The translations under genes and the position numbers were made by a program. A stretch of 64,000 nucleotides of DNA from assembly GCA_949316235.1 (NCBI GenBank), contig OX438747.1, forward strand, positions 29,578,618 through 29,642,617. The letters run 5' to 3'. The notes beneath the pieces are model-generated. The model had not been told where the DNA came from, did no database searches, and was given only the letters and a program-made list of their open reading frames with translations. Positions 1 to 64,000 of the stretch are shown one piece after another (positions within the stretch are counted from its first letter, which is position 1; each line of letters begins with the position of its first letter). The DNA comes from Oegoconia quadripuncta. Lineage: Eukaryota > Arthropoda > Insecta > Lepidoptera > Autostichidae.

Positions 1-454
1 CGGGCTTGGAGCCGTGTAATTTTTTTTTTCTTTTTTTTTCTTTTTGGCTTATTACGATCTGGCTTTGTCCCTGTATCAAATCATCTCTCATATGAAGCTG
101 CGGCAAGGATTTTACATGAAGAACTACTGAAATGATTACAATGGACCAACTTGACGGTAACCTCTTTCAGTTACAAAATGACTCACGGGGTTCATCCGCC
201 AAATCTCCAGGTCGGGGAACAAACCTATACTTAAAAAAAATACGTTCAGCCGAACATAGGTAGAACCTCTTTGTTTTTTATCGAAGTCGGTTAAAATAGT
301 ATAATATATTATGTTCATCAAGCCATGCGGGATGTTTTTTGCCTTTTTAACAGTTTGACTGACTAATACTTGACCAAAATTCTTGACAGCCAATAAAATG
401 TGACAAGCCATATTAGATTATGCCTTCTACTCGACAAAACTTATGTCGAAATAT
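1..454. other. Upstream intergenic or intronic sequence, nothing recognised
   Basis: A/T-rich with T-runs near 24-45. A minus-strand frame at 136-411 has no recognisable motif and is probably chance. Confidence 0.5.
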
Positions 455-777
455 TAGGTCGTTACCTATGAAATTGGCGTTTTGTATTAAGAATTTCATT
501 AAGACTGTTTTCTCTATACAAACATTTTTGATGTTTTTTGGGAACGGCAATCCAAATTTAGCTAAACTTTGTGTGTATTATCGGATAACATTAAGTTCAG
601 TATAGGCAGCGTTAATTTTTAAAAGAAACCCCTTTATAAAAGTTTCAGCGATTCTAAGAAATGATTATGGGAAGCACATGAAGAGAGCTCTGTTCAAATT
701 TTTTTTATTATGTGATTTAGCCCAGAAATTAAAAAATATTTCATGTGAAACCTTCAAAAAAAGTAAAGACCCAATCC
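455..777 (+). mobile_element. MITE family 1, right end truncated
   Basis: Starts TAGGTCGTTACCTATGAAAT and ends near AAAGTAAAGACCCAAT, having lost the last part of the right terminal inverted repeat. Five further copies occur at 23055, 23934, 35584, 52366 and 59163. Intact copies are about 410-430 bp with inverted ends reading TAGGTCCTTACCTATGAAAT from either side. No coding capacity. Confidence 0.75.
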
Positions 778-2109
778 CAAACCCAAAGTATTTATTTATT
801 TATGATATTTATTTTCATGTATCACGTGTAAGGTTATTGTTATTTATGACGTTTTAAATATGCTTACTAAACCAATGTTTAGCCTCTATGGTAATTTGTG
901 AAAAATTAACTTAGTTTTATTTTTTTTATTTTTTCTAAAAATAATGTTTAGGTGTAAGATCAAATTATTTTTTTGGCATCATAAAATGTTCAGTGTACCT
1001 TATATTGACATATTTAAGGACAAAAATAGGAGAATATACTGATTCATGACATACAGGTTTCTACCCAGTTTGGGACGCAGACTTCATATTATGTGTGTCA
1101 AAAAATTTGTTAATAAATAAACTAAAGTCCATAGAACAAATCTACTCATTGTCACCGATTGATGGCATCATGAAGTAAACTTCTTAACCGCCTCCGTGGC
1201 TCAATGTAAACAACATTGGGTTTACCATTAGGAGGTCGCTGGTTCGATCCCCAGCGGGGTACATGTTTATGTACTCGGTTTGGTTGGTGGTAGGGCATTT
1301 TAAATATCCGCCTGACTAGCTACCACCATCTTATCTAAATCTGCCGCCAAGCGGTAATGTTAATAGCACTGTTGTGTTCCGCTTGTCAGAGATAAGATGT
1401 GTTGGGGTTTCCGGGTCAGTACGCTTCCACCTTCGACCTCATTTTCACTTAACATCAGGTGTAATTGAGGTCAAGTACCAACCCGTTGTGCATAAAAAAA
1501 AAATTTAAAAAATTATGGAAAGTAAAGAAACGTCGTGCGAAGACAGATGCGGTCGCTAGTCTCTATTGACTCTATAGTCAAGATAATTTTGCAGAATAAA
1601 AAACTAAGCACAATCTCAATTTAAAATCAAAATTAGATAATTCGACTCGAATAATTAAGCAATTAATTTTGGACATTAATAAATTTTTATCGTTTTTTTG
1701 TTGACACCAATCCTAGTATCAATTAGTGAATATATTGAAAGAAAATTACCAATTAACGTCGTGTAGGTGAACGAAAAACTCACTTGACCAAACTTTTTGC
1801 GGTCAACAAGTGTAATGAATGGCTAATTTCCTTGCTAGCACAATAAAAAAAAGGCTAAAGCCTTTGACAGTTGGATACTCCTTTCATAAATTGACTGCGG
1901 CGTCGTTTGTCAATGCTTGTCATTTGTTTGTCGGTCCCATGAGATCTCTCCAAAGAGATTGTGTATGAAATTTTTTAAATATTGTATCCGCTTATAACAC
2001 TAGGGATTTGCACCCAGCTACCGTTGAGTTCTTAGTACTCGTATTGGCGAGATTTAGAGACGGCAGTATAGCATAATTAATAATTGACGAATTCAAAAAT
2101 TACGTTTAT
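778..2109. other. A/T-rich sequence, only SINE C at 1188-1505 recognised
   Basis: No exon signal or family match seen outside the SINE. The same holds for 2850-3160 and 3680-3867. Confidence 0.5.
1188..1505 (+). mobile_element. SINE family C (tRNA-derived)
   Basis: Head ACCGCCTCCGTGGCTCAATG, B box GGTTCGATCCCC, body GGTTGGTGGTAGGGC...CTACCACCATCTTATC, end CAACCCGTTGTGCATAAAAA. Missing the AGCCAGTCCCCCAAATG segment that other copies have. Confidence 0.85.
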
Positions 2110-2476
2110 ACCGGATGCGTTTTTTTTACTGTAAGGAAAATTGGTGATGAAATAGAAGGTATTGGCATAGGTAGTTTAATTTTTTTTTTCAAACCATCAT
2201 CGACGCACTCACCGGACGGAGATTGATATGCGACTGGCGGGATTCGTATATCATGCTCAATTTATTTGGAACTCATATTTTCTTAATTTTTTTTTTAATT
2301 TAATTAATTTAATGTGCAAATAAATCACGTGCAATAGGTTACAAACGCGACCGTTAAATGACATAACGCTTTATTCGATGATGGTTTAAAAAAAAAACAC
2401 CTATGCCAATACCTTCTATTTCACTTACCTAATATGCCCTATTTTTTTCCTTACCGTAAAAAACTCATCTGATATA
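2110..2476. mobile_element. MITE with long (~95 bp) inverted ends
   Basis: GTAAGGAAAATTGGTGATG and AGAAGGTATTGGCATAGGT at 2130-2172 are mirrored by CACCTATGCCAATACCTTCT and CCTTACCGTAAAAAACTCATC at 2398-2470. The core is A/T-rich. A solitary end of the same family, with TTTACCGTAAAGAAAAAAAT, is at about 4375-4445. Confidence 0.75.
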
Positions 2477-2574
2477 TATACTAACAGATGGGGCAAAGGT
2501 AATGTCGTAATGTGATGTGTGTAATCTGATTAAGAATTATGAAATCATTCGTGGTCACTACAACGTGTCAAGCT

Positions 2575-2850
2575 TGAGGATATTTTGCCTATCTCCCAAG
2601 TAAGATGGGGTTTCTGGGTCAGTTTCTTGCTCGTACTTCTCTGGGGAATCAGCTTTGTGAATGAGCAATAATGTCAAAAAATTTAATAATAAGATAAAAA
2701 ATCTGACGTTTTCAAGTGATTGATAATTTTTATCCTACGAAATAAATATTTTTTTGATTTGATTACGCTTCCACCTTCGGACTTATCTTCACTTAACATC
2801 AGGCGTGATTGAGGTCAAGTGCTAAACCGTTGTGCAAAAAAAAAAATTAA
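2575..2850 (+). mobile_element. SINE family C tail with inserted LINE 3' fragment
   Basis: GGGGTTTCTGGGTCAGT at 2608 and TACGCTTCCACCTTCGGAC at 2763 belong together; 2626-2762 between them is a LINE 3' tail (TTGCTCGTACTTCTCTGGGG...TTTTTTTGATTTGATT). Confidence 0.65.
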
Positions 2851-3159
2851 AAAATCAGAGTAAAATAGAAAAACAAGCAAAACACCTGCACCTTTTTCGA
2901 AGCGTCTAGAAAACCCAGTCCTTTATTAGTTGCCAAAACGGTATATACTCATTTGCACTTGAATCGAGACGCATTCGGCCGAAGATTTAATTATCAATAA
3001 ATTTGCATCCGAATATAAAATAGTATGTTTTTAAAAATAATTACTTTATTAAGGTGTCTCCTCATGTGAGACGCTCTTCGGTCGACTTGTAGAGAAAACG
3101 TAATGTACTAGGGATTAAAGTGAGATTGATTGCTGTAAAAATTCAAGTTTCTGTTACAT

Positions 3160-3680
3160 TCCCATTACATACATAGAATCACGACCTTTATCCCAATTGG
3201 GGTAGTTAGAGATATCCCAAACTAAAGTGTTTGGGTATCGAAGGTAAATTCGACAATCTTGCCATTTGTTATCATGTAGGTGCAGTCCCTACATCCCGGC
3301 TCCATCATCAGATCAGCTCGATGGTACTATAATATTATATTATGCCAAATTTCATACATGCATACATAACATCATGACCTTTATCCCAAATGGGGTGGTC
3401 AGAGATATCCCAAACAATAGTGTTTGGGTGTTCCAAACATTAAAAGTTTAATGCTTGAAACAACATCCACGGTTCACCTTCGAAATATACAGAAATGCAC
3501 ACTTGACAGGTGAGCCCATCACCGTTGAAACGTGCAAAACTATAGATGTTTTTTTGGTGGAATGTCCCTTAGTCACCTTTTACGACACCCACGGGAAGAG
3601 ATGGGTTGGTTTTGTTCTATTTAAATGCCGAAACCACACAGCACACAAAGCAACTCTGTTAAAAGTTAAATATTAGACAA
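3160..3680 (+). repeat. Dispersed repeat with ACGACACCCACGGGAAGAGA
   Basis: Contains two versions of ACGACCTTTATCCCAA(A/T)TGGGG (3180 and 3375) and a 3' part (CATCCACGGTTCACCTTCGA ... CACCCACGGGAAGAGATGGG). Related pieces lie at 13820-14045 and 18785-18975. Probably a retroelement 3' end. The two open frames here are incidental. Confidence 0.6.
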
Positions 3681-3867
3681 GAACTTATTCCCTACTTTAA
3701 TCTTATCTTAAATATATAAAGAAATATTTTTTAACGACCTATCCAACGACATCACATACGATGGGTTACGGAAATAAATAAAAAATCATCTACACTTTAC
3801 GAGTAGTTTTAAAAGCAATTTGATAAACGCACATAAGTAATTAAATAAAATTTAAGACTCATTGGTG

Positions 3868-3945
3868 CATGGCCTGCCTGGGAATTGAACCAGGATCTCC
3901 CAACCGTGTTTTAACCGCTGAGCCACCGACGCTCCCCGGACACCT
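3868..3945 (-). mobile_element. SINE family D head, reverse
   Basis: GGCCTGCCTGGGAATTGAAC to ACCGCTGAGCCACCGACGCT is the tRNA-like head alone. It could pass for a tRNA but lacks a paired acceptor stem. Confidence 0.7.
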
Positions 3946-4440
3946 CAATGTGAGCGTAAGCTTTTATAATGAGTGTGAGAAGGTTCCTTGTTGACTACGT
4001 ATCCCTAATAAAAATGCTTTTACCAATTTGTTGTGCACATCAGAAACAACTCTTTCATCTTTCAGACTATTGACAAGGCTTCACGTAAACAAATGATATC
4101 AACTCCACTACAAGACAAACCTTTCTACTTTCATACTGGCGTGCGCGACGCGCCATCCTTATTATCGATCAATGATCTATAGATCGGATCTATACATCGC
4201 GGGGTCAGGCGCAGCAATTACTGTCCTATTCAGTCGCGGCTGGACGCGAGAGCATTATGTATCATTATGTTGCGGTTAAACTGAGAGTGACGGACGGTTT
4301 AAGAAATGGCCAACCTCTTTTAATTACAATTCTCGAAAATAACAGGAAATAAAGATATGTAGGTATATCGGATGAGGTTTTTTTTACCGTAAAGAAAAAA
4401 ATAGGGCATTATAGGTAAGTGAAATAGAAGTTATTGTCAT

Positions 4441-4775
4441 AGATGCATTTCGGGGAGTGTGCGTTGGAATTACATAATCTTATTCCACCGTCACCCTTCC
4501 ATCTTCGAACCACTAGGCGTGGGGAGGGATTCCACCCGTATATAGTTAATATACCGAAAATTCGCACTAAGAAGTTCGATTCTTCATTCACCATCCGAAC
4601 AGCCAAGGCATGGAACTCCCTTCCGGCGTCAGTCTTTCCTGAATCCTACAACCTTGGGATCTTTAAGAGCAGAGTGAATAGGCATTTACTGAGATCGCGT
4701 GCTTCATCTTCAACCACATCGTCACTTTCCATCAGGTGAGATTGCGGTCAAACGCGAATCCAATCAATCATAAAA
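4441..4775 (+). mobile_element. CR1/Jockey-type LINE C-terminal fragment
   Basis: Frame 4443-4739 reads KKFDSSFTIRTAKAWNSLPA then SVFPESYNLGIFKSRVNRHL, typical of the last residues of non-LTR retrotransposon reverse transcriptases. Ends with TCAGGTGAGATTGCGGTCAA and an A-run. Relatives: 28310-28500 (reverse) and 44533-44655. Confidence 0.8.
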
Positions 4776-5264
4776 AAAATGTGCTTTAATTCTACTACTA
4801 GACACTTCATACTGGTCAGCTTTTCAATGTTGCACCGTAACGTCAATTGGAACCGTACATTACAATTTACCGAGTTCCAATTCTCAACTTTCCTCGCAAC
4901 ACACAGGGCAATGGTAAACTTTTATAAACTACTATTAAATGTATAGGTAATCTAATGAACGTCATTGTCGTATTGGTTTATTCAATTTGATGCATTTCAA
5001 TTTGTTCACGAAGTACCTATTTATAGAAGAATTGTGGTGTCCATTCCGTTGACACACGCTTTAAACTGTAGACTAATATATCCTTTTTAACCCACGACGA
5101 AAAATAACGAGTTATGTGTTTGACGGCGTTGTGTCCTGTCTTTGTCCGGGTGTATCTCGTAATCATTCAAATGGACAAAATGTCCATACGGACATGAAAA
5201 AAAGGAAGGGTTGATGAAAATGTATTTAGCGTTTCACACAGTTTGTTTGGTCTATGGATCTAAA

Positions 5265-5378
5265 TTAGGAAGGGGCGAGTACGGAGATGACGGCTGATAG
5301 AGGAGAGTGGAAGAGGAGGATGTTGTGCTCACCCCACAAGTGGGATAAGGGCAGGACAAGGAATCATGATGGAGTGTT
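5265..5378 (+). mobile_element. RTE 3'-terminal relic
   Basis: GGGCGAGTACGGAGATGACG...CCCACAAGTGGGATAAGGGC reads as the EMTADRGEWKRRML...WDKGRTR tail of RTE elements. Short and 5'-truncated. Confidence 0.6.
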
Positions 5379-5794
5379 AAAGGTTTGTCTATAAAAGTAT
5401 TTTTAATATAGAAGTTATTTACACTTGGTGTATATTACTTCGCTAGAACGAGCAGTGGACTGTAAAAATATCACTTTCTTCTAGAAAAAACTATGAAGGA
5501 AGCTAGGTACCTCTCGACACTAGGACGGGGCCCTATACAGAGGCTAATCCGTAAAGCAACCTTCACTTTGTAATTTATTGAATTTTGGAGTAAATTAGTA
5601 ATAAAACACGCGCGGCTACAAAATGGGTAAGCAAGTGACGTCACAAACATGCCAGACGGATGCGAGTGCGTTCCTTTATACTTATGAATTTGATATAAAC
5701 CTACTTATTGTTCTTTAAAAATAAGCTTAATATCCTACACTTGGTGATGATAGTTTGAATGAAAACTAGTCACCTTTAACACGAAAATACGATA

Positions 5795-6720
5795 CCAACG
5801 TTAATGAATTATGATCATGTACGAGAATCTGCGTTTCGCGTTCAGCTAAAATGGCTCCCCATCCGACTTCGGCGTAACGTGCACATCCTCTCCTTCATAT
5901 ATAACACGCTAAAAAATCCCGCTGCCCCTGATTTATCTGCGTTCCCGCTTTTCCTTACTCCCCCCCTCCTGATATTCCTAGGCGATCTTGCATTAGTCCA
6001 GTTAAGATATGCATATTTAGGTGTGTAACTTCCTATAATCATAAAGGCTCTGATTTTTTGTACATAGACAGAGTACCTATCAGTGATATTGTAAAAAATA
6101 TTTTCTAACGGATCAGGAGTTTGCTTTAGGTATAATGTAGGTATTTAGTTATAAAACCTACAATATTAAATTAAAGTTACCACTGTGCACTTGTTGTAGA
6201 AGTAGGTAAGACGTTCTAAAACTATTTTCTAAAAAAATAATCAATATTTTCTAAAAATAGTTTATTGAATCGTGATATTTGCCCTCGGTGAAATGTTTCA
6301 TAATTGTAAAGAAGTTATTGCTCGATTTTTTTTTAAATACTTACAGGGGTTCTAAGTATATTCTCCGACGCAATGTAATTCACAGAGGTAATTTTAATCA
6401 TATAGTCTATGTTTTATTACTAAATATGTATATTATAACTAAAGCAAGCTACCGATTTGTTAGACTTTTTTGTAATTCTATCACTGACAGGTACTCCATC
6501 CATGTGCAAAAAATCACGGCCTTTAAAATTATAGCAAGTTAAAAATGTATACTTACTGGACTACATCACTAAAACGCTTGCTTGTCCTAGAGGCACCACA
6601 AACTTCCTTTATCACTCCTTCAGTGTTCAAGCAGCTATGATGTGGAATAAACTGCCAAAATTAATTCAGGGCAGCCCTTCAATTGCAGTATTTAAGAAGA
6701 TAGATAGATAATTTGTTTAT
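5795..6720 (+). mobile_element. CR1-like LINE C-terminal fragment split by a MITE
   Basis: Part 1 (5795-6045) reads ESAFRVQLKWLPIRLRRNVH, ILSFIYNTLKNPAAPDLSAF; part 2 (6531-6720) reads PRGTTNFLYHSFSVQAAMMW and NKLPKLIQGSPSIAVFKK. MITE family 2 (6046-6530) sits between them. Confidence 0.75.
6046..6530. mobile_element. MITE family 2, inserted in a LINE fragment
   Basis: Inverted ends of about 55 bp: AAAGGCTCTGATTTTTTGTA on the left, and on the right the complement of TAAAGGCCGTGATTTTTTGC, each followed inward by GTACCTRTCAGTGAT. It splits a CR1/Jockey-like LINE 3' fragment, whose halves are at 5795-6045 and 6531-6720. A second copy at about 47030-47972 is itself interrupted by a composite retroposon. 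Confidence 0.7.
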
Positions 6721-7584
6721 TTGCCTCTAAGCACATTGCATAATGATAACAGTTAGTAATACAGAACAGAATAGTTACAGGAATAAACATTCTAAAATGT
6801 CAGTTATTATGTGCTGTAGGGACAAAATGGTTCCAACTCAGCATGAACCAGCAGGAAAAGGTTAAAAGAGCATTACCTCTCCCATCTTTCGTGATATTAT
6901 TATGTGTATGTAGGTTTGTAATATATTATATTTTTGTTATGTATTTATGTCGCAATTTATGTACCTAATGTTACCTAATTATTTGCGTATCTTTTTATTA
7001 TGTTTTATTATTCGTTTGTAGTATTTTTATCATTTGCACACAATTTGCTGCTAAACCCCAAATTTACTCCGTTTCCTACTTCAATGCGCAGGTTGCCTGG
7101 AAGAGATCTCTTAAAGAGATAAATCCACATTTGTACATGACGTATTGTTTGTACTCTGTTAAATGTATTTTTTGGTGCAATAAAGAATATAATGAATCTA
7201 CCGCTCCTATACCTGGCAACCCTACCTATCTGATAAAAAACAACACCTTTATACAAACACCGCATTGTCGGATCGACGCAAATGATCCACGGATCATTAT
7301 CTTGCGACGCGCGCGCAGGCTTTTTGCAGCGAATACCTACTTAGTTACAACAAGACTGATGATATTGTCAACGAGTTAATTTCGCCGTTGACATCACCGG
7401 GATGGGTAACGGGTTCGATTCTCTGATGCTTTATGGGTGTACTTTGTAGGAAAAACAGTTAGTTCTGTGAGTATAGCGTCATGTAGGAAAAGTAATGATA
7501 ATAATGTCAATACAAGAAATAAAGATAACCTTGCAGGTCATGTAAGCAGACTCCGCAAAATCAGTAATTCATTCAGAAGGTATT

Positions 7585-7910
7585 TGTTTTTTTTTCAATA
7601 AGGTTCCCGTTGATATACAAAATTTTTCTTTCAATAAATTTCATGATACTATAAAATAGAAACTTATTAAAAAGCACATTATAAAATATCAGACTATTTG
7701 GGTGATAATCAACCATAGACCTAACCAACTCGTTTGCATTCCAGGATATATCACAATCTAATAATGAAATAAATTGTACCTTTATAAGAGCAACCCTTAG
7801 TTAGAGTTTCTTGCTTGTTCTTCTCAGGGGAAAGTCACCTTTTAATCAAGTAGTTTAAGAAATGTAAAAACGTGTACGTGTACCCTGCGTACCTACAACA
7901 GTAAGATTTT
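7585..7910 (+). mobile_element. LINE 3' fragment (KVPVDIQNL type)
   Basis: Reads FNKVPVDIQNFSFNKFHDTI and KLIKKHIIKYQTIWVI, followed by the family 3' end (GAGTTTCTTGCTTGTTCTTC). Relatives: 25425-25905, 27498-27830, 45960-46370, 56860-57015 with 57353-57500, 15975-16131 with 16395-16640, and 32815-33015. Confidence 0.7.
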
Positions 7911-7925
7911 TTTTTCTTTACATTC

Positions 7926-8690
7926 AGATGGCCAAACGACTGAAATTCGAGGGGAAAATTTACAAAACCATCATAAGACCTGTCACCATGTATGGATCTG
8001 AATGTTGGGCAATGAAAGAGACTGATGAAAGTAGAATGCATGTGGCAGAGATGAGAATGCTAAGATGGATGTGTGGTGTGACTAGAATGGATAAGATCAG
8101 GAATGAGTATATCAGAGGAAGTCTAAAAGTGGCGCCAATAACAGAAAAGCTGAGGAGTAATAGGTTAGCATGGTTTGGTCAGGGGAAAATTTACAAAACC
8201 ATCATAAGACCTGTCACCATGTATGGATCTGAATGTTGGGCAATGAAAGAGACTGATGAAAGTAGAATGCATGTGGCAGAGATGAGAATGCTAAGATGGA
8301 TGTGTGGTGTGACTAGAATGGATATATCAGAGGAAGTCAAAAAAGTGGCGCCAATAGTTGACGACCGATTGGTGTAGTGGATAGTGACCCTATCAGCGAA
8401 ACCAACGGTTGCGGGTTCGAATCCCGCGACGGGTAAATGTTTGTGTGATGAATATGAACATTTATTCCCGAGTCATGGATGTTTATATAAATATTTATGT
8501 ATGTTTATCCATTATCTAGTATCCATAGTACAAGCTTCGCTTAGTTTGGGACTAGATGATTGGAGTAAGTGTCCGAAATATAAAAAATTAAAAAACAAAA
8601 AAAAAAATACAGAAAAGTTGAGGAGTTAGGAGGTTAGCATGGTTTGGGCACATTATGAGGAGGGATGAAATGCACGTAACAAGAGAGTGT
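7926..8690 (+). mobile_element. RTE-type LINE 3' fragment with internal duplication and SINE insertion
   Basis: Reads KIYKTIIRPVTMYGSECWAM, then MRMLRWMCGVTRMDKIRNEY and VAPITEKLRSNRLAWFG, the C-terminal end of an RTE-clade reverse transcriptase. A 141-bp block (7951-8091) is repeated at 8182-8322. SINE A (8360-8608) and retroposon G (8697-9090) interrupt it. The tail resumes at 9091-9225 with GYRGRGRPKKVWVDCVSND. Dead element. Confidence 0.85.
8360..8608 (+). mobile_element. SINE family A (tRNA-derived)
   Basis: Starts GACGACCGATTGGTGTAGTG with an A-box-like TGGTGTAGTGGATAG and a B box GGTTCGAATCCCGC, then the family body (AGTTTGGGACTAGATGATTG) and an A-rich tail. Inserted in the RTE fragment at 7926. 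Confidence 0.85.
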
Positions 8691-8696
8691 TGAGTA

Positions 8697-9090
8697 GGCT
8701 TTTTGGCGGGAACTCGGCGAGTGAAGTAGCATTTTTCTTTATAAGTCTTAAAATTTGTGCATTCTAACTTTTGAAGCTTAATAATGGCAGAATATTGTGC
8801 AGCAAACGTTAGTGTTGGTGTACAGGTGAAGGGAAGTGTAAATTAAAGAGCGTAACGAAGCTTTCGGGTTCCCACAAGAAGCCGCCAAAATCTTTTGTAA
8901 AGCATTCTGCCACTTTACTGAAGAATGACTTGACCGTGACTAGACTCTGTATACGACGAATTACTTGTTTTGATTGAGACAGACCTATAAACTGAAGAAA
9001 TAAGATAAATAAAAATTTTCACTCGAAACTGGCAGTAATGTCCCTCGACAATGAGGTTGACGGTTGCCATCCTCAAAAATAAGAAGAAGA
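8697..9090 (+). mobile_element. Retroposon G, full copy with 13-bp target duplication
   Basis: Begins GGCTTTTTGGCGGGAACTCG and ends in AATAAGAAGAAGA. Flanked by the exact duplication AGAGTGTTGAGTA (8684-8696 and 9091-9103), so it moved by target-primed reverse transcription like a SINE or LINE. It contains a 20-codon frame MAEYCAANVSVGVQVKGSVN, likely a relic. It splits an RTE fragment whose frame resumes after the second duplication. Other copies: 9440-9826, 9985-10192, 26790-26997, 45533-45932, 61757-62152. Confidence 0.85.
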
Positions 9091-9285
9091 AGAGTGTTGA
9101 GTATGAATGTGGAGGGATACAGAGGTAGAGGAAGACCGAAGAAGGTGTGGGTAGACTGCGTGAGTAATGATATGTGTGTGAAAGGGGTGAGTACGGAGAG
9201 GGGTGAGTAAGGTCAGGAAAATGATGATTCAGATGGTCAAACGAACTTATACAAGGTGAAATTCAATTCTTGCAATTCGTGTCTC

Positions 9286-9425
9286 CACTCCTGATTACGA
9301 ACAATTTTCCACTAGGAACTATAGCCGACTTTGATCAAAAAATTTTCAATTAGATACCAATACAAAGTAAACCATTATGAAACCACCTTTAGTATGGAAG
9401 TCCAACAATTTTCGGCTGGGGACTC
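9286..9425. mobile_element. MITE family 3, truncated
   Basis: Left end ACTCCTGATTACGAACAA and a body with ACAAAGTAAACCATTATG and GGAAGTCCAACAATTTTCGG, as in the 27922 copy. It stops where a retroposon G copy and other repeats begin. Confidence 0.55.
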
Positions 9426-9439
9426 CTTTTTTTTTCGTT

Positions 9440-9826
9440 TTATTCTCTCCTCTAGGAGCAGGCAAAGGGATCTAGCCCATAACAGCCATGTCTTATTTCT
9501 CTTATTTCTTCAGTTTGTAAGTCAGTCTCAGTCAAAACAAGTAATTCGTCGTATACTTGGCGTATACAGAGTCTAGTCACGGTCAAGTCATTCTTCAGTA
9601 AAGTGGCAGAATGCTTTACAAAAGATTTTGGCGGCTTCTTGTGGGAACCCGAAAGCTCCGTTACGCACTTTAATTTACACTTCCCTTTACTTGTACACCA
9701 TCACTAACGTTTGCTGCACAATATTCTGCCATTATTAAGCTTCAAAAGTTAGAATGCTCAAATTATAAGAATTATAATGAAAAATGCATCTTCACTCGCC
9801 GAGTTCCCGCCAAAAAGCCGCTGGTG
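9440..9826 (-). mobile_element. Retroposon G copy
   Basis: Reverse copy ending CGAGTTCCCGCCAAAAAGCC. It carries an 11-bp tandem duplication within CGTATACTTGGCGTATACAG that other copies lack. Lies 350 bp from the 8697 copy in opposite orientation, making a large inverted repeat. Confidence 0.75.
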
Positions 9827-9984
9827 ACTCCACTCATCTCCACACTCATGTATTTTTTTTTCTTCAACAATGTTAAAGACAAAGGGCACTGAGCCTATAC
9901 AGCCTTGTTTTATTTTATTTGTTCATACAGAATCAACAGCATAATCAGAAAATATTTATTTTCTGTAGTATTCCTTTATAATCC

Positions 9985-10192
9985 TCAGTAAAGAGACAAT
10001 GCTTTACGGAAGATTTCGGCGGCTTCTTGTGGGAACCCGAAAGCTTCGTTACGCACTTGAATTTATACTGCCCTTCACTTCACTGACTTTTGCCGTACAA
10101 TATTCTGCCATTATTAACCTTCAAAATTCATAATTCTCAATTTTCAAAAAATAGAAACAAAAATGCACTGATTTCGCGCCAAAAAGCCCTGT
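9985..10192 (-). mobile_element. Retroposon G, truncated
   Basis: Holds CGGCGGCTTCTTGTGGGAAC and GCGCCAAAAAGCC from the head part of the family, more diverged than the two neighbouring copies. Confidence 0.6.
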
Positions 10193-12299
10193 TTGTGTAC
10201 ATGTTACCTGTACATATAGACAAACGAAATAATGTCGCAGTTGAGCACATGATAAAGGGTCATAATTTCGAGCGCACATTCCGAAGCATGATGGCGCTGT
10301 TTGTATAAAAAGAACGTAAGTCTAATTCGTAACTATTCATAAACTATATATATTTTAAAGAAAATAGTGTTATAAACTCTTAACTTTTCAAATCACAAAT
10401 ACAATATGTTGGTGAAATATCAAATACCATTACATGCAAGGATATATTTCGAATTTTATTTTACTTTTTACGCGGTTTTGAAATTCCGCTTTAGAACATT
10501 CCTGTGACAATAATTTGAAAATAGCTCAAGGTCTTTCAATGTTACACCTTTTAAGCGTTCTTCCCCAAGCGACGAAACGAGTCGATTCATCGTTAAAAAG
10601 GGAATCATTCGTATGTGACACTGTAAAAAACCTAGCAAGAAAATAATTGCGAGAAGCAATTTGGATGAACGGCGCGTTTCCTTTGATTACTTTTGGAAGC
10701 TAATTAAAAAGTGCTTTTGTCTTTTTTTTTATTTCAGCAAATGCTTGGTTAAGGACACTTCTAAATAGTTACTATTTAGAAGGTAAATATAATTGAAAAT
10801 ATTTAAATAAATGAATATAATAGATTAGCTTTATTTGGGTATTTTGAAAACGACATATACAAATTGCCATGAAAAAGATATAGACAACACAAACAGGAAT
10901 AAACAGGGTACACCATTTTTACATCAGCGCAGTCGTCGCCCCAAAAGTGAAGCCAAAAAGGTCTCCAGCTTAACATGAGTTATAACATAGGTATATACTT
11001 GTTACATTGGAGTCTCCAATGACGTTACGGACGCTAGCCTAAAATGAATAACATTACTGGAAAAGACTACACAGAGAAATGTCGAGTGCGCGGGAACCGG
11101 GATTTTGAACCTTTTATTTCACTGGACATTTCACTGTCGATAGTAGCATATCTATCTCTTTCGCACTTTACGAATGCAAGAGTGATAACCTAATTGATGT
11201 TTATCGACAGTTCGAGAATCGGGCATTCGAGTTTTCAACGTTGATAGATATCCATAGGTCCTATCACTTTTGCACATGTTAAGTGTGAAAATGACATAAT
11301 ATACTAATGACATAATAAACTCGAACGCGTGTGAATCGCTTTCCTGTACGGCAACAGTAAAATTGTAGTACCAAGTCAGTCATCGGGGGCGATTTGAAAG
11401 CGCTGTCACGTGGCAAAGTCCGACAGATGTCCACCATTCCGCCCTGGGTTCGCGTACCATGGCCCATACCATCTCTTAGTCACCGGAGGATGTGCTCAGT
11501 GGGACGGCGAGGTTTGCTTGATGCCTCAAAATACGAAACTGTCACCCAATCAAGGCCTGACTTTAAACTTCGTTGCTTTACTTTTTTTATCAGTTGCATT
11601 CGACGTGCATTTAAGTGTTGGCTTGCTGTGGTCTGGTTTAATCCGGTTTAAACAGATTTACTACTTTATTCCGAAAAACAGGCGAATTTATGACAGTTTA
11701 CTTTTTAAAACTGCGTAAGAATAGACAATTTCTATGTAACTGGCTCATTTAAAATGGCACTTTGCGTTATTTCACAATTTCGTTCAGGATATGGATTTTC
11801 TAAACGACGTGTATACATAAAAAAAAAGGTAAGTACTGTTTCATTTGAACTTGCTGTAACCTGGGCCCGATTCCGGCTATGTAGCGGATTATGTCTTTAC
11901 TACGTATTACTAGGAGTTAACTTCGTGAACTTTCACTTTTCATAATGTAATGAATTCACATATATCTTTGAATGTAATGTAATTAATAATTTTGCTAAAT
12001 TACTAAAAAAAACTGCGTCAATTCAAACGACCAATTGATTAGACATTTATAAAGCATTAACGAACGAAAATAACTGTTTTCGAACGAGTCCAATACAACA
12101 ATCAATCATTTACGTTCGGAAATCAAAAATGGAATTGACGTCTGTTTCTAATTACAACATAGCCGAGATCCGAGCTCTTCAATAGCTAAAGAAAGCCAGC
12201 GGATAAGTCTCGAAGCCTCTTTACCGAAGCACCGTTAGAAAATGACGGCCAGCAGTTTATGCCGGCGCAATTCTGGCGATTTCACACTGACATATTAGA
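10193..12299. other. Mostly unique sequence upstream of the first cnc exon
   Basis: No transposon ends or coding motifs recognised. Two overlapping frames at 11394-11718 have no family resemblance. It likely includes distal regulatory DNA for the upstream promoter. One ARE-core match (minus strand TGACAGCGC) lies at 11400-11408. Confidence 0.4.
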
Positions 12300-12626
12300 T
12301 ATTAGTTTTTTTTTTACAACGGAACGTGTGTACGGTAAAGAACGATCGACAGTGAGGATCGCGGCGCGGCGCGAACCGCGCGCTTGAATATGGAACGCGC
12401 GGGAAGGAAAAAGCGCGCGAATATGTGGCAGCTTCGCTTTTAAAAAAATGGAGTAGGAATAGACAATGTAAATTTTTATTAATTAGGTACCTGATTTTTT
12501 TTAATTTTGTGCAATAAACCACAGGTGTGGACAGTCTGATTTTCGTGCAATATTGTTTTTAAGTGTGCTTAGTTTTATAATAGTTTAGTTTATAAATGTT
12601 TAAGTTTTAATTTTATTTGTTCAACA
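12300..12626 (+). promoter_or_regulatory. cnc: Probable promoter and 5'UTR of the upstream cnc transcript
   Basis: A GC-rich patch (about 12350-12420, with GCGGCGCGGCGCGAACC and several CGCGCG runs) stands out from the A+T-rich surroundings just before the first coding exon. The 200 bp between it and the ATG at 12627 are A/T-rich and carry no recognised repeat, as expected for a 5'UTR. No clear TATA box could be assigned and the transcription start is unknown. The assignment rests on composition and position. Confidence 0.45.
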
Positions 12627-12650
12627 ATGATGGATATACATGAATATCAG
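12627..12650 (+). CDS. cnc: cnc exon 1 (upstream start exon, 8 codons)
   Basis: Encodes MMDIHEYQ, starting at the tandem ATGATG at 12627, and ends exactly at a strong donor, CAG|GTGAGT. It ends in phase 0, and the next conserved exon (29747) also opens in phase 0, so direct splicing gives MMDIHEYQ-SLMRSM. There is no in-frame continuation past the donor, and the sequence around it is not repetitive. So short a peptide is not recognisable by homology; the call rests on phase, donor strength, the GC-rich upstream patch and position. It lacks the DLG and ETGE motifs that tie CncC to KEAP1, so it is either an alternative start or follows CncC exons located upstream of the window. Confidence 0.6.
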
Positions 12651-13538
12651 GTGAGTTGCGTGCTACTGGCTTGTTTTTGTCGTAATTATTAAGATATCTG
12701 TGGTATATTTTAGTCTATGCCCAATTTCCTGTTGTGTAATAATTGGACTTTTTACCAAGTTTTTTATGTCAATGTTAATTCCCATGTTTTGAATAGAATT
12801 TGTTTTTATAAGTACAGCTATTTATATCAAAAATATATTACCTGTTATCTAAAGAGTATAGGGTATTTCTGCAAAGAAAGGTATACTTAAGACCTGGCTG
12901 AATAGAAAACTGTCCTTTACCTAACCATTGAATATTTTCCCGCGGCCGCGCTAGGGGAGTAAATCCCTTGCTCTCTAAATGCAACGTTACTTTAAAAAAA
13001 TTCTCCGATGTAGGTACCTACTATCATGCTTATCTGAAGATTTCGTTTTACAGGTACACTCAGCTACATGTAAATCTATACCAAACGCTATATAATCTAT
13101 TGGAGGTATAAATTAGTAATAGAAGAATATAATACCTAACATTTGCGATTGACATATCGCCATCAACACACGACAAACCTTGCGAACTAGCCAGGATTAA
13201 AACTGAGCTTTCACAACCTCAACACGACGACTTGTCAAAATTTTGAAATAGAAAAATGACTAACTGAATTCTACTTGTGTTTTAATAATTTCAAAGATAG
13301 TATAGTTTTTTTTTTTTTTTAAACGTTTCATAAAACTGGACACAATTCACAATATTTTTAGTCTTACCCAACATTACGACATAATTAATTGAATGTATCC
13401 TACTTGATGTGAACACAGCATGCACACAGGTAAACAGTCTCAATACTTAAGAACAAAATAGGCTAATAGTTGTGACGGAATGTACCTCTTTCCCTCACCT
13501 CTGACTTTCAGTCAGTAGGACTAATAGGACGTTTTTGA
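12651..13538 (+). other. Start of cnc intron 1, unique A/T-rich
   Basis: No repeats or exons recognised apart from a T-run at 13306-13320. CGCGGCCGCGC at 12942 is a lone CG-rich patch. Confidence 0.5.
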
Positions 13539-13800
13539 CGACCTGTTTGGTGTAGTGGTTAGAAACTTTGACTGCTACACCAAAAGGTCGCGGGTTCGAT
13601 ATCCCGCTTGGGGCATATGTTTGTATGATGAATACAGACATGTGTTCCCGAGTTATGGATGTTTTTCATGAATATATGTATTTATTTACAAAAAAAAAGT
13701 ATTTGTGTAGTATATCAACCATCTGGTATCCACAACACAAGCCTATAGTTGCTTAGTGTGGAACTAGATGGCGGTGTGTGTATGTCTAAGGATATTTATT
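13539..13800 (+). mobile_element. SINE family B (tRNA-derived)
   Basis: Head GACGACCTGTTTGGTGTAGT, B box GGGTTCGATATCCCGC, body CAACCATCTGGTATCCACAA and end AAGGATATTTATTTA. Other copies: 14115 (reverse), 37397, 58173, 61287 (reverse). Confidence 0.85.
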
Positions 13801-13819
13801 TAGGAGTTTCCTTAGTATG

Positions 13820-14050
13820 TAAGGAATCCTTACATACATAAGGCACGACCTTTATCCAACAACATCCACGGTTCGAAATATACAGAAATGCACACGTGAC
13901 AGGGGGACGAGCCATCGCCATTAAAACGTGCAGGTCTGTACGTTTTTTGGTGGAATGTTGCTTAGGCGCCTTTTATACGACACCAACGGGAAGAGATGGA
14001 TCGGTTCGGTGCTTTTTATGTGTCGAAACCACAAGTTTCCTCTCTCCCTC
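13820..14050 (+). repeat. Dispersed repeat, same family as 3160
   Basis: CAACATCCACGGTTCGAAAT and CACCAACGGGAAGAGATGGA match the 3160 element. It sits between two inverted SINE B copies. Confidence 0.6.
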
Positions 14051-14114
14051 TCTTATATTTAAGAACTATGCTCTTGTCGGTGTAGTCCTTTCCACACTTC
14101 TCTACATTTACACA

Positions 14115-14278
14115 AAAACATTTTTTTGTAAATAAATACATATATAAATGAAAAATATCGATAACTCTGGAGCATGGTTGTATTCATCATACAAACATAT
14201 GCCCCTAGCGGGATTCGAACCCGCGACCTTTTGGTATAGCAGTCAGGATTTCTAACCACTACACCAAAAAGGTCGTTT
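14115..14278 (-). mobile_element. SINE family B, reverse, shortened
   Basis: GCGGGATTCGAACCCGCGAC and TTCTAACCACTACACC on the plus strand mark the reversed head; the tail is shortened. About 310 bp from the forward copy at 13539. Confidence 0.8.
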
Positions 14279-15974
14279 AGTGGATGTCAGATCATCTCTA
14301 AAAGTCGCTGCCGTAGTGATATAATAACCTCGCAAATTTTAAATTAATTACCTTCCTAAATAACATGTTTGCATATACACATAATACTAAACAATCTTTG
14401 TAGCCATTCCAACAAAGGATATAACAAAAACCACTGCCAAACGATAATTTATAGTTTTTTCCCGCCAAATTGTCAGTTTGACCGTAAATAAGTACGTTAT
14501 TAAATGTTCATTGTCATGTCTAAGTTGGCAGTTGTATTGCAATAGCGAGTGTCACGTGTCCAGGCGCCCGGTGTTTGTGAGGGCTTAGTGATTGGAACAT
14601 TATTATGCACCAAATAAACTAGCATTATTCTTCAAAGGTTGTTTAAATGTTTCCGTACGTGATGTGATAGACTACAGTAAAATCATTATAACGTCGCCAT
14701 ACGCTATCGCAGAGTAGTCTGCAGCTGTGTATATTGCTTGTCGCGTGGTCGATTGTAGATGGTAGCTAAAGTATAAATTTATCACCGCGTTCACGATTTG
14801 TGTGAAGAAATGTACAGCGCCACTAGTGGATATTAACAAAAATATCTCTTTCATACGTACTTTTTGAGTAAACGTGAAGGTATCGCCTAAAGTTAAAATC
14901 GACGCAAAACTCGTTTTTCACACGCTGTTGTCTTTAATACCAGCAGTCAGACCGGCTATCTCAATTACTTTGGGAATTGTAAGCGCTTGCAATTGTCATA
15001 TCGTAACACTGACAAGAGGCGGACAGTATATTGATATCGTTAGAGCTATAGTTTTGAGTTACGCGGTGGAGCACCAGACCTGCAAATTGTTAATATCAGT
15101 AGATCACAGTTACCAATACAGACATACTGTGCCTCTGGACTCTCCAGTATGACCATAGACTAGTTGAATGAGTAATATAAGCGTGCAAAAATTTATTACA
15201 GAGATTGCTTGCTAATATTGTCTTGGTAGTTTCATCAAAAATTTTGCAAACCTCCGAAAAACTATTATGATATCATCCAAATACATTAAGAAAACGTGTT
15301 AAAAGGCTAAATATCTTCGAAACTGCTTAACCGATTATCATCAAACATGGCTAGTAACGTGTTCTCTACATGGCGCGAAAGTACAAGCAATAAATCATAT
15401 TCTGAAATAGGATAAGCTTAATTGTAATCTTTTTTTTTAGATTTCTAATCTTTTTCTGATATCCTTACAGACAAATTAATTTTCATCGGTTTTATTGCTG
15501 ATTTTTTTTAATATCTAGGTATGGTTTTCCGCTCGTATATGAAAATTCACCGAGAATAAATAAAATATTACTCTGGACTGTTAATATGAGCAATTGATAT
15601 TCCCTGCCAACGTAGAGCGGACTCGCAGTATCGCTTGTATTATGTTATGTGAACGATTTACAAAATTGCCTCTGTCGGGATTCGAACCCCAGACCTTGAC
15701 ATAACCTTGGCGAGGCGAAATTATCATACAATCAAAATTACAGCTACTGTGCCATTTGCCTAGGTAATTAACGAACCATTTTGATATAAGTGTACACTTA
15801 AATATGTGTTTGACATGATGTCTGTATTCAGTATAGATTTGTTTTTGTTTGTTTATACAAATACTAGCTTTCCGCCCGCGGTTTCGCCTGTGGGAAATTA
15901 CTATATCGCAGATGCAAAGTCTTCTCCAGATCCGAGGCTAAGTAAAAAGTAGCAGAGTTCATTTTAACAAAATC
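14279..15974. other. Intron 1, mainly unique
   Basis: 14279-15650 shows no repeat ends. A forward frame at 14874-15152 begins at GTG rather than ATG and matches nothing known. A tRNA-like B-box relic (GGGATTCGAACCCCAGACC) lies at about 15678. Confidence 0.4.
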
Positions 15975-16131
15975 AAATCTAAAAATTATCACTTGAAAAC
16001 GTCACATTTTTTATCTAAATATTAAAATTATTGACATTATTGCTCATTCACAAAGCTGATTCCCCAGAGAAGAACGAGCAAGAAACTCAAGGGTTGTTTT
16101 GAATAAGTTCGGGTTACAATTATATTATATA

Positions 16132-16394
16132 CAGGGTGTAACGGTTAAGTGTAGTCATATTTTAAGGGCTTGTTCTACCCATCAATACGAACAACTTTTA
16201 CTATGGGGGCAACTTCGAAATCGCGAAAAAAAAATCAGCTGTTTCATACATTGCATCGGGAGGTTATTGAAATTTTCTATGGAACAGCTGATTTTTTTTT
16301 CGCGATTTCGAAGTTGCCCCCATAGTAAAAGTTGTTCGTATTGATGGGTAGAACAAGCCCTTAAAATATGACTACACTTAACCGTTACACGGTG
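16132..16394. mobile_element. Foldback MITE with 112-bp near-perfect arms
   Basis: Left arm 16132-16243 and right arm 16283-16394 are reverse complements with only one or two mismatches near the tips, around a 39-nt loop. Ends are CAGGGTGTAACGG and CCGTTACACGGTG. It interrupts a LINE 3' fragment; the same LINE sequence without insertion is present at about 46020-46045 (TTATATTATATTGTATAATT), which marks the target and a TATA-like duplication. Transcribed as part of cnc intron 1, it would fold into a very stable hairpin. Confidence 0.85.
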
Positions 16395-16884
16395 TATATT
16401 GTATAATTAAACTGAATATGGCCGAGCGGTCTGTCTATGCTTGCTTATCATCCAGATAGTCAGAAAGTTTATTTTTATATCTTGTATTAACATCATGTAT
16501 ATCACTATTTTTCACTATTTTTCTTAAAGGATTCTAGATATTTTCTTACATACATTAAGTTTTCGTAAACATGTTGCGATGCTAATGTTAATATATTAAT
16601 TTCTTTAAATTTATTCCTAAGAGATACCCTGGGGCCTACTTTGTTAATCGCGCGAACTGCTCGTTTCAACAGAACAAAGATACAATTTATGTCCGCGACA
16701 TTTCACCACAACAACAACCCCCGACGAAAAACGAGTGTTATGTGTTTGACAGCGTTGTGTGTATCCAGACTTTGTCCGGATGTATCTCAGTAACGTGTGG
16801 CCAGATGTGAGTGCGGTTTTTTTCGAAGTTTAATGAAAATCGGTTAAGCCGTTTCATTGATGTTTAGCTATTAACACTGTTTGT

Positions 16885-17037
16885 GTATTTATTAAATAAA
16901 TGTTTGGGACACTTACACCAATCATCTAGCCCCAAACTAAGCAAAGCTTGTACTATGGATACTAGATAACGGATAAACACACATAAATATTTATATAAAC
17001 ATCCAAGACCCGGAAATGAATATTCGTGTACATCACA
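16885..17037 (-). mobile_element. SINE family A, partial, abutting SINE family D
   Basis: GGGACACTTACACCAATCAT to GAATATTCGTGTACATCAC is the tail and centre of a reverse SINE A. The tRNA head was lost where SINE D begins. Confidence 0.7.
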
Positions 17038-17039
17038 CG

Positions 17040-17320
17040 GGAGCGTCAGTGGCTCAGCGGTTAAGACGCGGTCTCCCAATTTTGCAGATCTTGGTTCGAT
17101 TCCCAGGCAGGCCATGTACCAATGACTTTTTAAATTTAATTTAATTACTTATGTACATTATCCGACTGCTCTTGAACGGTGAAGGGAACTGCATGCCTGA
17201 GAAATAAAAATTCTAAGCCATGTGAAGTCCCCAACCCGCGTTGGACCAGCCCATACTCCCTGATTATACGAGGGAAGGCCTATATCCCTGCAATGGGATG
17301 TTTACCTTCATAACAGTTAA
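17040..17320 (+). mobile_element. SINE family D (tRNA-derived)
   Basis: Head GAGCGTCAGTGGCTCAGCGG, B box GGTTCGATTCCCAGGC, body AAGTCCCCAACCCGC and end GAAGGCCTATATCCCTGCAA. Copies also at 52064 and, as a reverse head only, at 3868-3942. Confidence 0.85.
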
Positions 17321-18114
17321 TTAAACTCTCACAATTTCTCACTCAAGTATTCCTTTTTATTAATATTGTTAAGTTTCTTACTAAATTTACACTGTTTGTT
17401 TTATTTAGTAAAATAATATAATATAGATATGGAAGATTGAGGTCTTCTGATACAGGTATTGCTATACTTACAAGGAGACATCAACTATTCATTTATTAAA
17501 ACTGATATTTTACTGAACATAAATAATTTTGAATTTTTTGAATTTTGAATTTACGGGCTGATGATGATGATTCTTCTCTGCTAAGAACCACACTAAAACC
17601 TTGCAAAGTTCTTAAAACTAGTACATGCACCCTGTCTTATAGGGTAGCAATACTAGTAGCAAACTGTATGGTTTCAGCAAGTATAAAGAATATAGCCAAC
17701 CCGTTTCTTCCCGTGAAATAAATATCCTTGACAGACAGACAAACAGACGGCGAGGTTATTCCGTTTTATCATTTTTAGTATAGACCACTAAAGAGCTTAC
17801 AAAAAGTTTCATTATGTTGTTTTTACATACAAATTTAAATGCTATTCGATCTTACATTTCCGTGACGTGTCTTCAATCTGCTTAAATACGTATACATTAA
17901 TCATTCGATATGATTACCTAAATGTGTTTGTTTCTATTAATGCACACTGGTCACAGCATATATCAAATTCAAATAATTTATTTTGCCAGAATACAAGTAC
18001 ACAAGGGTGTTTTCATATTAAAAATAAGGCTAATTACATTCTGCCTTTTGACCATGCAAAATTTAACGAATTTATATCTAATTATAACTAACCTATTATT
18101 AATTAATTCTTCTT

Positions 18115-18320
18115 CTTCAATTTAAGAGCTATGCTCTTGTCGGTGGAGTAACGACCATGTCTCTCTACTATCCGCCCTCGTTTTAACCTCTTGGTACGAC
18201 ACGACATTCACCTTCTCTTTCACTTGGTCAAAGTAATTACGCTTAGGTCTTCCCCTTCCTCTCTTTCCTTCAATCTTTCCCTCAATTACGTTCTTCAAAA
18301 AAATATCGTGTCGTAACAAG
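18115..18320 (-). mobile_element. LINE 3' coding fragment
   Basis: A minus-strand frame reads MLRHDIFLKNVIEGKIEGKR then GRGRPKRNYFDQVKEKV and ends LLHRQEHSS, the C-terminal tail of an RTE-like element common in lepidopteran genomes. 5'-truncated. Confidence 0.75.
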
Positions 18321-18716
18321 TGACAAGTGAAGTGAAGAGTATTAATTAATTATACAATTTTAAATAACTCAACTTGCAAGGAATGTTTAAAAAATTGCTT
18401 CTTTTTTCTTTTTTTTTTTTATTGATAATACAGAATCAACAGCATCATTGTAAAAAATATTACACAAAATTTATAAGCCAAAGTCATGCCAATTATAGAT
18501 TCTCATTTTTCTTTATAATTCTTTTAAAAAAATAATTAGGTGGAAAGTCACTATTAAATAATAATCATTATACAATCTAGAGGTAAAAGTAAGACGAACT
18601 AAGTAATAATGAATAATTTAGTCAATAAGTAATGTTACAAATAAAAAATTGGTCAAATAATTCAATCAATGTCAAATAATCGTCGTATGAATGAAATTCG
18701 CAATGTCGTGTTTTGT

Positions 18717-18730
18717 GTATGTGTGTGTGT

Positions 18731-18762
<32 letters not shown>

Positions 18763-18766
18763 ATGG
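18717..18766 (+). repeat. (GT)n microsatellite
   Basis: TGTGTGTG run broken once by TATG. It explains the CVCVCV and HTHTHT open frames. Confidence 0.95.
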
Positions 18767-19245
18767 CGCAATGTCGTATATACTAAACATAAGTGTTAAG
18801 GTGTCCCAAGTTTGCTTGAAACAAAACTCACAATTCACCTTACAAAATTTACAGAAATGCAGACTTGATAATAATAGATGATTTTTCTTGTAAAGTCCCT
18901 TAGTCGTTACGACACCCACGGGAAGAGACGGGTTGGTTCTATTCTTTTTACGCGCTGAAAATCACACATCACATCTTTCTCTAATATTAGCTTCATCATC
19001 ATCATCTTACCCTGGTCCCAATTTACGTCCAGTACATCTTTTCCTTCCAATCTCCTCTGTCAGCCGTTAACTCATCATGCACGACTTTTTCGTTTATAAC
19101 ACCCCTCACACAATCCATCTATCTTTCCCGTGGTCTTTCTCTTCCTATTCAACCATCGACATCCATATTCATCACTCAAGTAACATGCGTTTTATCCCTC
19201 CTCATAATATGTCTGTACCAAGCCAAACGATTTTAATATACATAT

Positions 19246-19556
19246 AATATGATATAATATAATATAATATAATATAATATAATATAATATAATATAATAT
19301 AATATAATATAATATAATATAATATAATATAATATAATATAATATAATATAATATAATATAATATAATATAATATAATATAATATAATATAATATAATAT
19401 AATATAATATAATATAATATAATATAATATAATATAATATAATATAATATAATATAATATAATATAATATAATATAATATAATATAATATAATATAATAT
19501 AATATAATATAATATAATATAATATAATATAATATAATATAATATAATATAATATA
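19246..19556 (+). repeat. Pentanucleotide array (AATAT)n, about 300 bp
   Basis: About sixty uninterrupted AATAT units, followed by a short stretch of variant TAATG/TAACG units (19557-19600). It creates long meaningless open frames (IILYYIILYY) on the minus strand. Inside an RTE relic, beside SINE A. Confidence 0.95.
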
Positions 19557-19608
19557 TTGTAATGTAATGTAACGTAACGTAACGTAATGTAATGTAACAT
19601 GATATGAT

Positions 19609-19796
19609 ATAAATATTTCGGCCACTTACACCAATCACCTAGTCCCAAACTAAGCAAAGCTTGCCCTATATTAACATCCATGACTCCGGAATAAATATTC
19701 GTATTCATCATACAAACATTTACCCGTCGCGGGATTCGAACCCGCAACCGTTGGTTTCGCTGACAGGGTCACTATCCACTACACCAACCGGTCGTC
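19609..19796 (-). mobile_element. SINE family A, reverse, internally deleted
   Basis: Carries ATTCGAACCCGCAACCGTTG (B box on minus) and ends CCGGTCGTC. Lies beside the AATAT array inside an RTE relic. Confidence 0.8.
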
Positions 19797-20316
19797 TTAA
19801 TTTGGGTTTCTAATTTTGGAATGGTCCAAACGATTTCTTTTCAACTTTTTTGTCACGGGTGCCACTTTTAAGCTCTCTCTTACATACTCATTGCTTATTT
19901 TATCCATGCTCGTCACTCCACTCATCCATCTCAACATTCTCATCTCTGCTGCATGCAATTTTCTTTCATCAGTCTTCGTCATGACCCAACACTCCGATCC
20001 ATACATTACGACAGGTCTTATTGTTCCGGTGACCTATTGCCATTTCATCTAACCCGTGTTGATCCGATTGACGTCCAGTGACGTCCTGGTCGATCTCACC
20101 ACCCCCTTGTACGAGTGACCCAAGGTACCGGAAGTTAGCGCAGCTTAGTACCCAAGGATTTTCCGGCAAGTATGGAGACAAGACTGGAGGTACCGCCGTA
20201 GTCTCAAAACATGTATTCCGTTTTGCTACTGCTCACTTTTCAAGACAAAACTCTCCAGTTTTTGTCGCCATTCCTCCAATCTGCTAATAAACATTGCTGT
20301 TTTGGCGGCAGACTTA

Positions 20317-20648
20317 GGCCCGTATTAATAAATCAACCTCAGTAGAAGTCTTGATGCTGTATCAACCGAGATGCGTCTTAAGCAATTGATGCTATCTCAA
20401 GCTCCGTGTTAATTTATAAACCAATCTTGAGGTCTACTCAGCTGAGATCACTTCTCAAGTATTCGCCTCAGCGGCGAATTAATGATAGTCTTGAGTTTCG
20501 TTTATTAATACGCGCACCTCTCAAGTGAACACTGCTTGAGTATGCACGTGCTTTTCAGGTCTCAAGTTAGGTTTATTAATCAACACGTTTACTTGAGACC
20601 GGTGACAAGACTGTTCTCAATTTTGAGAATGGTTTATTAATACGGGCC
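20317..20648 (+). mobile_element. PIF/Harbinger-like MITE with TTA target duplication
   Basis: Perfect 16-bp inverted ends, GGCCCGTATTAATAAA and its complement, flanked by TTA on both sides. The 3-bp TWA duplication is the hallmark of PIF/Harbinger elements. The body holds many TCAAG/CTTGA half-repeats. Inserted next to a truncated SINE family C copy in the first intron. Confidence 0.85.
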
Positions 20649-20650
20649 TT

Positions 20651-20762
20651 AGATAAGCTGGTGGTAGCTAGCCAGGCGGACATTTAAAATACCCTGCCAC
20701 CAACCAAACCGAGTACTAAATATGTACCCCGCTGTGTTGTTAAACCCTATGTAGTTTACGTT
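20651..20762 (-). mobile_element. SINE family C, truncated
   Basis: AAGCTGGTGGTAGCTAGCCA to TAAACCCTATGTAGTTTACG is the head half in reverse, between a Harbinger-like MITE and SINE A. Confidence 0.7.
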
Positions 20763-21000
20763 GACGACCGATTGGTGTAGTGGATAGTGACCCTATCAAC
20801 GAAACCAACGGTTGCGGGTTCGAATCCCGCGAGGGGTAAATGTTTGTGTGATGAATACGAACATTTATTCCCGAGTCTTGGATGTTTATATAAATATTTA
20901 TGTATGTTTATCCGTTATCTAGTATCCATAGCACAAGCTTTGCTTAGTTTGGGACTAGATGATTGGTGTAAGTGTCCGAAATATTTATATTTATATATCC
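20763..21000 (+). mobile_element. SINE family A
   Basis: Full copy with B box GGTTCGAATCCCGCGAGG. It ends in an A/T tail that forms the insertion site of the LTR array. Confidence 0.85.
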
Positions 21001-21022
21001 TTTAATATATATATATATATAT

Positions 21023-22068
21023 TGTTCAATACAAAATAGAACATTAACGTAATAATTAAATAACAGTTATTGTTAACTAGTTTTTGTATACAAGTGGCAA
21101 CACTGCTACATTTTGAAGTTCTCTTCCATCGTTGCGTTCGTTGAGCACGGACGGATTTGTGAAAGTTATCATTATTCCCTAAATTAAAAGAAATACAGTC
21201 TTCTAAAATTCATTCGCATGTTTTATTTTGTACATGCGAATTGTGGTCCTTCGAGCCGGATCATAGAAAACTCCTGTAATCTGTGGCCCGGCCCAACTTA
21301 TGTTCAATACAAAATAGAACATTAACGTAATAATTAAATAACAGTTATTGTTAACTAGTTTTTGTATACAAGTGGCAACACTGCTACATTTTGAAGTTCT
21401 CTTCCATCGTTGCGTTCGTTGAGCACGGACGGATTTGTGAAAGTTATCATTATTCCCTAAATTAAAAGAAATACAGTCTTCTAAAATTCATTCGCATGTT
21501 TTATTTTGTACATGCGAATTGTGGTCCTTCGAGCCGGATCATAGAAAACTCCTGTAATCTGTGGCCCGGCCCAACTTATGTTCAATACAAAATAGAACAT
21601 TAACGTAATAATTAAATAACAGTTATTGTTAACTAGTTTTTGTATACAAGTGGCAACACTGCTACATTTTGAAGTTCTCTTCCATCGTTGCGTTCGTTGA
21701 GCACGGACGGATTTGTGAAAGTTATCATTATTCCCTAAATTAAAAGAAATACAGTCTTCTAAAATTCATTCGCATGTTTTATTTTGTACATGCGAATTGT
21801 GGTCCTTCGAGCCGGATCATAGAAAACTCCTGTAATCTGTGGCCCGGCCCAACTTATGTTCAATACAAAATAGAACATTAACGTAATAATTAAATAACAG
21901 TTATTGTTAACTAGTTTTTGTATACAAGTGGCAACACTGCTACATTTTGAAGTTCTCTTCCATCGTTGCGTTCGTTGAGCACGGACGGATTTGTGAAAGT
22001 TATCATTATTCCCTAAATTAAAAGAAATACAGTCTTCTAAAATTCATTCGCATGTTTTATTTTGTACA
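21023..22068 (+). mobile_element. Tandem array of four identical LTRs (LTR-leader-LTR-leader-LTR-leader-LTR)
   Basis: Four 212-bp units start TGTTCAATACAAAATAGAAC and end TTTTATTTTGTACA (21023-21234, 21301-21512, 21579-21790, 21857-22068). Three identical 66-bp spacers, beginning TGCGAATTGTGGTCCTTCGA, separate them; period 278. The units have TG...CA ends and the array is flanked by TATAT on both sides. The spacer resembles the leader just inside the 5' LTR of insect LTR elements (BEL/Pao-like, recalled). No gag-pol and no polypurine tract. Copies look identical, so the array is young. Confidence 0.85.
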
Positions 22069-23054
22069 TATATATTTATAAGGTACTTAAGTATGTATTG
22101 TATTGAAATAGGCGGTCATATTTTGTCTAAGGCTTTCATGAGAGGATTTGAAATGTTGTTATGAATAAACGAACTGAATAGTTTTCATAAGCTTGTGGTG
22201 ATCTATGGTTTCCACTGTCATTTTGCTTACCTAGGTATAACACTCGACCTTGCGACAATCTTCAAGGCGTTATAAAATTATATATACGACACCAGCCTAA
22301 CATATAGTAATTTGCGGCACGCGAACGGTCCTGAGGTACCTATGTAATTGCAGACACGTGTGTGAGCCCTTAATAACTGATGGAGTTGTCATTTGTAGCG
22401 ATTTACGTATGTTTCACGCTAACTAGATGTCAACGCTTAATCCTCTGGAACTATTTAAAACCCCGACGGTAAAAGAGGGGTGTTTGAAGTTTGTAGTCAA
22501 TGTAACAGACAAGCTTTGTTGCCCCAAGACGTCGGGACGGATTCGAAAATTTTTACACGCAATTCTTTTTTCATATTACAAACGCAAAATAAATTAATAC
22601 ACAAATAACTAGTTAATCATATTAATTAATTAATAGATAATAAGTATTTAAAAACCAAAAACCCGACAGCATGTTTTATATTTTGCGGACGCCATGTTGG
22701 ATTTTTTACCATAAAATGTATTCTATGACACTCCGGGTACCAAGATATAATAGTGTACCGAATTACACTACCCCGGAAAACCTTTGACCGAAGAACGATT
22801 GATCATAAACGGAATTTATTGCGTAGTTAGTTCATCATTAAAATTTTTAATAACAACAAACTCCGCAATGTACTCCGTTTTCGACCAATCGTTAAATTAA
22901 ATAAAGTAGACTATATGTTAAGCCAGGTCCTAATCTGTCTACCTACCAAATTTCAATTAAATCTGACCAGCTGTTTAGGCCTGAGGAGATAAAAAACATA
23001 AACTTTCGCATTATAATATTAGTTGGGATTAGGATTAGTTGTAATAGATATATT
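22069..23054. other. Intron 1, mixed
   Basis: Contains a dispersed repeat (CCAAAAACCCGACAGCAT, CGCCATGTTGGATTTTTTAC at 22655-22725) that recurs at 26212-26270. Nothing coding seen. Confidence 0.5.
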
Positions 23055-24341
23055 AGGTCCTTACCTATGAAATTGGCGTTTTGTATGAATAATTTCATTA
23101 AGTCTGTTTTCTCCATACAAACATTTTTGATTTTTTTTTTGGAAACGGCAAATCCAAATTTAGCTAAACTTTGTGTGTATTATCGGATAACATTAAGTTA
23201 AGTATAGGCAGCGTTAATTTTTAAAAGTAACCGCTTTATAAAAGTTTCAGGGAATCTAACAAATGATTATGGGAAGCACATGAAAAGAGCTTTGTTCAAA
23301 TTTTTTTTATTATGTGATTTAGCCCAGAACTTAAAAAATATTTCATGTGAAACCTTGAAATAATATTCCATTTTCCAAATATAAAACAAATTTGGATATA
23401 GCTTTGTAAATCGCAGGAATTGGTACATATGATTAACGAAGAAAAAAAACTCCAATTTCATAGGTAAAGACCCAATATTATTTTGAGTGTCTGCACCGTC
23501 TATTTTCATTTCATAGGGTATCCCCTTAACAATTCTTATTACTTGGTTTAACAAAGATTTTTTATAGTCACGCCACTTTCGCCAGCTCGTGTCTTCATGG
23601 GTTAAGTTGAAGCTACTCATCATAAGAAACGTTAAGTCGTAACAGTTAGGTGTTTGCTTGAACACAAAAAAAGGTGGAAATTTCAAATATCTCAAATAGT
23701 GCTGATTCATGTAGTTGTTAGGTGGGCGCGTTTCCAATTGGTAGCGTTACAAGTATTCGACGTGCTATGACGATTATAGACAGCAGATTGCGCTCTATAC
23801 AGGCAGAAAGACAGTGCCTACCCTTGAAAATTGTAGGCTTTCCTCGAAATGTATTGTTGAAATTATCAATCAGTGAATTGCACTCTGAGTATTCGCGTAC
23901 CTATATAATATTTTTTGTGTTCTGGATCATAATATTGGGTCTTTAAAATTGGTGTTTTTTTTCTTCGTCAATCATATGTAGCAATTCCTCCGATTTTCAA
24001 AGCTATATCCAAATTTGTTTTTTATTTGGAAAATGGAATATTATCTCAAGGTTTCACATGAAATACATTTTTAATTTGTGGGTTAAACCACAGAAAAAAA
24101 AAATTAACAGAGCTCTTTTCATAATATTAATCTAATCATTTCTTAGATTCGCTGAAAGTTTTATAAAGCGGCTACTTTTAAAAATTAACGCTGCCTATAC
24201 TTAAATTAATGTTATCCGATAATACACACAAAGTTTAGCTAAATTTGGATTTGCCGTTCCCCAAAAAAAATCAAAAATGTTTGTATGGAGAAAACAGTCT
24301 TAATGAAATTCTTCACACAAAACGCCAATTTGACAAATCAT
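23055..24341. mobile_element. Two inverted MITE family 1 copies around an unidentified 456-bp segment
   Basis: Copy A runs 23055-23478 forward and copy B 23934-24341 in reverse. Between them (23479-23933) lies non-MITE sequence. A minus-strand frame (23737 to 23267) reads MNQHYLRYLKFPPFFVFK and THEDTSWRKWRDYKKSL across it and then runs into copy A. I do not recognise this peptide. Either two independent insertions flank old sequence, or the whole 1.3 kb moved as one larger element. Confidence 0.6.
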
Positions 24342-24535
24342 TCACTCTCATAAAGTGGTTCATACATGTTCTGGGTACTTTTGCTTGACTTGACGTCCCC
24401 GGTTTGATCATGCGGCACGTTCGCCGTGGTCTTCCCCTAGCTAACACTACCATCTACATTCGCATCGTATATCTCTTTCGTTAGTCTTCTTTCATTCATC
24501 CTCTCCACATGTCAAAACCATCCCAGCATACCTTT
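24342..24535 (-). mobile_element. LINE C-terminal fragment, reverse
   Basis: Reverse complement of the 25021 family (TTCGTTAGTCTTCTTTCATT, CATCCTCTCCACATGTCAAA), lying back to back with the 25021 copy 500 bp away. Confidence 0.7.
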
Positions 24536-25020
24536 TTCCATCCTTGCATCTTCTTTGACACTATTCCTGATTCTATCTTTCAAAGTCTCATTTCCAAATT
24601 TTACTTTCATTCTTCTTCTGCCATACACTCATTTGCCTGCATTCACTCCAGTAAATCAGTATTCCAACCAATTCAAGAATTTGCAAAACAGAACTCCATC
24701 TCAAGTCTTTCATTTGGGAAACTTACAATACTTACTTAGTAAAGTAGCTCTGTAGCTTCTACTAGCTGGATACTAATAAAAATGCCAAGTATGATCCAAC
24801 CTCATAGCCGCCAGATTAAAAAATAAACGTGTAACGAAAAAAAATAATTAAAAAGCTGCTTTCTTCTAATTCGCGGAGCAATAAATCGATTGACACTAGC
24901 GAGACGGAATTATATAAACTTACAACTTCATAGCAATTAATATTGGTCCTAATGCTGTATGTATGAGTAAGGTGAAATCGATATTGGTTATTAAGTATAC
25001 AACTCGATTTAATTTGGGTC

Positions 25021-25395
25021 AGGGTAATAGTCAGGAATAGTGAAATTAGGGAGTTAAGCAGTGTGAATGAAGACGTAGTGACAAAGATTGAAAAAGGTAT
25101 GCTGAGATGGTTTGGACATGTGGAGAGGATGAATGAAAGAAGACTTACGAAAGAGATATACAAAGCGAATGTGGATGGTAGTATTGGTATGGGAAGACCA
25201 CGGCGAACGTACCATGATCAAATCGGGGACGTCTTAAAGAAAGGCCAAGTCAAGAGTACCCTAAACCGACGAGCATGTATGAACAACATAATGAGAGTGA
25301 AGGAAGCAGAAGAGGTGTGTCAGGATCGTAGCAAGTGGAAGTCTGTGGTCTCTGCCTACCGCTACAGGAGACAGGCGTGACATTATGTATATATG
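25021..25395 (+). mobile_element. LINE C-terminal fragment ([10 protein letters not shown] type)
   Basis: An open frame of 105 codons, [20 protein letters not shown], then [36 protein letters not shown] and [20 protein letters not shown], a family of LINE endings widespread in Lepidoptera. Relatives: 24342-24535 (reverse), 55985-56345, 62470-62700, 51366-51425. No reverse transcriptase core remains. Confidence 0.8.
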
Positions 25396-25424
25396 TATGC
25401 AGAGTAATAGTCAAAGTCAAAAAC

Positions 25425-25905
25425 GCATTAAATTGTGGGTATTCTTAAAATACCCTGTGTGGGTATTCTTAAAATAGTCTAGATTTTACATTTTTTAAGC
25501 TGCTGCTTATTATGCAATTTTCCCCTGAGAAGAACAAGCAAGAAACTTGAGGGGTTGCTCTTTTAAAAACTGACTTTTATGTTACGAAAAAGTTTTTATA
25601 TTTCATTATTAATTGTTAAATAGCCTGGCATGCGAACGAGCTGGTTATATCCAGGGATGATTACCATCTAAATAGTCTGATATTTTATAATATGCTTTCT
25701 TAATAAGTTTCTGTTTTATAGTATCTTTAAATGTATTGAAAGGAAGATTTTGTATATCAACAGGAACCTTAAAGAAAAAGCGAAATCCTTTGAATGGATT
25801 ACTGATTTTGCGGTGGCGATTTAAGTTGAGAGGATTTACACAAACTTTCAAGTCAAAATTTTTCGAAATGACTAAACCGATTCCTATGAAACTGTATACG
25901 CATAA
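25425..25905 (-). mobile_element. LINE 3' fragment, reverse
   Basis: A minus-strand frame (25851-25645) reads NPFKGFRFFFKVPVDIQNLP and FNTFKDTIKQKLIKKAYYKI, then SDYLDGNHPW, the end of a CR1/Jockey-type reverse transcriptase. The 3' part at 25425-25600 has the shared GAAGAACAAGCAAGAAACTT. Confidence 0.75.
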
Positions 25906-26789
25906 AGCACGTGCATAGATCTAAAAAGTTAGTAGAGAATATTTTCGAAAAAGAGTATTGAACTACCGAATTAGTGCGATTTTGGATTTATATAGTAATA
26001 GAAAAAGTGCAATATATTCTTTTAAATTCGATATTTTGTAAAAGTTTCCTACTATTTAGATCTATGTATTTGCTTAAGTAAAGTTGCATTAGAATCGGTC
26101 AATTTATTTGGACATCCAATTAAGTGGAGGCGGAGATATACATTCCTCCATCACTTTTTAATGTGATAAAGTATATAGGTTACCATTAACAATAACTAAT
26201 TCGGAGATTAAAAGCCAAAAACCCGACAGCATATTTAACGGGCGCCATGTTAGATCTTTCACCATAAAATAAACGAATGAAAATAAGACATTTAATTCAG
26301 TCCTTTGATCATTCAGTACTGAAACATGCTTAGTCTTTGATTAACGGTGATAAAAAAAAATTGAACATTACTCCCATTTCAAACAAATGTTACCATATCC
26401 GAGCGCTCGCCAAATATTTGCTTTCAAATTTCGAACGTTTTTATTTTTTCAAATCGCTACCGCTCCCATTCACGCGTGCCATTGTCCAAATAGACACAGG
26501 CTGTTGACTATGTGTGGACGGTTTTACAAGTGGTCAGCCAATAAATGGATTTTCACCGCTGCACGGGCTGGTTTACAGAAACCGTTTTAGTTCGATATGA
26601 GTGTTTGTATGCTTTTTCTTTATTTTCTAAGGTGCATATGTGTGTTAATGCTAATTAAATTGCCACTCGTTTGTTTCGGAGAATTGTGAGATTCTATTTT
26701 TGAATATGAATTATTTTTTTCTCTCGCAATGATTTTTTTTTGTTTATGTGCAACAATATTGGAAGGCAAAGGATTCGAGTATATGCCAG

Positions 26790-26997
26790 GCTGTATAGCC
26801 TAGTCTTCTGTAGTATTCTTCAGATTTTGGCGGCTTCTTGTGCCGATTTACACTTCCCTTCACTTGTACACCATCACTGACTTTTGGTGCACAACATTTT
26901 GCCATTATTAAGCTTAAAAACTCAGAATGCACAAATTATAAAATAAAAAACAAAAATGCAAAATTGCTCGCTATATTCCCGCGAAAAAGCCTCTGAC
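26790..26997 (-). mobile_element. Retroposon G, truncated and diverged
   Basis: Contains TTTTGGCGGCTTCTTGTG, ACTTGTACACCATCACTGAC and CCCGCGAAAAAGCC. On the minus strand the relic frame is longer here (LIMAKCCAPKVSDGVQVKGS), which suggests an older variant. Confidence 0.6.
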
Positions 26998-27034
26998 AAT
27001 GATGTCGATTCGTTTGGCACATGCTTAGAACTTA

Positions 27035-27362
27035 GGCCCGTTTTAATAAATCAATCTCAATACAAGTCTTGAGGCTGTATAAACTGAGATGCGTCTTAAG
27101 CAGTTGACGCTATCTCAAGCTCCATGTTAATTTATAAACCAATCTTGAGGTCTACTCAGCTGAGATCACTTCTCAAGTATTCGCCTCAGCGGCGAATGAA
27201 TGATAGTCTTGAGTTGCGTTTATTAATACGCGCACCTCTCAAGTGAGTACTGCTTGAGTATACACGTGCTTTTCAGGTCTCAAGTTAGGTTTATTAATCC
27301 ACACGTTTACTTGAGACCGATCCCAAAACTGTTCTCAATCTTGAGAATGGTTTAAACGGGCC
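27035..27362 (+). mobile_element. PIF/Harbinger-like MITE with TTA target duplication
   Basis: Same family as 20317. Left end GGCCCGTTTTAATAAA, right end TTTAAACGGGCC with a small internal loss; flanking TTA duplicated. Intron 1. Confidence 0.85.
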
Positions 27363-27497
27363 TTAGATTGACATGTCACTTCGTTCAGAAATTATTGCCT
27401 CAAAGATTTAAGTAATCAAAAAAATTATACTAACCTAAATTATTCAGTTATCCTTTGAATAAATTCAATAGGCTCATATCGAGTAGCGCTGTAAATT

Positions 27498-27830
27498 AGT
27501 CAAAATCAAATCAAAATCAAAATTAAAATGCTTTATTTTGTAGGTACACGGGTACACTTAAAATAGTCATATTTTACATTTTTAAAGCTACTGCTTGTTC
27601 AAAAGGCAATTTTCCCCTGAGCACAAGCAAGAAACTAGAGAGGTCGCTCTTTTAAAAGAAGATTTTTGTATTACAAAATTATTATTTTATATTATAATAT
27701 TTCATTATTAATTGTGAAATAGCCTGGTTATGCGAACGGGCTGGTTATGTCCATGATTGTTTATCATCTAAATAATCTGATATTTTATAATATGCTTTCT
27801 TAACAAGTTTCTGTTTTATAGGACTTATTT
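27498..27830 (-). mobile_element. LINE 3' fragment, reverse
   Basis: Begins with the CAAAATCAAATCAAAATCAA tail and continues through TTTTGTAGGTACACGGGTAC and CATCTAAATAATCTGATATT, as in the 25425 copy. Confidence 0.7.
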
Positions 27831-27921
27831 ACTATAGTCTAGGACTTATTGTTAGTTTATAGGTAATATTAGGATGAATTTGAATTGTTGTAATTCCCAT
27901 TAACTGGTGACGTGACATTTG

Positions 27922-28078
27922 ATTACGAACAACTTTCCCGAAGCAACCACATTCGATTCGACCAAAAAATACATCCCATACAAAGTAAACCGTTCTGAAA
28001 CCTACTTTAGTATGGAAGTCGAACAATTTTCGGCTGTAATCGGTTATGGCTCCTAGTGGGATGTTGTTCGTAATCAGT
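27922..28078. mobile_element. Short MITE family 3 (about 160 bp)
   Basis: Inverted ends TGATTACGAACAAC and GTTGTTCGTAATCA flank a body containing two further partly mirrored blocks (AAGTAAACCGTTCTG, ATGGAAGTCGAACAATTTTC). Related copies are at 9286-9425 (right end lost) and 32664-32803. Confidence 0.65.
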
Positions 28079-28309
28079 GAGGAATTACATGAATTAAATT
28101 ACACTCTTTCGGTATAAATTTTGTAAGACAGGGTCTAATTAAGTGACATAGAGCTGTAGGTATATTACACATGAATTTTCCTACTAAACCTCAATCACAC
28201 CTGATGTTAAGTGAATATAAGGTCGAAGGTGGAAGCGTACTGACCAGGGGAACCCGTAAAATAAAATAAAAAATAATTTACTTTCAAGTACTTACGCAAA
28301 GAGAAAAAT

Positions 28310-28500
28310 CGTCACGACTTTCCTTTTTTATGATTAACTGGTTACGCGTTTGACCACAATCTCACCTGATGGAAAGTGACGATGTGGCCGAAGATGAAGC
28401 AGGCGATCTCAGTAGACCTGCTCTTGAAGATCCCAAAATTGTATGATTCAGCAAAGACTGACGCCGGAAGAGAGTTCCATGCCTTGGCTGTTCCGAATTC
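28310..28500 (-). mobile_element. LINE C-terminal fragment, reverse
   Basis: GGAACAGCCAAGGCATGGAA and TTTGACCACAATCTCACCTG on opposite strands mark the same family as 4441. 5'-truncated at TTCCGAATTC. Confidence 0.7.
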
Positions 28501-29325
28501 CTACCAAAAATTCAATTTAGTTTCATTAGAGTGTTTCAAAAATATCTTCAACTAACTTCTAGTCTTATGTATCGTATGCATATAGAGATTCATTGAAATC
28601 CATTCATTAGTTCGAAAGAATTTGAGCTTTAAAGCATTATCAAATAACGGACTAAATTAACATGGAATTATTTAACTTTACTGAAAACTAAATTACAAAA
28701 CTGAACGCCTAACCTGTTACATTGCAAATTCCATAGACAAAGTAAAATGGGCCTACAGTTGCTTTCGAATATTGGCGCGAAATCAAATACGGCGACTTTC
28801 CACGGGCAAATATTAATTAAACAAACAACCACATGTATTTCAACGGTAAATTATGGATGTATTTTCGATTTTTACGACCAAAACACGTTTCTAGCAAACA
28901 CATGTGAATTTTCACTGCTACTATCAAAAAATTTTAGGTGACATTTTTTCTAGGCTGAACGCGAGTAGTGTCGCAGCCTGTGGAACTTTTTAATTAGTGT
29001 TGCCATTGCGGTTTAGTTTACGACGTCGATAGAGGTGTAATTTATCAATCCGAAGTGTATTCAAATTACAATTTTTTTAACCGATCAGAGCCACTTCCTC
29101 ATCAAAAGTCCGCACGAGATTCACTGAAGGTAAACGGCCTGACTACCTGACTAGCTACCTTAGACCGCAGACAAATTACCGGCGGTACCAGGGTAACATA
29201 AGCGAGCAGAGCCACCTCCTTTTACAATGGAGCTTACATCTCCGCGCGAACGAATCGATGTTGGGTACAGAACATGCCCACATCAAAGCATCGGGCTCCT
29301 CGCAGTGATCCGCAGCGTTCCCACA
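28501..29325 (+). other. Unique block upstream of exon 2, possible non-coding first exon
   Basis: A non-repetitive 800 bp ends near an exon-like donor, CACTGAAG|GTAAAC (donor at 29128). If a promoter lies here, an untranslated exon could join exon 2, with translation from the Met codons at 29753 or 29762. Speculative; no core promoter motif found. Confidence 0.25.
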
Positions 29326-29642
29326 CCGCCTCCGTGGCTCAATGTAAACAACGTTGGGTTTACTATTCGGTGGTCGCGGGTTCGATCCCCAACGGGGTAC
29401 ATGTTTGGTTGGTGGTAGGGCATTGTAAATGTCCGCCTGGCTAGCTACCACCATCTTATCTAAATCTGCCGCCAAACAGCAATGCTAATAGCATTGTTGT
29501 GTTCCGGTTGTCAGAGATAAGATAGCCAGTCCCCCAAATGTGTTGGGGTTTCCGGGTCAGTACGCTTCCACCTTCGACCTCATCTTCACTTAACATCAGG
29601 TGTGATTGAGGTCAAGTACCAAACCGTTGTGCATAAAAAAAC
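29326..29642 (+). mobile_element. SINE family C upstream of exon 2
   Basis: Full copy (ACCGCCTCCGTGGCTCAATG...GTGCATAAAAAA). Its end lies about 105 bp before the exon 2 acceptor. Confidence 0.85.
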
Positions 29643-29746
29643 CACCCTATTTTCTGACTCTTGACAAATGAAAGTTAGACTTCTGCACCGAAAATCATAC
29701 GAACTAATTGACAATAATATAAATGATTATTCTCATTTACTTCCAG

Positions 29747-29871
29747 TCGCTGATGCGTTCTATGTCCGTGGAACAGCGCTGGCAGGACCTGGCGTCGTTA
29801 TTGACCATCCCTCCTCCCCCGCCGGACCAGTACCACCACCAGTACCATCACCAGCATCCGCACAACATCAG
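29747..29871 (+). CDS. cnc: cnc exon 2, QRWQDL motif exon
   Basis: Acceptor TTCCAG ends at 29746; donor CAG|GTAAAC begins at 29872. The frame begins SLMRSMSVEQRWQDLASLL, a motif found in insect CNC and vertebrate NRF1/NRF2 N-terminal halves, then a proline run and a His/Gln/Tyr-rich stretch (QYHHQYHHQHPHN). Length is 125 nt, phase 0 in and two bases (AG) carried out. The longer open frame across this region (29668-30036) is a different frame and is not the gene. Residues 9-49 of the long path. Probably part of the N-terminal activation region; absent from the isoform that starts at 42896. Confidence 0.93.
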
Positions 29872-30345
29872 GTAAACATCAGATTTTTCCACTACAATAT
29901 TGCTGCTATTTTGGCAACAAATACCAATATAACAAATCAACTCAAATCAAATACCCTTTATTGCACAATTAACAAAAGCTACATGAAGAATACAGCGTAC
30001 ATCATTAATCGCACAAAAAGGCGGCCTTATCGCTAACAGCGATCTCTTCCAGGCAAACCTTAGGGTAAAGATACAAGCTACCAGTAGGTGAGGTTTGCAC
30101 TAATAGTAGCAATACGGGTGTATTTTATAGTTGGTAAAAAATATAACGTAAAGATAAAAATACATAAACTAAGCCTACAAACTATAACTAGATAATTTAA
30201 CTACACTTAAACTTATAATATATTATTGACTACATAACACACACAAATTTATATATATAGATACATATATATCAAATATATAATATTAAAGATATAAAAA
30301 AAAATTAAATAAATAAAAATACATGCCATTTGCCAATATATTATT

Positions 30346-30753
30346 ATGATTGGCATCATTGGAGCCACCTTGGAACCCTGGTGCTTGGGGCGCACCTTGG
30401 TATGGGACGCCACTTGTGCGTACACTTTGGCACCGTCCCATATACAAGGAACTGCGCAAAGAGCTGGAACCGCGGCTGAACAAGCTCAAAGTAACAAGCG
30501 CCGTAAATATGCGTCAATCTCTATAAACCACGAGTTTGCGGCGCTTGCAGTGGAGACTTTAGGCCCGTGGTCTTCTGACACGAAACAATTTGTAAAGGAT
30601 TTATCCGTGAGACTGGTCCACGCCTCTGGAGATGTGAGAGCTGGTGCCTACTTTGCTCAGCAGCTGAGCTTATGCATTCAGCAGGGCAATAGCGCTAGCG
30701 TACTAGGTACTATGGCTCACGGAAGCGAGTTGGACGGCGTATTTTTTCTATAA
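30346..30753 (+). mobile_element. Retroelement C-terminal relic (VETLGPWSSD domain)
   Basis: One open frame reads LGRTLVWDATCAYTLAPSHI, AAEQAQSNKRRKYASISIN, FAALAVETLGPWSSDTKQFV and SLCIQQGNSASVLGTMAHGS. This matches the endings of a non-LTR retrotransposon polyprotein seen as orphan fragments in many invertebrate genomes (recalled, not searched). It has no reverse transcriptase domain. It sits in intron 2 and is uninterrupted for 136 codons. Shorter relatives: 34868-35050 (LFAPFGVETLEPWGPGAHTL) and about 48177-48200. Confidence 0.6.
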
Positions 30754-31073
30754 GATATTTTTAATTGTGTTTTATAAATTTGCTGTTTCATGTACATACT
30801 TAATAAAAGATCAACTATTGGCATCCATACAATATCAGTAATCATCAGATCCTAATAGTAGATTATTCAACTGTCATTTTCACTAAAGGCGAAGGCACTA
30901 TGTAGACTGACGATTTCCATAACAAAAAGCTGCAGTTGAAGGAGATAGCAATAAACTTTATTACTACTGAAGTTGAGATAATGAATTTTGTTCATTTTGA
31001 TTCTTTTACCGCGGGTACGGCTTTGGATATTTGGATTGGTTCCTCGAAGAACGGATATTACGGACTAACGGAT

Positions 31074-31410
31074 AACCGCCTTCGTGGCTCAATGTAAATA
31101 ACACAGGGTTTACGATTCGGAGGTCGCGGGTTTGATCCCCAGCGGGGTACATGTTTAAGTACTCGGTTTGGTTGGTGGTAGAGCATTTTGAATGCCCGCC
31201 TGGCTAGCTACCACCATCTTATCTTAATCTGCCGCCTAGCTGCAATGTTAATAGCATTGTTGTGTTCCGGTTGTCAGAGATAAGATAGCCAGTCCCCCAA
31301 ATGTGTTGGGGTTTCCGGGTCAGTACGCTTCCACCTTCGACCTCATCTTCACTTAACATCAGGTGTGATTGAGGTCAAGTACCAACCCGTTATGCATAAA
31401 AAAAAAGAAA
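31074..31410 (+). mobile_element. SINE family C in intron 2
   Basis: Full copy with B box GGTTTGATCCCC, ending AACCCGTTATGCATAAAAAA. Confidence 0.85.
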
Positions 31411-31571
31411 TATTGATGGGTAGAGACATTGACTATGTCCTGGATTAACATTGCCTCATTGGACATGTTGATACCCTGAACATTTTTATACTACATTAAC
31501 CTGAAAGATTTGGAAATTATGCAATTAAAATACTTAAATTTACAGTAAATGATGTTGTTTCTAATCTGCAG

Positions 31572-31660
31572 TGCTCATGGCGCAGCTGGCGGCTACGCCC
31601 CGAACTACCACCACCATGGCCCTATGCCTCCAGTGCCGGAGAAACACCCCGACGCTTATG
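31572..31660 (+). CDS. cnc: cnc exon 3, Gly/His/Pro-rich linker
   Basis: Acceptor CTGCAG ends at 31571 and donor ATG|GTAAGT begins at 31661. The carried AG plus the first T makes serine, then AHGAAGGYAPNYHHHGPM and a short acidic end with VPEKHPDAY. One base is carried out. Low complexity and His-rich, as is usual for CNC linkers, so identity rests on phase continuity between exons 2 and 4 and on the strong splice sites. Residues about 50-79. Confidence 0.85.
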
Positions 31661-31709
31661 GTAAGTCTATACTCTGCTTACCCTCACCTGGTTATAAATT
31701 AAGCTGGTC

Positions 31710-32530
31710 TACATAGAGTCACGTAGAGCACCGTGCTCGCTCCGTTATGCTGTCTTGGTACCGGCGGTGATTAGTCTCGAGGCCCATAATCTCACATAGG
31801 CCTTCTGAAGATGCCCTACATGGTTGATGATAAGGTGACTCTCACTTGGTTATGTTAGCCTGGTACTGGCGGTAATTAGTCGCCTTATCTTCAGTATCGC
31901 CATTTAGTAACACTGTTGATGAGAACTTGACTCTCGATCTGTTATGTTACTCTAGTACCGGTGATAATAATATCCGGGTCCAAGGCAGAAATAGAGTCAC
32001 GTAGGGCTCCAACTTCCTTTTGTAAAAGTCGTGCCGATTACCACTGTTGATTAGGAAGTGACTTTCGCTTGTTTATGTTGGCCTGGTACCCGGAGGAAAG
32101 TCTGGGGTCCAAGGCAGCAATAGAGTCACGTAGGGCTCCACCTTCCTTTAGTAAAAGTCGTGCAGGTTACCACTGTCGATTAGGAAGTGACTTTCGCTTG
32201 TTTATGTTGGCCTGGTACCCGAGGAAAGTCTGGGGTCCAAGGCAGCAATAGAGTCACGTAGGGCTCCAACTTCCTTTAGTAGGAGTCGTGCAGGGTACCA
32301 CTGTTGATTAGGAAGTGACTTTCACTTGTTTATGTTGGCCTGGTACCCGGAGGAAAGTCTGGGGTCCAAGGCAGCAATAGAGTCACGTAGGGCTCCAACT
32401 TCCTTTAGTAGGAGTCGTGCAGGGTACCACTGTTGATTAGGAAGTGACTTTCAGTTGTTTATGTTGGCCTGGTACCTGGAGGAAAGTCTGGGGTCCAAGG
32501 TAGCAATGGAGTTACGTAGGGCACCATTAC
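31710..32530 (+). repeat. 129-bp tandem repeat in cnc intron 3
   Basis: About six copies; AGAGTCACGTAGGGCTCC recurs at about 31994, 32123, 32251, 32380 and (mutated) 32509. A degenerate first unit at 31716 sits 55 bp after the exon 3 donor. Central copies are nearly identical; the outer ones diverge. Each unit holds TCACGTAG and GGCCTGGTACC. Confidence 0.9.
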
Positions 32531-32663
32531 CTTCTGTAGCCGACGGTCAGGCTACCCCTATTGTGTTTGGCTTACATGAGTTGCAATGGGCGAGGGCGGA
32601 AGCTGCATGACAAATTTTTTTACAGAGTGTTTTTTAATTCCTGTTTACTCGAGGCTCTACTCC

Positions 32664-32803
32664 TTATTACGAGCAGCTTTCCACTTGGAACCATAGCGGA
32701 ATTCAGCCGAAAATGGTTGGACTTTTGTATGGATTAACGATTTTTTTTTATCGAATTCCACTAAAGTTCCTTGGAGAAGTTGTTCGTGATCACGAGTAGC
32801 GTC
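32664..32803. mobile_element. MITE family 3, diverged
   Basis: Ends CTACTCCTTATTACGAGCAG and GTTGTTCGTGATCACGAGTAG are imperfect inverted repeats of the 27922 family. Lies just after the 129-bp tandem array in intron 3. Confidence 0.5.
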
Positions 32804-33581
32804 ATCAGTTAAAAGATAAACTTGCAGGTCACATAAGTCGCCTCCACAAAGTCAGTAATTCATTCAAAGGGTAAATACTGTCGACTTTCTTGCTTGTTCT
32901 TCTCAGGGGAAAATTGTCTTTTGAACAAGCAGTAGATTTAAAAATGTAAAATCTGACTATTTTAAGTGTAGCCTGTGTACTTACAAAATAAAGCATTTTT
33001 ATTTGATTTGAATGAGAATTACACTAATTCAAATTCACGCTGTATAGTCTATGCTTTGTTGAACGTCTTTAAATGGATGTATTGATTAATTTTTCACCAT
33101 TAATGTTGGTCTACTGCTCAAGATAGGCCACCTCATAAATTACCAGCACTAGTATAATGACAGATGCGAAAAACGTTTATGTCGCACGAGGTATATCCTG
33201 GTCATTCGCTTAGACGAAATATACAACTAACCCACTCTCACTGCTTCGTTGCTACGATTAAAATCAAAAATATTTTATTCAATGTAGGATACAAAAATAT
33301 CACTTATTGAAAGTCAACATGATATTTTTTTTAACTACATCGCTTGGTGTTATGGTCAGGGAAAAAAAGCGACAAGAAACTCCGCAACAACACATCTTTT
33401 CAATTAGTTTCCATCTTTACAATAATATTACATTTTATATTACATATTACAAAACAATAGCAATTAACATAACGACCAGCTAACACCGGACCTCCTTATC
33501 GCCTAAATAATCATCTATTCTGTAATAACCCTTAATTAATTAATTATTTTTTATTTATTTATAAAATTAATGTTTATCCAG

Positions 33582-33664
33582 CAGGCGCCGCAGCTCCCTT
33601 GGAGGGAGCCTACAAGGTGGAGTCTGCTCACCACCCTCAGCAGCCCGACGGCATTTACTACCAG
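33582..33664 (+). CDS. cnc: cnc exon 4, with NAGNAG acceptor and GC donor
   Basis: Encodes AGAAAPLEGAYKVESAHHPQ and then QPDGIYYQ. The acceptor is CAGCAG, so splicing can start at 33582 or 33585, adding or dropping one alanine with no frame change. The exon must end in phase 0 to join exon 5, and the only matching boundary here is CAG|GCAAGT, a GC donor with an otherwise perfect consensus. A second identical CAG|GCAAGT lies 33 nt downstream (exon end 33697) and would insert 11 residues, ASIAPPQQPRQ, still in frame. If neither is used the frame runs on to a stop at 33779-33781. Confidence 0.85.
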
Positions 33665-33824
33665 GCAAGTATCGCGCCACCCCAACAACCGAGGCAGGCA
33701 AGTATTACCATTAAGAACACTGTTAAGAGGGTTCATTCCTCACGGCATTCCATACAAACTTTCAAGGTCAAATTCTTCTAATATTCTTTCCCAAAAGTTT
33801 AATTAAGAATCAGTTTAAAGTATA

Positions 33825-34852
33825 TAATAAATAAATAAATATTTGGGACACTTACACCAATCATCTAGTCCCAAACTTAGCAAAGCTTTGACAATGGATA
33901 CTAGGTAACAATGCTTGTACTATGGATAGAAAGTTGTATATAATATGTGTATATTTCAAATTTCAAGCTTTTATTTCAATGTACGATACGATATATAATA
34001 AATAAATAAATATTTGGGACACTTACACCAATCATCTAGTCCCAAACTTAGCAAAGCTTGAACAATGGATACTAGGTAACACTGCATGTACTATGGATAG
34101 AAAGTTGTATATAATATGTGTATATTTCAAATTTCAAGCTTTTATTTCAATGTACGATACGATATATAATAAATAAATAAATATTTGGGACACTTACACC
34201 AATCATCTAGTCCCAAACTTAGCAAAGCTTGGACAATGGATACTAGGTAACACTGCATGTACTATGGATAGAAAGTTGTATATAATATGTGTATATTTCA
34301 AATTTCAAGCTTTTATTTCAATGTACGATACGATATATAATAAATAAATAAATATTTGGGACACTTACACCAATCATCTAGTCCCAAACTTAGCAAAGCT
34401 TGGACAATGGATACTAGGTAACACTGCATGTACTATGGATAGAAAGTTGTATATAATATGTGTATATTTCAAATTTCAAGCTTTTATTTCAATGTACGAT
34501 ACGATATATAATAAATAAATAAATATTTGGGACGCTTACACCAATCATCTAGTCCCAAACTTAGCAAAGCTTGGACAATGGATACTAGGTAACACTGCAT
34601 GTACTATGGATAGAAAGTTGTATATAATATGTGTATATTTCAAATTTCAAGCTTTTATTTCAATGTACGATACGATATATAATAAATAAATAAATATTTG
34701 GGACACTTACACCAATCATCTAGTCCCAAACTTAGCAAAGCTTGGACAATGGATACTAGGTAACAATGCTTGTACTATGGATAGAAAGTTGTATATAATA
34801 TGTGTATATTTCAAATTTCAAGCTTTTATTTCAATGTACGATACGATATCAT
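33825..34852 (+). repeat. 171-bp tandem array built on a SINE tail, intron 4
   Basis: Six units, with ATTTGGGACRCTTACACC at 33841, 34012, 34183, 34354, 34525 and 34696, exactly 171 bp apart. About half of each unit is the reversed 3' tail of SINE family A (CACCAATCATCTAGTCCCAAAC); the rest is GAAAGTTGTATATAATATGT and TTTCAAGCTTTTATTTCAAT. Units differ at only a few positions. Confidence 0.93.
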
Positions 34853-34865
34853 TATAATTTTTATT

Positions 34866-35049
34866 CATGGAGATCACCTATTTGCGCCGTTTGGTGTAGA
34901 AACGCTTGAGCCGTGGGGACCGGGTGCTCACACTCTTTTTAGGGACTTATCTGAGCATCTGGTTGTGCATCCCACGATCGGAGGGCTGGCCAATACTTTG
35001 GTCAAAGAATCAGCCTCGCTATGTATAATTATTGTTTATAAATATAGAT
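34866..35049 (+). mobile_element. Retroelement C-terminal relic, shorter
   Basis: Reads HLFAPFGVETLEPWGPGAHT then LFRDLSEHLVVHPTIGGLAN, a diverged relative of the frame at 30346. It directly follows the 171-bp tandem array. Confidence 0.6.
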
Positions 35050-35583
35050 GAAATCAAATCAAATATATTTATTAATTCTTATGGTACATTAGCACAATAT
35101 CATTTGTTGAATGTCAATTTAAATTTACTGCAAATTAGTAGGGCTTATTGCATTTATCTGTCGGTCAGTATGTCCACGCGTTTTTCCTAAAAATATAAAG
35201 TTATACAATTATATAATTTTTGGGAGGTGGTAGAACTAATTTTCTAATAAACCTTTGCTAATGTTTTATTTGCACGTGACATTAAAAAAAATCTCAGTGA
35301 GATTAATTATATTCTCAGGTATAAGGTTATAAAAGCGTGTACAATGTCCCATAAATGATGTGTTAACTTTGCTTAGCCGAACATAGGAGTAGCCAAATTT
35401 GTCCTTATATATCAAGTTTAAGTTATGCTAAATCTACAAGTGATTCTAATCTATCTATTAACAAAATTTCATCCAAATCCGTCCAGTCGTTTAGGCGCGC
35501 ATAAGTAACAAACATATATAAACATACAAACCGTAAATGATCTGAAATCTTGACTAGAATTGTATCCCGCTCATACTTAAATA

Positions 35584-35996
35584 TTGGGTCTTAACCAATG
35601 AAATTGGAGTTTTTTTTCTTCGTTAATCATATGTACCAATTCCTGTGATTTTCAAAGCTATATCCAAATTTGTTTTTAATTTGGAAAATGGAATATTATT
35701 TCAAGGTTTCACATGAAATATTTTTTTTATTTCTGGGCTTAATCACATAATAAAAGAGAACTTAACAGAGCTCCATTATCATTTCTTAGATTCGCTGAAA
35801 CTTTTATAAACCTGTTACTTTTAAAAATTAACGCTGCCTATACTTAACTTAATGTTATCTGATAATACACACAAAGTTTAGCTAAATTTGGATTTGCCGT
35901 TCCCAAAAAAACATCAAAAATGTTTGTACTATGGAGAAAACGGTCTTAATGAAATTCTTCATACAAAACGCCAATTTCATAGGTAAGGACCTAATA
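35584..35996 (-). mobile_element. MITE family 1 copy
   Basis: Inverted ends ATTGGGTCTTAACCAATGAA (left) and CATAGGTAAGGACCTAATAG (right). The internal sequence, including AGCTATATCCAAATTTG and ACACACAAAGTTTAGC, matches the other five copies. Lies in the intron between exons 4 and 5. Confidence 0.8.
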
Positions 35997-36344
35997 GTTT
36001 AATTGGAGTCAGTTTATGTATTCGAAAATTTTAGAAAAACTGAAATGTGACATGGAATGCCATGAGGTATGAACAAATCCTCTTATGACCTATGTGAACA
36101 CTAGCTTGTTCACAAATACATACATAACGTCACCACCTTTATCCCAAATGGTCAGAGTTATTTACTTCTGGGGAACAAACATCTATATATTTGTAATAGC
36201 ATTGTTGTGTTCTGGTTGTCAGAGATAAGATAGCCAGATCCCAAATAAGATGAGGTCTCCGGGTCAACTAGACTAGCTGAACCCGTCCACCCGCTGCCAT
36301 TCATTATCACTATGTGGAAGGTGTGCAAACATACCCACAATGTG

Positions 36345-36828
36345 CACGGTCTAACAAAATTAACCCGACAAACTTTGGCAATTGCACGTACATGACAATA
36401 AAATAATATATTCTTAAAAACAAAACTAGCCTTTTCCGTTGCCGTTTCCGAGTAAAAAAATTAAATGTAAGTGAAAATACACATTAGCAGACTTGCTTCA
36501 TTTCGATTTTACCTTGTTTTATCAATGAGAAAAAACAGGCAACGTTTCATTGATATGGAAGACGCTGGCGGGGGTGGCGGGTGGCGGGTGGCGGGGTACA
36601 GGGCGCAACCAATCACAGCGCGTCGCGGCGCCGGGGCAAGCGTCGGCGGCGAGTGTTGTGGCAAAGTACTTAGAGCGCGCGGCCATTAAGGTCCAACTCA
36701 CAAAATTTACATTTCTAAATTTTATTTTTTGAATAAAATCTGTTAACTTTTATTGTTTATTTCTTTCGTAATAGGTACATCGTATACATACACTCTGCAA
36801 CGTTTGTCGGGTTAATTTTGTTAGAGCT
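36345..36828. mobile_element. Possible DNA element with GC-rich core, inverted ends next to exon 5
   Basis: TCTAACAAAATTAACCCGAC at 36350 and its complement GTCGGGTTAATTTTGTTAGA ending at 36825 form inverted ends of about 27 bp. Inside is a GC-rich block (36560-36690) unlike its surroundings, with a G-quadruplex-type G-run series at 36570-36596 and a CCAAT box at 36609-36613 in CAACCAATCACAGCGCG. The right end lies 38 bp before the exon 5 acceptor. It may be a transposon, a captured promoter, or both. Confidence 0.5.
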
Positions 36829-36866
36829 TATATAATGATTATTATAATTTATGGTTTCTTTATCAG

Positions 36867-36966
36867 AACTCCTCGGAGATGGCGCCGCCGACCAACCAGG
36901 ACGGGTTCCTGCAGTCCATCCTCAACGATGAGGACCTGCAGCTCATGGATATGGCGATGAATGAAG
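36867..36966 (+). CDS. cnc: cnc exon 5, Neh5-like SILNDEDLQLMDMA exon
   Basis: Acceptor TATCAG ends at 36866, donor AAG|GTACGT starts at 36967. Translation opens NSSEMAPPTNQDGFLQSILN and continues DEDLQLMDMAMNE. The block around LNDEDLQLMDMAMNEG is among the most conserved parts of CNC factors outside the bZIP and corresponds to the acidic activation segment called Neh5 in NRF2. It enters in phase 0 and leaves one base (G). Joining to exon 6 gives MNEGMYTMRMLD, as expected for insect CNC. Residues about 108-140. Confidence 0.95.
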
Positions 36967-37396
36967 GTACGTAATAATAAAATAAATCCTTAGACATACA
37001 CAGCGCCATCAAATTCCACAGGCTTGTGTTGTGGATACCAGATGGTTGATATATCACATAAATATCAATGAATCTATTGGACAACCAATGAGGATTACAT
37101 TTTGTTAAACAAACTTTAGATACAATTGTATAACTGGGCGGTGTTATCGCTAATGAGCGATTTCTACCAGACAATTTTTGGGTAGTGGAGAGAAAATTTT
37201 ATAAGACAAATAACTACGGGATAGGGACAAATTAAACAACATAAGTATAATATTAATAAACCTACTTTGATATGTTTACATAAGCATGCATAAATAGTGA
37301 TTAAAGAAATGTACCCACATATACAAACATATACCGGACTTTTTAAGACTTTTCTTTTTTAAAAAACGATGGTTGAATAGTCAAATTGATGAATTT

Positions 37397-37668
37397 GACG
37401 ACCTGTTTGGTGTAGTGGTTAACAACTCTGACCACTATACCAAAGGGTTACGGGTGCGAATCCCGCTAGGGGCATATGTTTGTGTGGTGAATACGGACAT
37501 GTGTACCCGAGTTATGGATGTTTTCATTTATAATAAGTATTTATTTACAAAAAAAAAATGTATTTATGTAGTATATCAACCATCTGGTATCCACAACACA
37601 AGCCTATAGTTGCTTACTGTGGAACTAGATGGCGCTGTGTATACGTCTAAGGATATTTATTATCAATA
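37397..37668 (+). mobile_element. SINE family B
   Basis: Full copy with head GACGACCTGTTTGGTGTAGT. The B box is mutated (GGGTGCGAATCCCGC). Confidence 0.85.
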
Positions 37669-37708
37669 GACCCACGAGCCGTACTGCTTAAAAACACTAA
37701 CAGATTTT

Positions 37709-38335
37709 GGCCGCCTCCATGGCCGATGTAAACAAAATAGGGTATACAAATCGGAGGTCGCGGGTTTGATCCCCAGCGGGGTACATGTTTAGTACTCTGT
37801 TTGGTTGGTAGGGCATTTTAAATGTCCGCCTGGCTAGCTACCACCATCTTATCAAAGTCTGTCGCCAAACAGCAATGTTAGCATTGTTGTGTACCAGTTG
37901 TTAGCTATGAGATAGCCAGTCCTCTAAATATGAAGCGGTTTCCACCATCAACCTCATCTTCACTCATCAGGTGTGATTGAGGAAAATACCCTCTCCCAGT
38001 GATTGGAGGCTGTGCCCCAAGAGTGGGGACGTGTTATGTTGTTGATGAAAAAATATTTTTTTTATGCACAACGGGTTGGTACATGACCTCAATCACGCCT
38101 GATGTTAAGTGAAGATGAGGTCGAAGGTGGAAGCTTACTGACCCGGAAACCCCAAGACATTTGGGGGACTGGCTATCTTATCTCTGACAACCGGAACACA
38201 ACAATGCTATTAACATTGCTGCTTGGCGGCAGATTTAGATAAGATGGTGGTAGCTAGCCAGGCGGACATTTAAAATGCCCTACCACCAACCAAACCGAGT
38301 ACTTAAACATGTACCCCGCAAAATGTACCTTCCTT
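37709..38335. mobile_element. Two SINE family C copies in opposite orientation
   Basis: A diverged forward copy (37709-38040, CCGCCTCCATGGCCGATG head) is followed directly by a reverse copy (38050-38335) that starts in the 3' tail and ends at GTACCCCGC. Together they form a large imperfect inverted repeat. Confidence 0.8.
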
Positions 38336-38440
38336 ATTTAAACAATAAAGCATATTTGATTGATTGAAAAGTGACAAAAAAACATGCGAGTATCTTTAAG
38401 TATAACAGAAATAATGTAATTTTTTGGTTGAATAAATAAT

Positions 38441-38682
38441 GACGACCGATTGGTGTAGTGGATAGTGACCCTATCAACGAAACCAACGGTTGCGGGTTCG
38501 AATCCCGCGAGGGGTAAATGTTAGTGTGATGAATACGAACATTTATTCCCGAGTCTTGGATGTTTATTTAAATATTTATGTATGTTTATCCGTTATCTTA
38601 GTATCCATAGCACAAGCTTTGCTTAGTTTGGGACTAGATGATTGGTGTAAATGTCCGAAATATTTATTTATTTATTTGTATC
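38441..38682 (+). mobile_element. SINE family A
   Basis: Full copy, starting GACGACCGATTGGTGTAGTG and ending in (ATTT)n. Confidence 0.85.
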
Positions 38683-41600
38683 TCCAGTCACACACATACC
38701 ATAAGTTGTAATTAATAATAATTAATCACATACCTCCATAGTACGTAATTCAAATGAAATCAAATACGCTTTATTGTTTAAATAAGGAAGATACATTTAA
38801 ATATAAATAAGGTAATTATTTAGTATCACATAGAAATTAAAAACAATGTAGTATAACAACTATATATAACATATAGGTAGTATCGTTAACAATGTAACAC
38901 TCTTTCAACGCGTGGATATCAAGATGGATTCTTTTTTTAGTGATCCGCTGTTACTTCTCTAACCCAGCACTGATACAATCTAATCTTCAAATCCCGTCTA
39001 ATAATAATTATCATGTCAGTCCGCAAAATCAGTAATCCATTCTAACTGCTAGTATAAGTTTTTTCAATAAGGTCCTCGTTGATGTACAAAATCTTTCTTT
39101 CAATCACAATTTAAAAGCGTTTACTCCGTCCAGTGGCGCCCTCATTGGATAAATTAAGATTTATTTTTAAATACAGATTAAATAAAAAAAAACCGCTTTA
39201 ACATCCACTCGAGATGCCTAAAAGCTAATAATTATAAATAATACATAAATAGCTCCGTTAAAGCGCCAATCCTCATTGGGCCGCGTGGTAGATTATGGCC
39301 CATATCCCTGTCCCAGTGAGAGGAGCCCGTGTCCCAACATTGGTGACATGTACTGCCGGGTTTTCTGCTCCAAAAAATAACAAAATAAACTAACAAAACA
39401 TGTTTGCTGAACATGTTAGCAGAAACAAAGTTCTACTTCATATGAAGTATATTATTATAATACGAAACAAACAAGCCGCCCACAATGTTAGCAAGCAACG
39501 ATGAAATGAAAAATACTCCCCTCCCGCAGGCGAAAGCGGGGATGTTTTCCGTCCACCTCGGATAACATGTTCGCTTGTTTTTGCTAACAAAACAGGCCGC
39601 AAGCCTAAATTTGGTTAGAATAACATGTTAGGTGTTAGATAAAAACTTCTTTTTTAGCTATAATTTACTACTTCTTTGTTTTTGTATCGTGTTGTGGCAT
39701 TCATAATAAATTACGAGTATTGTTATTCTTAAAAACACATCGCACAAGACCCGGCTTAAGGCTGTTGATGATGATATCCAATTTCCTTAACCCTCAATGA
39801 ACTAAAACCTGGATCTAACACACATTGGGCTGCCCGCCCGCGAATTTTTGTAGGACCGATAATCGGGCCGATTTTTTCGTCAATACTTTTATCACCGATA
39901 TTGTGACCGATTTTTTGTAGGACGTGTGCGTTAAAATATTGTAATCAGTACGTTCCATTTTTCTCCAACAAAAAATCGGTCACGGTTTAACGGTTGTGGT
40001 TATCGTCATCGTAGTCGTGGTAATCGGTAAGCTATCGAGCTAGACTGGGCCAATCACAGAACCCTACTTTATGTGCCAATACGCACTTGACCGCCTTTTC
40101 ACTTGATATCTCGTTCCGATTACGCTGTAATACGTGACAATGTGTGCTCTGATAACATTCTTGCCTTGTCACTCGGATGTTCTGCGTAAACTAATTCAAT
40201 ATCGCCAACAATCATATATTACTTTTAAATAAAAAAAAAATTATATACACTCCAGACAGTGACTAGGCGTTTTGTGTTATGTAATGCGAATTATACGAAT
40301 TTGATTTGGTTAAACGAAACGTGCCGCGTGAGTATTTTGTTCTATTCCTAATTTAAATTGTAATTCGATTTATTTCTTTTTTCGTTGAACTAGTGATGTG
40401 CGATGTCGCTGTATCGACTCGATATTTAAAATAGTACTGTCTAGTGTTTTAGATTGTACATTTGTGATTGATGCGACATTTCTTTTGTCATCCAATTAAA
40501 TATGGCCTTATCCTCATAATACAGGTCTGCTCCTTATCTATGGAAGTTTGCGATAAAGTTTGCTTCTTACTCATGTTACACATAGGCGGTGATGAATTTT
40601 AATTGTCTCTTAAAATATTATTTTCACAGTTGAATATACGATAGTGTTACACCTTCACCTTTGCAAAGGTCAAGATTCATAAAATGAAACGCAGTAAAAA
40701 AATACACATTATGTATAATGGATTTCTTTAAATAAAGGATTGGCTAATGCTAATATTGTGTTAAAAATTTAAATACGACGGAATACGTTAATTAAACAAA
40801 AGGTTTGAAACGTAAAGTTTAAGCACTCTTTTAGGAAGTTAACCTTAGTGTATTACGCATGAAACGAAATAAATAATAAGTAGTCTAAATTAGAACTGTA
40901 ACTCGTGTTCTGACGTATGAATCATATGAGTCTTTATAATTGAAACGACAAAAATTAGCACAGAACCGATATGGTTCCGTTCTCTAACAAATGTAACCCT
41001 TGCAAATAAAAAAAATTAATGAAAACACATACAGCTGGTTGGGATATCGATAAATACAGTCGAATGAAAAATCTCCCGTTTTTATAAATATGGATACACT
41101 GTTCATCGTTATTAGCTTTTCACCGTAATCAGCGCTCAGTTGAACAAAATACGTATACCAATGCGATATATTTTTGTCAATTTCCAAATGTTTACTACTA
41201 TCAGACTTTGTGGGGGAATTCCCAAGATAATTACAATGTTAGAAGAGGTCCAAGTCGAACCGCGGACTAGCTTAGACTAGTTATTTGAATGAATGAGTAA
41301 ACTCTATTTAATCAGGTTGTTATCACAACTTTGACCTAAATGTAGTCATCATGAAAAATTGTTTAGTCATTCGACGCGCACGCGCGGGCGCGGTCGGCGA
41401 TGGACGCTCCAGTTCGAATTTCAAGCGTTCCAATAGAAAATTCGCTCAGTTCGTTATTTTGTTTGCGAACTATTTCTAAATTTAAATCATCTAATTTACA
41501 TTGTCGATAACGGAGCCCAAACAAATAACAGATAGTATTGTTTGCGTTATAAAACACCTTGTTATTAAAGACGTTTTCAATGTGACAATTCTTCATTCTT

Positions 41601-42299
41601 CCCTTTCGCGGCATAGTGTTTTATTCGATTGTGATTAAAAAATTTACGTTTTTAATTATAAACAATTTGGACTATGATGTATAGACGTTGTCAGAGGTGA
41701 AAGTTTAAAAGGTTGTAGTGCTGATAGGCTTGTTTATTATCAGTTTTCACTTAGCAACATGGGAATTTTTTCATACGTTTATAGACTATTTGTAATGAAT
41801 TACATCGTCAAGTGATTTATGAACTGCTTAGCCAAACTTAAGAAAAACCTTCCAGTTTTATATTAACATAAACTAAATTTTTCTTTCGGCAAATTGTTTA
41901 AAAATTGTGATTAGTAAACATTTCGATTTATTAAATTCTCATTAATATTGAACATTGTGAAGGACGTGGAAAAGTGAGTGCATTTAAAAGTAAATTAGAC
42001 ATTATAAAAGACGTCAGCAAGTGTATGAGTTACCAAAGACACTTTTTAATAGACTTTATTGTGATTTTCCTTGAACTGTTACCGAAAAGCCTACTTATGC
42101 CATTCTTCCTGCGTAAACGTACTTTGAAGAGTAGAAAGGTGCATAGGAACGATTGCTGCATATGCTTGTGTAGATTCTGCTGTGCTCTTCGACGTCAGAA
42201 AACGACGTGCGACTCGCTTACAAAGGTCCCAGTTGACGTATTGAAACGATACAACTTTTGTCTCTGGTCCTTCAAGTATAAACAATTGTACGATCCAAT

Positions 42300-42895
42300 A
42301 AAGATATGAACAATTTTCCAAGGGATTTAGAGAAAAACAAATTACGTCAGATCTCTCTGTATTAATATACAAGATAAGGTTAGACAAAGAAAAGACAGTT
42401 GATGTGTAAAGAGGAATTAAAGGCTTTGGAAAGAACGTTATTGATATAGGCAAACAATTGTTTATAGCGTCATAGAACTTTCCGGTTGGAAAAGGCTGAA
42501 TCATTTGTTGCCAGGGCCAGCATTCGAATAAAGAAGAATCTCTGATACAAGAACACTGAATTGGAAACAAGAACTTATTGCGTTTGGAAAGCGGATATTG
42601 ACCTTCGATATTAATTCGCGCTTGTACGTTGCACATGTCCTTTGAATTTCGACATGATGATATGAATGATAATTATCGATAAGCGGACATTGCCAATTCT
42701 TTTCAGTGATAACAATAACATAGATTGCAAGTTATCGGCGTAAATAACATTACGTCGTGCTGCAACAGATAAATGTTAAAGGAAAGGATATTGTTATAGG
42801 CGAAAAATATTAGTCACGATTGACTTCGCAATCCAGGCTTATTTTGTTTTAAGCAATCGATAACGAAGAGCGTAGGATTGTACAGATTTGCAGTA
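42300..42895 (+). promoter_or_regulatory. cnc: Presumed promoter and 5'UTR for the internal cnc first exon
   Basis: Unique sequence immediately upstream of the ATG at 42896. It holds a perfect DRE/BEAF-type octamer TATCGATA at 42674-42681, CGATAA variants (for example near 42855) and WGATAR sites (TGATAA near 42667 and 42709; AGATAA near 42769). No TATA box or initiator could be fixed. The exact transcription start and the upstream limit are inferred only from the repeat-free stretch. Confidence 0.4.
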
Positions 42896-43019
42896 ATGGA
42901 TCTAACTGTGGCGCCGTACGCTTACGGAGCGCATCCTTTTTATCGTATGACACCATATTTAAGTCCTCTTATTTACCCAAGCCCAACGGAATATCTGAAT
43001 TACTACAAATTGTATGATG
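42896..43019 (+). CDS. cnc: cnc alternative first coding exon (short isoform)
   Basis: An ATG at 42896 opens 41 codons beginning MDLTVAPYAYGAHPFYRMTP and ending NYYKLYDG, stopped by a strong donor G|GTGAGT at 43020. It carries one base out, the same phase that exon 5 gives to exon 6, so it can splice directly to 49516. The peptide is Tyr/Pro-rich and does not look like transposon protein. It sits in the middle of the largest repeat-poor stretch in the window, with a perfect TATCGATA site 215 bp upstream. The resulting isoform would lack exons 2-5, including QRWQDL and SILNDEDL, but keep the CNC-bZIP region. This fits the general pattern of short Cnc isoforms, but which Drosophila isoform it matches cannot be told from sequence. 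Confidence 0.75.
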
Positions 43020-44532
43020 GTGAGTTTTATGTGTGACTAACTCGATAACTTTGTTTTGTCGTTAACGTTATTTTTATTATTGGACTGATTGGGATTTCCC
43101 GCGTTTTGTTCTTTATTGATTTATTAGGTAGATCGGCATTATCGGGAAATTAATCTATTACATTTAAGTATTTATTACCTACCTATAATGAAACTATAAT
43201 ACTTGTATAATGCCCTAATTAATGTACACGTGACATATAAAAGCAAACACTTGAACATTTGAGCCCAAACTCCATTTTTTTTTCTAGCTGTAATAATGGC
43301 TGAAATCGCGACAGCTGATGACAGGTATATCTTGGAAAAGATACCGATTTCATCACATGGCTAACAACAGTCAAATATTAGCTTTTAAACAGGAAGGAAC
43401 TTGCATTGAAATCCATTTATTCCGATCTAGAGCTGATAATTCATCAAATGGGTGAGGTGTACCGTTTCACGCGTCAGGGGTTGAACAGATAACAATGTCA
43501 TACGATTTTTGTAACGTATCTATTATGGGTTATCAGAATTCTTATAATCCAGATTAGACTAGCGTATTTGTCATCGTGACATTGTAGGAAAGTCAAAGAC
43601 AAATGTCATGCTTTTGGTAACGTTATTTTTCCCGTAGGTATGTTATCGTTATCGCGATATCGACAATGTGATAAACGCTACAACTCTATCGATTATGGTG
43701 TGTATTTATAAACTTCTCTGATTAAAAAAAAGAACCTGCGTCATTATTGCCGTTACGTTGTTTAGCTTGTCTATAATGTCTTGAATTCTTTTAATGCTGC
43801 TATGGTTGTAAAGATGTGCTGAGAACATCTTAAAAAACGGATCATGTGATGCCTCTAGTAAAGTCTAATAATAAATTTAAATGATTTTAAAACAATCATA
43901 CTTAACACCGTCTATTGGAGTTTCGGAGTATCTCAGTATGTTCGTCGGTAGCTGTAGATGGGTGGTTTATGATAGTGTACTTTTTCAAAATTATTATGTA
44001 AAATGTTGTTAATCTATAATAAGTTTTCAGTTTTGAATGTATTGTCATTTCTAAGATAGGGCCTTAACAAAAATTCTCCAAAGTAACAGTCTCCAAAGGT
44101 AATATAGCTAGTCGTGTTAAATTAATTGAGTAGTGCCCCTTTTACACGTACGGAGATCATTCCAAATTAAAAAAAAAGATTGATTTAAACAGTCAGTTCT
44201 CATGTCATGTTTGGGATTATGTGTGAGTTCACTTCCACCTTCCTTATCTTCTTCATTTAACATTATGTGTTAGTAATATTTACCTGCGACTTCGCTCACA
44301 TCTCGCGAGAACTACTCTCTTTATCGGGATGAAAAGTATCCGTCTGACAGAGATATGCTTATTTCTAATAGATTTAAATTGATTATCAACAAATGAAATC
44401 ATATAAGTTACGTTGAAATAAATGTTTGAAGTTTGTAGATTCTAGATTCTACCCGAAATACGAAATTTCAACGAAATTCATCCGTTTCGAAGTTATATTA
44501 TTTTATAACATTCGTATATAAATACGAGAGCA

Positions 44533-44655
44533 AGAGCAGAGTGAATATTATTTACTGGGATTACGTGCTTCATCTTCGACCACATCATCACTTTCCATCA
44601 GGTGAGATTGTAGTTAATCAATCCATATGGTATCCAATCAAACATAAAAAAAATG
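44533..44655 (+). mobile_element. LINE 3' tail relic
   Basis: CAGAGTGAATATTATTTACTGG and TTTCCATCAGGTGAGATTGT match the tail of the 4441 family. It marks the right edge of the repeat-poor island around the internal first exon. Confidence 0.6.
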
Positions 44656-45532
44656 TTGAATATACATCCAGTATTTATGGATTTACTATAGGAATTGCTG
44701 TAGTTTTATATTTTTCAGTAAAAATATGAAGGGATAAAAACTAAAAATTTTGAGCAAAGAAGATGGTTAAAGGTATTGGTTCATAGCTTAGGGGCACTAT
44801 GATTTCTTTCTTTTTTTTAATATTAAAAGTACAAACAAGTATTTAAGTATCTAGTCACAAATCGCCAATGCACCTGCACACGCTTCGTCATTACCCTGTT
44901 TACTTACAACTATAAATCCTGGCTTAATATCGTTATCGATAAATGATGCAATTTGCTTTTTCCCCTCCCTATTACAAAGTGAAATCATCATGTTAGGTAT
45001 ATTGTTTATTACTAATTTATACTGCCTACGTGCTCGCTATGTGACTGCATATATTTTTATCTGTAGATAGAAAGATAAGAAAATATGATTTGTCAGGATT
45101 ACTGTACAAAAAATATATTTAGGCAACGTGTAAGTTACTCATTTTATTTAGATATTATTTAATACTGTTACTGATTTGTCCTTATGAAGACTTGTCATGG
45201 CCTTGTCAATTTCCGTCAGCGGGCATGACAATCCTTTTTAATGGTTTTCAGGCAAAGGAAATTGGTGATGACGCCAAGAAAAAAAATTATGTTATGAAAT
45301 GTTGATAGACGCTGAATGTTTGCTAAGATGATGCATGATGTGTCAGGTGTACAATATGTCCATCTCCATACATATGTAAATCACAAGGGAAACCATGAGA
45401 AAATATTGCGTTACGTGATTTGGGTATATAAAAATTAGAACCTATTTGCTAATTAATGTCAGGTGGATTGAGCACATTAATAAAGTAAAAATAACCCTTA
45501 TTTATATATAAAATGCTTATATTGAACTATTT

Positions 45533-45932
45533 GGCTTTTTGGCGGGAACTCGGCGAGTGAAGTAGCATTTTTCTTTATAAGTCTTAAAATTTGTGCATTC
45601 TAACTTTTGAAGCTTAATAATGGCAGAATATTGTGCAGCAAACATTAGTGTTGGTGTACAGGTGAAGAAGGGAAGTGTAAATTAAAGTACGTAAGGAGCT
45701 TTCGGGTTCCCACAAGAAGCCGCCAAAATCTTTTGTAAAGCATTCTGGCACTTTACTGAAGAATGACTTGACCGTGACTAGACTCTGTATACGACGAATT
45801 ACTTGTTTTGATTGAGACTGACTTATAAACTGAAGAAATAAGATAAATAAAAATTTTCACTCGAAACTGGCAGTAATGTCCCTCGACAATGAGGTTGACT
45901 GGTTGCCATCCTCAAAAATAAGATGAAGATTC
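45533..45932 (+). mobile_element. Retroposon G copy ending in a snap-back palindrome
   Basis: Same head (GGCTTTTTGGCGGGAACTCG) and body as 8697. Its 3' microsatellite end is followed by its own reverse complement (AAATAAGATGAAGATTC / TTCATCTTATTTTT at about 45914-45952). Confidence 0.75.
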
Positions 45933-45959
45933 TTCTTCATCTTATTTTTATAATGAGAA

Positions 45960-46370
45960 ATGAGAAAAAGAGAATAACGAGTAAGAAACTCAAGGGTTGC
46001 TATTTTAAATAAGTTTGGGTTAAAATTATATTATATTGTATAATTAGACTGAATATCGCCGAGCGGTTTATGTCCATGCTTGCTTATCATCCAGATAATC
46101 TGAAATTTTATAATAGCCTTTGGTAAATAATGTTTTATGATGGTTTTGAATTTATTTAAAGGTAAATTGCCCCTTAAATGACTTAGTGACTTTGTGTAAA
46201 CAGCGGACATGAACAGCAAGTTTATTTTTATATCTTGTACTAACATTATATATATCACTATTTTTCTTAAACGATTCTAGATTTTTTCTTAAATACATTA
46301 AGTTTTCGTAAACATATTGCGATGCTAATGTTAATATATTAATTACTTTAAATTTATTCCTAAGAGACTA
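45960..46370 (-). mobile_element. LINE 3' fragment, reverse; carries the empty foldback site
   Basis: A minus-strand frame reads RGNLPLNKFKTIIKHYLPKA. It matches the LINE sequence on both sides of the 16132 foldback, without the insertion. Confidence 0.7.
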
Positions 46371-46438
46371 TTATTAAGTTTAGTTCTTTAGTAGTTTTAT
46401 TAGAATGATTTAAAAAATCCAATTTAAAAAATGATTTA

Positions 46439-46489
46439 CATGCACTAAATGTGGTACAAGTCTATTACTTGTACCACATTTAGTGCATG
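46439..46489. repeat. Perfect 23-bp inverted repeat with 5-nt loop
   Basis: CATGCACTAAATGTGGTACA plus AGT (46439-46461), loop CTATT, then the exact complement (46467-46489). Intron sequence; looks like a snap-back duplication, and is too small and perfectly paired to be a typical MITE. Confidence 0.9.
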
Positions 46490-47029
46490 AAACACTATTT
46501 GTTTCATCACAAAAGATTCTTTCGCTGAACCCCTAACTGTATGCATTTATTTTCTTACAATTTTTCACAAAAAAATCTGCCATACTTTTTGGATGGACTA
46601 ATATTACAGCCGGTATACTTTAATATAATTGGACGAACTCGTGCATAAATAAATACAACCAATTGTCACTTGAGTGTGAATTGTCGCGTAATTTGTTAGA
46701 ATCCAAGATCAAATTGAATATCTATCAAGTAAATATTGGAAAGTCCGTGTAAATCACCTCTACGGTTTAATAGAGTTGATCTCTCTTTGGCTCTGTTAGT
46801 TCTCTTTTGCGATGCTCGTTCTCTAGAATGTTTGCTATTAAAACGCATATTTTGAATTTAGGGTCTTCCGCTCTCTCTCATTCAGCACTAGTAGTAGCAT
46901 GACAGTCGCGCGAGACAAAAATATAACTATCCCATTCTCACTCTTACGTCGCGCGCGACAAACGATGTCATGCTACTAATCCAGTAAAAAAATACATAAT
47001 TTTTGTGATCTAACTTCTTTAACTTACAT

Positions 47030-47972
47030 CTTAACGTTTCCTGATATTTTTTTTGTAGAAGTATAGATAACCCATCAGTGATAGCATAAAAATGTTTTCT
47101 AACCATTCTATAGCTTGATTTAGGTTTAGTATAGGTATTTAGTTATAAATAATAATAATAATATAAATAAATATTTCGGACACCAATCATCTAGTCCCAA
47201 ACTAAGCAAAGCTTGTACTATGGATACTAGATAACGGATAAACATACATAAATATTTATATAAACATCCAAGACGCGTATTCATCATACAAACATTTACT
47301 CCTCGCGGGATTCGAACCCGCAACCGTTGGTTTCGCTGATAGGGTGACTATCCACTACACCAAACGGTCGTCATTATAAATAATGTATTACTCGTTAAAT
47401 TAGATAGCATATAAGTGAATGGTTTTGATAATGAAACTCGATAATTCTTGTCACTATAAGTACCTGTAGTAGTGCGTGACTTGAGTGTGCTGTGTTGAGG
47501 TCCAGTTTCGCTGATAGGGTGACTATCCACTACACCAATCGGTCGTCGATATATCGGTTATAGTTATAACACAAACAATATTAAAGTTGTCATTGTGCAC
47601 TTCATTGCGTTGTGGAACATGCCGAGATCTCCTAAAACATTAATTAATGGCTACTTTATTTTTTCTAAAAATAATTTATTGGGTCGTGATATTCGCCCTC
47701 GGTGAAATATTTAAAGAAGTTATTAATCGATTTTCTTGACAATGGTTACAGGAATTCTAAGTATATTCTCCGATTTAATGAAATTCACAGTGTTAATTTC
47801 AATCTTATATTCTATGTTTTTTATAACTAAATATCTATATTATATCTAAAGCAGGCTACCGATTTGATAGAATTTTTTTATATTCCATCGCTGACAGGTA
47901 CTCTGTCCATATACATAAAATCACGGCCTTTAAAATTATAGGATGTTAAAGGTGTATCCTTAGTGGACTACA
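47030..47972. mobile_element. MITE family 2 copy, interrupted by the exon-10 composite retroposon
   Basis: Sequence from about 47030 to 47148 and from 47561 to 47972 matches 6046-6530 in order, including GGTATTTAGTTATAA at the break, ATATTCGCCCTCGGTGAAAT and the right end AAAATCACGGCCTTTAAAAT. The foreign 47149-47560 segment lies between duplicated TAGTTATAA. Confidence 0.75.
47149..47560 (-). mobile_element. Composite SINE retroposon carrying an inverted copy of cnc exon 10 and intron sequence
   Basis: Read on the minus strand: a SINE family A head (47547-47504, GACGACCGATTGGTGTAGTG... to the GCGAAA position), then CTGGACCTCAACACAGCACA... identical to the last ~43 nt of exon 10 (54768-54810), the donor GTACTT, about 90 bp of intron 10 with a few differences, and then a full SINE family A (47372-47163) with an A/T-rich tail. 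The whole is flanked by the exact 9-bp duplication TAGTTATAA (47140-47148 and 47561-47569). The SINE in the copy shares private variants (GACCGTTTGG, TGTATGATG) with the SINE downstream of exon 10 (54902), so exon piece, intron and SINE moved together. Confidence 0.9.
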
Positions 47973-48559
47973 TATTTTACAACTTGGAACAGAAAGGGCT
48001 TACACGCCGAAAGATTCTCAGGCAGTATCATATTTAGATTCTGTTCTATGAATGATGATAGACTCACCTGATGGCGGTTCGGTGCACCTTGGAAATCACT
48101 ATACTTAGCTGTTGATTTGAACGTGTGATGATGTGATTGAGGTTTTGTGTGATGATGATGATTGTGTAACAGCTGATAACCACTTATTTGCACCTTTCTT
48201 GAACTCAAAAATGAATTTCGTGAATTATTTTACGGAGCGCCGTATTTACGCCATGATTTATTTATTTATTATTTATTTATTTATTTATGACTTGGTTGAG
48301 AGAGAAAGATATCGTCTTTTGCCACTAGATGGCTATCGCCACTGCTAATGCCACCTATTCTGATGCGGAAATATTGGCAAACAAAAGTCAATAGAGAAAC
48401 TGATCAATTGATAATTTGAATGATGAATTTTTAAAATTACTTGATTTATAAACCGTGTTAATTTTACACTAACAGACTCACTGTGCATGATTTCAAATCA
48501 AACGCAAGTACTTGAAAAATTAAAATTATTGTGTTTGATCGATTATTTCTAAATGTTTT

Positions 48560-49430
48560 TTGTGCCAATAAAGAAATGTAGTTAAAATGGAAATGGTCCT
48601 AATTTGACTCCAAACTTCAAACTTCAAGCATTTATTTCAACGTAAGATACATGATATCATTTGTTGAATATCAATTTACATCTACTGTAAATAAAAAAAA
48701 TATAGCATTTCTCTGTCAGTCGGTATGTCCAAGCTACTACCGCTTCGGAAAAGGAAATCATCTGCGGGAAAAGAAGCGGCGCAAGAAACCCACAGGATCA
48801 TTGTCCTTTTTTTTTTTTAAATAAAGTGGATAACTAATACAATTTTACAATTTTGGGGAGCTGGTCGATGTACACCAAGTTATTAAAATGTCGTGACTAC
48901 TTATTCCCTTCCGGAATAAAGGGAAGCAGTACAGAGCAAAGTGAGAGAGTGAGAGGGTGAGCGAGGAAGTGTTACGCCTCCTACTTGGGGAGGTTTAGGG
49001 GGTGTAACCAAAGAAAAGAGAAAAGTAGTAAGTAGGTTCTTTTAATTAAGACCACGTAACAAGTTCACCAACAAAAAGACTGTTTAAAAAATCATAAAAG
49101 CACAGCGTAGACCAGGCACCCCCCCACACGAGGCAGCAGAGGTGTATTATAAAGTCACTAATTTTATAATAACCTTTTTTTGCTAATGTTATTCTATTAA
49201 TTTAAATTTTTTCTCAGTTAAATTAATGATATTCTCAGGTATAAGATTATAAAAGCGTATACAGTGTCCCATAAATTATATATTAACTTTGCTTAGTCTG
49301 AACATAGGGGTAGCCAGCCAATTTGTTCTTATATCTTGCACAGCCATAATTACATATGGACAAAGCAAATTACATAAAAGCTTGTAAAAAATTAAACCCT
49401 TTTACTACGACACCCACGGCTCGTGTTACA
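48560..49430. other. Intron 5 distal part, retroelement 3' tails
   Basis: 48600-48830 and 49140-49370 match parts of 35044-35440 (ATATCATTTGTTGAATGTCA, GTACAATGTCCCATAAATGA), a LINE 3' region. 48885-49130 between them is unrecognised, with GAGAGAGTGAGAGGGTGAGC. Confidence 0.5.
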
Positions 49431-49515
49431 ACAGAAAATTATATAACAAAATACTTAGCATACTCTGCTCGTACTTGTATATAGTTATAATATTTGTTTG
49501 TTTGTGTTGTTGCAG

Positions 49516-49596
49516 GCATGTACACGATGCGCATGCTCGATGGGGCGAGTGCACACCACGCGCCCCACCACAACCATACCCACATGATGGTGGCAG
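49516..49596 (+). CDS. cnc: cnc exon 6, MYTMRMLD exon
   Basis: Acceptor TTGCAG ends at 49515, donor CAG|GTATGT starts at 49597. Encodes (G)MYTMRMLDGASAHHAPHHNH and then THMMVA; one base is carried in and out. MYTMRMLD is a CNC family signature directly following the Neh5-like motif. This exon can be reached from exon 5 (36966) or from the alternative first exon (43019), both phase 1. Residues about 141-167. Confidence 0.93.
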
Positions 49597-50211
49597 GTAT
49601 GTACCTACACTTTATTAATTTTAACTTTTGTAAATTTAGTATCTTTTACCTGATAAAAGTGTTCGTTGTTAGTAGTGAAAGTGTTAATCAATTGTTCACT
49701 ACCAATATGTCCGTACTTAGCAGTGAAGTGTTAAAATCATTGTTCACTACAATTAAATAATAATAATAAATATATATCTTTAGACATATACACAGCGCCA
49801 TCTAGTTCCACAGTAAGCAACTCTAGGCTTGTGTTGTGTATACCAGATGGTTAATATACTACATAAATACATTACAAATACACTTTATTGCACAACAGAA
49901 AAGAAAATACAGTTTCAGAAAAGTGGTAAGAATAGAATGTACATTTTGGCGACCTTATCACTAAAAGCGATCTCTTCCGCGCAACCTTTGGGTATAAGGA
50001 CAGTACATTTGAATCTACTTACATACTTATGATAACATCCATAGCTCGGGTACACGTGTCCGTATTCATCATACACCATCATCAATCAATAATGCAAGCC
50101 TAGTTGCTTAGTGTGGAACTAGATGGCATTGGATATTTATCATTATTATTGTGGGTGTCTGTGGTATGGTTCTTAACCATGTTTGATGAACTACGAATAC
50201 GTACTGAGTCA

Positions 50212-50331
50212 GCTGAGTAGACCTCAAGATTGGTTTACAAATTAGCATGGAGCTTGAGATAGCGTCAACTGCTTAAGACGCATCTCGGTTGATACAGCGT
50301 CAAGACTTGTATTGAGATTGGGTTTATTAAT
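50212..50331 (-). mobile_element. Truncated PIF/Harbinger-like MITE
   Basis: Reverse-oriented half copy of the 20317 family, retaining ...GACGCATCTCGGTTGATACA...and a GTTTATTAATA end. It stops about 100 bp before the exon 7 acceptor. Confidence 0.7.
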
Positions 50332-50427
50332 ACCGACGCTTCTGTGTGTAAACCTTCTAGTACTTAATAATTCTATCGCGCTGCTTCACCCTTATTTTAA
50401 ATGTAAATGTTTGTGTTTCACTCACAG

Positions 50428-50539
50428 AGCGCGACTCTGCATCGGACAGTGCTGTCTCCTCGATGGGCTCTGAGCGGGTGCCCTCTCTCTCCGACGGCGA
50501 GTGGTGCGACGGAAGCGATTCGGCGCAGGAATTTCATAG
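50428..50539 (+). CDS. cnc: cnc exon 7, SSMGSERVPSLSDGEW exon
   Basis: Acceptor TCACAG ends at 50427, donor TAG|GTGGGT at 50540. Encodes E-RDSASDSAVSSMGSERVPS followed by LSDGEWCDGSDSAQEFH. The DSAVSSMGSERVPSLSDGEW stretch is one of the best conserved CNC blocks. Phase 1 in, two bases (AG) out, so the S of the following SKF is split across exons 7 and 8. Residues about 168-204. The serine-rich context suggests a phosphorylation or degradation control segment, by analogy with NRF proteins. Confidence 0.96.
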
Positions 50540-50669
50540 GTGGGTAATCTAATAAAATACACGCTGGGAAGATGCTCAAAATTTAAACTACGACGAAACC
50601 CAAGAAATATTACAAGTACTAGGGTAATTTATTTATTAAATAACAACTATAAATTGAAAGTTTGGAAAC

Positions 50670-51275
50670 AGCACTCCAACTGGATTCTGATCTTTACTGA
50701 ATCCCATTTCTACAGATTCTCATCTTTACTGTCATATATAGATTCTCCCTCTTTACGAAGTCCTTTTTCTATACATTCGCATCTTTACATAATCTTATTT
50801 CTACAGATTCTTCATCTTTACTGTCTCCCATTTCTACAAATACTCCTCTGTACAGAATTCAATTTCTACAGATTGTCATCTTTACTGAATCCCATTTCTA
50901 CAGATTCTCCTCTTTACAGAACCCCTTTCCTACAAATTCTCATCTTTACTGAATCCCAATTCTATAGATTCTCATCTTTACTGTCTCCCATTCCTACAAA
51001 TTCTCATCTTTACTGAATCCCAATTCTATAGATTCTCATCTTTACTGTCTCCCATTCCTACAAATTCTCATCTTTACGGAATGCCATTTCTACAGGTTCT
51101 CATATTTGTAGACTCCTTTTTCAAGAGATATTCATCGTTGGAGACTCCTGTTTCTACAAATTCTCATCTTTACAGAATCTCATTTCAACAGACTCTCATA
51201 TTTACTTTATTGTCACCCTTTTCTACAAATTCTCCTCTTTATAAAATCCCATTTCTACAGAATTCATTTCTTCAG
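50670..51275 (+). repeat. Degenerate 32-33-bp minisatellite in intron 7
   Basis: Variants of TTCTCATCTTTACTGAATCC and CATTTCTACAGA repeat about 18 times, with one near-exact higher-order duplication around 50930-51070. It produces open frames rich in F, L, S and Y that are not genes. Confidence 0.85.
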
Positions 51276-51530
51276 ATTCGAAATCGGTTCAAAATATTCG
51301 TACAACAATCGAATTAAGGAAGTCCTTTTTCGAAGCCTATTAAAATGGAATATCAGTAACTGAAATTGCTTTGTGGTCTCTGCCTACCCCTACGGCAAAC
51401 AGTCGTACATGATGTATATATGTACCAGATGGTTGATATACTACATAAATACATTTTTTTTTGTAAATAAATACTTATTATAAATGAAAACTCGACTATA
51501 GGAATTAATTCAGTTTATTTACTATTGCAG

Positions 51531-51633
51531 CTCCAAGTTCCGTCCGTACGAGGCGGCAGCGTACAACCGCGAACGAGCCGCGCCACACCAGCCGCAGAAG
51601 AAGCACCATATGTTTGGGAAACGATGCTTCCAG
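51531..51633 (+). CDS. cnc: cnc exon 8
   Basis: Acceptor TTGCAG ends at 51530, donor CAG|GTACGT at 51634. Continues the conserved segment as SSKFRPYEAAAYNRERA, then APHQPQKKHHMFGKRCFQ. It enters with two carried bases and ends in phase 0. The basic QKKHHMFGKRCF end is compatible with a nuclear-localisation or interaction patch, which is only inferred. Residues about 205-239. Confidence 0.92.
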
Positions 51634-52063
51634 GTACGTTACATATTTTTTTTAATGCACTACAGGTTAGCACTTCACCTCAATCACATCTGATGTTACA
51701 CTTAACATCAGATGTGATTCAGTGATGAGATTCCACTGACAGTGGTCAGGCCCCATCACTATGAGGCGTACTGACCCAGAAACCCCATCGTATAAGACTG
51801 GAAAGAAATAAAAGAAAGAAAGAAACTGTTCATTCGCCACTGCGACACATATCCTAATCATCATCATCATCAGCCCGTAAACACCCCACTGCAGGATATA
51901 TGCAACAAGCGACGGTAACTCTGTTGGTGTTCTGGGTGCGACAGTAAACCAGCGCTGAGCTCTTATAAGCTCAGCATATAGCTGAGTCGTTTCCCTTTCT
52001 CTGCCGCGACACTTATCTAAGTGTTCTGTTGTTTTATTAATTGTTTGTATATGTGTGTATAAG

Positions 52064-52332
52064 CGTCGGTGGTTTAGCGGTTAAGACGCGGTCTCCCAAT
52101 TTAGAAGGTCCGGGTTCGTTTCCCAGACAGGTATGTATCCGACTGCTTTTAAATGGCGAAGGAAAACATCGTGAGCAAACCTGCATGCCTGAGAAATAAA
52201 AACTCTAAAGGCATATGAAGTCCCCAACCCGCATTAGGCCAGCGTGGTAGACTATGGCTCAATCTCCCTCATATACGAGGGAAGGCCTATATCCCTGCAG
52301 TGGAATGTTTACGGGCAGGTGATGATGAACTT
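52064..52332 (+). mobile_element. SINE family D in intron 8
   Basis: AGCGTCGGTGGTTTAGCGGT head, mutated B box GGTTCGTTTCCCAGAC, ending GGGCAGGTGATGATGAA. Confidence 0.85.
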
Positions 52333-52365
52333 TTTAACAAGAAAGAATTTTTTGATTGAATTATT

Positions 52366-52777
52366 AGGTCAAATTGGAGATTTCTTTCGTCGTTAATCAT
52401 AATGTACCAACTCCTACGATTCTATAGCTATTTCCAAATTTGTTTTTTATTTGGAAAGTAGAATATATTTTCAAGGTTTCACATGAAATATTTTTTAATG
52501 TTTGAGCAAAATCACGTAATAAAAAAAATTGAACACAGCTCTTTTCATGAGCTTCCCATATTATTTCTTAGATTCGCAGAAACTTTTATAAAGCGGTTAT
52601 TGTTAAAAATTAACACTGCCTATATTTAACTCAATGTTATCCGATAATACACACAAAGTTTAGCTAAATTTGGATTTGCCGTTCCCAAAAAAAAAATCAA
52701 AAATGTTTGTATGGAGAAAACAGCCTTAATGAAATTCTTCATACAAAACGCCAATTTCATAGGTAAGGACCTAATAT
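52366..52777 (-). mobile_element. MITE family 1 copy
   Basis: Same family and orientation as the copy at 35584; left end slightly degraded (TAGGTCAAATTGGAG), right end TTTCATAGGTAAGGACCTAA intact. Sits in the intron just upstream of exon 9, about 140 bp before its acceptor. Confidence 0.8.
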
Positions 52778-52914
52778 TTAATTGATTTAGAAATTTTGCA
52801 TTCGAAAGCAGGCGAGCTTTCGTAAAGCCTATGTTGTTTACATTGAGCCCCTGGCTATGTTCAACACGGTCAATTTATAGTTTTAAATTTTTATCTTAAA
52901 CTTTCCTGTCCTAG

Positions 52915-53026
52915 GAGCAACAGCAGCCCTCCTTAGAACCGCTGGTCCCAGCGCGGGCGCCAGGCGTGGTCAAGTACGAGTGCCCAGAGCAGGCCTACCA
53001 CCACGACAACATGCACATGCACAACG
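52915..53026 (+). CDS. cnc: cnc exon 9
   Basis: Acceptor CCTAG ends at 52914, donor ACG|GTGAGT at 53027. Encodes EQQQPSLEPLVPARAPGVVK and then YECPEQAYHHDNMHMHN. Phase 0 in, one base out. No catalytic or named domain; a linker rich in Pro, Gln and His. Exon status rests on strong splice signals and phase continuity. Residues about 240-276. Confidence 0.88.
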
Positions 53027-53120
53027 GTGAGTCACAGCGTGGGCCTGTGGCCACACTCTTATAAGCTTCGGACGTGAAATTGTAGTCTTCATTTTTATTA
53101 CGTATCTGCGAAATCTCTAA

Positions 53121-53454
53121 GGCCCGTATTAATAAATCAATCTCAATAGAAGTCTTGACGCTGTATCAACCGAGATGCGTCTTAAGCAGTTGACGCTATC
53201 TCAAGCTCCGTGCTAATTTATCAACCAATCTTGAGGTCTACTCAGCTGTGATCACTTCACAAGTATTCGCCTCAGCGGCGAATGAATGATGGTCTTGAGT
53301 TTAGTTTATTAATACACGCACCTATCAAGTGAGTACTGCTTGAGTAAGCACGTGCTTTTCAGGGCTCAAGTTAGGTTTATTAATCAACACGTTTACTTGA
53401 GACCGGCCACAAGACTGTTCTCAATCATGAGAATGGTTTATTAATACGGGCCTA
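53121..53454 (+). mobile_element. PIF/Harbinger-like MITE with TAA target duplication
   Basis: Third full copy, with perfect ends GGCCCGTATTAATAAA...TTTATTAATACGGGCC and a TAA duplication. It begins about 95 bp after the donor of exon 9. A fourth, half copy in reverse orientation lies at about 50212-50331, in the intron before exon 7. Confidence 0.85.
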
Positions 53455-53455
53455 A

Positions 53456-54295
53456 GACATCTATTGGGGTACAGCCTACACTCACTTCCAAGACTACCCT
53501 CCAGGGCCATGGATTTGTGTGAAGCTAGTGGTCACCTGACTGTCAGTATTGTAGCCGCCCTTTGGGCCACCGATTGTATTAAATTGAAAACAAACACCGG
53601 CTATGTAAGGAGCCGTCTGAAACTCTCGTTTAATACGAGACTAATGTGCCACTAATGGGCACCCATCCAAGGCCTGGCCGCGCCAGACATTGCTTGACTT
53701 CGTTAAACGAAAACGAATAGCAAAAGCGACTCTGTCACGAGTGCTTCCAAATTGTTCTATTATTAATTTGGATAAAATGACATTGCATAGGTTCCAGTCA
53801 CGCCCCTCATTTTATTAAATTATGATTTTTCAAATGCATAGCCCAATTTTTCAACGTAATATACATGCTAGCCGACCTAGAGTTACCCCGCTCTCCCGCT
53901 TGCGCCCACTCGCTGCCTGCTAGTCTAGTGCATTCGGCAATTCGAAAGCACCGGTATTGCGATCAGCCAATCACAAACCACCCCTTCCCCGCGGGCCCCC
54001 CGCCTGGCATTAAAGACCGATTCTAGTTGACATACGGATAGGGGGGCCCACAGGCATTGTAATATGTAATATAAGATGTAGTATTGTTGTAAGGATGGAG
54101 ACTAGTTGAAAAGATGTGTTGTTGCGGAGTTTCTTGTCGCTTCTTCTCCCTAACCATAACACCTTGTGAAGCGATGTAGTTAAAAAAAGATAAATAGCAT
54201 GTTGACTTTCAATAAGTGATATTTTTGTATCCTACATTGAATAAAATATTTTTGATTTGATTTTGATTTTGAGGCGTGGATTGCTTAGGGCATCA
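53456..54295. other. Intron 9, unrecognised plus LINE tail
   Basis: 53456-53850 is unrecognised. 53870-54050 is GC-rich with a CCAAT box in CAGCCAATCACAAACC. 54080-54270 is a LINE 3' tail (TGCGGAGTTTCTTGTCGCTT ... AATAAAATATTTTTGATTTG) shared with 33245-33400 in reverse. Confidence 0.45.
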
Positions 54296-54435
54296 AGTAG
54301 TCTTAATCCGTCACTGTAAATATTTATGTATGTTTATCCGTTATCTAGTGTCCATAATACAAGCTTTGCTTAGTTTGGGACTAGACGATTGGTGTAAGTG
54401 TCCGAAATATTTATTTATTTTATTTATTTATTCAG
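54296..54435 (+). mobile_element. SINE family A, 5'-truncated tail
   Basis: Only the tail half remains (TTTGCTTAGTTTGGGACTAG, AAGTGTCCGAAATATTTATT). It lies next to a LINE tail ending TTTGATTTGATTTTGA. Confidence 0.7.
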
Positions 54436-54709
54436 CTTACAATGGGCATAAAAAGTAATTTGAAATTCTCGAAAATAACCGTTTAAATTTACGTATTATT
54501 TATAATTCGCTTTTAGGCTTATGGAATGCAGGTTCAGAGCGATTTTATTCACTCTATATAAAAACAAATCTTAATTTATCCAATAAGGACGCCACTGGGC
54601 CCTTTTAAGGCATCTTTGTTTTAACGAGAATTAGGTTAGTTAGACAGCCGGGTGGTCAGACGAAACTTAGGGTATGAGGGGCGCAAATTAATTAGAATAT
54701 CCTTTCCAG

Positions 54710-54810
54710 TGGAGTTTGGAGCTCGGCATCAATTGCCGCCCCCACACGTGCCAGCCCTGCAGCCGGCTCTGGACCTCAACACAGCACACTCAAGTCACGC
54801 ACTACTACAG
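54710..54810 (+). CDS. cnc: cnc exon 10 (also copied, inverted, in an upstream intron)
   Basis: Acceptor TTCCAG ends at 54709, donor CAG|GTACTT at 54811. Encodes VEFGARHQLPPPHVPALQP and then ALDLNTAHSSHALLQ; one base in, phase 0 out. Linker sequence. The last 43 nt of this exon, its donor and about 90 bp of the following intron reappear on the minus strand at about 47373-47503, fused to SINE sequence, so short reads or hybridisation probes from here will map twice. Residues about 277-310. Confidence 0.88.
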
Positions 54811-54901
54811 GTACTTATAATGACAAGAATTTTCGAGTTTCAATATCAAAACCATTCACTTATATGCTATCTACTTTAACGAGTAATACATTATTTATAA
54901 T

Positions 54902-55144
54902 GACGACCGTTTGGTGTAGTGGATAGTGACCCTGTCAGCGAAACCAACGGTTGCGGGTTCGAATCCCGCGAGGGGTAAATGTTTGTATGATGAATACGAA
55001 CATTTATTCCCGAATCTTGGATGTTTATATAAATATTTATGTATGTTTATCCGTTATCTAGTATCCATAGCACAAGCTTTGCTTAGTTTGGGACTAGATG
55101 ATTGGTGCAAGTGTCCGAAATATTTATTTATTTATTTATTTTTA
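54902..55144 (+). mobile_element. SINE family A, source of the exon-10 composite
   Basis: Full copy 91 bp after the exon 10 donor. The variants GACCGTTTGG and TGTATGATGAATACG are shared only with the SINE inside the inverted composite at 47163-47372. Confidence 0.85.
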
Positions 55145-55984
55145 TGTATGTTATTATTTAAAATATACACCATGCCTCTTTTTGTCACTTTTCTGTCACA
55201 ACTGGTGCAGTTTTTCACGACACAATTCGGCATTTGATGCAATCGAAATAGATATGTGGCTGATTTCACATTCCTAATTCATTGGTGACATTTGTTCACT
55301 GTTTCAACGACCTGTTCCATTCGCATTAATATATTGTGACCTTCCCAACCCGCCTATGCCCACCTGGGTCAAGTCACGAGGTGTATATGTACAGAAGGGG
55401 CGGGACAGCTCGGCCAGAGTCAAAACAGAACACGGATCACCACACCAACTTATTTATTGCATGAAACAAATCGTACAGAGGATCGAAAGGGGCTTAAAAC
55501 TAAAAAATTAACTATTGAGATGTAAAAAAATGATTAGAATAACGTTGCGTCTGAGTTGAAATCTCGAAATCAATGTGCCAAAAAAAAAGGATCCGTCAGT
55601 TCATCAGTCAGTCAGTCAGTTTAAAATTTCGAATTTGAACTCCAATAACCCAAACCCACCAATGAGTATCAGCTCAAACGAACGACGCCGTTACAATATA
55701 AGCCTATAATGAATACACTTCTAATATATATATGTCTATGATCAAAACACTTGTAATATATATGTAAGTCAATGACCAACACTTGTAAATTAAACACTTG
55801 TTGGTGTTACAGTCTTAATCAGGGGTTAGCCTCAATTGAGTTGACCTTAATCATACCTGATATTCAGTGATGAGGCCGAGGTTGGAAACGAGTTCACCCG
55901 GACGCCCAACCTTGAGAGACTGGCGATCTTATCTGAAACAACCGGAACACAACAATCAACACGCTGTCAACTGCTATGTAGTGT

Positions 55985-56345
55985 TGATGGGGAAAGACCA
56001 CGGCGAGGTACCACTATAAAATCAGGAATCAGCAATAGTGTAGTGACAAAGATTGAAAAAGGTATGCTGGGATGGTTTGGACATGTGGAGAGGATGAATG
56101 AAAGAAGACTTACGAAAGAGATATACGAAGCGAATGTGGATGGTAGTGTTGGTAGGGGAAGACCACGGCGAACGTACCATGATCAAATCGGGGACGTCTT
56201 AAAGAAAGGCCACGTCAAGAGTACCCTCAACCGACGAGCATATATGAACAACCTTATTAGAGTGAAGCAAAGACGTGTGTCAGGATCGTAGCAAGTGGAA
56301 ATCTGTGGTCTCTGCCTACCCCTACGGGAAACAGGCGTGACTTTA
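55985..56345 (+). mobile_element. LINE C-terminal fragment in intron 10
   Basis: Reads [40 protein letters not shown] and [20 protein letters not shown]. It ends about 85 bp before the acceptor of exon 11. A one-base loss near KQRRVSGS breaks the frame. Confidence 0.8.
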
Positions 56346-56429
56346 TGTATTGTATGAAGAAATCTTTATTTATCTAATTGAAACACCCTGTTACGGTTCT
56401 TATTCGTATGCTAATTTTTGATTCCCCAG

Positions 56430-56565
56430 AGCGGCATACCGAGCCCGGCGTCGAACCCGGTTCGTTACGCCTACGCTACGCCGGAGAGAGTCCGCCACAA
56501 CCACACTTACAGTTCCCCGCTGGCCGGGGTCGAACAACGGCCGGCAGCCGTCAGGGACAAACGAG
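56430..56565 (+). CDS. cnc: cnc exon 11, HNHTY exon
   Basis: Acceptor CCCCAG ends at 56429. Encodes SGIPSPASNPVRYAYATPER followed by VRHNHTYSSPLAGVEQ and RPAAVRDKR. The HNHTY pentapeptide is a CNC family mark shortly before the CNC domain. Phase 0 in, one base out. The donor GAG|GTTCGT is weak at +3 and +4; the next GT-type candidate (GTAACG near 56581) is in the wrong phase for exon 12, so the weak donor is the one that fits. Residues about 311-355. Confidence 0.9.
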
Positions 56566-56859
56566 GTTCGTACCAATTGGTAACGTACTGCCAATGAGTT
56601 TCCCAGCTTCCTTAGAGTTGCTCATTTTAGAAAATTGGAACACTTATAAGATCACTTTGTTGCCTGTCTGTCCTTATGTCACGGCCATCCTTTTTGCAAA
56701 ATTGGAACACTTTAAGGGATCAACCCGTTGCCTGTCTGTGTCCATGAATCAGATTTATTCGTAATAATCTTACATTGTCAATATATCATGTGCCAAAGGC
56801 CATTACCGCTTTATGCAAAATTGGAATACTTATTGGATCACTTTGTTGTCCATGTGCAA

Positions 56860-57500
56860 GGTCAAAGTCAAAAATGCTTTATTTTGTAGGTACACAGAGT
56901 ACACTTAAAATAGTCAATTTTACATTTTTTAAGCTACTGCTTGTTCAAAATGCAATTTTCCTATGAGAAGGACAAGCAAGCAACTCGAAGAGTTGTTCTT
57001 TTAAAATCAGGCTTTGATTTTTTTTTTTATTATGCACAACGGGTTCGTACTTGACCTCAATCACACCTGATGTTAAGTGAAGATGAGGTCGAAGGTGGAA
57101 GCGTACTGACCCGGAAACCCCAACACACTTGGGGGACTGGCTATCTTACAACCGGAACACAACAATGCTATTATCATTGCTGCTTGGCGGCAGATTTAGA
57201 TAAGATGGTGGTAGCTAGCCAGGCGGACATTTCAAATGCCCTACCACCAACCAAACCGAGTACTTAAACAAGTACCCCGCTGGGGATCGCACCCGCGACC
57301 TCTGGAATCGTAAACCGAATGTTGTTTACATTGAGCCACGGAGGCGGTTAAAACTTTTACATAATGGTTTTTATATTTCATTATTAATTGTGAAATAGCC
57401 TGGCATGCGAACGATCTGATTATGTCCAGGGATGATTATCATCTAAATAGTCTGATATTTTATAATATGCTTTGTTAATAAGATGCTGTTTTATAGTATC
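56860..57500 (-). mobile_element. LINE 3' fragment split by SINE family C
   Basis: Halves at 56860-57015 (TTTATTTTGTAGGTACACAG, AAGGACAAGCAAGCAACTCG) and 57353-57500 (TTCATTATTAATTGTGAAAT, CATCTAAATAGTCTGATATT) are contiguous in the 27498 copy. A reverse SINE C (57025-57352) lies between. Confidence 0.7.
57025..57352 (-). mobile_element. SINE family C, reverse, in intron 11
   Basis: Full reverse copy (TATGCACAACGGGTTCGTAC...GAGCCACGGAGGCGGTT). It splits a LINE fragment. Confidence 0.85.
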
Positions 57501-57755
57501 TTGGCAAAGCCATTACCTCATTTTGGAAAGTTGGAACACTTATAAGATCAGTTTGTGGTCTGCCTGCCCGTGTGCCAAGGATGTGACCTTTAAACAATGC
57601 GAACGGGAATCTCTTAATCATCGCATATATCTGTAAGAGCGAACGACTTAAAAATCGTACGCCGGATGACCTGATACAGGTTACGGCGCAGTCACAATTT
57701 TCATTTTGTAATTGTGGTGATTTATGTAATCTAATTTGAAACCCCCCATTCACAG

Positions 57756-57851
57756 TGCGGCGTATGACAGATGGCAGTATCTCCGATGGGGGGTCATCTG
57801 CGAGCGGGGGGCAACACTTGTCGAGGGACGAGAAGCGGGCGAAGGCTCTAG
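57756..57851 (+). CDS. cnc: cnc exon 12, start of CNC homology region
   Basis: Acceptor TCACAG ends at 57755, donor TAG|GTAAGG at 57852. Encodes VRRMTDGSISDGGSSASGG, then QHLSRDEKRAKAL. SRDEKRAKAL opens the CNC homology region that precedes the basic domain in all family members. One base in, one base out. Residues about 356-387. Confidence 0.96.
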
Positions 57852-58094
57852 GTAAGGATTGCTTGCTCGACAGCTGAATTTGAAACAATTTTTGCTAGAG
57901 AACTAATTCAGTCGTGTCAACATTTTCAACCTGACAGTGACAACGGTGTAGGTGTTTGTGTGTGTATATATATATATATGTAAATTTATGTGTGTTATGT
58001 AGTCAATAATATATTATATGTTTTAAGTGCAGTTAAATTATCTAGTTTTTTTTTTATATTTACGTAATATAATAATTACCAACTATAAAATACA

Positions 58095-58112
58095 CCCGTA
58101 TTGCTACTATTA

Positions 58113-58172
<60 letters not shown>
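58095..58172. repeat. (AT)n microsatellite
   Basis: Simple AT run directly before SINE B in intron 12. Confidence 0.9.
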
Positions 58173-58173
<1 letters not shown>

Positions 58174-58443
58174 CGACCTGTTTGGTGTAGTGGTTAGTAA
58201 CTCTGACCACTATACCAAAAGGTTGCGGGTTCGAATCCCGCTAGGGGCATATTGTTTGTGTGATGAATATGGCCGTGTGTACTCGAGTTATGGATGTTTT
58301 CATTTATAATAAGTATTTATTTACAAAAAAAATAATATATTTATGTAGTATATCAACCATCTGGTATCCACAACACAAGCCTATAGTTGCTTACTGTGGA
58401 ACCAGATGGCGCTGTGTGTATGTCTAAGGATATTTATTTATTT
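58173..58443 (+). mobile_element. SINE family B between duplicated flanks
   Basis: Full copy in intron 12. The sequence before it (57966-58116) and after it (58446-58570) is the same retroelement tail (TGTGTTATGTAGTCAATAAT...ATTGCTACTATTAG), plus an (AT)n run. Confidence 0.85.
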
Positions 58444-58574
58444 ATTATATATATAAATTTATGTGTGTTATGTAGTCAATAATATATTATATGTGTTAAG
58501 TGCAGTTAAATTATCTAGTTTTTTATATTTACGTTATATAATAATTACCAACTATAATACACGTATTGCTACTA

Positions 58575-59162
58575 TTAGTGCAAATCTCATTTACTGGTAG
58601 CTTGTATCTTTACCCTAAGGTTTGTATGGAAGAGATAGCTGTTAGCGATAAGGCCGCCGTTTTGTGCGATTAATGATGTATTCTACATGTGGCTTTTGAT
58701 TGATTGATTGAACTCTCTATACTTTAAAATTCAAACAGTTTGTAAACAAACAACCGTGTGCTTCTTGACTATGGTTGATAACAAGTTTTAGTGGTCCAGT
58801 GCGTCATTTGATAAATTAATTACAACAAATTCAATATGTACTCACTGGGGTGCACACAAAAAGCCAAAAGCTAATTAACCTAGGCTAGGCTTTATTCAAA
58901 ATTCTACAGTAAAACAAACTTTAACAAATATTAATCAGAGTTTTCGTACATTTGGTTGACAAATAGTGATTGTAGTCGTATAAAAACTTTACCACTTTTG
59001 GGGGTAAGAGGTATACCGGATTACAAATTTTATGAATGATGAATGTTTCGCCGAAGCGCTATTGCCGGCAACATCGCGGAGTTAGTTTTTATTAAAAAGC
59101 TGTTTATGAACAAACTGCGCAAAGTATTCAGCAATATTTCGGCAAAACGTGTAAATAGTTAT
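58575..59162. other. Intron 12 distal part
   Basis: 58575-58720 is a reversed retroelement tail shared with 30000-30120, 37130-37180, 49950-50000 and 63250-63300 (GATAAGGCCGCC...GCGATTAATGATGTA). 58725-59162 is unrecognised. Confidence 0.5.
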
Positions 59163-59587
59163 ATTGGGTCTTTACCTATGAAATAGGAGTTTTTTTTCTT
59201 CGTTAATCATATATACCAATTCCTGCGATTTTCAAAGCTATATCCAAATTTGTTTTTTTATTTGGAAAATGGAATATTATTTCAAGGTTTCACATGAAAT
59301 ATTTTTTAATTTCTGGGCAAATCACATAATAAAAAAAAATTTGAACAGAGCTCTTTTCATGTGCTTCCCATAATCATTTCTTAGATTCGCTGAAACTTTT
59401 ATAAAGCGGTTACTTTTAAAAATTAACGCTGCCTATACTTAACTTAATGTTATCCGATAATACACACAAAATTTAGCTAAATTTGGATTTGCCGTTCCCA
59501 AAAAAAAAAACAAAAATGTTTGTATGGCGAAAACAGTCTTAATGAAATTCTTCATACAAAACGCCAATTTCATAGGTAAGGACCTAA
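59163..59587 (-). mobile_element. MITE family 1 copy
   Basis: Intact copy with left end ATTGGGTCTTTACCTATGAA and right end CATAGGTAAGGACCTAAC. Lies in the intron upstream of exon 13, about 165 bp before its acceptor. Confidence 0.8.
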
Positions 59588-59752
59588 CACAATTCTACTT
59601 ACAATACGTTTGCATTTGACTTAACCGCCGCTTCATGTATGTTTTTTCGTGCGATGAGTTTTACTGTATTAGTTTGACAAATGAATTTATTAGCATGCAC
59701 TTCTAATGTTTCGCACGAAACGGTTGGTTTTCAGTTTGTCTCTCCGTTGCAG

Positions 59753-59883
59753 GCATACCCCTTGAGGTGCAGGATATTATCAACCTCCCCATGGACGAGT
59801 TCAACGAACGCCTCTCCAAGCATGACCTCAGTGAGGCGCAACTGTCCCTCATAAGGGACATACGTCGCCGTGGGAAGAACAAG
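59753..59883 (+). CDS. cnc: cnc exon 13, CNC domain and start of basic region
   Basis: Acceptor TTGCAG ends at 59752, donor AAG|GTAAAT at 59884. Encodes [36 protein letters not shown], then IRRRGKNK. This is the CNC domain ([19 protein letters not shown]) running into the family-diagnostic RRRGKNK start of the DNA-contacting basic region. One base in, phase 0 out; the basic region is interrupted by the intron between K431 and V432 of the long path. That intron holds a 31-bp minisatellite. Confidence 0.98.
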
Positions 59884-60289
59884 GTAAATGAACGAGACAA
59901 TGCACTCACTTTCTCACTCACTAACTCACTCGCTTACCCACTGTCTTACTCATTTAGTTACAACCGCTCATTATTACACTGGCTTATTAACTGTCCCTCT
60001 CTCTTGTTACCTCTCTTATCTATGCCTCCATCATTCGTTATATTACCATAGGTTAAAGGTTGTTAAAGTTTCCAAGATAAATTCAGCCGTATTTATTATG
60101 TGGTAAAGATGAGAATTTATCAAAATCTTTGTGCAACTTACGTTCTTTTTAAATTGAGAAAATAAGGGCAACATTGGCTTTATTCCTCAGTTTCATCTCA
60201 CTCACTTATGTACTGCCCCCGCACTCACTCACTTACTTCATTCGCTTACTGCCTCCCCCCAGTCACTTACTGCGCTCTCACACTTTACC

Positions 60290-60812
60290 TAATTCGCTTA
60301 CTTCCCCCTCACTCACTTATTGCCCCCTCACACATTATCTCATTCGCTTACTGCCCCTTCACACATTACCTCATTCGCTTACTGCCCCCTCACACATTAC
60401 CTCATTCGCTTATTGCCCCCTCACACATTACCTCATTCGCTTACTGCCCCTTCACACATTACCTCATTCGCTTACTGCCCCCTCACACATTACCTCATTC
60501 GCTTACTGCCCCCTCACACATTACCTCATTCGCTTACTGCCCCCTCACACATTACCTCATTCGCTTACTGCCCCTTCACACATTACCTCATTCGCTTACT
60601 GCCCCCTCACACATTACCTCATTCGCTTACTGCCCCCTCACACATTACCTCATTCGCTTACTGCCCCCTCACACATTACCTCATTCGCTTACTGCCCCTT
60701 CACACATTACCTCATTCGCTTACTGCCCCCTCACACATTACCTCATTCGCTTACTGCCCCCTCACACATTACCTCATTCGCTTACTGCCCCTTCACACAT
60801 TATCGCATTCGC
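60290..60812 (+). repeat. 31-bp minisatellite in intron 13, open in all three forward frames
   Basis: About 16 near-identical units of TTCGCTTACTGCCCCCTCAC plus ACATTACCTCA, with C/T variants only (CCCCCT or CCCCTT). Flanking 59895-60290 and 60812-60900 are degenerate relatives (ACTCACTCGCTTACCC). Because 31 is not a multiple of 3 and the unit has no stop in any frame, 195-257-codon open frames appear. Not a protein gene. Confidence 0.93.
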
Positions 60813-60999
60813 TCTGCCCCTCTCTCATACCTCACTCGATTATTTACTGCTACCCTCACTCATTACCTCTCTCACTTACTCACTCCCTCATTACCTTACG
60901 CTCTTAGGCACTCATTCCCCTATGTCTTATAATAAGTACTTATATAATATCCATCACACTACACCAATCGGTCGTCACTAATGCGTCATCCTTCGACAG

Positions 61000-61173
61000 G
61001 TGGCAGCACAGAACTGCAGGAAACGCAAGCTGGACCAGATCACCTCGTTAGCCGACGAAGTTCGCACCGTACGGGACAGGAAGCAGAGGACCCAGCGGGA
61101 CCACCACACCCTCACTGCTGAGCGGCAACGTGTGAAGGAACGGTTCGCTGCGTTATACAGACACGTATTCCAA
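61000..61173 (+). CDS. cnc: cnc exon 14, basic region and leucine zipper
   Basis: Acceptor CGACAG ends at 60999, donor CAA|GTAAGA at 61174. Opens VAAQNCRKRKLDQITSLADE; completed by exon 13 it forms the bZIP signature N-x7-R (N430, R438 of the long path) with the CNC-typical cysteine C437. The zipper is imperfect, as usual in the family: heptad positions L448, V455, T462, L469, V476, L483. Binds antioxidant/Maf-type elements as a heterodimer with a small Maf (family knowledge). Phase 0 in and out, 58 codons. Confidence 0.98.
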
Positions 61174-61286
61174 GTAAGAGGGACTAGGATCTTTATTTTT
61201 CAGAAATAATTATATTGATTTACTGAAACAGGCGTGGATAGAGAAGTGAACCCTTTGCCCAGCTATGGGACAGTATGGGCTCCTAA

Positions 61287-61543
61287 TAATAAATGTCTTT
61301 GCACAAACACACAGCGCCATCTAGGTCCACAGTAAACATCTAGGCTTGTGTTATGGATACCAAATGGTTGATATACTACATAAATACATTTTTTTTTTGT
61401 AATTAAATACTTATTATAAATGAAAACATCCATAACTCGGGTACACATGTCCATTACACAAACATATGCCCCTAGCGGGATTCGAACCCGCAACCTTTTG
61501 GTGTAGTGGTCAGAGTTGCTAACCACCACACAAAACAGGTCGT
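61287..61543 (-). mobile_element. SINE family B, reverse, in intron 14
   Basis: Reverse copy containing CGGGATTCGAACCCGCAACC and ending GTCGTC. Begins about 115 bp after the exon 14 donor. Confidence 0.85.
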
Positions 61544-61756
61544 CTAATAATAATACTGAGACGTTCCACACGCCGTTTATTTGCTGTAGAAATGGGAAAA
61601 CAAACCGTATTTGGTGTCGGTACTGACTTATGGCAAAAATAGGTATGTTCCCGAAATGATTAAAATAAAGTACTCATTTTGTTCCCACTGGTGCCAAATA
61701 GAAATAATTCCCATTTGTTTCCACCACCGAAATGAATTAAGTACTGGCTTTTGTTC

Positions 61757-62152
61757 TTCTTCTTATTTTTGAGGATGGCAACCAGTCAACCTCACTGTCG
61801 AGGGACATTACTGCCAGTTTCGAGTGAAAAATTTTATTTCTCTTATTTCTTCAATTTAGAAGTCAGTCTCAGTCAAAACAAGTAATTCGTCGTATACAGA
61901 GTCTAGTCACGGTCAAGTCATTCTTCAGTAAAGTGGCAGAATGCTTTACAAAAGATTTTGGCGGCTTCTTGTGGGAACCCGAAAGCTCCGTTACGCACTT
62001 TAATTTACACTTCCCTTCACTTGTACGCCATCACTAACGTTTGCTGCACAATATTCTGCCCTTATTAAGCTTCAAAAGTTAGAATGCACAAATGATAAGA
62101 ATTACAAAGAAAAATGCAACTTCACTCGCCGAGATCCCGCCAAAAAGCCGGC
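61757..62152 (-). mobile_element. Retroposon G copy between cnc exons 14 and 15
   Basis: Reverse copy starting TTCTTCTTATTTTTGAGG and ending CCCGCCAAAAAGCC. Flanked by GGCTTTTGTTC and GGCTTTGTTC, an approximate target duplication. It ends 166 bp before exon 15. Confidence 0.75.
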
Positions 62153-62318
62153 TTTGTTCCCACAGGTGTGAAATAGGAAATAAATTAATATGCTCCCATT
62201 TGCTGGCACCATCAAAACGAAATAAAGTACTGACTTTGTTCCCACAATGGGACAACAAATCAAATTTGTTGCCAGTGTTGACAGCGCCTGTTCGCTCACG
62301 ATGTAATTTATTCCCCAG

Positions 62319-62424
62319 AACCTGCGCGACCCTGATGGCAGGCCGCTGTCTTCTAACCAGTTCTCCCTGCAACAGGCTGCCGACGGCAATGTGGTGCTCG
62401 TCCCCAAGATGCCCCAACATCCTG
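62319..62424 (+). CDS. cnc: cnc exon 15, Neh3-like C-terminal segment
   Basis: Acceptor CCCCAG ends at 62318, donor CTG|GTGAGT at 62425. Encodes NLRDPDGRPLSSNQFSLQQ and then AADGNVVLVPKMPQHP. LRDxDGxPxSxxQxSLQQxxDGxVxLVPK is the CNC family C-terminal motif (Neh3 in NRF2, linked to transactivation). Phase 0 in, one base out. A LINE fragment begins only about 50 bp past the donor. Confidence 0.97.
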
Positions 62425-62469
62425 GTGAGTTCATATATCAAATCGGGATCCGCCTGCGTAGATGGTTTT

Positions 62470-62700
62470 ATCAAATGGAGAGGATGAATGAAAGAGGACT
62501 AACGAAAGATATATACGAAGCGAATATGGATGATAGTGTTGGTAGGGAAAGACCACGGCGAACGTACCATGATCAAATCGGGGACGTCTTAAAGGAAGGT
62601 CAAGTCAAGAGTACCCTAAACCGACGAGCATGTATGAACAACCTTATGAGAGTGAATGAAGCACCATATGTATGTCAGGATTGTAGCAAGTAGAAGTCTT
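62470..62700 (+). mobile_element. LINE C-terminal fragment 50 bp after the exon 15 donor
   Basis: Reads MERMNERGLTKDIYEANMDD, then [20 protein letters not shown] and [20 protein letters not shown]. It starts in the middle of the family motif, and its 3' end abuts a reverse SINE family C copy. Confidence 0.8.
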
Positions 62701-62701
62701 T

Positions 62702-63006
62702 TTTTTGTTTTTTATGCACAACGGGTTAGCACTTGACCTCAATCACACCTGATGTTAAGTGAAGATGAGGCCGAAGGTTAAACCCGAAAACCCCATCTTA
62801 TCTTAGACAACCGGAACACAACAATGCTATTAACATTGCTGCTTGGCAGTAGATTTAGGTAAGATGGTGGTAGCTAGCCAGGCAGACATTTAAAATGCCC
62901 TACCACCAACCAAACGGAGGCCTAAACATGTACCCCGCCGGGGATCGAACCCGCGACCTCCGATTCGTAGACCCTATGTTGTTTACATTGACCCACGGAG
63001 GCGGTT
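62702..63006 (-). mobile_element. SINE family C, reverse, in intron 15
   Basis: Reverse copy with GGGGATCGAACCCGCGACCT (B box on minus) and ACCCACGGAGGCGGTT head. Adjoins a LINE fragment. Confidence 0.85.
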
Positions 63007-63427
63007 GAAAGTCTCTTACTATCGATCTAACAACGCATAACATTAAACAAATGTTATTAAGAGGGTTTGTCCCACACCGCATTCCATACAAAATTTCGAG
63101 TCCCGAATGAATGAGTACAAAGAAATGTCTGAATGAAAGTCGAGAATGAATAGACAACAGAATGTCTTTTTATTATTATTATTATTAAATTCTTTATTGC
63201 ACACAAAAATAAAATACAAAGAACATTTAACATAGATGATGAAGTGTACAAAGGCGGTCTTATCGCTGATAGCGATTTCTTCCATACAACTTCTCTTTTA
63301 TGTATAGATAAGCACTATGGGAAATCAAATCCTTTTGTTGCGAATTCTGACATATGGCACAAATAGGTATGTCTCGAAACTAATTAAAATGAAGTACTGG
63401 CTTTGTTCCCACTAGTGACAAATACCC

Positions 63428-63502
63428 ATAGACGTACACACCCATACACGCACACACACTCACACACGTACACTCACGCGCCCACACATACACACACACA
63501 TT
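63428..63502 (+). repeat. (CA)n-rich microsatellite in intron 15
   Basis: Imperfect ACACAC run with CATACACG and CTCACGCG interruptions; the source of an HTHTHT frame. Confidence 0.9.
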
Positions 63503-63985
63503 CTATTTTGTTGTATTTAACTCATATGATACCTAATTGCATATGTTTCTTTACAAAGCCTGTAATTGTTATGGAAGAGCGAAAACACCTGATACAGGTA
63601 CTTAGGTACTTACTAGGTATTTTCCACCCAAATATTAATAATGTAAAATCTTTGTTAAAGATATAAAATATTTTGATTTTGAAATAGAAATATTTGCCCT
63701 CTCTATTTTTATAGCTTAAAATAATAATTTAGCTTGTATACCTACTCTTCTTGTTTAAAGCATTTATGTAGTTGTAGAAGAGCGGAGCCTCCTAATACAG
63801 GTAAACATTTTTACTTAAAAGGAGACCCCTAATGCTGTCATAGATAATAAGAATAAGTTACTTAACCAGTCCAGTGTCCATGGGCGGCGGTGATTGCTTT
63901 CCATCAGGTGACCCGCATGCTCGGTTGCCGCCCTCTCATATAAAAAAAAAAATATCTTTTTCAATATAGTTTTCTTTTCCCACAG

Positions 63986-64000
63986 ATCACCCAATGAATC
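63986..64000 (+). CDS. cnc: cnc exon 16, partial at window end
   Basis: A polypyrimidine-rich acceptor (TTTTCTTTTCCCACAG, ends 63985) precedes ATCACCCAATGAATC. With the G carried from exon 15 this reads D-H-P-M-N and stays open to the window edge. Presumably the last coding exon, since the Neh3-like motif is normally close to the stop. The stop codon and 3'UTR are not in the window. Confidence 0.75.

What the first reader, a model, noticed from the sequence alone, without database searches (positions are those of the whole stretch)
47140..47569. Inverted partial copy of cnc exon 10, its donor and intron, moved as a SINE-chimeric retroposon into the intron before exon 6
Minus strand 47503-47373 reproduces the last ~43 nt of exon 10 exactly, the donor GTACTT and ~90 bp of intron 10 with about four differences, followed by the same SINE A that follows exon 10 at 54902 (shared private variants). 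A SINE A head is joined upstream of the exon piece, and the unit is bounded by the exact 9-bp duplication TAGTTATAA inside a MITE whose intact relative is at 6046-6530. This is best read as reverse transcription primed at the SINE tail of a cnc-derived RNA, with a template jump to a second SINE RNA. The gene's pre-mRNA then carries, about 7 kb apart, about 370 nt of complementary sequence bracketing exons 6-10. That could favour a circular RNA, exon skipping, A-to-I editing or antisense pairing at the exon 10 donor.
Basis: partly seen in the sequence, partly recalled or inferred. Interest (0 to 1): 0.88.

Follow-up and report, generated by a model that had tools for sequence, protein, structure and literature searches.

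The report
Young SINE carrying nearby cnc exon-intron piece
A recently inserted short mobile element in a moth-type gene carries an antisense copy of the end of one of that gene's exons, its splice site and part of an intron, apparently picked up from 7 kb away by a copying slip; it looks real and is unusual, but no effect on the gene is shown.

Summary
The feature is there. Minus strand 47505-47373 repeats the last 42 nt of cnc exon 10 exactly, the GTACTT donor and 91 nt of intron 10 with four substitutions, inside a retroposon flanked by a 9-bp duplication in a MITE. The genome search found only these two places for the exon/intron piece.

The SINE after the cnc piece differs from the SINE following exon 10 at positions 27, 33 and 113 and carries C27, the state I used to define a young subfamily; so does the upstream head. 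Only position 9 is source-like. Best reading: a young SINE insertion whose 5' part switched into the older SINE's head, ran through intron 10 into exon 10, and returned to a SINE head at position 43.

Of five intervening pieces traced genome-wide among 14 pattern-matched loci, three have one other near-full-length copy, each nearby in cis (7.3, 10.4, 31 kb); two are dispersed repeats. Local capture fits best; template (RNA or DNA) and timing are open. Function is untested; the duplex would cover the exon 10 donor itself.

The parts
47140..47148 (+). Left copy of 9-bp target-site duplication TAGTTATAA
   Evidence: Read directly
47149..47346 (-). Body and (ATT)n tail of a young-type SINE (SINE position 27 to tail), with a 14-nt deletion and a 6-nt deletion
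   Evidence: C27 and differences from the source at 27, 33, 113; the 14-nt-deletion junction occurs once in the genome
47347..47363 (-). 17-nt stretch (SINE positions 10-26) identical in source SINE and young SINE: the first switch lies here
   Evidence: Position 9 is source-like, position 27 young-type
47364..47372 (-). First 9 nt of SINE head derived from the source SINE in intron 10
   Evidence: T at position 9 shared with the source; A in 23 of 23 young copies
47373..47463 (-). Copy of 91 nt of intron 10 with donor GTACTT, 4 substitutions
   Evidence: Alignment
47464..47505 (-). Exact copy of last 42 nt of cnc exon 10 (first C shared with the SINE head)
   Evidence: Alignment; genome search finds source and copy only
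47505..47547 (-). Young-type SINE head, positions 1-43, joined to the exon 10 piece
   Evidence: 43 of 43 identical to the young consensus
47548..47560 (-). 13 extra nt between SINE 5' end and target duplication
   Evidence: Read directly; not shared with the other 5' flanks printed
47561..47569 (+). Right copy of TAGTTATAA
   Evidence: Read directly
46968..47967 (+). MITE that received the insertion (approximate aligned limits, spanning the insertion)
   Evidence: Joined flanks align to 5986-6560; inverted ends 47049-47172 / 47796-47920
54710..54810 (+). cnc exon 10 (source; last 42 nt copied)
   Evidence: In-frame splice of exons 6-10; S. exigua protein P0001
54811..54901 (+). Source part of intron 10
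54902..55150 (+). Source SINE, older type (G27, G33)

Best explanation
A young tRNA-type SINE inserted antisense into a MITE in the cnc intron before exon 6, by target-primed reverse transcription. Its 5' part then switched templates twice. The growing copy left the young SINE within positions 10-26 for the matching head of an older SINE 7.3 kb away in the same gene. It ran on through 91 nt of intron 10 and 42 nt of exon 10, and returned to a young SINE head at position 43. Shown: the order of the pieces, their closest matches, the breakpoint intervals, the target duplication, and one other copy of the gene piece, nearby. Inferred: target-primed reverse transcription, and that the switching took place during integration. 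One comparable locus (L033) has its local piece next to an intact SINE 5' end and, by eye, inside a 5-bp duplication. The local template could be nascent cnc pre-mRNA or DNA. The insertion is most likely neutral; its antisense exon-donor copy could at most hinder the exon 10 donor.
For: Inside the copy the SINE goes from source-like (position 9) to unlike the source (27, 33, 113), with C27, which defines the young group; the upstream head matches the young consensus at 43 of 43. Duplication, tail and empty-site relative. Two genome places for the exon/intron piece. Two other loci from the pattern search have one other near-full-length copy of their piece 10.4 kb and 31 kb away. In L039 the captured piece is again the 5' flank of a SINE, and the variant GACTCTGGCGACG is shared with it. 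L036 and L041 look like direct SINE-SINE fusions, as template jumps would give.
Against: The young group was defined by C27, so '23 of 23 young, 0 of 12 older' is by construction. A33 also occurs in 8 of 12 older copies and G113 in 10 of 12, so those two sites tell the copy from the source but not young from old. Upstream only one site (T9) speaks for the source, and 1 of 12 older copies has T9 too. L033's source piece does not adjoin a SINE on that side, so the three local cases differ in detail. L039 has no convincing target duplication. L034 and L037 gave dispersed repeats, not local sources. L073 showed no copy in its 3.2-kb locus or the fetched stretches C10:590001-599000 and 601001-610000, and was not traced genome-wide.
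Confidence: 0.6

Rival explanations
1. Two-step DNA event: a plain young SINE inserted first; later a break or stalled fork in its head was repaired using the inverted older SINE 7.3 kb away, copying its 5' flank, and rejoined (break-induced or microhomology-mediated template switch).
For: The source is local and inverted; the first switch lies in 17 nt of identity, the second junction has about 1 nt; local sources also at 10.4 and 31 kb. Unspliced intron needs no RNA.
Against: Young-type states occur on both sides of the captured piece over SINE positions 27-43, which a blunt break does not give without a staggered break or back-jump. In L033 the local piece abuts an intact SINE 5' end and, by eye, lies inside a TAGTG duplication, which points to capture during integration.
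Confidence: 0.25
2. One reading: reverse transcription primed at the tail of the exon-10 SINE within a cnc RNA, then one jump to a SINE RNA.
For: Order head-exon-intron-SINE, tail and target duplication; one shared SINE state, T9. Over the SINE body the copy is as close to the source as to n20764 (4 of 154 substitutions each).
Against: The copy and the source differ at positions 27, 33, 113, and the copy has C27 as does the upstream head; needs later conversion, or several changes in the source.
Confidence: 0.1
3. Assembly artefact joining source and SINE sequences.
For: One assembly only; no reads available.
Against: Four private intron substitutions, a 14-nt-deletion junction found once in the genome, exact target duplication and MITE empty-site match.
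Confidence: 0.03

Closest known systems
LINE-mediated chimeric retroposons by RNA template switching, including tripartite ones (PMC2104539; abstract and sections 8 and 9 read)
   Same: Pieces of different templates fused directly, SINE involved, flanked by a target duplication, two switches
   Different: Here the middle piece is an unspliced exon-intron fragment of the host gene from 7.3 kb away; the first switch lies in homologous sequence, whereas that paper found no homology between templates around its fungal chimerization sites
LINE-1 chimeras with mRNA sequence, called 5' transductions (PMC13174262; abstract and section 13 read)
   Same: Gene sequence upstream of a retroelement inside one target duplication
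   Different: There 15 of 17 map to the beginning of transcripts and six end exactly at splice donors, pointing to spliced RNAs; here the donor is unspliced and a second SINE head lies upstream
Lepidopteran tRNA-derived SINEs, PxSE type (PMC8010984; abstract and section 5 read)
   Same: Length about 250, tRNA-like 5' part, A/T-rich repeat tail as in several families of its Table 1
HaSE3, 5S-tRNA SINE chimera in Helicoverpa (PMC3272025; passages read)
   Same: Template switching invoked to join two RNAs in a moth SINE
   Different: A propagating family, not a one-off gene capture

Membership tests
LINE-mediated chimeric retroposon | Flanking target-site duplication | tested here: met
   TAGTTATAA 47140-47148 and 47561-47569
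LINE-mediated chimeric retroposon | 3' repeat tail of the mobilised element | tested here: met
   (ATT)n tail next to the left duplication
LINE-mediated chimeric retroposon | Fused copies of distinct templates | tested here: met
   Young-type SINE, older source SINE head plus cnc piece, young-type SINE head
LINE-mediated chimeric retroposon | Middle template was RNA | tested here: inconclusive
   Sense to the gene and unspliced; a DNA template is equally compatible
cnc processed retrocopy | Introns removed | tested here: not met
   Donor and 91 nt of intron 10 retained
   Differs at positions 27, 33, 73, 112, 113, 170 plus two deletions; agrees at position 9
circRNA-promoting intronic repeat pair | Complementary arms in the introns flanking the circle | tested here: inconclusive
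   Arms exist but one covers 42 nt of exon 10 and its donor
circRNA-promoting intronic repeat pair | Back-spliced reads | not testable with these tools
   No RNA-seq available
tRNA-derived SINE | Internal RNA polymerase III A and B boxes | tested here: inconclusive
   A- and B-box-like motifs are visible in the head, but the motif forms are recalled, not from a call; no Rfam match at gathering threshold in the window

The most novel reading that the evidence does not exclude
During SINE integration in this genome, the growing copy recurrently switches to sequence lying within tens of kilobases of the landing site, such as the target gene's own nascent transcript, and can switch back. Retroposition would thereby write antisense copies of a gene's own exon ends and splice sites into its introns.
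Probability: 0.35. Interest if true: 0.72.

Novelty: new variant of a known kind. Interest (0 to 1): 0.5.

Why it matters
In the papers I read, chimeric retroposons are explained by jumps between RNAs, without a stated link to the landing site. The three cases traced here that have a single other near-full-length copy all have it within 31 kb in cis (of five traced; the other two are dispersed repeats). If that holds more widely it ties template choice to the landing site and makes a nascent-RNA or local-DNA switch testable. It also shows one way in which a gene could gain an antisense copy of its own splice site.

Tried and rejected
Rejected: SINE body derived from the exon-10 SINE. Not like cases after tracing: L034 (piece is a dispersed repeat end; 40 of 439 candidates scored) and L037 (dispersed repeat fragments; 40 of 66 candidates scored). 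L072's piece resembles dispersed repeats, and 73 nt of L073's piece match L052 at 88%. L035, L036, L040, L041, L071, L074 and L075 were looked at only in their own loci. Considered: a mutation-rate contrast between captured intron and young SINE parts (4 of 92 against 1 of 220, hand-entered counts, Fisher p 0.028; 4 of 134 against 1 of 220, p 0.07). It is too small to use, and the alignment gives 91 intron nt. A tile control within the window (63 of 492 tiles with a second copy) mostly reflects repeats and tandem arrays, so it does not calibrate the local-source result. Rfam scan at gathering threshold: no matches. No interspecies or population test was possible. The N{110,139} pattern and the young-subfamily count did not complete.

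Full report
Observation. The alignments confirm the exon 10 end, donor, intron stretch, upstream SINE head, 9-bp duplication and MITE target. A Spodoptera exigua protein (P0001) matches the exon 9-10 join and the exon 10 end PALDLNTAHSSHALLQ, and finds a further exon at 56421-56564. Two downstream frames match Pfam bZIP_Maf. The N-terminal part of P0001 matches 42896-43030 (60%), so the insertion lies between that likely exon and exon 6.

Which SINE is it? I aligned 31 near-full-length SINE hits from L003-L030 and four window copies with the source, the copy and the copy's head. L003-L030 were fetched as best matches to the copy, so they are a biased sample, and partial hits were dropped. I called young the 23 copies with C at position 27 and older the 12 without it; that split is by definition. 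Nine of the 23 are identical to their consensus over 223 nt. The source SINE in intron 10 has T9, G27, G33 and A113. The SINE after the cnc piece has T9 but C27, A33 and G113; A33 is also found in 8 of 12 older copies and G113 in 10 of 12. The head joined upstream of the cnc piece matches the young consensus at 43 of 43 positions. Two further states of the copy (C112, T170) occur together in L022, the only exact genome match to a 69-nt pattern holding both. Over the SINE body, substitutions alone do not place the copy: 4 of 154 against the source and 4 of 154 against n20764. On the site evidence one switch lies within positions 10-26 and the other at position 43, with about one shared base.

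Is it unique? Exon 10 plus intron 10 up to the SINE gives two genome places. The copy's 14-nt-deletion junction is found once.

Are there similar loci? Two exact 15-nt SINE-head words occur 140-170 nt apart at 9 places (this one included) and 171-200 nt apart at 5 places; the reversed control pattern gave 0 both times. Genome-wide tracing of the intervening piece was done for 5 of these 14. The cnc piece (7,264 nt from its source, inverted), L033 (10,447 nt, inverted; 40 of 152 candidates scored) and L039 (31,130 nt, same strand; 7 of 7 scored) each show one other near-full-length copy, in cis. L034 and L037 gave dispersed repeats. Under uniform placement in 622.6 Mb, lying within 31 kb has a probability of about 1e-4 per case; the cnc case prompted the search, so only two cases are independent. 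In L039 the source is again the 5' flank of a SINE, with shared variants. In L033 no SINE adjoins the source on that side; the captured piece abuts the complete SINE 5' end. By eye the whole lies inside a TAGTG duplication within an older SINE (sequence), though BLAST matched only the first 26 nt of that older SINE. L036 and L041 look like direct SINE-SINE fusions. L073 (head 1-41, 168-nt piece, SINE from position 4) remains unresolved: nothing in its locus or in the two fetched 9-kb stretches.

Mechanism. These facts fit a young SINE insertion with a local out-and-back template switch. Capture during integration is preferred because in the cnc case, and by eye in L033, the captured piece lies inside the target duplication; but a later DNA repair event is not excluded. 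The local template could be nascent transcript or DNA: the cnc piece is sense and unspliced, which suits either.

Function. Arm pairing is strong (-587 kcal/mol; SINE parts alone -364, cnc piece alone -212) but not exceptional for the gene (45533/61755 pair -647). Because the arm includes the exon 10 donor, hindrance of that donor is more natural than an exon 6-10 circle; exon 10 is 101 nt, so skipping it would shift the frame. Reverse-complementary matches in flanking introns can promote both skipping and back-splicing in C. elegans (PMC8330042, abstract read). No RNA evidence exists here, and neutrality is the default.

Literature. Searches brought up chimeric retroposons with one or two template switches (PMC2104539; PMC13174262) and template switching invoked in moth SINEs (PMC3272025). 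In those listings and the sections I read, I saw no report of a SINE capturing its target gene's own nearby exon-intron junction; that is the extent of the search.

Noticed in passing
L036, L041 (G000:C5:6034689 and C15:3620101): A 5' SINE part joined to a complete SINE without a tail between them, as expected for template jumps.
   Followed up: partly
47505; L040; L073; L039: Head breakpoints fall at position 43 (cnc copy, one L040 head), 41 (L073) and 66 (L039, other L040 head). The sample is too small to judge.
   Followed up: no
window 42896-43030: Match to the N-terminal part of S. exigua protein P0001, possibly the first exon of a short cnc isoform, upstream of the insertion.
   Followed up: partly
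window 33826-34764: Tandem array of about 171-bp units, each containing a SINE fragment (positions about 151-234).
   Followed up: no
window about 21025-21993: Tandem array of 278-bp units; tiles identical between units.
   Followed up: no
SINE positions 204-209 in the copy and in L018: The same 6-nt deletion occurs in the copy and in an older SINE, probably recurrent slippage.
   Followed up: no
47548-47560: Thirteen extra bases with a palindromic CGATATATCG at the 5' junction; origin unexplained.
   Followed up: no
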